From a virus: DNA of 29,114 nucleotides. The position numbers were made by a program, and so were the translations under genes. A model generated the notes under the pieces. It was not told where the DNA came from, did no database searches, and worked only from the letters and a program-made list of their open reading frames with translations. The stretch lies in the IMG/VR virus record IMGVR_UViG_3300030104_004495, positions 1 through 29,114 of that record; one strand, 5' to 3'. Below, piece by piece: positions 1 through 29,114 of the stretch (position 1 is the stretch's first letter; each line of letters begins with the position of its first letter).

Positions 1-133
1 ACTGCAGACATAAGTGGAAAAGGCTTACTTATTTTCTAAGGAGAGTGCCGAGAGGGAAAACAATTACTATAAATGGAAAAGCTTACAAAGGTGGCCAGTT
101 TTTACCAGCTAATGAGATGAAACATTTTAAGGT
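1..133 (+). repeat. Terminal direct repeat, left copy
   Basis: Identical to 28982-29114 except position 56 (G here, A at 29037). The mismatch changes GGG to GGA, both Gly, so the portal frame is kept. This is the signature of a circular or terminally redundant genome; an assembly overlap is equally possible. Confidence 0.95.
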
Positions 134-227
134 AGTAAATAACAATTTTGTTGGGCCTTTTGGAAAGCCAGTTTTACCTCCTGAAAACCCAACAGCAACT
201 AATCGTAACCCTAAAGTTTTAAGCTAA
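1..227 (+). CDS. Portal protein, C-terminal end (continues from the right edge)
   Basis: This is the last 75 codons of the portal gene that starts at 27280. The frame is open from base 3 and reads CRHKWKR and RRVPRGKTITINGKAY before the stop at 225-227. The identical frame occurs at the right end, so a GTG start at 45 is not needed and I reject it. The stop overlaps the next start (TAATG). CRHKW resembles the Cys/His cluster found at the end of MuF/SPP1 gp7-type minor head proteins, which may mean that a minor-head-like domain is fused to the portal; that link is an inference. Confidence 0.85.
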   Translation, partial: CRHKWKRLTYFLRRVPRGKTITINGKAYKGGQFLPANEMKHFKVVNNNFVGPFGKPVLPPENPTATNRNPKVLS

Positions 228-748
228 TGCCTTTACCAGTTCAAATACTATTCGTAAATGAGAATTATGTAAAAAGATATTCAACTATCAATGGATCAGT
301 TGACGCTACTTTTTTAGAGCCTCGTATTATCTTGGCCCAGGATAAGTGGATCCAGCCGATCCTTGGAACTAATTTATATAAAAAACTCCAAACTGATGTT
401 GCAGCTGGATCAATAGCTGGAGCTTACAAAACGCTTATGGAGGACTACTTAATGAGAGCCACTTTACATTGGAGCTTGGTTGAAATTTTGCCGAGCTTAT
501 TATACAAAGTAAATAACGGATCTTTAAGCACTTATAGTTCTGACGATAGCACAGCAATAACGAGAGGAGAGCTCGATCGCTTAGTAGAGGAGCAAAGATC
601 AAACGCTCAATTTTACAGCGAGAGAATGAAAGATTACCTATGTGCAAACTCAAGCTCTTTTCCTGAATATAACACAAGATCAACCTCAGATCAAATGTGC
701 CCAATAAAAGGCACGATCTATTACGAGGGTGGTATGGAAATCGGATAG
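227..748 (+). CDS. Putative head-tail connector/adaptor protein
   Basis: A 173-residue protein beginning four bases inside the portal stop (TAATG), so translation is probably coupled to the portal. It is mainly helical, with a conserved-looking N-terminus (FVNENYVKRYSTINGSVD) and a central stretch QDKWIQPILGTNLYKKL, reminiscent of small helical adaptor proteins that follow portal genes in Bacteroidota phages. No catalytic motif is visible. Position directly after the portal supports a role at the portal-tail joint, but I do not recognise a named family with certainty. A terminal Cys-Pro pair and short acidic tail follow residue 155. Confidence 0.6.
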   Translation: MPLPVQILFVNENYVKRYSTINGSVDATFLEPRIILAQDKWIQPILGTNLYKKLQTDVAAGSIAGAYKTLMEDYLMRATLHWSLVEILPSLLYKVNNGSLSTYSSDDSTAITRGELDRLVEEQRSNAQFYSERMKDYLCANSSSFPEYNTRSTSDQMCPIKGTIYYEGGMEIG

Positions 749-749
749 T

Positions 750-869
750 ATGAAGCGAGCACTTGAACGAGAAAAAAATGAGAAAAAGTTAAAAGTTTAC
801 TTAACTAATAAAAATAAAAAAAATGATAAACAAGGAACTATTGTCAAAGATCGGAAACGAGTGCGTTAG
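750..869 (+). CDS. Possible very basic 39-residue protein
   Basis: The ATG lies one base after the preceding stop and the frame stays open for 39 codons, encoding an extremely Lys/Arg-rich peptide starting MKRALEREKNEKKLKVYL. It overlaps the start of the next gene by 47 bases in another frame. The tight spacing favours a real gene. Short length and A-rich composition make chance equally plausible. Function unknown. Confidence 0.35.
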   Translation: MKRALEREKNEKKLKVYLTNKNKKNDKQGTIVKDRKRVR

Positions 870-1023
870 TGATCACATACTCTTACTAAATGCTGGAGCA
901 ATAGGTTTCAGTTTTGCAGATATAGAGAGTATGTTGAAAATTTTAGTATTGTTCCTATCAGCTGTTTATACAGCGATCAAGATATACCAAATGTGTAAAA
1001 AACATGGCGAGAAAAAAGACTAA
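823..1023 (+). CDS. Small membrane protein, holin candidate
   Basis: A 66-residue protein with a weakly hydrophobic segment (about residues 19-30) and a strong membrane segment (about 36-56, KILVLFLSAVYTAIKIY), ending in the charged tail CKKHGEKKD. It overlaps the downstream amidase gene by 20 bases. Size, charged C-terminus and adjacency to an endolysin are typical of a phage holin, which opens the inner membrane to release or activate the lysin. Two further small membrane proteins follow at 1606 and 1763, so which one is the holin and which an antiholin cannot be told from sequence. Confidence 0.5.
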   Translation: MINKELLSKIGNECVSDHILLLNAGAIGFSFADIESMLKILVLFLSAVYTAIKIYQMCKKHGEKKD

Positions 1024-1639
1024 GTATTTAGTGATCCACTGCACAGCCACGCAAGAGGGCCGAGAGATAACTTCAGCATGGATCAAAAAGCTGCACATGG
1101 GTAAAAATGGCTGGAGCCGAGTAGGGTATAGTGATATGATCCACTTAAACGGATCCTTAGAGCTTTTACACTTCGCTGAGGGATCTAATCCTTTTGACGG
1201 ATATACTTCAGCTAAGGAGATGACATGGGGTGTTAAGGGCCAAAATTCACATAGTAAACATATAGTATATGTTGGAGGCGTTGAGGCTGAAAAGCGAGAC
1301 GGAAAATATCAAGCTAAAGATACAAGAACGAGCTCACAAAATTTATCACTCGAAATTTATGTAAGGCACGAGATCTTGAGAGATCCGAAAATCTTAATCG
1401 CTGGCCATAATCAGTTCAGCTCAAAAGCTTGTCCGAGCTTCAATGTTGCCGAGTGGTGTCGATCAATAGGAATACAAGAGAAAAATATATATCAGGCTCC
1501 TGGCCTTTACGAAAGAGCTGGAGATCCTGAGGATCCTAAAAAAAAAAATCAAGTAGATCAACCTGAGGATCCTGATCTCAATAAGTCAAATCTAAAATCT
1601 ATGTTATGGAAATTATTACAGCTAATCTTTGGGAAATAA
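1004..1639 (+). CDS. N-acetylmuramoyl-L-alanine amidase endolysin
   Basis: A 211-residue zinc amidase of the Amidase_2/PGRP (T7 lysozyme-like) fold, expected to cut the bond between MurNAc and the L-Ala of the stem peptide during host lysis. Visible zinc ligands are H12 (VIHCTAT), H135 (AGHNQFSS) and C143 in KACPSF, with K141 matching the catalytic Lys of T7 lysozyme; GYSDMIHLNG at 41-50 supplies the usual substrate-cleft Tyr/His region. No signal peptide is seen, which fits holin-dependent release. After residue 165 comes a Pro/Asp/Lys-rich linker (GDPEDPKKK) and a short hydrophobic end (MLWKLLQLIFGK) that may contact the membrane. A 56-residue membrane-protein gene starts inside its 3' end. 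Confidence 0.88.
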   Translation: MARKKTKYLVIHCTATQEGREITSAWIKKLHMGKNGWSRVGYSDMIHLNGSLELLHFAEGSNPFDGYTSAKEMTWGVKGQNSHSKHIVYVGGVEAEKRDGKYQAKDTRTSSQNLSLEIYVRHEILRDPKILIAGHNQFSSKACPSFNVAEWCRSIGIQEKNIYQAPGLYERAGDPEDPKKKNQVDQPEDPDLNKSNLKSMLWKLLQLIFGK

Positions 1640-1776
1640 TCGGTGTTGCTATGATCGTGTTTGAATTGATCGTAAGGCTAACTCCAAGTGAAAAAGATAA
1701 TAGTATTTACAATATGATCAAGAGGATCCTGGATACTATTATACCAAACAAAAAAGCGAAAGGTGGAAAGCACTAA
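1606..1776 (+). CDS. Small membrane protein, second holin/antiholin candidate
   Basis: A 56-residue frame starts 34 bases before the amidase stop and ends 14 bases inside the next gene, filling what would otherwise be a 120-base gap. It begins MEIITANLWEIIGVAMIVFE, one transmembrane helix (about residues 5-24), then a polar amphipathic region and a Lys-rich tail (IIPNKKAKGGKH). Chained overlaps on both sides and membrane character support a real lysis gene. Function is inferred only from topology and position. Confidence 0.6.
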   Translation: MEIITANLWEIIGVAMIVFELIVRLTPSEKDNSIYNMIKRILDTIIPNKKAKGGKH

Positions 1777-2074
1777 GAAAAAGAAAATCGGTAATTTTTT
1801 TAAGTCGCTACTCCAGGGCAAAAAGGAGAGTTCTAAGGGTATAACTATAAAAGCTGAAGCTCCAATCGTGGATAACGCTTTGAAGCTCGGAAACACTCTC
1901 CTGGGCCTTTTTAAGGATCGAAAAGGAAAGCTCTCAAGCAAGCGAACAATTACTGGTATCTTGGCCACAGCTGCTGTTCAGGATATGGCTATCAATGGTA
2001 TTACATATTTGAACTTGATCCTTGCAGCTCTTGCTGTTGTTCCAATAATTTTTACTACTTTTGAAAAAAACTAA
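1763..2074 (+). CDS. Small membrane protein, third lysis-block candidate
   Basis: A 103-residue protein with a GTG start overlapping the previous frame by 14 bases. The first 60 residues are strongly basic (MESTKKKKIGNFFKSLL, then GLFKDRKGKLSSKR). The C-terminus holds two hydrophobic stretches, about 62-77 (TITGILATAAVQ) and 82-100 (YLNLILAALAVVPIIF), ending FEKN. Topology fits a holin or holin-associated membrane protein. No family recognised. It is the last gene before the hairpin and promoter at 2134-2205, so it likely ends the late transcript. Confidence 0.6.
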   Translation: MESTKKKKIGNFFKSLLQGKKESSKGITIKAEAPIVDNALKLGNTLLGLFKDRKGKLSSKRTITGILATAAVQDMAINGITYLNLILAALAVVPIIFTTFEKN

Positions 2075-2133
2075 TCGGTTTTAGACTGGCGTTTATAAGA
2101 TCAGGTATCCGATATTTTTGAAGCTCTTGAGGG

Positions 2134-2155
2134 TATTAAGTTTGAGCACTTAATA
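2134..2155 (+). terminator. Perfect 8-bp hairpin after the lysis block
   Basis: TATTAAGT and ACTTAATA pair perfectly around a 6-base loop (TTGAGC), 60 bases past the last lysis gene. A T-rich stretch (TTTCTTTTT) follows about 12 bases later instead of directly, so it is an imperfect intrinsic terminator; it could equally be an operator for the promoter just downstream. Confidence 0.4.
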
Positions 2156-2171
2156 ACTTTGAGGGTTTCTT

Positions 2172-2205
2172 TTTGCACTTAAATATAAAATTTTTCTTAT
2201 ATTTG
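2172..2205 (+). promoter_or_regulatory. Bacteroidota-type promoter of the early operon
   Basis: TTTG at 2172-2175 and TATATTTG at 2198-2205 (consensus TAnnTTTG) are separated by 22 bases, close to the -33/-7 architecture used by the Bacteroidota primary sigma factor. The first early gene starts 28 bases downstream, leaving a short leader that contains GAAACAAACTA (2216-2226). Confidence 0.7.
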
Positions 2206-2232
2206 CTTCATAATTGAAACAAACTATTTATT

Positions 2233-2625
2233 ATGAAATTTTATTACTTATTGAAAAATGGAGAGATACACTCCTCTCCTTTTGACAGCTTAAAGGCTGG
2301 AGATCCTTTCAAAAATTCAAGGATCAACAAATCAATTTCGGAGGCCGACTATCGCTATTGCTTAGGCTTCAAAAATTCTCAAATCAAAAATTATAACAAG
2401 ATCCAATCCAAGATCAACCGAGAGCGAAAAAAGCTCCAGGATATTGAGGACAGCTGGATCTTAACTAATATCTTAAAGCCTGGATCCTATCAAATGGATA
2501 AGATCAGAAATCGAGAGGCTCAGCTGGATCAGGCTCAGCTGGAGCTGGAAAAGATCGCAAAAGATCAAGCGATCACATATCAAAATTTTATTAACTCTAA
2601 ATTTTCAGAAAATGGAACAAACTAA
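2233..2625 (+). CDS. Hypothetical early protein, coiled-coil C-terminus
   Basis: First gene of the early operon, 130 residues. The N-terminus (MKFYYLLKNGEIHSS) looks like a small beta fold. Residues 50-120 are highly charged with heptad-like spacing (KIQSKINRERKKLQDIEDSW; REAQLDQAQLELEKIAKDQ), suggesting a coiled coil and oligomerisation. No known family recognised. First position behind an early promoter is where phages often place host-takeover or anti-defence proteins, but nothing in the sequence proves that. Confidence 0.7.
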   Translation: MKFYYLLKNGEIHSSPFDSLKAGDPFKNSRINKSISEADYRYCLGFKNSQIKNYNKIQSKINRERKKLQDIEDSWILTNILKPGSYQMDKIRNREAQLDQAQLELEKIAKDQAITYQNFINSKFSENGTN

Positions 2626-2803
2626 TCTTTTTGAGATCCGAGCAACATTGAAATCGGATCCTAACGAATCGGAGCTGATCGACACAGCTTCAAATCTGAG
2701 AGAGGCTCGGAGCTTATTGAACGAGTATATTATGGCTTTTCAAAGCTCGATCGGATCAACTTATCTTAATTTATTTATTACTAAAAACAGAACAAAATCA
2801 TGA
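2612..2803 (+). CDS. Hypothetical early protein, 63 residues
   Basis: Overlaps the end of the previous gene by 14 bases; its start codon is followed at once by the recurrent word GAACAAACTA. The product begins MEQTNLFEIRATLKSDPNES and looks like a small alpha/beta protein with one amphipathic helix (residues 25-46) and a basic end (KNRTKS). No motif or family recognised. The chained overlap (the next gene starts 4 bases before its end) supports real translation. Confidence 0.6.
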   Translation: MEQTNLFEIRATLKSDPNESELIDTASNLREARSLLNEYIMAFQSSIGSTYLNLFITKNRTKS

Positions 2804-2988
2804 ATTTATTTACTAAGCTTTTTAATTTCTTAAAGCCTAAAAAAAGAGATCCGAAAACTATCGGAAAAAAAATGATCAAGATAATCGCTCTTGAAACTGG
2901 GATCCTTTGCGAACATTGGAAAGGATCGGATCCTGAGATCTATGTGCGAGTGATCAACTATAAACAAAACGGATATATTAACTACTAA
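2800..2988 (+). CDS. Hypothetical basic early protein, 62 residues
   Basis: ATGA overlap with the preceding gene. The N-terminal 27 residues are amphipathic and Lys-rich (MNLFTKLFNFLKPKKRDPK), followed by a small predicted beta region (IYVRVINYKQNGYINY). The N-terminal helix could touch a membrane or nucleic acid. No family recognised. Confidence 0.6.
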   Translation: MNLFTKLFNFLKPKKRDPKTIGKKMIKIIALETGILCEHWKGSDPEIYVRVINYKQNGYINY

Positions 2989-2999
2989 TTTTTAAGAAA

Positions 3000-3446
3000 A
3001 TGAAACAAACTAATTTTATTTACACCAATTTATGCGACAAAGATCTGAAAGATCTCAAAGCCTGGATCAAAACAAGAAAAGAAATGTGCGAGAGCCAAAT
3101 CATAAGCTATTCACGCAGCTTAGGAAAGGCGAGCTCCAGGATCCCAAATGATGACGAACAAACTCTTTTTGATATTAAATTTTACTCAAGGCAAATCTCA
3201 GATTATGCAATCGAGCTCAAATCGATCGAGCAAATCGAGAGGCTGGCTGATCATAGTTTTTCGGTTGAGGAGGAGATCAGTTATACTGAGATCAAAAACA
3301 AAGAGGAGATAATCAAGGCCCAGGCTGAAGCGATCAGCGAGATCCACACATACTGCAAAGATCTCCAGCTGGCCGAAAGCCAAGAGCTTCGTATTGAGGA
3401 GCTAATAAATAACCTAAGTGAAACCATTAAATATATAAGATCATGA
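3000..3446 (+). CDS. Hypothetical helical early protein
   Basis: A 148-residue, almost entirely helical protein. Residues 20-60 (KTRKEMCESQIISYSRSLGK) and 75-145 (charged, with EEEISYTEIKNKEEIIKAQ) suggest one or two coiled coils. Start begins with ATGAAACAAACTA, the word shared by several early gene starts. It overlaps the next gene by 4 bases. No catalytic residues or known family seen. Confidence 0.65.
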   Translation: MKQTNFIYTNLCDKDLKDLKAWIKTRKEMCESQIISYSRSLGKASSRIPNDDEQTLFDIKFYSRQISDYAIELKSIEQIERLADHSFSVEEEISYTEIKNKEEIIKAQAEAISEIHTYCKDLQLAESQELRIEELINNLSETIKYIRS

Positions 3447-3742
3447 GTTACCATTCAAAAATTTATTTCAAAACGCAAAGCGATCGAAAAAGCAACCAAT
3501 CGTTTGGCTGCAACGAATACGCAAAGATCGAGCTCTTTGTTGGCCGATCTAAAAATAATAAACACCGAGCTGCAAATATATATGTTACTTGTGATGAAAG
3601 AGAGGATCACTTTCGATATGAGCTCAAGATCAACGGAGAGATAATCAATGTTGTTACTCTTGATAAGGGATCGAATCAGTTTTCTGAACACCCTGATCAG
3701 ATCCCAAATTACGAGCAAAAGAAAAACTTGTATCTAATATGA
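3443..3742 (+). CDS. Hypothetical early protein, 99 residues
   Basis: A 99-residue protein in an ATGA overlap with its neighbour, and itself overlapping the next start by 4 bases. Predicted mainly beta strands (YAKIELFVGRSKNNKHRAAN; NIYVTCDEREDHFRYELKIN; EIINVVTLDKG), which looks like a small beta sandwich or barrel. No family recognised. Tight packing with neighbours argues that it is translated as part of the early operon. Confidence 0.6.
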   Translation: MSYHSKIYFKTQSDRKSNQSFGCNEYAKIELFVGRSKNNKHRAANIYVTCDEREDHFRYELKINGEIINVVTLDKGSNQFSEHPDQIPNYEQKKNLYLI

Positions 3743-4059
3743 GAGCTCAAGCAACTTACTGGAGGCCAAGTGGGGGTGTGAAAACCCTCACTATCAGATC
3801 AAGATCTCAAATCGAGGATCTTTGTCCTGATCCTATTGAATACAAGCTCAAAGAGAAAGATCTCAAAGCTTTACCAGCCATGTATCAAGAGTATGATCTT
3901 TTGATCATGAGCAAGGGAGGCAAGATCGTAAGATCAACCGAGCATGATAAATTACCAACTAAACTCAATGTTAAGCTCTTTTTAACGCTTAATAAGGTTG
4001 TGGGGGGTAATTGCTTGTTCATAAATAGTAACGCCCTTAAAACTCTTAAAAATGGGTAA
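3739..4059 (+). CDS. Hypothetical early protein, 106 residues
   Basis: ATGA overlap with the upstream gene. Starts MRAQATYWRPSGGVKTLTIR, continues with a charged middle (IEYKLKEKDLKALPAMYQEY) and ends SNALKTLKNG. Mixed alpha/beta; no catalytic motif or family recognised. The end of the gene (CTTAAAACTCTTAAAAATG) also forms the A-rich leader of the next gene, whose ATG lies inside it. Confidence 0.6.
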   Translation: MRAQATYWRPSGGVKTLTIRSRSQIEDLCPDPIEYKLKEKDLKALPAMYQEYDLLIMSKGGKIVRSTEHDKLPTKLNVKLFLTLNKVVGGNCLFINSNALKTLKNG

Positions 4060-4249
4060 AATGAGCGAGCTATATATCAAGCAAATGGAGGAGGATCAAG
4101 ATCAAGATCGATACCTTGACGAGGCTTATTACTATAATCTTTGGAACAGCGATCGTATGCGATCAAACAAAGATCAAAAAGAAACGGAGAAAGATCCAGC
4201 CGATAAACAAGTGGATCTAATTACTAAACAATTAAATTTTAAGTTATGA
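4052..4249 (+). CDS. Hypothetical small acidic early protein
   Basis: A 65-residue very polar, acidic protein (MEEDQDQDRYLDEAYYYNLW near residues 11-30), probably disordered or a single helix. The start overlaps the preceding gene by 8 bases and its stop overlaps the SSB-like gene start by 4 bases. A DNA-mimic or inhibitor role would fit the charge but is speculation. A second in-frame ATG exists three codons later. Confidence 0.5.
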   Translation: MGKMSELYIKQMEEDQDQDRYLDEAYYYNLWNSDRMRSNKDQKETEKDPADKQVDLITKQLNFKL

Positions 4250-4896
4250 GTATTAAAGCAAAACAAAAGGAAAGCACGAGAGAGAAAGTTCCAGCTGGAA
4301 CACATATCGCTCGCTGTTATAGTATGATCCATATCGGAACTACTACCTGGGAGTATTTAGGAGAAACTAAAGAAACCGACAAAGTAAGAATATCTTTTGA
4401 GATCCCTGAGGAGCTGAGAGAGTTCCAGGAGGGTTGTCCTGAGCCTATGGTTATCGATAAGGAATATACCTTGTCTATGCACGAAAAGGCTAATCTTAGG
4501 AAAGATCTTGAAAGCTGGAGAGGGAAAACATTTACTGAAGCTGAGGCGAGAGATTTCGATATACTTAAGTTGATCGGAGTTCCTTGCAGCCTTGGAGTGA
4601 TCCATAAGGATACGAAAGCTGGAAACACTTACGCTCGTATTTCAGGGATCTCAGGATTGCCGAAAGGAGTAAAATGTCCTGATCAAATGAACGCTACTAA
4701 AATTTTCGACTACAATGAGAATTTCAATACTGAGTTTGTTGATCAACAGCCTGATTGGATAAGCGATCAGATCAAATCTACTCCTGAATGGAAAACAAAG
4801 CTCCAGGAGCTTAACATGGATCAAGAGCTGGCTCAAAAGATCGATCAAGATCAGCCAGTTAATACTAATCAAGAGGACGAGGATTGTCCTTTCTAA
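4246..4896 (+). CDS. SSB-like single-stranded DNA-binding protein candidate
   Basis: A 216-residue protein whose N-terminal ~160 residues (VPAGTHIARCYSMIHIG, RISFEIPEEL, SMHEKANLRKDLESWRGKTF, SGISGLPKG) match the pattern of a phage replication-region protein common in Bacteroidota phages and thought to be a beta-barrel ssDNA-binding protein. The C-terminus is a low-complexity Gln/Asp linker ending EDEDCPF, closely resembling the acidic tip ending in Pro-Phe through which bacterial SSB recruits replication and repair partners. Position just upstream of replication genes supports this. The fold assignment is inference; the tail is directly visible. Confidence 0.65.
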   Translation: MSIKAKQKESTREKVPAGTHIARCYSMIHIGTTTWEYLGETKETDKVRISFEIPEELREFQEGCPEPMVIDKEYTLSMHEKANLRKDLESWRGKTFTEAEARDFDILKLIGVPCSLGVIHKDTKAGNTYARISGISGLPKGVKCPDQMNATKIFDYNENFNTEFVDQQPDWISDQIKSTPEWKTKLQELNMDQELAQKIDQDQPVNTNQEDEDCPF

Positions 4897-4907
4897 AATC
4901 AAATAAA

Positions 4908-5354
4908 ATGAAAAATAACAAACTATTACTATTGGATAAGGGATCAGTTTCTCAGCTTGCAGCTGATCTCGTTGAGGCTGTAAATAATGGAGAAACAAAC
5001 CCCCTTGAAGCTTATGTAGCGATTAAGCACATGGAGGAGGTATGTAAGCTCGCAAACAAAGCCTTGAAAGAGCAAGCGATCGAGGAGGCCTCAAAGCATG
5101 GGCCTGAAAGCCGAGATCTACAATTACATGGAGCTCAGATCCAAGTTAAGAACGGAGCTGGACGCTGGAATTTTAAGGCCATACCTGAAGTGGTTAAAGC
5201 TGAGGAGGATCTCAAAGCCTTAAAAGAGAGGCACAAACAAGCTTATAAAATGAGCGAGCGAGGAGATCAAATGGTATCGGAACATGGAGAGCTGATCAAG
5301 CCAGCTGGTTACTATCATGGAGGCGAAGTGATCGCTGTTAAATTATTGAAATAA
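4908..5354 (+). CDS. Conserved-looking phage protein in the replication operon
   Basis: I choose the ATG at 4908 (MKNNKLLLLDKGS), 12 bases after the SSB stop and preceded by AAATAAA, over a TTG at 4884 inside the SSB gene. The 148-residue product is helical at the N-terminus (AADLVEAVNNGETNPLEAYV, KHMEEVCKLANKALKEQAIE), has a central beta region (LHGAQIQVKNGAGRWNF) and a charged helix (EDLKALKERHKQAYK). I cannot name a family; proteins of this shape occur beside recombination or SSB genes in phages. Next gene starts in its stop (TAATG). Confidence 0.65.
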   Translation: MKNNKLLLLDKGSVSQLAADLVEAVNNGETNPLEAYVAIKHMEEVCKLANKALKEQAIEEASKHGPESRDLQLHGAQIQVKNGAGRWNFKAIPEVVKAEEDLKALKERHKQAYKMSERGDQMVSEHGELIKPAGYYHGGEVIAVKLLK

Positions 5355-5569
5355 TGAGAGCGTGGATACCAACTTCAAAATTTCAGGATCAACTCAAATC
5401 GAAGTTTGAAACTAAGGCCGAGCTTATGGATCTCCTGGAGATCTCTCGGCCTACGCTTGACAGCTTCATGCGAGAGGAGAGGAGGTTTTTACCATACTTG
5501 CCGATATTGGCTCGTAAAATGAAAACAAAGCCTGAAAAATTGTTTAACCTTTTAGACAACAGATTATGA
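5354..5569 (+). CDS. Small HTH DNA-binding protein candidate
   Basis: A 71-residue basic protein. Residues 21-42 (KAELMDLLEISRPTLDSFMR) fit a helix-turn-helix: first helix KAELMDLL, turn EIS, recognition helix RPTLDSFMREE, followed by LPILARKMKTKPEKLFNLL, as in the helical tail of Cro/XRE-type domains. It could regulate the early operon or help at the origin. Coupled on both sides (TAATG upstream, ATGA downstream). Confidence 0.6.
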   Translation: MRAWIPTSKFQDQLKSKFETKAELMDLLEISRPTLDSFMREERRFLPYLPILARKMKTKPEKLFNLLDNRL

Positions 5570-5808
5570 GAATTGATCGAAAGCTCAGCACTAAGATCCC
5601 ACAAGGAATTATTACGATTTACTATTTCAATGGAGAGGTAAATCTTTTATTCAAAAACAAGTGTGCCTTAGAGCTGGGATCTTTCGTATCAGTTAAGCTG
5701 TTAAATCGAATTTTCTACGAGCTTCAGATCCATGAGATCAGCTTGTGGGAGTTCGAGCAGCTTCGTGATCATGTTCCTAAAATAAAAATACTAAATCATG
5801 GAATATAG
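5566..5808 (+). CDS. Hypothetical early protein, 80 residues
   Basis: An 80-residue protein of mixed beta strands (GIITIYYFNGEVNLLFKNK) and a C-terminal helix (SLWEFEQLRDHVPKIK). Overlaps the upstream gene by 4 bases and the replication initiator by 11 bases. No motif recognised. Confidence 0.55.
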   Translation: MRIDRKLSTKIPQGIITIYYFNGEVNLLFKNKCALELGSFVSVKLLNRIFYELQIHEISLWEFEQLRDHVPKIKILNHGI

Positions 5809-6544
5809 TTTCAACATACATATAGCTCAAGAGTTTGGAGTAGAGGAGGCGATCATGATCAAGAACTTTCAGTTTTGGATCTTGAAAAATAAAGCAAACA
5901 AAAAGCATGAGCACGAGGGTAAAACCTGGACTTATAACTCGGTTGTTTCTTTTGAGAGAGTTTTTCCTTTTTGGAGTAAATCTCAAATAGCCAGGATCCT
6001 GAAATCATTAGTCGAAAAAGAAGTTCTTATCGTTGGGAATTTTAACAAGTCAAAATATGATCGGACACGCTGGTATAGCTTTTCGGATATTCAAATGTTA
6101 GATACTGAAAAGTGGAAAACATTAAAAGAGAAAAAGGAAAACGCTAAATCGGAAAATGGAAAGGCTGAAATCGTGCAACCTATACCAAATACAAACACAA
6201 ATAATAAAACAACAAATCCTCTTTTTACTCAGCTGATCGCTGAGTATCATAACTGGATATTAGAAAAGGTAGGAGCTCCTCCAAAGATCAACGGAGCCGA
6301 GGGAAACGCTGCAAAGCAAATACTGGACTACTTATCTAAAATTACGGAGGATCCAATCGTGGCCTGGAAATTTATTTTACAGCACTTTGATAGGATCGAG
6401 CCTTTTCTACAAAAACAGATCAAGCTCGTTCAAATAAATTCAAATTTACTAAACATATTAAATCAGATTAAAAATGGAAAAAATACCAATCAACAAAGCT
6501 CTCAAGGCCTTGAAGCAAAGATCCGAGCAAGGAGGCAAGGATAA
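5798..6544 (+). CDS. Phage replication initiator (DnaD/replisome-organiser type)
   Basis: A 248-residue protein. The N-terminal ~105 residues form the winged-helix domain typical of phage O/DnaD-like replisome organisers: FGVEEAIMIKNFQFWILKNK, the aromatic core KTWTYNSVVSFERVFPFWSK, then QIARILKSLVEKEVLIVGNF (recognition helix) and the wing SKYDRTRWYSF. A Glu/Lys/Asn-rich linker (about 112-145) leads to a helical C-terminal domain (LIAEYHNWILEKVGAPPKIN; KQILDYLSKITEDP). Expected role: bind the phage origin and recruit the host helicase. Its last 71 bases overlap the next gene in another frame, an unusually long overlap. The origin may lie inside this gene; I saw no clear iterons. Confidence 0.8.
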   Translation: MEYSFNIHIAQEFGVEEAIMIKNFQFWILKNKANKKHEHEGKTWTYNSVVSFERVFPFWSKSQIARILKSLVEKEVLIVGNFNKSKYDRTRWYSFSDIQMLDTEKWKTLKEKKENAKSENGKAEIVQPIPNTNTNNKTTNPLFTQLIAEYHNWILEKVGAPPKINGAEGNAAKQILDYLSKITEDPIVAWKFILQHFDRIEPFLQKQIKLVQINSNLLNILNQIKNGKNTNQQSSQGLEAKIRARRQG

Positions 6545-7082
6545 CCTACCAGCTGAGATCAAACAAGAGGTTTTACCAGCCTTAAGCGTAAGTAATGAGC
6601 TGAGAGCTTTCAAGCAACAAGTTAATGGCTTAAATGAGGTTAAAATGGTTAACGAAATAATGAAAACGGAAAGATCATACCCCAGCTTGATCAAAAGATC
6701 AAGAGAGGATCACGCTCTCCTTATTGACGAAATTTGCTTACTTATTATTGATCTACAAAAATTTTATAATACAAAGGAGAAACTTTCGGAGGATCAGATC
6801 CTGGATCTTGCTGAGATAATTGTAGGCGAATATACTAACCTCACTATGCTGGATCTTGCTTTTTGTTTCAAACAAGGAAAAATCGGAGCTTATGGAAAAG
6901 TTTACGAGAGAATAGACGGAGGGGTTTTACTTGGCTGGATCAGGGAGTGGGATCAAAAAAGAATGAACATGATTATAGATCGGAGAGAGAGCGAGCATAT
7001 ACAGCAAAAGGCTGCGTGGGGTGGAGCTGCAAGATCAAGTGACGGAACTTTGAAACAATGGATCCAAAAAGGAAAGCTCTAA
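6474..7082 (+). CDS. Conserved replication-associated protein, helicase-loader partner candidate
   Basis: A 202-residue protein starting 71 bases before the end of the initiator. The C-terminal part (YTNLTMLDLAFCFKQGKIG, GKVYERIDGGVLLGWIREWD) matches a conserved helical domain often found downstream of replication initiators in Bacteroidota phages and mobile elements. No P-loop is seen, so it is not an AAA+ loader; it may be an initiator or loader accessory factor. The stop overlaps the following zinc-ribbon start (TAATG). Confidence 0.65.
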   Translation: MEKIPINKALKALKQRSEQGGKDNLPAEIKQEVLPALSVSNELRAFKQQVNGLNEVKMVNEIMKTERSYPSLIKRSREDHALLIDEICLLIIDLQKFYNTKEKLSEDQILDLAEIIVGEYTNLTMLDLAFCFKQGKIGAYGKVYERIDGGVLLGWIREWDQKRMNMIIDRRESEHIQQKAAWGGAARSSDGTLKQWIQKGKL

Positions 7083-7162
7083 TGTTTAAGTTTTGTAAAA
7101 AATGTGCTCAAATGGTGTGGATCCGAAACGGAAAGTGCTCGATTTGTAAAAATAAAATATAA
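7082..7162 (+). CDS. 26-residue zinc-ribbon miniprotein
   Basis: ATG overlaps the upstream stop in a TAATG junction and the 26-codon frame contains two CxxC knuckles (C5-C8 and C19-C22) separated by 10 residues with the aromatic/Arg stretch MVWIRNGK. That is the minimal geometry of a zinc ribbon. Coupled start, four Cys in 26 residues and no other gene in this gap support a real miniprotein. Possible role: nucleic-acid or polymerase-binding factor; unproven. Confidence 0.6.
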   Translation: MFKFCKKCAQMVWIRNGKCSICKNKI

Positions 7163-7181
7163 ATAAATAAAACAAACTACT

Positions 7182-7565
7182 ATGCTGAAAAATTTTGAAA
7201 AATTAACTAACGAATTAACGGAGCAAGAGCTCCAAACTTTTTTACCAATAGTCCTCGGAGGCTTAAGATCTAAGATCGGAAAATCAAACGCTGTTCCTGG
7301 ATCTCAAATAGTGAGAGGAGTAAACTCTTTTTTAGCTGATCGAGGGATCACTCTCAAGCTTTCAGGAGTTAGGCTCAGGAAGTTGATCAACCACATTAGA
7401 TCTAACGCTCTAATCGCTGGCCTTTGCAGCTCAGGTAAAGGATACTATGTAGCAAGCAATAAGCGAGAGCTGGAGGAGTGTATCGAAAGCCAAAAGCAAA
7501 GGATCAGGAGCCAGGAAAGAGTTGTGGAATGTTTGGAAAGACAATACTTAGATTTATACTTATAA
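7182..7565 (+). CDS. Winged-helix-like protein with C-terminal coil
   Basis: A 127-residue protein. Residues 10-95 (ELTEQELQTFLPIVLGGLRS, VPGSQIVRGVNSFLADRG, LSGVRLRKLINHIRSNALIA, then the wing SSGKGYYVASN) fit a winged helix; residues 96-125 form an amphipathic coil (ELEECIESQKQRIRSQERVV), suggesting dimerisation. Similar small proteins occur at the end of Bacteroidota phage replication operons, but I cannot give a name. Probable DNA-binding regulator. Leader contains AACAAACTA (7171-7179). It is the last gene before the hairpin at 7574. Confidence 0.6.
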   Translation: MLKNFEKLTNELTEQELQTFLPIVLGGLRSKIGKSNAVPGSQIVRGVNSFLADRGITLKLSGVRLRKLINHIRSNALIAGLCSSGKGYYVASNKRELEECIESQKQRIRSQERVVECLERQYLDLYL

Positions 7566-7573
7566 ATAAATAA

Positions 7574-7618
7574 AGAGGCCCAACGCTTTGATCTTCAAAT
7601 CTCAGCTGTGGGGCCTCT
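7574..7618 (+). terminator. Hairpin terminator of the early operon
   Basis: AGAGGCCC (7574-7581) and GGGCCTCT (7611-7618) are perfect 8-bp arms. The 29-base loop contains a smaller inverted pair TTTGA/TCAAA. It lies 9 bases after the last early gene and is followed by CGTTTC, not a strong T tract, so termination may be partial. Confidence 0.6.
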
Positions 7619-7644
7619 CGTTTCAAATAAATGAAACAAACTAA

Positions 7645-7675
7645 GTGCAAATGTAAACAAATTTTTATACTTTTG
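7645..7675 (+). promoter_or_regulatory. Promoter of the sigma-like gene, near-leaderless
   Basis: TACTTTTG at 7668-7675 fits TAnnTTTG; GTG (7645-7647), 20 bases upstream, replaces the ideal TTG. The ATG of the regulator is at 7680, only 4 bases past the -7 box, so transcription would start at or next to the start codon. Confidence 0.5.
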
Positions 7676-7679
7676 CTGC

Positions 7680-8201
7680 ATGGATCTAAAAGGTTATACA
7701 AAAAGGTATGACTTTTATCGATCCGTTGCGATTAAATTGTGTAAGAGTATAGAAATAGGAGAGGAGCTTGTTCAAGAGCTTTTCTTAATCTTGATCAAAA
7801 AGGATCAGGATCTCCTGGATCGACTACTTAAGGATCAGAAAGCTGAAGCGTATTGTATTAGAATAATGAAAACGCAGCTCTTTAGTAAGAATACTAAATT
7901 TTACAAGAGAGAGATCAGCTGGAAAAAAAACCGATCAACGGAGAGCGTAAAAGATCAGCCTGATGTTCGGAGATCGGAAAGCGATTTCCTGGATATGATC
8001 AACGCTGAAAAAGTTGATCTACTTATTAAAAGGCTACCCTATTTTGAGAGGGAAGTTTTTCGAGTTTATTACGAGGGTGGGATCTCTTTCACGAAATTTT
8101 CTGAGGAGAGTGGGATCTCCAGGAAAACCTTATACAATACGATCCAAAAAGTAAAAAAATATATAAAAGAAAACTACAAACATGAGCTTGATAGTAAGTA
8201 G
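7680..8201 (+). CDS. Sigma-70/ECF-like transcription regulator
   Basis: A 173-residue protein. The N-terminal helices (VAIKLCKSIEIGEELVQELF) resemble sigma region 2. The C-terminal ~50 residues are region-4-like: LPYFEREVFRVYYEGGISFT leading to the helix-turn-helix KFSEESGISRKTLYNTIQKV and a basic tail. The LPYFEREVF start is the usual LP..ER.V/F entry to region 4. It probably redirects RNA polymerase, or acts like ArpU/late activators, to switch on downstream genes; it has its own promoter and stands between the early and late halves. A shared late motif (ATACTATACTAATA) is a candidate target. It overlaps the next gene by 20 bases. Confidence 0.7.
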   Translation: MDLKGYTKRYDFYRSVAIKLCKSIEIGEELVQELFLILIKKDQDLLDRLLKDQKAEAYCIRIMKTQLFSKNTKFYKREISWKKNRSTESVKDQPDVRRSESDFLDMINAEKVDLLIKRLPYFEREVFRVYYEGGISFTKFSEESGISRKTLYNTIQKVKKYIKENYKHELDSK

Positions 8202-8607
8202 AGATCTACAAAAAGCCAGGATCAGTATTTGTGAAGCTTGCCCTCACTTTAGATCCAAAACGAGAACTTGTGGAAAGCCAGTAATCGGAGAGTGGATCGA
8301 AACAGCTTTCAAAGAAAGGAAAAAGCTTTGTGGTTGTTTTATGGACGCAAAAAGCCAGCTCAAGTTTGGATCTTGTCCTCTTGGAATGTGGGGCCCTACT
8401 GAAAAAGAAATCGAGGATCTCGCTGAAAAAGAAAACTTTGTAAAAAGCATGAGCCGAGCACAACGAGTAACTCAGAAAGATCTTGATCGAATTTACTCAA
8501 TATATAAAGAAGTAGTAGGCGATTCTAAAAAATCAAATTGTCCTCCATGTATTAAGGAGGATCTTAAAAAAATACTAATCAAAATAAAAGAAACAAAAAA
8601 TGACTAA
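8182..8607 (+). CDS. Cys-rich zinc-binding phage protein
   Basis: A 141-residue protein with a cysteine-rich N-terminal region: CEACPHF, TCGKPV, LCGCFM and SCPLGMW (Cys at about 17, 20, 30, 50, 52 and 65), compatible with one or two structural zinc sites. The C-terminal half is helical with a second CPPC motif near residue 120. This Cys pattern is common in Bacteroidota phage proteins encoded near DNA-modification or late regulators, function unknown. It overlaps the methyltransferase gene by 8 bases, so the two are translated together. Confidence 0.6.
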   Translation: MSLIVSRDLQKARISICEACPHFRSKTRTCGKPVIGEWIETAFKERKKLCGCFMDAKSQLKFGSCPLGMWGPTEKEIEDLAEKENFVKSMSRAQRVTQKDLDRIYSIYKEVVGDSKKSNCPPCIKEDLKKILIKIKETKND

Positions 8608-10048
8608 AAAAATTGACTTCGTAAAAGACATTAAGCTTGTTCCGATCGCTGATCTGAAAGAGGCTGATTATAACCCTCGTTTTATAACTGAGAAAAAGTT
8701 TGAGGATATAAAGAAAAGCTTACTTGAGTTTGGCTTCAGATTGCCGATCATAGTAAATACAAATGCTGATCGCAAAAATATAATTGTAGGAGGCCACCAA
8801 AGGATCAAAGTAGCAAAAGCTCTCGGTATCAAAGAGGCTCCTTGCACTTTTGTTGATCTACCTCTTGAAAAAGAAAGAGAGCTCAATATCAGATTAAACA
8901 AAAATACTGGAGAGTTTGACATGGATCGCCTGGCTAATCTTTTCGAGATCAACGATTTGATCGATTGGGGTTTTCAGCCTTATGAGTTCAGCCTGGATCT
9001 TAACGATACAGATAGCCTTGAGCCTTTGGATCTTGGAGCAAGCGAGGAACAAGCTGAGCTTTACGATCCTGATGTTAAGCTTACGGATCAATTTATCATA
9101 CCACCCTTTACTATTTTTGATACTCGACAAGGTTATTGGAGATCTCGTAAAAGAGCCTGGAAAGCTCTTGGTTTAGATAGTGGCCTCGGCCGAGAGGATA
9201 ACCTTTTGAATTACTCCGATAGTATAAGAAACGGAGGGTTTAAGATCGTAGATGTTGAGATCAAAAACTCAGGAACTTCGATCTTTGATCCAGTTCTTTG
9301 TGAGGTTATTTACAAATGGTTTAATGTAAAAGGAGGATCGATCTTTGATCCTTTCGCTGGAGGATCAGTAAGAGGTATTGTAGCTTCAAAGCTGGGCCAT
9401 GAATACACTGGTATAGATCTAAGGCCTGAGCAAATTGAGGAGAATGTAAAACAAGGAGCTGAGATCTTAGAAAAAGGAGATCCAAAAGTTGAGTGGATCC
9501 TTGGGAACGCTCTTGATACTGACAAGCATATAGGTAAGAAAAAGTTTGATCTGATGTTTTCTTGTCCTCCTTACTTTGATCTTGAGCAATACTCGGAGGA
9601 TCCTGAGGATCTCTCTAACTTAAAGTGGGAGGAGTTTACGGATCAATACAAAGAGATAATAAGTAAAGGCCTTAAAACCCTTAAAAATGATCGTTTCGCT
9701 TGTTTTATCGTTGGAGATATAAGGGAGCCGAAAAGTGGATACTATCGAGATCTGATTCGACTAACTATTGAAGCGTTTGAGAAAGGAGGAGCTCGCTTGT
9801 ATAACGAAATGATATTACTTGAGCCAGCTGGAACAGCAGCCATGAGAGCGAGTAGAATTTTCAAAGGAGGCCGAAAGGTATGTAAAACCCACCAAAACAT
9901 ATTAGTATTTTACAAAGGAGATCCTGGAAAGATCAAAGAGATCTACGGAGAGGAGGTTGAGGTTATGGAGATGAACGAGGATCCTGAAAATAAAAAAGTG
10001 GACGCTACTATTTATGGAGAGAAAATCAAACTTGACAAAATAATATGA
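8600..10048 (+). CDS. ParB-like domain fused to DNA (N4/N6) methyltransferase
   Basis: A 482-residue fusion. Residues 10-110 are a ParB/Srx-type domain (NPR at 25-27, GGHQR at 64-68, KNTGEFD at 101-107). Residues ~165-450 are a Rossmann methyltransferase: motif I FDPFAGGS (249-256) binds S-adenosylmethionine, motif IV SCPPYFDLEQY starts at 321, and VGDIR plus THQNILVFYKG close the fold. S-x-PPY resembles amino-methyltransferases of the N4-cytosine/N6-adenine type; the target base cannot be read from sequence. Motif I precedes IV. Known context: such ParB-MTase fusions accompany phage base-modification genes. Here it heads a translationally coupled four-gene cassette (ATGA overlap with the next gene). 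Confidence 0.88.
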   Translation: MTKKIDFVKDIKLVPIADLKEADYNPRFITEKKFEDIKKSLLEFGFRLPIIVNTNADRKNIIVGGHQRIKVAKALGIKEAPCTFVDLPLEKERELNIRLNKNTGEFDMDRLANLFEINDLIDWGFQPYEFSLDLNDTDSLEPLDLGASEEQAELYDPDVKLTDQFIIPPFTIFDTRQGYWRSRKRAWKALGLDSGLGREDNLLNYSDSIRNGGFKIVDVEIKNSGTSIFDPVLCEVIYKWFNVKGGSIFDPFAGGSVRGIVASKLGHEYTGIDLRPEQIEENVKQGAEILEKGDPKVEWILGNALDTDKHIGKKKFDLMFSCPPYFDLEQYSEDPEDLSNLKWEEFTDQYKEIISKGLKTLKNDRFACFIVGDIREPKSGYYRDLIRLTIEAFEKGGARLYNEMILLEPAGTAAMRASRIFKGGRKVCKTHQNILVFYKGDPGKIKEIYGEEVEVMEMNEDPENKKVDATIYGEKIKLDKII

Positions 10049-10665
10049 TCACGCTTGATCCATACATTAAAAAGTTCCGAGATCTTGAAACTGAAAAGCT
10101 TGGTAGGATCTTGATCCTGGATAACTTATCGCTTGATTGCTTAGGTGGAGAAAGGATCAAATACAAGAAAGAGATCCTCAAACTTTGGGATCAAAATAAG
10201 CTCGACAATTTTGCTCCGAGCTTAGATCATTACAATTACTCTCAGCTGAGAAATCTACCAAATATAAATAAGTCAGTAATAAATCATTTGTTAGGCCTGA
10301 AAGGATACGGAATGTGCCTAACCACATCACTTTGCTACTATTATTTAATGGGTAAAAAGGATCTTAATAACGAGGATCTAAAGATCAAAGCTTTCAAGCC
10401 AGGAAAAAGAAACCTCCACTATTGGATCGAAAGTGGATCAGGAGAGTGGATCGACTTAACCTCAGCTCAGCTCTACATGGTATTAAAAAATACTAAACAT
10501 GTTGATATGATCACACAGCCTCACTTAATGTATGAGCAAGGCCAAATAGTAAAAAGATTTAGATCTCAAACTGACGGATCTAAAAAAATAAAGATCGGAG
10601 AGGAGGAGATCAAGATCGGAGAAGTAGATTACAATTTTCTAATTAAAATAACTAAACAATTATAA
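10045..10665 (+). CDS. Transglutaminase/papain-like protein with Cys-His-Asp set
   Basis: A 206-residue protein with no assigned family. Residues 84-141 show the order expected of a transglutaminase-like/papain-fold enzyme: GYGMCLTTSLCYYYL with C91 at the start of a helix, LHYWIES with H125, and WIDLTSAQ with D137. The His-Trp-x-Glu and Trp-x-Asp context is typical of the two core strands carrying His and Asp. Such folds catalyse peptide cleavage or acyl transfer to amines. Between a DNA methyltransferase and an oxygenase it could attach or remove an amino-acid-like group on DNA; that role is inference. It starts inside the previous stop and ends 2 bases before the next gene. Confidence 0.55.
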   Translation: MITLDPYIKKFRDLETEKLGRILILDNLSLDCLGGERIKYKKEILKLWDQNKLDNFAPSLDHYNYSQLRNLPNINKSVINHLLGLKGYGMCLTTSLCYYYLMGKKDLNNEDLKIKAFKPGKRNLHYWIESGSGEWIDLTSAQLYMVLKNTKHVDMITQPHLMYEQGQIVKRFRSQTDGSKKIKIGEEEIKIGEVDYNFLIKITKQL

Positions 10666-10667
10666 CT

Positions 10668-11804
10668 ATGACTAATACAATGAAAGAGTGGCAAAATGGA
10701 TACGAGCTACCATACTTAAAACAATTAAGATCAATTTTCAAAACTGAATACAAACCCTATTGTTTCGGAGCCTTTGGGATCCCTAACGAGCGAGATCTTG
10801 CTACCTGGCTTAAAGACGATCAGGTAGTAATGACAGCTGAAAAGGATACTCTTTTGATATTCAAACAATACAATGCAAAAAGTAGTATCAAAGATTTTAC
10901 TGGATCCAGGATCTTAGTAGAAAGAGGAGATGTGGTTATCAAACATATAGCTGGAAAGCAAAAACAAAAAGTGTTTAACTACATAATGGATCAACTAAAA
11001 GGATACCGAGTATTAGTTCAAGTATTTGAGGAGCATGAGGAGCACATGAAATTGATCAAAGATCACAAGCTGAATTTTATTTCAACTAAGATCGCAGCTT
11101 CAAGTGATCTAATCGGTATATATGCAACAAAAGAAAACCACCCTTATAAGCTCGCAAAAGGAGAGGAGATCCATATCAAAAGCCTCGTTCCTAAATTTTT
11201 AACTAACTCTCAGCTGAAGCAAGTAAGAGAGGAGCTGGAAAGCTTTTCAAGCTGGGCCGATCATTACTCAGGATATAACAAAAGGCAAAGCTGGAGTGCC
11301 TTTGGTTTGAGAGGTTATGACAAAGATCCTAACTTCATAATTAAGCCAGGCGAAATGTCGCAAAAATGGAAAAGAGAAAACCCTGAGAAATTAGTAGCAA
11401 AATCTGATTGGACGGATATTATTGACAAGTTCCCATATACAAAAAGCTTGCTCGAAAAGTTCCCTCTCAAAGGATCAAAGCTTGATCGAGTTAGATTCAT
11501 GAGATTAAAGTCAGGAAAAGGAGAGCTCTCAAGGCACGCAGACATAACGGATCGAGAGGCTGGAGTTCAGCCAGGATCAGTAGTAAGATTACATATACCA
11601 ATAATTACAAACGATAAGGTAATTTTTCACAGCTGGAGCCACCGAGGAGATAAAAAGGCTTACAATATGAAAGAGGGATCTCTTACTTATCTTGATGTTA
11701 GGAAACCACATACAGCTACAAATACTGGAGATCAAGATCGGATCCACTTAGTAATAGATCTATACGCAAGCGAGGAACTTACTAAACATATAATCGAATG
11801 TTAG
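10668..11804 (+). CDS. GNAT-like plus AspH-type 2-oxoglutarate/Fe(II) oxygenase fusion
   Basis: A 378-residue two-domain protein. The C-terminal domain (about 175-370) matches the aspartyl/asparaginyl-hydroxylase double-stranded beta helix: iron ligands H290 and D292 in LSRHADI, distal H348 in RKPHTATN, and R358 in DRIHLVIDL for 2-oxoglutarate. HIPIITN and YNMKEGSLTYLD are the usual framing strands. The N-terminal ~155 residues (GDVVIKHIAG, a helix, GYRVLVQVFEEHEEHMKLIK, HKLNFISTKIA) resemble the second half of a GNAT acyltransferase fold, less certain. Probable activity: hydroxylation, perhaps with acyl transfer, on a modified base or a cofactor amine. Coupled to the PLP enzyme by a 7-base overlap. 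Confidence 0.75.
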   Translation: MTNTMKEWQNGYELPYLKQLRSIFKTEYKPYCFGAFGIPNERDLATWLKDDQVVMTAEKDTLLIFKQYNAKSSIKDFTGSRILVERGDVVIKHIAGKQKQKVFNYIMDQLKGYRVLVQVFEEHEEHMKLIKDHKLNFISTKIAASSDLIGIYATKENHPYKLAKGEEIHIKSLVPKFLTNSQLKQVREELESFSSWADHYSGYNKRQSWSAFGLRGYDKDPNFIIKPGEMSQKWKRENPEKLVAKSDWTDIIDKFPYTKSLLEKFPLKGSKLDRVRFMRLKSGKGELSRHADITDREAGVQPGSVVRLHIPIITNDKVIFHSWSHRGDKKAYNMKEGSLTYLDVRKPHTATNTGDQDRIHLVIDLYASEELTKHIIEC

Positions 11805-12514
11805 AGCCTATTTTCGAGCGATATAACGGAGTAACTGTATTAAGAGATGATCTACTACCTGGAGGATCTAAAAGCCGATTTTTACCCTATTTAATAAAAG
11901 GAGCAAAAGAAGTTGTTTTCGGTGGGCCTTTTTGTGGAGGAGCTCCTTTGTGCCTTGCTGTTTTAGGTAAAAGCTTAGGGATCAAGATCACGCTCTTTTA
12001 TGCAAAGCGAAAAGTATTACATCGAAATCAAAGAGTGGCCCTGGAACATGGAGCTACTATATACCAAGTTCCTTACGGATATATGACTAATGTTCAAAGC
12101 AAAGCCAGGAGATACGCTCAAGATCATGGAGCACTATTTCTACCCTTAGGTTTTGATGTTCCTCAAGCCTCGGATCCTTTTATCAATGACATGAAAGAGA
12201 TCAACAAAATGAAAGGCCCTTTTGATGAAGTGTGGGTAGCTTGTGGATCAGGTATGTTAGCTCGCTGTTTAGCTTATGGCTTTCCTGAAGCAAAGATCAA
12301 AGCTGTTGTGGTTGGACTTAATTCTCGAAACCAAAAGCAATCGTTCCCTGATAATGTTGAGTTAATAGATTGCAAGTATCGATTTGATCAAGATTGTAAA
12401 AGTAAACCACCATTTGTAAGCTCAGAAAATTATGACGCAAAAGCGTGGGAGGTTTTAATGGAAACAAAGAAAGGAGGGATCAACAATAACATACTATTTT
12501 GGAATGTGCTGTAA
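11798..12514 (+). CDS. TrpB-fold PLP-dependent enzyme (compact)
   Basis: A 238-residue member of the fold-type II PLP family (tryptophan synthase beta, ACC deaminase, D-cysteine desulfhydrase). VLRDDLLPGGSKSRFLPYL carries the Schiff-base lysine K25 in the family's GG-(S/N)-K-x-R setting; FGGPFCGGAPLCLA is the next core helix entry; ACGSGMLARCLA (148-159) is the phosphate-binding loop. At 238 residues it is about 70-100 shorter than the metabolic relatives, so its substrate site differs. It probably makes or adds an amino-acid-derived group. Co-translation with the oxygenase and methyltransferase suggests a biosynthetic step in DNA modification, not host catabolism. Confidence 0.75.
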   Translation: MLEPIFERYNGVTVLRDDLLPGGSKSRFLPYLIKGAKEVVFGGPFCGGAPLCLAVLGKSLGIKITLFYAKRKVLHRNQRVALEHGATIYQVPYGYMTNVQSKARRYAQDHGALFLPLGFDVPQASDPFINDMKEINKMKGPFDEVWVACGSGMLARCLAYGFPEAKIKAVVVGLNSRNQKQSFPDNVELIDCKYRFDQDCKSKPPFVSSENYDAKAWEVLMETKKGGINNNILFWNVL

Positions 12515-12521
12515 TGAATTT

Positions 12522-12535
12522 ATACTATACTAATA
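12522..12535 (+). promoter_or_regulatory. Late regulatory motif, copy upstream of terS
   Basis: ATACTATACTAATA, 11 bases before the terS ATG. The same 14-mer is at 14647-14660 before the tail chaperone, and TTATACTATA is at 24457-24466 before the capsid block. Likely a promoter element of the late genes; not the host TAnnTTTG type. Confidence 0.45.
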
Positions 12536-12546
12536 AATACTAAAAA

Positions 12547-12942
12547 ATGGACGAAATCGAACACTATAAAAAAGAGCAAGAGCGAACAAGGATCCAAAAG
12601 GCCAAGATCCTGGAGGCCCTTGAGCAAACTCTCGGAGTTGTTACTCCAGCATGTAAAGCTGTCGGTATAAGTAGATCTACCTTTTATAAATGGAAAGAGG
12701 AGGATCCTAAATTCAGCGAGGAGGTAGGTAAGATCATAGGTTTAAGGCTGGACTTTTTGGAAAACGAAATGTTGAGGAGGATCCAAAATAACAGCCAGGG
12801 ATCTAACACTTTACTTATGTATGAGCTGAATAATCGAGGCCGAGAACGAGGGTATGGTAATGATCAAAAGATCGACATAACCTCAGCTGGAAAAGAGATC
12901 AAAGCTCCGAGCTGGGTTATACCAAAGGAAAAGCCTGAGTGA
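12547..12942 (+). CDS. terS: Terminase small subunit
   Basis: A 131-residue protein with a helix-turn-helix at about residues 19-51 (KILEALEQTLGVVTPACKAV, then GISRSTFYKWKEEDPKFSEE), the arrangement of phage TerS DNA-recognition domains such as the phBC6A51-type HTH. A helical oligomerisation region follows (LRLDFLENEMLRRIQNN) and a Pro/Lys-rich tail (SWVIPKEKPE). It recognises the packaging site and hands DNA to TerL, encoded 520 bases downstream. Preceded by the late motif at 12522. The 136-base gap after it holds an inverted-repeat element. Confidence 0.85.
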   Translation: MDEIEHYKKEQERTRIQKAKILEALEQTLGVVTPACKAVGISRSTFYKWKEEDPKFSEEVGKIIGLRLDFLENEMLRRIQNNSQGSNTLLMYELNNRGRERGYGNDQKIDITSAGKEIKAPSWVIPKEKPE

Positions 12943-12950
12943 AAAAGGCT

Positions 12951-13063
12951 CTTGTAAGACATTGATGTTCAGGGGTAAACAAGTTCTCCGAAAGTTGATG
13001 TATTGATATTAGCCAAAAGAGTAAACCTCTTAGAACTCGTTATATGAGCTGAGGAGAAGTTTT
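12951..13063 (-). ncRNA. Inverted element copy A, candidate structured RNA or DNA site
   Basis: The complement of this gap matches 24294-24407 over about 113 bases, including 15 consecutive identical bases (complement of 13023-13037 equals 24320-24334). Read on the minus strand, AAACTTCT pairs with AGAGGTTT, with one U-G wobble; on the plus strand the same pair is a C-A mismatch. It contains no GATC. On the plus strand GTAAAC occurs three times at 12975, 13021 and 13066, 45-46 bases apart. It could also be the packaging site, as it lies between terS and terL. Confidence 0.5.
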
Positions 13064-13078
13064 GAGTAAACAAAATAA

Positions 13079-13465
13079 ATGATAAGAAAATACAAAATAA
13101 AAGCAAGATCACCGAGAAAGGAAAGCGAGCTCCAGCTTCAGATTGCAGTAGTTAGATACCTACAAATGCAGCCAGGAGAGATACTTTTCAACGGATCAGC
13201 TGGAGGGATCAGAACAAGTATGAGCCAGGCCAAAAAGATGAAAGCTTCAGGCTATCGTAAAGGCTGGCCTGATCTCCTGATCATGGAGCCAAGAGGAGAG
13301 TTTCATGGTTTAGCGATCGAGCTCAAAGTCAAAGGAAACTACCCCTCAGCTGAGCAAAAGAAAGTGATCCAGGATCTAAAAGAGAGAGGATACTGGGCCG
13401 AGGTAGCTACTGGCTTTGATCAAGCGAGAGAGATAATCGACTTTTACTTTAAGCTTCAGCCATGA
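13079..13465 (+). CDS. VRR-NUC domain nuclease
   Basis: A 128-residue PD-(D/E)xK nuclease of the VRR-NUC type, acting on branched or single-stranded DNA intermediates. Visible: SELQLQIAVVRYLQ (E17, conserved first acidic residue), FNGSAGGIRTS, GWPDLLIM (D65) and HGLAIELKVKG (E81, K83), in the correct order, and GYWAEVATGFDQA near the end. Single-domain phage versions of this size are usual. Coupled to TerL by an ATGA overlap, so it probably resolves replication junctions to supply packageable DNA. Confidence 0.88.
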   Translation: MIRKYKIKARSPRKESELQLQIAVVRYLQMQPGEILFNGSAGGIRTSMSQAKKMKASGYRKGWPDLLIMEPRGEFHGLAIELKVKGNYPSAEQKKVIQDLKERGYWAEVATGFDQAREIIDFYFKLQP

Positions 13466-14622
13466 TCAAGCAACCCAAAACATATTACGATGTATCGAAT
13501 TGTGGATCCAGGATCTCAGTTAATCAAGGAGGAACAAGATCAGGAAAGACATACTCGATCCTCAAAGTTTTGGTTGACTATTGCTGGGAAAACAAAAACG
13601 CTGGATCTTTTATAACTATATGTAGGAGAACGCTACCAGCTCTCAAAGCTTCAGCCATGAGAGATTTCTTTGAGATCCTCCAAAATGAGGGATACTATAC
13701 GGAGTTAGATCATAACAAAAGCGATCAAACATACCAGCTCTTTGGGAACACTATCGAGTTTATAAGTTTGGATCAGCCTCAAAAAGTGAGAGGTAGAAAG
13801 AGAAACATACTTTTTATAAATGAGTGCAACGAGATCGACTTTGAAAGCTGGACGCAGCTGAGCCTTAGAACAACCGATCGGATCATAATTGATTACAATC
13901 CCTCGGACGAGTTTCATTGGATATACGAAAAAGTGATCCCAAGAGATGACGCTACCTTTTTCAAATCTACTTATCTTGATAATCCTTTCTTACCTGAAAG
14001 CACGATCCTGGAGATCGAAAGGCTGAAACAAACAGATACTAATTACTGGAAAGTTTATGGCTTAGGAGAGCGTGGAAAGGCCAGGAGCTTAGTTTTTGAG
14101 AGCGTTGGGATAGTGGATCAGATCCCTGAAAATGCAAAGGAGCTCGTGCTCGGCCTTGACTTTGGATACTCTCAGGATCCGACAGCTTTGATCAGGATCC
14201 GAAAACATGATCAAGATCTTTACTTCGAACAGCTGATCTACACTACTGGCTTAACTAATCAAGATATTGTTCGAGAATTTAGATCCTTAGAGATCTCCAG
14301 GACAGCCGACATTTTTGCTGATAGTGCTGAGCCTAAATCGATCGAGGAGATCTACCGAGGAGGCTTCAATATAAAAGCAACTAAAAAGGGAAAGGATAGT
14401 ATCAGGGTAGGCCTGGATCTTATGCGAACTTATAAGCTGAATGTATTGAGCTCAAGCCTGGATCTTATCAAAGAGTTTCGCAATTATAAATACAAAGAGG
14501 ATCGCAACGGAAAGATCCTTAACGAGCCAATCGATACTTTTAATCATGGTATTGACGCTATTAGATACGGACTAATAATGAAGCTACAAAGGCCCTTTAG
14601 TGGCGAGTATGCGATTTTATAA
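13462..14622 (+). CDS. terL: Terminase large subunit (PBSX-type)
   Basis: A 386-residue packaging motor. ATPase domain: Walker A GGTRSGKT (23-30), Walker B ILFINE (116-121) and coupling motif near IIIDYNPSDEFHW (141-153). RNase-H-like nuclease domain: LGLDFGYSQDPTALI with D233, IFADSAEPKSIEE with D287, and HGIDAIRYGL near residue 370. This is the Terminase_3/PBSX architecture, slightly short but complete. It drives DNA through the portal and cuts it. Unusually, the portal is not next to it but about 12.6 kb downstream. Confidence 0.93.
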   Translation: MIKQPKTYYDVSNCGSRISVNQGGTRSGKTYSILKVLVDYCWENKNAGSFITICRRTLPALKASAMRDFFEILQNEGYYTELDHNKSDQTYQLFGNTIEFISLDQPQKVRGRKRNILFINECNEIDFESWTQLSLRTTDRIIIDYNPSDEFHWIYEKVIPRDDATFFKSTYLDNPFLPESTILEIERLKQTDTNYWKVYGLGERGKARSLVFESVGIVDQIPENAKELVLGLDFGYSQDPTALIRIRKHDQDLYFEQLIYTTGLTNQDIVREFRSLEISRTADIFADSAEPKSIEEIYRGGFNIKATKKGKDSIRVGLDLMRTYKLNVLSSSLDLIKEFRNYKYKEDRNGKILNEPIDTFNHGIDAIRYGLIMKLQRPFSGEYAIL

Positions 14623-14646
14623 AAAGGAATAAAAACACTATATTTA

Positions 14647-14660
14647 ATACTATACTAATA
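14647..14660 (+). promoter_or_regulatory. Late regulatory motif, copy upstream of the tail chaperone
   Basis: A second perfect ATACTATACTAATA, ending on the A of the ATG at 14660. If it is a promoter box the transcript would start inside or after this codon, so the motif may work as a translational or activator site instead. Confidence 0.4.
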
Positions 14661-15322
14661 TGAAAGCAAAAGAAGTTACGATACCAACTAATTGGAAAGA
14701 GATCAAGCTCAAAACCTTTCGAGCGTATCAGCTTATGAAAGAGGCAAAAAGAAAGCTCTCAAACTTGGAGGAGAAAATGATCACGCTTGAATTATTTTGT
14801 GATCTAACAGCTCAGGAAGTGAGATCTCTAAACATTAAGGATCTCAATAAGCTCTACGAGGATCTAACTAAGATCTTAAGTTCTGATCAAGCTCAGTTCA
14901 AGTTTGAGCAAACTTTCAAATTTAATGACAAGGAGTTTGGCTTTATACCAAATTTGAGCAAGATCTCTACTGGAGAGTGGGCCGATTTTGAGGAGTTTAT
15001 GAAGCAAGGAGGATACTGGAAAAATGTTCACAAGATCATGGCTATACTTTGGAGGCCGATCAAAGATCAATACAAGGAAAAGTATTCAATCGAGGCTTAT
15101 TCAGATACCCATGTGAGCGATCACAGCGAGGCTTTTCTCGACTTAGGAATGGATAAAGTGATCGGAGCACAAGCTTTTTTTTTGCGTTTAGGGACCGACT
15201 TGTCAATGATTTCGCTAACCTCTACAACCAAACGGAAGCTGGAGAAAGCGAGAGCGAATCTGACGGATACCATAACTCAGTCGCAGAAAAATACGGCTGG
15301 TATAACTCGCTGGCTATCATGA
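14660..15322 (+). CDS. Tail assembly chaperone, short (zero-frame) form
   Basis: A 220-residue helical protein starting MKAKEVTIPTNWKEIKLKTF, a typical opening of phage tail chaperones (gpG-like), with YWKNVHKIMAILWRPIKDQY near residues 116-135. The zero frame crosses T9 at 15175-15183; the following 46 residues are low-complexity Ser/Thr/Arg/Lys and look unlike the rest. A much better reading appears in the -1 frame (next entry). Chaperones coat the tape measure during tail assembly. It opens the tail block. Confidence 0.7.
   Translation: MKAKEVTIPTNWKEIKLKTFRAYQLMKEAKRKLSNLEEKMITLELFCDLTAQEVRSLNIKDLNKLYEDLTKILSSDQAQFKFEQTFKFNDKEFGFIPNLSKISTGEWADFEEFMKQGGYWKNVHKIMAILWRPIKDQYKEKYSIEAYSDTHVSDHSEAFLDLGMDKVIGAQAFFLRLGTDLSMISLTSTTKRKLEKARANLTDTITQSQKNTAGITRWLS
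15175..15183 (+). promoter_or_regulatory. T9 slippery site for -1 frameshifting
   Basis: Nine consecutive T read as GCT TTT TTT TTG in the zero frame. Re-reading one T gives TTT GCG TTT AGG and a long, protein-like -1 frame. If the run were eight T the two frames would be one continuous gene, so a homopolymer error is the alternative. Confidence 0.6.
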
Positions 15323-15465
15323 GTGGAGAGAATTTCCTGGCCTTAGAGGAGGTTACTAAAAAGCCTATATACGAAAGCTTGATGTGGCTTTCATGGCTTA
15401 AGGATAAGAACGAGGAGGAGGTTAGACGCTTCAATAATGCAAATACTAATACTTATAAAACATGA
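15181..15465 (+). CDS. Tail assembly chaperone, -1 frameshift extension (gpGT-like)
   Basis: From the T run the -1 frame stays open for 94 codons, reading FAFRDRLVNDFANLYNQTEA, then EKYGWYNSLAIMSGENFLAL and EVTKKPIYESLMWLSWLKDK, ending at TGA 15463-15465. It has no start of its own, and its stop overlaps the next ATG (ATGA), as expected for a real gene end. The predicted fused product is about 268 residues. Lambda G/GT and many siphoviruses make both forms by -1 slippage, and the ratio matters for tail assembly. Confidence 0.75.
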   Translation, partial: FAFRDRLVNDFANLYNQTEAGESESESDGYHNSVAEKYGWYNSLAIMSGENFLALEEVTKKPIYESLMWLSWLKDKNEEEVRRFNNANTNTYKT

Positions 15466-16025
15466 GCCCAGTAATACAAAATTCATATCAAGCCAATCCG
15501 ATAACCTGGAATGTAATATACGATCAGCTGAAAGCTTATTACGATCAACATTACTTTGTAAAAACCTTTTCTTTTGGCCAGGTGGATCTTATGGATCTTG
15601 ATAAACAAACGATCTTTCCTTTAGTGCATGTGATCCCAGGATCGGTATCAATAGAGAAAGGCGTTCAAACTATGAACATGGAGATCATGTGTGCCGATCT
15701 TTTACACCAAAAGGAAAACAAGGAGGAGCGTATGGTTGAGATCTTAAGCGATACGCTGAGAAACCTCCAGGATCTTGACGCTGAGATAAGGCATGGTTTT
15801 ACTATATTCAAAAGAGAGCAAGAGATCGAAGTGGATCTACCAGTTAGTATGACACCTTTCATGGAGGAGTATAAAAATGTTCTTGTTGGATATAACGCAA
15901 GCTATGTGATCAATACTCCGTATCAATCTAAGGCTTGCATACAACCAACTGATGAAAAGATCGATAAACAATTTGTTGAGGCTGATAATATGAAGCCAAG
16001 ATACCCAAGAGTTCCGAGAATATGA
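15462..16025 (+). CDS. Tail terminator/completion protein candidate
   Basis: A 187-residue protein starting in the ATGA overlap of the chaperone extension. It has an alpha/beta N-terminus (IYDQLKAYYDQHYFVKTFSF), a strand FPLVHVIPGSVSIEKGV, and MEIMCADLLHQKENKEERMV followed by a helix, the order seen in tail-terminator-like proteins where subunit-length alpha/beta folds cap the tail tube. Family assignment is by position and general shape only. Overlaps the next gene by 4 bases. Confidence 0.5.
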   Translation: MSPVIQNSYQANPITWNVIYDQLKAYYDQHYFVKTFSFGQVDLMDLDKQTIFPLVHVIPGSVSIEKGVQTMNMEIMCADLLHQKENKEERMVEILSDTLRNLQDLDAEIRHGFTIFKREQEIEVDLPVSMTPFMEEYKNVLVGYNASYVINTPYQSKACIQPTDEKIDKQFVEADNMKPRYPRVPRI

Positions 16026-16579
16026 AAAGAGATCTTGAACATACTTTTGAATTGCTTTCCGATTTCGGAGATAAGGTTGTGGCTAAGGCTCAGCAAAATC
16101 TCGAAAAGAAAAGATCAAAGAAAACTCGTAGAGGATATGCAACAAAGAGATCCACTAACGCTTCAGGGAGGCTCTCTCGCTCTTTATTTTGGGGGTTTGA
16201 TAGAACAGCTCCGAGCTTCAACTTTGGAGCTTCAGGAAAGGCTGGAAAATATGCTCAGTATGTTGAGCATGGTAGAGGCCCAGGAAAGCAACCTCCACTT
16301 AGATCAATCCTTAATTGGATCAAGATCAAGCCACTCAGGCCGAGAGATCTTACTTCAGGTAAATTCATAAAGAAAACACCAGCCACTTTGGAGAGTATGG
16401 CTTATTTGATCGCTCGAAAAATTGGTAGATACGGAACTGAAGCAACAAACTTTTATACTGACGCTTTCATTGAGGAGTATAAAAAATTAGATAAAAATAT
16501 ACAAGATGTTTTCGCAGCTGATGTTGAACTTACAATAGACGCAGCTTTGAGCTCTCTTGATAACTTAAAAATTGGATAA
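16022..16579 (+). CDS. HK97 gp10-like neck/tail-completion protein
   Basis: A 185-residue basic protein. YAQYVEHGRGPGKQPPL followed by RSILNWIKIKPLRPRD is the characteristic core of HK97-gp10-like head-tail joining proteins (the Y..Y.E.G...  glycine-rich turn, then an amphipathic helix). The N-terminal helix is Lys/Arg-rich (KAQQNLEKKRSKKTRRGYAT). It likely sits at the neck between connector and tail tube. Start overlaps the upstream gene by 4 bases; the stop abuts the next ATG. Confidence 0.65.
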   Translation: MKRDLEHTFELLSDFGDKVVAKAQQNLEKKRSKKTRRGYATKRSTNASGRLSRSLFWGFDRTAPSFNFGASGKAGKYAQYVEHGRGPGKQPPLRSILNWIKIKPLRPRDLTSGKFIKKTPATLESMAYLIARKIGRYGTEATNFYTDAFIEEYKKLDKNIQDVFAADVELTIDAALSSLDNLKIG

Positions 16580-18031
16580 ATGGCGATAGTAGTTCAACAA
16601 CAACCTGGAAATTTTGAGCCGATCGGCCGAGAGCTGATCATGGTAGCAACAAGCACTAATGTATCAAACGATAAGTTTAACTTTGTATTCGATGTTAAGG
16701 ACGGAGCTGGGAACTTGATAGCACGAGTTCTGATCGCTCCTAACGCTTCAAATGCTGGGGTATTTAATTATCGAGAATTACTCCAGGATCAACTCTCCAG
16801 CGAGCTCTTAACAAATAATGGAGGAACAAATGGCTTTGTAGGCTTCACTCCTTATCAGCCAAACCCTACTGACTTTTACCAATACTATAACGGAAAATCA
16901 ATAGTAGCGTATGAAATTGAGATCGGAGAAAGCTACGCAGCCTCTCCAGCTGATTCTCCGATAGTGTATCCAAACTTAGCAAATAAAGTAGGGTTGATTT
17001 TCCTTGGATCTTTGAGGCCATACTTTGGTTTTGTAAATAATGGAGGAGTAGATTACAACATGACTTCAGGCTTATCTCGAATGTTGTCAGATCGGACATC
17101 ACTCAATCCTGATCACTCTGTTTTCGCTCCGTATTGTGATGAGCCTCCAAGTGCTTCAGGAACTTTTGGTGTATCAGTAGAGAGAGTAAATTCTAAAAGC
17201 TGGAGATCGCTTGAGCTACCGAGCTCGGCTTTGCTTTCAGGTAATGCTTGGAATCAAATCACTTATCAAATTAAAAAGAAAGACGGAACAATAATAACTC
17301 ATACTTTTGCTGTGCCTCAAGCTTCAGGAACACTTACTCCTGGAGATCATTTTTGTAGGATCCCAGCTGGCCCAGCAAACTTATCAATGGTAGATAATCA
17401 TATACCAGTAACTGATCAACCTAACACGATTGGCGAGGATATGGAATGGTATCGCTTTTATGCTTCAAGCTCTATAAGTCCAGGGATCAGATCATGGTAT
17501 TACTATTTTGTTTGGGACGCTAATAGCTGTGGAGGGATCAACCGATCAAAGTTCAATCAAGCTACGATCATGTGGGAAAATACAAGAGGAGGCTTTGACT
17601 ATTTTGACTTCAATATGAGAAGAACAATTACTGATACTATGAAAAGAAAAAACTATCGTAAAGTTCTTGGAAACTATTACCAAACTGACGGATCAGGATC
17701 AGGCCTTACTGGAGCTTTTGATTACGAGGCGTATGATCATGCTCTCCAGCCGAGCCAAGTATATACAACAAGATCCTGGAGGCTTTCTACTGACTATCTT
17801 ACTGAGCTTGATTATATGAGCATACAAAGTTTATTTACAAGCCAAAAAGTGTGGATCCTTACTTATCTCGATACTGGAGTAAATGGTGGATCAATCACAA
17901 ACTTAGGCCGAAAAGCAATACCAGTAAATATAACGGACACTAATTTCGGACTTATTCAAATGGCTGGAAAGAAACCAGCTACTCTTACTATTAACTTGGC
18001 TCAAAGCCAAAACAGATACTACCCAAGATAA
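16580..18031 (+). CDS. Tail structural protein (distal-tail candidate)
   Basis: A 483-residue beta-rich protein with repeated aromatic strands (FNFVFDVKDGAGNLIARVLI; MEWYRFYASS; IRSWYYYFVWDANSCGG; YDHALQPSQVYTTRSWRLST). There are no enzymatic motifs. Its place just before the 1137-residue tail-tip protein suggests a distal tail or baseplate hub component joining the tube to the adhesin. The C-terminus (KPATLTINLAQSQNRYYPR) overlaps the next ATG by one base. Function is by context. Confidence 0.6.
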   Translation: MAIVVQQQPGNFEPIGRELIMVATSTNVSNDKFNFVFDVKDGAGNLIARVLIAPNASNAGVFNYRELLQDQLSSELLTNNGGTNGFVGFTPYQPNPTDFYQYYNGKSIVAYEIEIGESYAASPADSPIVYPNLANKVGLIFLGSLRPYFGFVNNGGVDYNMTSGLSRMLSDRTSLNPDHSVFAPYCDEPPSASGTFGVSVERVNSKSWRSLELPSSALLSGNAWNQITYQIKKKDGTIITHTFAVPQASGTLTPGDHFCRIPAGPANLSMVDNHIPVTDQPNTIGEDMEWYRFYASSSISPGIRSWYYYFVWDANSCGGINRSKFNQATIMWENTRGGFDYFDFNMRRTITDTMKRKNYRKVLGNYYQTDGSGSGLTGAFDYEAYDHALQPSQVYTTRSWRLSTDYLTELDYMSIQSLFTSQKVWILTYLDTGVNGGSITNLGRKAIPVNITDTNFGLIQMAGKKPATLTINLAQSQNRYYPR

Positions 18032-21000
18032 TGGCTAAAAAAGGAGAGATACTATTACGAGTTTGGGATCAGGTTACTGACGAGCCGATCACGCTTGATA
18101 TATTTGAGAACATATCGATCGCTACCACTTTTCAATTTTCTAACATACAAGATTGGGCCAAAACTCACAGCTCTTTTTCTCAAAGCTTCAGGCTACCAGG
18201 ATCCACTAAAAACAATAACTTTTTTGGCCAGGCTTATGATATAAATGTAACGATTGATACAAATAACTTCAATCCAAAATTAAAAGTCCAGGCCTGGCTT
18301 GAATATGAAACAATACCGATCCTAAAAGGATACCTCCAGCTGAAAAATGTAATAGTTCAAAAAGGCCAGTTCGCTGAATATGATGTTTGTATTTTTGGAG
18401 ATGTTTCTAACCTTGCTACTTCGATCGGAGATAAAAAGCTACAAGATTATTGCACTTATCTTTCAAGCCTTAATCACGAGTTTAAGCATGACGAGATAGT
18501 AGATAGTTGGAGTGGTAATCTCTTTGGAGGGAAAGTGGTGTATCCACTAATCGATTATGGCCAACAGCTTCAGTATTGGAACGGAGTTATAGTTCCAGGA
18601 ACAACTCCTATGGACGATTACGGAGCTCCAGTTCCACTTAATTGTTTTAAGCCAGCCTTAAGGGTTAAAGATCTTTTACAAGGGATCTTTGAGGAGGAGG
18701 GTTATACTTATAGTAGCGACTTCTTTGATAATGATCCAACCTACGGAAAATTGATCATACCTTTTCCTGGCCGAGCAAGTTCGGTGTTTGAGGAGGGAGC
18801 TCAGAACGAGGACGATCACGAATTTATATGCGTTGTTCCACAAGGAACAAACCCAGCTTTTAGTTCAGGCTATCAGCAAAGAGCTCCAGTATCAGGAGGC
18901 TGGACTACCAACTCAGCTGACGGAGGTAGAGATATAGCTGGAAATCTTGTAACATTAACTGACGCTGAGGGATATACTTTTCAAGCTTATAAAGTTCCAT
19001 ACTCAAGTTTCTATATATTTTACTACAAGGTAGTTCTCGCTAATATGCCGAGCCTTGGAATGATGTGGAATCACGATGTTTATATGCGTATGGTTTCATG
19101 TCCTGACGCAAATTTTGCAGCTGGTAATACCTCAGTAATATACTCCTCTCCAGCAACTAATATGTGGGTAGGCCAGCAAACGATCCAATCAACTGGAGGA
19201 GGGAACTTTTCGATCCCTTTGCAAGAGGATCACTATGTAAGAGTAGAGCTGTGGCACAATGAGGGAAACGCTGGATTGGGCCAGTTCATGAATTATATTA
19301 CTTACGCAAACCTACTGACAAATGGCTTTCCGAATGACGGATCTTACTTTTTTGTTAAGCCGATCTACTCGCTTTCTTTTGGTATGCAATTAGATATGTG
19401 TCAGCTCGCTCCTGATCTTAAAGCGATCGATCTCTTGAGCTCTTTGCAAAAAATGTTTAACCTTGTTATTTTGCCTGATCCTCAGGATCCTAACAACTTA
19501 ATTATTGAGCCATACAACGATTGGATCGCTTCAGGAGATTTCGTGGATTGGACGCACAAGTTAGATCTTGAAAAAGATATACAGATCAAGCCTACAACTG
19601 AGCTTCAAACAGCTGAGCTCCTTTTCACTTATAAGGAGGACGCTGATGTATTGAATGAGCTCGTTCAAAATACTACTCAAAGAGTTTACGGAGAGAAAAA
19701 AATTGATTCTACTAACAATGATTTTGCAAAAGGCGAATACAAGGTGGAGATCGAGTTTTCTCCTACGCCTTGCAACGCCATGATCGGCTCAGTAAATGGA
19801 GTTTTCTTACCTAAGCTTTTCGATCAGGAAAGCAACGCAATCGACTTCAAGCCAAGGATCTTACAATACAATGGACTTGTTCCAGCTGGAGGTGGAAATA
19901 CTTGGTATCTTGACGATCAAGGAGGAGGAGGGATCGGCTACTCAACTCATACTGATTACCCAAATGTTTCGCACTTTGAGGATCCAGTTCCTTTTGTTGA
20001 TTCGCTTGATATTAACTTCGGTATGGAAACTTTGCTCCAGCCTGGAGTTCCCTCAACAAATACTTTATACAAAGTTTACTGGGAACGATTTATTGACGAG
20101 ATCTACTCAAGCCAGGCCAAGATCCTGATTGCTAACTTTAGGCTTACAAGTGCTGATATTTTTAAGTTTCAATTTAACGACAAGATATTTATCAAGGATA
20201 GTTATTACCGAGTAAATAAGATCAATGGTTGGACTATAAATGATAACGAAACTACTCAGGTAGAGCTTTTGAAATTACCTGAACTTACTTTCGGCTGTTT
20301 CTATACTCCAGCATATAGCACGATTAACGGACAAATAATGTTCCAAGATCCAGCTGGAACAACTGGCTTAGTCGGTAATCAACTTTGCTGTGAATTTCAT
20401 GGCTATAACTGGCAACTCGGTGGAGGAGGAGGAGCTGCAACTTATGGCTGCTACTACAATAATATAATTATAGTAGGCCCAGTAGATCCAGTAGGCCCAG
20501 TAGGGCCAGTAGGGCCAGTAGGGCCAATGCCTGGAGGAACTGGCCCAGGAACTTCAGTTGTTGGAGTAGGAGGAGGAGGAGATCTCAATGGTAATACTAA
20601 AACTCAAGGAGGATCTCCAGCAAACGCTGTGGCTTTGAATAGGAGCTCTCACAATATGATCTTGTCAGGATCTCAAAAAATAGATCAAAACATACGAGGA
20701 TCAGGTAATGTAATTTCAGGCTCAGATATTGAAACAAACAACGCTTCAAATAATTGTATGGTTACTGGAAAGCGAAACAAGATCTCAGTTACTGACGATC
20801 GCTTAAAAGCTGAAAACCCAAGCACAGCCAATTTAATGAGTGCGAATGTTTCAGGGATCAATGGAGAGGCTCAAAGAAAAGGAGAGTGGGCCTTAGGTGG
20901 AGGGAAAAGGTTTGGTAGAGATTATTCTGAGGAGAGAAACGGACGAAATAATCATGGTAAGATTTTGTTCCTGGCTGAGGGTGTTCCAGCTCTTGACGAA

Positions 21001-21444
21001 AAGCTTAAAAAATATAAACTTAAATTTTTATTACAAGGCGATTATGATAGTCAAATGTATTTCGATAAGGACACAGCCTGGATCTTAGAGAATAAAATTG
21101 TAATGAGTTTTAAGCAAGGTAATTTTACAAGTATGATTCCTGAAGCTTTTAACGATTATAACTTAGTATGGAGAGATCAGACGAGCGATTATCAAGTTAA
21201 GGCTCAGCTGGGAACAAATGTATTTGAAACTTCAAGAGGATCCTGGAGCATATACTATAACCCTATTGCAAATGTTGGGATCGAGATGTGGTTAATCTAT
21301 AATGGAAAAGAGCAAGTTCCTGAATTTATTACAGCAAGCTTAACGCTTACTTATACTCAGATCAAGCCTTTCAAAGGAGATATAGTAAACCCTGAAATAC
21401 CAAAACCTCCAGGAGAGGGTGAGGAGCCTAAACCAAAGAAGTAG
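18031..21444 (+). CDS. Tail-tip/adhesin protein with collagen-like linker
   Basis: An 1137-residue protein. The N-terminal ~110 residues (SFRLPGSTKNNNFF, ITLDIFENISIATTFQF) and mid-region (PPLDLEKDIQIKP-like tail-hub strands, KIFIKDSYYRVNKINGWTIN at ~710-735) look like a tail-associated hub. At ~815-832 six tripeptides VGP/VDP form a collagen-like linker, then a Gly-rich segment, then an Asn/Ser/Gly-rich beta-solenoid-like stretch (NMILSGSQKIDQNIRGSGNV; NNCMVTGKRNKIS). The last ~200 residues form a separate domain ending in Pro/Lys (PPGEGEEPKPKK). Likely receptor-binding or tail-tip protein. It precedes the tape measure, the reverse of the usual order. Confidence 0.65.
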   Translation: MAKKGEILLRVWDQVTDEPITLDIFENISIATTFQFSNIQDWAKTHSSFSQSFRLPGSTKNNNFFGQAYDINVTIDTNNFNPKLKVQAWLEYETIPILKGYLQLKNVIVQKGQFAEYDVCIFGDVSNLATSIGDKKLQDYCTYLSSLNHEFKHDEIVDSWSGNLFGGKVVYPLIDYGQQLQYWNGVIVPGTTPMDDYGAPVPLNCFKPALRVKDLLQGIFEEEGYTYSSDFFDNDPTYGKLIIPFPGRASSVFEEGAQNEDDHEFICVVPQGTNPAFSSGYQQRAPVSGGWTTNSADGGRDIAGNLVTLTDAEGYTFQAYKVPYSSFYIFYYKVVLANMPSLGMMWNHDVYMRMVSCPDANFAAGNTSVIYSSPATNMWVGQQTIQSTGGGNFSIPLQEDHYVRVELWHNEGNAGLGQFMNYITYANLLTNGFPNDGSYFFVKPIYSLSFGMQLDMCQLAPDLKAIDLLSSLQKMFNLVILPDPQDPNNLIIEPYNDWIASGDFVDWTHKLDLEKDIQIKPTTELQTAELLFTYKEDADVLNELVQNTTQRVYGEKKIDSTNNDFAKGEYKVEIEFSPTPCNAMIGSVNGVFLPKLFDQESNAIDFKPRILQYNGLVPAGGGNTWYLDDQGGGGIGYSTHTDYPNVSHFEDPVPFVDSLDINFGMETLLQPGVPSTNTLYKVYWERFIDEIYSSQAKILIANFRLTSADIFKFQFNDKIFIKDSYYRVNKINGWTINDNETTQVELLKLPELTFGCFYTPAYSTINGQIMFQDPAGTTGLVGNQLCCEFHGYNWQLGGGGGAATYGCYYNNIIIVGPVDPVGPVGPVGPVGPMPGGTGPGTSVVGVGGGGDLNGNTKTQGGSPANAVALNRSSHNMILSGSQKIDQNIRGSGNVISGSDIETNNASNNCMVTGKRNKISVTDDRLKAENPSTANLMSANVSGINGEAQRKGEWALGGGKRFGRDYSEERNGRNNHGKILFLAEGVPALDEKLKKYKLKFLLQGDYDSQMYFDKDTAWILENKIVMSFKQGNFTSMIPEAFNDYNLVWRDQTSDYQVKAQLGTNVFETSRGSWSIYYNPIANVGIEMWLIYNGKEQVPEFITASLTLTYTQIKPFKGDIVNPEIPKPPGEGEEPKPKK
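20473..20526 (+). repeat. Six 9-bp tandem repeats encoding VGP/VDP
   Basis: GTAGGCCCA / GTAGATCCA / GTAGGGCCA units repeat six times in frame in the tail-tip gene, giving a collagen-like linker. Such runs vary in copy number by slippage and can tune linker length between hub and receptor-binding domain. Confidence 0.85.
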
Positions 21445-21491
21445 ATACAATGACATTAAAAGAATTATAACAACGCTTAAAACGCTTAAAA

Positions 21492-23606
21492 ATGGCTAAA
21501 AAATATATAGTAGAGCTTGAGATTGACGGAGTAAAAGAGAGTGTTCAAAATATGGAGCAACTTGAAACTACTGTTGCCGATCTTGAGAATCAGTTAAAAC
21601 AAGCCGACTTCGGATCGGAGGAGTTCAAAAAATTAAGTGGAGAGCTGGGAAAAGCAAAAGGAGAACTTAACCAATTTCAAAGAGAGATTGACGCTCTTGA
21701 TCCAACAGCTAAGGCTGAGCAATTTGTAAAGTTTGCCGAGGGAATAAGTGGAGGTTTTGCAATCGCTACTGGAGCTATGGCTGTGTTCGGAGGCAAGAAC
21801 GAGGAGCTTGAGAAAACAATGGTTAAAGTTCAGGGAGCTATCGCAATCGCTGTGGGGATCCGACAAATAGCTGAAAGTAAGTTAATCGAAACGCTTTCTC
21901 GATCAGCTGTCGGACAAGGCTTGCTCTCAGCTGCAACAGCCACTTATACTTTTGTTACTGGAGCTGCAAGCACAGCACTTAAAGTATTCAGGCTTGCTCT
22001 TGTATCAACTGGGATCGGAGCAATAGTAGTAGCTGTTGGTATGCTTGTCGCTAATTTTGACAAGCTCTACGGAGCCTTAAAGTTCGTAGCTGAATTTATG
22101 ATCAACACAGTTGTCGGAGCTTTTAACCTTGTTATTGACGGAGTTAATTGGATCATAAAACAACTGAATAAAATACCAGGAGTAAGTATCGGAATGATCG
22201 ACAGCATGGAAAAGGTTTCGTTCGCTTCAAAAGAGGCAGCTGATACTACTCAACAATATGCTGACGAGCTGGATAAACTTAAGGCAGCACAAGAGGCTGC
22301 TACTCAAGCTGCTGACGATCACATGAAAGCCTTAAATCGAGAGCTTGCTCTTATGGAGGCAAGAGGAGAATCTGAGGCTGCAATCTTAGCCATGAAAAGA
22401 GAGATCCTGGAGGCTGCTGTAAATGAAGCTATCGCTACCGAGGTTGCTATTGAGCAACAGCTTGCACTTGCTCAGGCTGCTATGGAGGCGAACAAGGCTC
22501 TCCTGGCTCGAAAAGCTGAGGAGGAGGGCAAGAGTGTGGACGATGTATTGGCTGATCTTGGATTGGCTAATCCTAAAGAAATAGAAAAGGCCTTAAACGA
22601 TGCAAAAAACGCAAGGCTGGACGCTGAGAATAACCTCGCAGTATTTGAAGCTGAGATCAATACAAAAAGGAGAGAAACAAGAAATAAACAAAGAGAGGAG
22701 GAGGAGGCTGAGGAGCAAAAGAAAAAAGAGGAGGAGGCTGCAAAGCTTGAGGAGAAAAAACAGCAAATGCTGGACGAGGCTGAGCAACTCAAAGCTCTCC
22801 AGGACGAGCTCGCACTTATGGCTGTTGAGGACGCTTTTGAAAGATCAGCTCTTGAGCTTGAACAACAAATGGCTGCCGATCTTGCTCAGATCGAACAAGC
22901 TGAAAATTTTGAGGAACAAAAACTCTTGATCGAGGAGAAGTATAAAAAATTAAGTGAGGATCTACAAGCTGAGCACATAAAATTCAAAGAGGATAAACAA
23001 AAAGAGGCCGATCAGGAGGCTCTTGATACAGCTGTTGCTGTTGAGGAGGCGAAACAACAAATCGCTCAGGACGGACTTAATGCTCTTAGTAGCTTGGTTG
23101 ATCTAATTGGAGGAGAGGGAAAGAGAGCAAAGAATATACAAAAGGCGATCGCAATCGCTCAAATAGCAATCGATACAGCCAAGGCTATAAGTTCAGCAAT
23201 CGCTGGAGCTACAGCTGCTGCTGCTGCTACTGGGCCAGCTGCTCCTTTTACAATGGTAGCTTACATCGCTTCAGGAATTGCAACAGTTCTCGCAAATGTA
23301 GTAACAGCACGAAATATATTGAAAGAGGCTGACAGCGTTGAGATCCCTGGAGGTGGATCCGAGGGTGGAGGAGGAGGAGGATCAGGCCCAGCTCCAACAG
23401 CTCAGGCTCAAGGATCAGCTCCTGATCCAGGAAGTGGTTTACAAAATATGCTACAAGGTGGAGGTATAGATTTTAGCTTTTTAGCTAATGGAGATACCTC
23501 TCAAATTGGAGGAGCTGTTCCTCCAGTTCAGGCTTATGTATTAGAAAGTGATGTAACCACAAGCCAGGAGGCTGTTCAAAGGATCGAGGATCAAGCAACT
23601 ATATAA
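21492..23606 (+). CDS. Tape measure protein
   Basis: A 704-residue protein. N-terminal coiled coil (MEQLETTVADLENQLKQADF), a long hydrophobic Ala/Gly/Val stretch (GFAIATGAMAVFGG at ~75-88 and LALVSTGIGAIVVAVGMLVA near 168-187), a central ~250-residue alpha-helical coil rich in Glu/Lys/Ala, a second hydrophobic region (AGATAAAAATGPAAPFTMVA at ~575-595) and a Gly-rich linker. This is the classic tape-measure pattern that sets tail length; at ~0.15 nm per residue it predicts a tail of about 105 nm. A 10-bp tandem repeat (ACGCTTAAAA twice) sits directly upstream of the start. Confidence 0.85.
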   Translation: MAKKYIVELEIDGVKESVQNMEQLETTVADLENQLKQADFGSEEFKKLSGELGKAKGELNQFQREIDALDPTAKAEQFVKFAEGISGGFAIATGAMAVFGGKNEELEKTMVKVQGAIAIAVGIRQIAESKLIETLSRSAVGQGLLSAATATYTFVTGAASTALKVFRLALVSTGIGAIVVAVGMLVANFDKLYGALKFVAEFMINTVVGAFNLVIDGVNWIIKQLNKIPGVSIGMIDSMEKVSFASKEAADTTQQYADELDKLKAAQEAATQAADDHMKALNRELALMEARGESEAAILAMKREILEAAVNEAIATEVAIEQQLALAQAAMEANKALLARKAEEEGKSVDDVLADLGLANPKEIEKALNDAKNARLDAENNLAVFEAEINTKRRETRNKQREEEEAEEQKKKEEEAAKLEEKKQQMLDEAEQLKALQDELALMAVEDAFERSALELEQQMAADLAQIEQAENFEEQKLLIEEKYKKLSEDLQAEHIKFKEDKQKEADQEALDTAVAVEEAKQQIAQDGLNALSSLVDLIGGEGKRAKNIQKAIAIAQIAIDTAKAISSAIAGATAAAAATGPAAPFTMVAYIASGIATVLANVVTARNILKEADSVEIPGGGSEGGGGGGSGPAPTAQAQGSAPDPGSGLQNMLQGGGIDFSFLANGDTSQIGGAVPPVQAYVLESDVTTSQEAVQRIEDQATI

Positions 23607-23636
23607 AATGAGTAATAACTATAAATTAAAATAATC

Positions 23637-24269
23637 ATGAATACAGAAATCGTAGAGTTAATTATTGACGAGGAGGAGATCGAGTTCGGAGTAGACGCTA
23701 TCAGCTTAGTAGGCGAGCCAGCGATACAAGAGAACTTTCTTGCTTTTCAAAATGATAAGAAAAACAATTACACTTTTGCTGTTGCTGATAGGGATCGTAG
23801 GATCTTGATCGGCCCAGCTTTAATACCGAACAAACAAATCTATCGTTATGATCGAAAAAGTGGTAAAGAGTATTATGTATGGTTTTCAAAGGAAACTGTT
23901 AGGCAAGCTTCACAGCTTTTTCTAATGAGAGATAAACACCATAATCATACCCTTGAGCACAAGGAGGAGATCTCAAACCTTTCAGTAGTTGAAAGCTGGA
24001 TCAAAGATAGTCCGATCGATAAAAGCGAGGCCTTTGGTTTCAAAGTTCCAGTAGGAACATGGCTTGTTGCGATCAAAGTAAATGACGAAAAGATTTGGAA
24101 AGAGCAAGTAAAAGAGGGTAAGGTAAAAGGGTTTTCAATCGAAGGTTTTTTCACTAATAAAATGGAATACCGAAAGAAAAAGAAAAAGAAAAAGAGAGGT
24201 AAGATCACAAGAAAATACTCGGAGCAAGAGCTTTGTGAGGAGATCAAAAAGATCATACGAGAAAAATAA
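23637..24269 (+). CDS. XkdF-like prohead protease
   Basis: A 210-residue protein. RRILIGPALIPNKQIYRYD (55-72), EYYVWFSKETVRQASQLFL, HTLEHKEE with candidate catalytic H108, SVVESWIKDS, and VKGFSIEGFF with candidate nucleophile S167 match the XkdF/S78-type prohead protease family. It trims scaffold and capsid during maturation. The C-terminus has an unusual Lys run (RKKKKKKKRG) and the charged helix SEQELCEEIKKIIREK. In most phages this gene is next to the portal and capsid; here the capsid follows, but only after a 241-base gap with element B. Confidence 0.8.
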   Translation: MNTEIVELIIDEEEIEFGVDAISLVGEPAIQENFLAFQNDKKNNYTFAVADRDRRILIGPALIPNKQIYRYDRKSGKEYYVWFSKETVRQASQLFLMRDKHHNHTLEHKEEISNLSVVESWIKDSPIDKSEAFGFKVPVGTWLVAIKVNDEKIWKEQVKEGKVKGFSIEGFFTNKMEYRKKKKKKKRGKITRKYSEQELCEEIKKIIREK

Positions 24270-24293
24270 ATCGTTGAAAGTTTGGTTATTTGT

Positions 24294-24407
24294 AAAACCT
24301 TTTTGAGGCCATTTTAACAAGTTCTAAGAGGTTTTGGTATACTTTTGGATAAGATATATCAACCTACCTACGAACGACTAAACGCCTGACAGACAATGTA
24401 TTATAAG
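24294..24407 (+). ncRNA. Inverted element copy B, candidate structured RNA or DNA site
   Basis: Homologous to the complement of 12951-13063. AAAACCTTT (24294-24302) pairs with AGAGGTTTT (24327-24335) over 9 bp with one U-G wobble; the loop is 24 bases. Downstream conserved blocks are CTTTTGG, ATCAAC, GAAC, CCTGA, CAATGT and TTAxAAG. GGGT/ATCC then a T6 run (24424-24429) follow and may end an RNA. It also contains TATACTTTTG, a possible -7 box, so a promoter role for the capsid block is the alternative. The remaining bases to 24510 are AT-rich with no gene. Confidence 0.5.
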
Positions 24408-24456
24408 TGGGTATTTTAGATCCTTTTTTGAGCAAAAGGGAACGAGTGAATAAAAG

Positions 24457-24470
24457 TTATACTATATATA
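24457..24470 (+). promoter_or_regulatory. Late regulatory motif, degenerate copy upstream of the capsid block
   Basis: TTATACTATATATA, sharing TATACTATA with the two perfect copies at 12522 and 14647, 41 bases before the scaffold-like gene. Weak on its own; supported only by the same position before a structural gene block. Confidence 0.35.
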
Positions 24471-24510
24471 TAGAAAGTAAAATCTAATTTTAACAAAAAA
24501 ATTTTATCAA

Positions 24511-25047
24511 ATGAGTAAAAGTAAATTATCAAAAATCAAGGCACTACTTGGAATGCACGAGGACATTACTCTTGCAGCTGAGGCTGTGCTTAAAGACGGA
24601 ACAATGATCGGCACAGACGCTGAGGAATGGGCTGTCGGAGTATTAGCTTATGTAGTCGCTGAGACTGGCGAGAAAATGCCTTTACCAACTGGCGAGTTCG
24701 AACTTGAAGACGGACGAGTTTTAGTTATTGAAGACGGAACAATTACTGAGATCCGAGAGGCTGAAGTAGTTGAGGAGGAAGTAGTTGAGGAAGTAACTGA
24801 GGAGGTTGAAGCTGGAGTATCTAAAAAGGAGCTAATCGCTGTATTGGAGCAAATGAACAAGGACTTTGACGCTAAGCTTGAAGCTTTAGGAAAAGAGATC
24901 AAAAAAGATCTTACAAAGTTTTCAGCTTCAAAGCCGATAACTAAAATGTCTAATCGACCACAAAGAGTTATCGTTCAAAAAGATATTAAAGAAATGAATA
25001 CAGCTGAGAGAGCTCTTTCAATTTTTAATAATTCAATCAATAACTAA
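24511..25047 (+). CDS. Scaffold-like head assembly protein
   Basis: A 178-residue acidic protein between protease and major capsid, the usual place for a scaffold. It has a small beta domain (DITLAAEAVLKDGTMIGTDA; EFELEDGRVLVIEDGTITEI), a run of Glu/Val (VVEEEVVEEVTEEVEA), a coiled coil (KKELIAVLEQMNKDFDAKLE, EALGKEIKKD) and a basic tail, a layout typical of phage scaffolds that are cut by the prohead protease. The A-rich leader gives no Shine-Dalgarno site. Confidence 0.65.
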   Translation: MSKSKLSKIKALLGMHEDITLAAEAVLKDGTMIGTDAEEWAVGVLAYVVAETGEKMPLPTGEFELEDGRVLVIEDGTITEIREAEVVEEEVVEEVTEEVEAGVSKKELIAVLEQMNKDFDAKLEALGKEIKKDLTKFSASKPITKMSNRPQRVIVQKDIKEMNTAERALSIFNNSINN

Positions 25048-25066
25048 AATTAAAAAAAAAAAGAAA

Positions 25067-26023
25067 ATGAGAAAAAAATATAATTTAGCTGCTCAACCTT
25101 CTATAACTACTACTTATAGTGGAGAGTTAGCACAAGCGTATATCTCAGCTGCTTTACTTAGTGGTAAAACATTAAGCGAGGGATTGATTGAGATTAAAGA
25201 AAATGTAAAATACAAAGGCGTTTTGAAAACAGTTGCAACAGCTGACTTAATTCAAAAAGCTGATTGTGATTTCAAAAAAGGAGGAGAGGTAAATCTTAAT
25301 GAGAGAGTTATCGTTCCTGAGAATTTAATGGTAAACCTTGAGCTTTGTAAGCAACCATTTAGACAAGATTGGGAGGCTTTACAAACTGGATCATACAGAG
25401 TTGACGCTCAGATCCCACCAAACTTTGAAAGCTGGTTACTATTACATGTTGCTGGAAAGATCGCAGAAAATACTGAGTTAAATATCTGGCAAGGTGACAA
25501 AACTGGAGCTGGAACTTATCAAAGTTTTGACGGACTTTACACTATTTCTCAGGGAGCTGGTTTTGTTCCAGCTGCTCAGAATATAGCTGACGCTACTGAC
25601 AATCCACTTGATGTAGCTGATGTTATTAAGTGTTTAGAGAAAGTAAAAGCTGCTTTACCAGCTCAGCTATTGTTCCACCCTGATCTAAGGTTATATGTAT
25701 CTCCAGGGATCGCTTCAGCTTACATACATGCTTTAGGAGCGAACAACTATCAATATCAAGCGTTCGTAGGTGTTAAGCCTTTGAACTACGATGGTATTCA
25801 AATGGAGATCGCTAACGGAATGGAGGCTAAGTCAATGATGTGCACTTTGAAAACTAACTTGTTCTTTGGGACAAATTTAGTCGATGATATGAATGAGGCG
25901 AAAGTTTTAGACATGGCTAACCTTGACGGATCAGACAATGTGAGAGTAATTTACAGATTTACTGGAGGTTGTCAAATAGCGATCGGAGACGATGTTGTTG
26001 CTTATAAATCAACAGCTTCATAA
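25067..26023 (+). CDS. Major capsid protein
   Basis: A 318-residue protein, right size for an HK97-fold capsid subunit without a long delta domain. It begins MRKKYNLAAQPSITTTYSG and has the beta-rich core and a helix DVADVIKCLEKVKAALPAQL reminiscent of the HK97 spine region, then LFHPDLRLYVSPGIASAYIH, NLFFGTNLVDDMNEAKVLDM and IYRFTGGCQIAIGDDVVAYK, the usual late strands of Bacteroidota phage capsid proteins. Position (protease, scaffold, this gene, tail tube) fits. Its leader is a poly-A run. Confidence 0.75.
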   Translation: MRKKYNLAAQPSITTTYSGELAQAYISAALLSGKTLSEGLIEIKENVKYKGVLKTVATADLIQKADCDFKKGGEVNLNERVIVPENLMVNLELCKQPFRQDWEALQTGSYRVDAQIPPNFESWLLLHVAGKIAENTELNIWQGDKTGAGTYQSFDGLYTISQGAGFVPAAQNIADATDNPLDVADVIKCLEKVKAALPAQLLFHPDLRLYVSPGIASAYIHALGANNYQYQAFVGVKPLNYDGIQMEIANGMEAKSMMCTLKTNLFFGTNLVDDMNEAKVLDMANLDGSDNVRVIYRFTGGCQIAIGDDVVAYKSTAS

Positions 26024-26052
26024 ATAATTGTTTAACTTAAAAATATAAGATC

Positions 26053-26595
26053 ATGGCGTGTACACTTTCAGCTGGTAGGCTATTAAAATGTAAGGATAAA
26101 ATTGGAGGAATTAAAACAATCTTTTTAGGCTTGCATGAAGATTTTACTACTGGTATAACTACTGGAGGAACAAATGGAGAGATCTCTGTTTTACCAACAG
26201 CTACTATTTATCGCTATGAGTTAAGCAAAGGTGTCGGAGATTTTATCGAAACAATAACAGCAAGTATCGAGAATGGAACAGTTTTCTGGAATCAAGTAGT
26301 CAATGTTTCACTATTTGAAATTGACGCAGCTACAAGAGCTGAGCTCGAAAATGTTTGTAGATCAAGGCTGGCTGTATTTGTTTTAGATAACAACGACAAT
26401 ATATTTATGATTGGTAGGTTTGATTCGGCTGAGCTTTCAGCTGGAACAACTGTTACTGGTAAGGCCAAGGGAGACATGAATGGTTACACTTTAACTTTCA
26501 CAGCTGATGAAAAAGAGCCAGCAAGATTATGCGACGCTTTCACAGCTACTCCTTTTGATAACTTTGCAACGATAACAGTTTCTCCTACTTATTAA
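26053..26595 (+). CDS. Major tail tube protein candidate
   Basis: A 180-residue beta-rich protein directly after the major capsid gene. Strands such as ATIYRYELSKGVGDFIETIT, ASIENGTVFWNQVVNVSLFE and DMNGYTLTFTADEKEPARLC fit a tail-tube fold, and the last residues (FATITVSPTY) end in a beta strand. A capsid-decoration role is a second possibility. A strong terminator follows 48 bases after the stop. Confidence 0.55.
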   Translation: MACTLSAGRLLKCKDKIGGIKTIFLGLHEDFTTGITTGGTNGEISVLPTATIYRYELSKGVGDFIETITASIENGTVFWNQVVNVSLFEIDAATRAELENVCRSRLAVFVLDNNDNIFMIGRFDSAELSAGTTVTGKAKGDMNGYTLTFTADEKEPARLCDAFTATPFDNFATITVSPTY

Positions 26596-26642
26596 GATAA
26601 GTTTAACTTGTAGTATTTGTTTAGTAATAAATTGTAAGAAAG

Positions 26643-26678
26643 GGAGCTCCGATCAATAGATCAGACGCTCCTTTTTTT
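26643..26678 (+). terminator. Rho-independent terminator after the capsid/tail-tube genes
   Basis: GGAGC (26643-26647) plus GATC (26651-26654) pair with GATC (26659-26662) and GCTCC (26667-26671), with a 4-base loop (AATA) and a small bulge, followed directly by T7 (26672-26678). It probably reduces transcription of the portal block relative to capsid. Confidence 0.8.
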
Positions 26679-26697
26679 ACTTAAAAAAAATAATAAA

Positions 26698-26841
26698 ATG
26701 TTAAAAGCAATAGTAAAATCAGTATGGATCAGAAACAAAGAGGTAGTTCTTGACGGACTTTCTCAGGCTCAGCTTAAGATTGTAAAAAAACATGCTCCTG
26801 ACGCAGTTAGAAAGGTTGAGAGCAAGTCAAAAGCCGAGTAG
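26698..26841 (+). CDS. Small head-region protein, 47 residues
   Basis: Starts 20 bases past the terminator T run behind a TTAAAAAAAATAATAAA leader and ends 2 bases before the next ATG. The basic product begins MLKAIVKSVWIRNKEVVLDG and ends ESKSKAE. A short beta hairpin and one helix (LSQAQLKIVKKHAPDA) are likely. No family recognised. The close spacing to the next gene supports translation. Confidence 0.55.
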   Translation: MLKAIVKSVWIRNKEVVLDGLSQAQLKIVKKHAPDAVRKVESKSKAE

Positions 26842-26843
26842 AT

Positions 26844-27287
26844 ATGATCCAGCTCAAACCTAACTCAAACGCTCCTCAGCTTATTGATATGACTTTGTGG
26901 GAAAGGCTGAGAAATTCTCTCGCTCCACTAAAATTTATACACTTAGAGCTAACTTCTGAAATTAGTCAGGAAAAACACTCTACTACTTTGGAGTTTTTGC
27001 CTCAGGTTGGAGAAATTGCTTCAAGATCAATCAGGCTTCAAGTTTTTGCAACGGACGGATCGATACCAGCTCAAGCTGGAGGCCTAAATCTACCAGTAGG
27101 TGGATATTTTTCGTATCTTTGCTGGGGCACTAATGTAGAGGATCCGAGAAAGTTCGATCCGAATGATTCCAAACAAGGTAATCTTTTTTTAGAAAGAGGC
27201 TTGTGTTTGGTAGGGGAGGCTCAAGAGTTTTATACTACGGATCCAGCGATAACTGATACCCCAACAACTATAACTTACAATGGATAA
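26844..27287 (+). CDS. Hypothetical head-region protein
   Basis: A 147-residue beta-rich protein (FIHLELTSEISQEKHSTTLE; SIRLQVFATDGSIPAQAG; LPVGGYFSYLCWGTNVEDP) between the capsid block and the portal. The C-terminus ITDTPTTITYNG overlaps the portal ATG by 8 bases (AATGGATAA). Perhaps a head decoration or completion protein; no family recognised. Confidence 0.6.
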   Translation: MIQLKPNSNAPQLIDMTLWERLRNSLAPLKFIHLELTSEISQEKHSTTLEFLPQVGEIASRSIRLQVFATDGSIPAQAGGLNLPVGGYFSYLCWGTNVEDPRKFDPNDSKQGNLFLERGLCLVGEAQEFYTTDPAITDTPTTITYNG

Positions 27288-29114
27288 AAAAAATAGTAAA
27301 AAATATAACAAAAGGATCCCAAGGCAAACAGCTGTCGAATCTCTAAATCTTAGTGGGTATGTAGATCATGACTTTTCTGAATATGCCTCGAAAGGAGGGT
27401 GGATCAATTACGGAGACGATAATCTTTACCCTGACTATTTAATTGGCTTGTATCGAAATTCAGCGATCCACTCAGCTTTAGTAAATGGTATCAGCGATAT
27501 GATTTACGGAGAGGGCCTTTCGGCTACTGATAAGGATCAGAAACCTGATCAATGGATCAGGCTCAAGAGTTTCCTGGAAAGCTTTGACGAGGACGAAATA
27601 AAAAAATGTATCCGAGATCTTAAAGTATTCAATGGTTTTTACTTAAACATGGTTTGGAGCGTTGATCGATCTACTTTTACTGAGATCTACCATGTTCCTT
27701 TTCAAGATATTAGATGTGGAGAAAAAGACGAGGAGGGAAAAGTAGAAACTTATTTCTATTCTAAGGATTGGGCCAACTATCGAAAAAAAGAAAACGCTCC
27801 GATCGAAGTTCCAGCCTTTGATCCTGAAAATAAAATGTTATACCCTACTCAATTATTGTGCGTAAAAGGATATTCAGTAGGAGATCAGTATTACCCTAAG
27901 CCTGATTACTTAGGAGCTGTAAATTACATTGAGCTTGACAAAGAGATAGCGATCTACCACCTCAACAATATCAAGAACGGACTTGCTCCGAGTTTCCTGA
28001 TCAACTTTAACAATGGAGTTCCAGGGATCGAAAAAAGACAAGATATTAAAAATACAATAAAGAAAGAACTATCAGGATCCACTAACGCTGGAAAGTTTGT
28101 TCTTACTTTTTCAGACGGAAAAGATCGCTCTCCTGATATGCAACCGTTCCCTCTTTCTGACGCTGATAAACAATACCAATTTTTATCAACTGAAGTCACT
28201 CAAAAGATCATGATCGGACACAGAGTTACCTCACCTATGCTCTTTGGTATCAAAGATAATACTGGGTTAGGTAATAATGCTGACGAGCTGAGAACAGCCT
28301 TTGAGCTTTTTGAGGCAACTGTTATACAGCCTTTTCAGCTGATCGTATTAAAAGCCATGAACAAGATCTTGGCTGAGGTAGGGATCAATCTTGATCTTTA
28401 TTTTGAAAGCATGAAGCCGATTTCTATAATCTCAGCTGAGCAACCTGAATACGAGGAGGAGGAGATCACAAGCCAGGAAAATCTTAGCTCTCACGAAAAT
28501 TGTTGTGGAGCCAAAGAACTTACTGGAGGATCTTGCTGTGGATCTAAATTTTCAAAAGATAAAAAAGAGGTAGATCACAAAGATCATAAATACATACCTA
28601 ATAAAGAGGAGGAGGAGAAAGCTCTTGAATATATCAAAGAGCTCGGAGAGGATCAGGATAAGTTTGAGGAGGATTGGGTTTTGATAGACGAGGAGGATAT
28701 AAAAGAGGAGCCGAAACCTGATCAAGCTTATACTCGAAACTATGCGTTTGCGATCGAATCAGATCCTGACGCTCGCTCTTATATGGATAGTGGCTTTTAT
28801 CGTATTAGATATAAGTATGTAGGGCCTCAGCCTATCGCTACAAGCCGAAAGTTTTGTATCGAAATGATCACAACTAATAGGTTGAGAATATATCGTAAAG
28901 AGGATATTACTAAAATGACTAATACCGTTACTAATAAAGAGTTTGGTAGGTATAGTATCTTTTTATGGAAAGGATCTTACAACTGCAGACATAAGTGGAA
29001 AAGGCTTACTTATTTTCTAAGGAGAGTGCCGAGAGGAAAAACAATTACTATAAATGGAAAAGCTTACAAAGGTGGCCAGTTTTTACCAGCTAATGAGATG
29101 AAACATTTTAAGGT
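27280..29114 (+). CDS. Portal protein with Cys/His-rich C-terminal extension (continues at the left end)
   Basis: An open frame runs from ATG 27280 to the window end and continues at bases 1-227, giving 642 residues in the circular genome. The portal core is about residues 1-390: WINYGDDNLYPDYL, NGISDMIYGEGL, HRVTSPMLFGIKDNTGLG and ADELRTAFELFEATVIQPFQ are typical of SPP1/HK97-like portals of Bacteroidota phages. Beyond ~400 the protein is unusual: two Cys pairs (NCCGAK and SCCGSK), an acidic linker, then a compact domain (SYMDSGFYRIRYKYVG, SRKFCIEMITTNRLRIY) with the Cys/His group CRHKWKR. This looks like a head-morphogenesis domain fused to the portal. Confidence 0.85.
   Translation, partial: MDKKNSKKYNKRIPRQTAVESLNLSGYVDHDFSEYASKGGWINYGDDNLYPDYLIGLYRNSAIHSALVNGISDMIYGEGLSATDKDQKPDQWIRLKSFLESFDEDEIKKCIRDLKVFNGFYLNMVWSVDRSTFTEIYHVPFQDIRCGEKDEEGKVETYFYSKDWANYRKKENAPIEVPAFDPENKMLYPTQLLCVKGYSVGDQYYPKPDYLGAVNYIELDKEIAIYHLNNIKNGLAPSFLINFNNGVPGIEKRQDIKNTIKKELSGSTNAGKFVLTFSDGKDRSPDMQPFPLSDADKQYQFLSTEVTQKIMIGHRVTSPMLFGIKDNTGLGNNADELRTAFELFEATVIQPFQLIVLKAMNKILAEVGINLDLYFESMKPISIISAEQPEYEEEEITSQENLSSHENCCGAKELTGGSCCGSKFSKDKKEVDHKDHKYIPNKEEEEKALEYIKELGEDQDKFEEDWVLIDEEDIKEEPKPDQAYTRNYAFAIESDPDARSYMDSGFYRIRYKYVGPQPIATSRKFCIEMITTNRLRIYRKEDITKMTNTVTNKEFGRYSIFLWKGSYNCRHKWKRLTYFLRRVPRGKTITINGKAYKGGQFLPANEMKHFK
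28982..29114 (+). repeat. Terminal direct repeat, right copy
   Basis: Same 133 bases as 1-133 with A for G at 29037. It sits inside the portal gene, so the window was cut at an arbitrary point of a circular map or contains a redundant end. Confidence 0.95.

Follow-up and report, generated by a model that had tools for sequence, protein, structure and literature searches.

Gene organization of the cassette

We analyzed a window of 29,114 nucleotides, corresponding to positions 1 to 29,114 of the IMG/VR virus record IMGVR_UViG_3300030104_004495. The four open reading frames (ORFs) proposed in the initial annotation of this DNA were confirmed, and are here referred to by their products as MT, the Cys-His-Asp protein, OX, and PLP (Table 1). 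All four lie on the same strand and are tightly packed, MT and the Cys-His-Asp ORF overlapping by 4 nt, the Cys-His-Asp ORF and OX being separated by 2 nt, and OX and PLP overlapping by 7 nt. No near-identical cassettes were identified in named phages by DNA search, and a literature search found no paper on this cassette or its product.

Table 1. Positions of the cassette genes, of their principal motifs and residues, and of the adjoining gene in the window.
Feature	Position	Strand	Remarks
MT, ParB-fused N6/N4-type DNA methyltransferase homologue	8600..10048	+	G255/R258 form, phrog_498 family
MT motif I, DPFAGGSVRG (D250-G259)	9347..9376	+	Carries G255 and R258
MT motif IV, SCPPY	9560..9574	+	Cys where D/N/S is usual
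Cys-His-Asp protein	10045..10665	+	C91, H125, D137; perhaps transglutaminase-like; accessory
OX, GNAT-like N-terminal domain and AspH-family Fe(II)/2-oxoglutarate oxygenase	10668..11804	+	
OX HxD iron-binding motif (H290, D292)	11535..11543	+	H290 at least 90%, D292 invariant in 47 proteins
OX H348	11709-11711	+	HxD partner; invariant in 47 proteins
OX R358	11739-11741	+	HxD partner; invariant in 47 proteins
PLP, compact fold-type II PLP enzyme, PALP family	11798..12514	+	238 aa
Terminase small subunit	12547..12942	+	phrog_4044 (8e-12); directly downstream of the cassette, genomic context only

MT matched the Pfam families ParB_N (7.2e-7) and N6_N4_Mtase (1.6e-10) as well as phrog_498 (3.3e-119), and the motifs FDPFAGG and SCPPY, from which a ParB-methyltransferase had initially been proposed, are both present. 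The cores of motifs I and IV are invariant across the MT alignment. At motif I the family divides into two forms, both with CPPY in 100% of the sequences. The form to which the window MT belongs carries G255 and R258 (146/146 each), while D and F are found at these positions in the other (59/59 and 58/59, respectively). R258 of the window MT aligns opposite a Thr in the solved DNA methylase 2zie. The significance attached here to D255 and R258 derives from background knowledge on spermidine synthases.

Residues 183-366 of OX matched the Pfam family Asp_Arg_Hydrox (5e-17), and the residues H290, D292, H348, and R358, on which an AspH-type oxygenase had been predicted, are invariant across 47 OX proteins except for H290, which is kept in at least 90%. 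The AF2 model of OX (pLDDT 95.9) comprises a GNAT-like domain (approximately residues 14-153) and an oxygenase domain (approximately residues 168-378). The closest PDB chain to the model was 4p7w, L-proline cis-4-hydroxylase (Z 16.3), and the nearest solved folds were proline 4- and 3-hydroxylases and AspH (Z ~16). OX could also be superimposed over its full length on LilMcDreamy gp4 (TM 0.82). In its modeled fold, OX is close to amino-acid hydroxylases and not to methyl oxidizers. The GNAT-like N-terminus initially suggested is supported by how helices and strands follow one another along the pLDDT-96 model; the fold matches listed for the whole model, a list filled by the oxygenase domain, include no GNAT chains. 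Scans seeded with the window OX sequence alone gave no matches, and an OX profile was needed to find relatives. A genome scan of bacteria and archaea for such relatives yielded 27 pattern matches, none of which proved to be one.

The PALP match of PLP (1.1e-8, 35.2 bits) lies barely over the Pfam cut-off of 35, and PLP also matches phrog_7093 ('threonine dehydratase') at 2e-32. The predicted catalytic lysine K25 and a phosphate-loop-like GSG (150-152) proved invariant in 18 proteins, including two copies embedded in MT, in agreement with the compact PLP enzyme first suggested. A PLP-profile search of solved structures gave weak matches mixed with unrelated L21 and was set aside.

The Cys-His-Asp protein had no match in Pfam, PHROG, or NCBIfam, and its relatives were found in only two other IMG/VR contigs, in both cases within the cassette. 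The four genes as a single unit were therefore rejected, and the Cys-His-Asp gene is accessory rather than core. The residues C91, H125, and D137, initially read as part of an acyl-transfer-like fold, are invariant in the three available sequences, two of which are near-identical, while the structure model (pLDDT 44) is uninformative on the fold. Another Cys-His-Asp protein sits between OX and PLP in loci L182 and L185-L188, and a profile comparison with the window protein lines up the three residues at 5% probability.

Linkage and fusion of the genes across phages

MT, OX, and PLP occur together in 33 of the 54 non-redundant OX contexts, and two further contexts contain the Cys-His-Asp gene as well. 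Relatives of the middle genes lying mainly away from DNA-modification genes had been named in advance as evidence against a modification cassette; for OX the reverse was observed, with MT-profile and/or PLP relatives present in 49/54 contexts. Of the other five, two have TET-like genes together with ADDT (predicted amino acid:DNA transferase) genes, and another has TET. OX accompanies both TET/JBP-like and ADDT genes in L030 and L189, where the TET calls fall under the Pfam cut-off, a TET gene in L184, and an ADDT gene in L179.

PLP is closely tied to MT: of 61 distinct PLP proteins, 55 either share an ORF with MT or have it no more than 3 kb away. In the cultured Erythrobacter phages R6L and ZS04 and Pseudanabaena phage Pam4, PLP is inserted in MT between motif I and SCPPY, and no OX relatives were detected in these three by tblastn. 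Fusions of MT to OX were identified in L095, L167, and L171. On the MT tree, 22 label changes are required for PLP and 14 for OX. The recurring unit is MT and PLP, with or without OX. Among cultured phages, Microcystis phage Mae-JY30 and Mycobacterium phage Vincenzo also carry MT with PLP, and Enterococcus phage phiFL3A and Listeria phage B054 carry MT alone. Among the MT-scan relatives with enough flanking sequence, 56/69 have neither PLP nor OX, and such MT-only relatives might stand as plain methylases.

A sister clade of MT linked to SAM decarboxylase

The MTs with the D/F motif I (59 rows) form one clade, 55 members of which have a SAM decarboxylase (SpeD) nearby and none of which has PLP or OX. 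In MT-seeded scans, of which that of the D clade was seeded with the D motif, SpeD adjoins MT in 42/46 versus 0/70 cases. As the D clade is one lineage, the SpeD link represents a single evolutionary event that was kept repeatedly, rather than many independent ones. The positions of the pyruvoyl Ser, the His, and the Cys, taken from PMC10407285, are retained in all 55 SpeDs scored; phage SpeDs can also be ornithine or arginine decarboxylases (PMC10407285). SpeD and PLP did not co-occur in any of the 206 MT rows. The MT-SpeD pairs of Croceibacter phage P2559S and Pseudomonas phage ZRG1 resemble the cassette in having a ParB-MT family protein with CPPY, but differ in the D/F motif I and in having SpeD in place of PLP and OX.

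Proposed function of the cassette

The cassette contains a recognizable DNA-modifying enzyme (N6_N4_Mtase, ParB_N) and tailoring enzymes conserved alongside it across phages. We thus consider it a phage DNA-hypermodification system, with a probability of about 0.85, which is also the kind of system first proposed for this locus and which the linkage of MT, PLP, and OX across phages supports. Very probably, it puts a modified amino-acid-like group on the virus's own DNA.

For the complete chemistry we offer a tentative scheme, at slightly less than even odds, in which MT transfers an arm of SAM, OX hydroxylates it, and PLP tailors the base-linked amino acid. MT would move SAM's 3-amino-3-carboxypropyl arm, in place of or in addition to the methyl group, onto a phage DNA base and give a base-linked alpha-amino acid; we infer this transfer from the gene context and the motif-I switch. 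OX may then hydroxylate the amino acid, most likely at the beta carbon, and PLP would act on the same alpha-amino acid by elimination, deamination, or beta-replacement, with the Cys-His-Asp protein as an optional additional tailoring step. In the sister clade, decarboxylated SAM supplied by the phage SpeD would lead to transfer of an aminopropyl group instead. The modification may shield the phage DNA from host nucleases. A SAM-derived amino-acid arm is suggested by the likeness of OX to amino-acid hydroxylases and its ADDT neighbors, by the occurrence of PLP without OX, even inside MT, and by the SpeD-tied sister clade. In L118-L120 and L159, which have MT and OX and where no PLP or ADDT was detected in the locus, MT is the sole evident source of such an arm. 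Since PLP is found without OX, OX is no prerequisite. That a repurposed DNA methyltransferase builds an alpha-amino acid on the DNA base via the SAM arm, that AspH-type and PLP enzymes then hydroxylate and remodel it, and that the sister clade proceeds likewise with decarboxylated SAM, is a possibility that we put forward with some reserve. The abstract of Iyer and colleagues from 2013 reportedly predicts that some phage bases are produced from modified derivatives of SAM, and part of the idea may be found there.

PLP could also act on SAM ahead of the transfer. It would then remodel SAM, or a different amino acid, to give an unusual donor for transfer to DNA by MT; OX would trim the product, and PLP and SpeD would fill the same slot by both remaking SAM. 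Such an order agrees with the insertion of PLP in MT in R6L, ZS04, and Pam4 and with the mutual exclusion of SpeD and PLP, but is nevertheless unlikely, as G255 and R258 are common to PLP-linked and MT-only enzymes and do not suggest a different donor, and we know of no fold-type II PLP enzyme with SAM as substrate. Doubtful, and fairly improbable, is the logic of the initial annotation, in which the methyltransferase marks a base, the oxygenase or acyltransferase activates it, and PLP supplies a group. Here MT would methylate the base, OX would hydroxylate the methyl group, and an amino-acid-derived group from PLP would be joined to it, a step that might fall to the GNAT-like domain or to the Cys-His-Asp protein. 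MT is indeed a recognizable DNA methyltransferase homologue, and phages are known to use hydroxymethyl groups as handles (PMC12783734). However, OX is like amino-acid hydroxylases and not TET or AlkB, and is an additional gene where TET-like genes occur; moreover, the Cys-His-Asp gene is seldom found, PLP also occurs where OX is absent, and the SpeD-linked sister clade is left unexplained.

That the majority of MT genes have neither OX nor PLP would be expected if MT only methylates, and OX and PLP form a pair of their own that shares the operon and acts on free amino acids or proteins. The insertion of PLP in MT, the MT-OX fusions, the repeated co-association on the MT tree, and the lack of OX relatives among the scanned genomes of bacteria and archaea make this improbable. 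AspH acts on protein side chains and GNAT domains often act on proteins, which would favor RNA or protein as the target of the cassette; with an MT that combines a ParB fusion with DNA methyltransferase homology, and an OX that adjoins TET-like and ADDT genes, we regard such a target as highly improbable.

Comparison with known systems

That phages can modify their DNA with a SAM derivative has a precedent in 5-glycylcarboxymethylcytosine of Synechococcus phage S-B43, made by CmoA, CmoX, and CmoY (PMC12783734). There, a methyltransferase homologue installs a reactive group from a SAM derivative on the phage DNA, and an amino acid is then joined to that group. CmoX, however, belongs to the C5-cytosine methyltransferase type, carries an SPPC motif, and works with carboxy-SAM, whereas the window MT is N6/N4-type with CPPY, and the cassette has OX and PLP instead of the ATP ligase CmoY. 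MT as a CmoX-type carboxymethyltransferase, an SPPC C5-methyltransferase with the Cx-SAM-binding Arg, was rejected on its SCPPY motif and N6/N4 type. If transfer of a SAM-derived arm by MT is correct, the cassette would represent a further route to phage DNA hypermodification, in addition to handles of the hydroxymethyl type and the carboxymethyl one of CmoX. It would also hint at what the SAM decarboxylases beside this MT family do, and would be a source of enzymes writing an amino acid onto DNA.

The OX family directly adjoins TET/JBP and ADDT loci, such as that of Mycobacterium phage LilMcDreamy, but in the cassette no TET-like or ADDT gene was recognized, and MT and PLP are found instead. 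Compared with L-proline cis-4-hydroxylase and AspH, OX adds the GNAT-like domain and the phage DNA-modification context. PLP shares the PALP family with ACC deaminase and threonine dehydratase-like fold-type II PLP enzymes, but is shorter and is phage-encoded beside or inside MT. Vincenzo gp2, which adjoins its MT, is annotated as 'carboxylate deaminase'. Relatives of the cassette are present in cultured phages.

Gene content and recurrence of the cassette

In the 29,114-base virus record from IMG/VR, the four ORFs described in the initial annotation exist as stated, tightly packed on one strand, with terminase genes immediately downstream. The coordinates of the features are summarized in the table. 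From gene context, the reading of this locus as a predicted DNA-hypermodification cassette is well supported; the four-gene unit that was proposed along with it is not supported as stated. Family searches gave no match for the second ORF (the Cys-His-Asp gene, previously called transglutaminase-like), and its relatives were found only in the contigs L001 and L002, where the order is MT (ParB-fused methyltransferase), OX (oxygenase), Cys-His-Asp gene and PLP (PALP-family enzyme). A PLP-seeded scan of IMG/VR gave 26 loci, at least 14 of which have the order MT, OX, PLP. Wider profile scans (MT, OX, PLP and SpeD-linked MT; SpeD, SAM decarboxylase) comprised 80 loci apiece, and loci with common 60-residue stretches of core proteins were merged before groups were counted. 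MT, OX and PLP occurred together in 33 of the 54 OX-bearing groups and with the Cys-His-Asp gene in two more, the remainder having MT and OX (8), OX and PLP (6) or OX alone (5); as the seeds are themselves cassette members, these fractions are biased towards the cassette. The MT profile takes in the ParB domain, and the "MT" match in L179, adjoining a gene for a predicted amino acid:DNA transferase (Pfam ADDT), covers the ParB part only. No description of an MT-OX-PLP cassette was found in the literature searched. The nearest characterised system, CmoA/CmoX/CmoY (PMC12783734), is a precedent for a SAM-derived handle on phage DNA. The window MT belongs to another enzyme type.

Coordinates of features in the window and in related loci
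Locus	Coordinates	Feature
Window	7680-8201	Sigma-factor-like protein (phrog_1740, 2.3e-9)
Window	8182-8607	141-aa protein rich in cysteine (phrog_13558, function unknown)
Window	8600-10048 (+)	MT; ParB and N6/N4-type methyltransferase domains
Window	10045-10665 (+)	Cys-His-Asp gene
Window	10668-11804 (+)	OX, third gene; C-terminal Asp_Arg_Hydrox domain
Window	11798-12514 (+)	PLP, last gene; compact PALP enzyme
Window	21492-23606	Tape-measure-like gene
Window	23637-26023	Protease-/virion-protein-like genes
L034; L036	7359-9204; 6359-8000	D[CT]FAGD sister clade of MT, almost always beside SAM decarboxylase
L030; L189	855-1787; 2-937	Queuine tRNA-ribosyltransferase by annotation or family class (phrog_6059)
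L156	6134-7223	Two 2OG-Fe oxygenases (2OG-FeII_Oxy_5)
L118; L119; L120; L180	1841-2464; 5603-6226; 6120-6746; 6166-6780	SLPD-motif N6/N4-type methylase-like protein
L182; L185; L186	6050-6520; 6040-6504; 6050-6520	Different Cys-His-Asp protein
L143	6161-7623	C5-cytosine methylase-like gene; PAPS-reductase-like gene (weak)

Two forms of the methyltransferase

CPPY is kept by all MT relatives in the motif count, and motif I splits them: G255 and R258 are present in 146 of 146 rows, while the other form has D in 59/59 and F in 58/59. R258 aligns with a Thr in the solved DNA methylase 2zie. In spermidine synthases, whose substrate is decarboxylated SAM, an Asp occupies the corresponding glycine-rich loop. 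The D form is a single clade, with SpeD within 4 kb in 55 of 59 rows and PLP or OX in none of the 59. Among genes with enough flank in two MT-seeded scans, SpeD lay within 1.5 kb of 42/46 D-form versus 0/70 G-form genes, and PLP or OX accompanied 13/70 G-form versus 0/46 D-form genes, a comparison for which Fisher p-values ignore common descent. The Ser, His and Cys positions required by the pyruvoyl enzyme, taken from PMC10407285, are kept in all 55 scored SpeDs; according to the same study, phage SpeDs can also be ornithine or arginine decarboxylases. The sister clade with D[CT]FAGD as its motif I, seen in L034, L036 and loci of the SpeD-linked MT scan, almost always adjoins a SAM decarboxylase and is likely a separate aminopropyl-DNA system.

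Fusions and the oxygenase family

In Erythrobacter phages R6L and ZS04, PLP sits inside MT between motifs I and IV: the MT segment before the insert aligns as far as window residue 285 or less, and the segment after it carries SCPPY. The Pam4 sequence has the same layout. MT-OX fusions occur in L095, L167 and L171. Together, these fusions argue that the cassette enzymes share one substrate.

The AF2 model of OX is confident (pLDDT 95.9), and its closest solved fold is L-proline cis-4-hydroxylase (Z 16.3), others being AspH, proline 3-hydroxylase and a beta-hydroxylase from the biosynthesis of a nucleoside antibiotic. The sole viral full-length, high-scoring fold match was gp4 of LilMcDreamy (TM 0.82), a phage with an ADDT match in gp3 (2.7e-12) and a weak Tet_JBP match in gp2. 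L189 repeats this pattern (ADDT 3.4e-11, Tet_JBP 7.3e-5), and Tet_JBP (1e-9) and ADDT (8e-14) were detected in L184 and L179, respectively. The OX family, standing beside Tet_JBP/ADDT genes as well as MT, is thus common to two types of DNA-modification locus, and for one of these amino-acid attachment is predicted. Chiefly on these grounds, OX is proposed to hydroxylate an amino acid attached to a base. The queuine tRNA-ribosyltransferase label in L030 and L189 may be wrong, as these genes give weak Tet_JBP matches instead (0.0022 and 7.3e-5).

Proposed chemistry

The initial annotation had the methyltransferase mark a base, the oxygenase or acyltransferase activate it and the PLP enzyme supply an amino-acid-derived group, an order not supported as stated. 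The D-form clade would take decarboxylated SAM and transfer its arm. If so, its G-form sister, with the same CPPY and an invariant Arg, may transfer the full aminocarboxypropyl arm of SAM, i.e. an alpha-amino acid. This is an inference, and MT may instead simply methylate. Under aminocarboxypropyl transfer, the alpha-amino acid would be a target for the amino-acid-tailoring enzymes OX and PLP, with PLP possibly acting either after transfer, on the amino acid that the DNA carries, or before it, on SAM. The absence of OX and PLP beside SpeD would also be explained, since the arm there has no carboxylate.

Variant loci and neighbouring genes

L156 has an expanded cassette, its two additional oxygenases lying between OX and PLP. 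The same position is taken in L182, L185 and L186 by a Cys-His-Asp protein with a weak YunG match (0.016). The second, SLPD-motif methylase-like protein lies immediately 3' of OX in four loci, in which PLP was not detected. The two genes tabulated for L143 are immediately 3' of MT and OX; in R6L, a PAPS-reductase gene is also found near the MT-PLP gene. In the window, the sigma-factor-like gene is immediately 5' of the cassette, and the cysteine-rich protein, whose 3' end overlaps the MT start by 8 bases, may be a member of the operon. The tape-measure-like gene stands 5' of the protease-/virion-protein-like genes, an unusual gene order.
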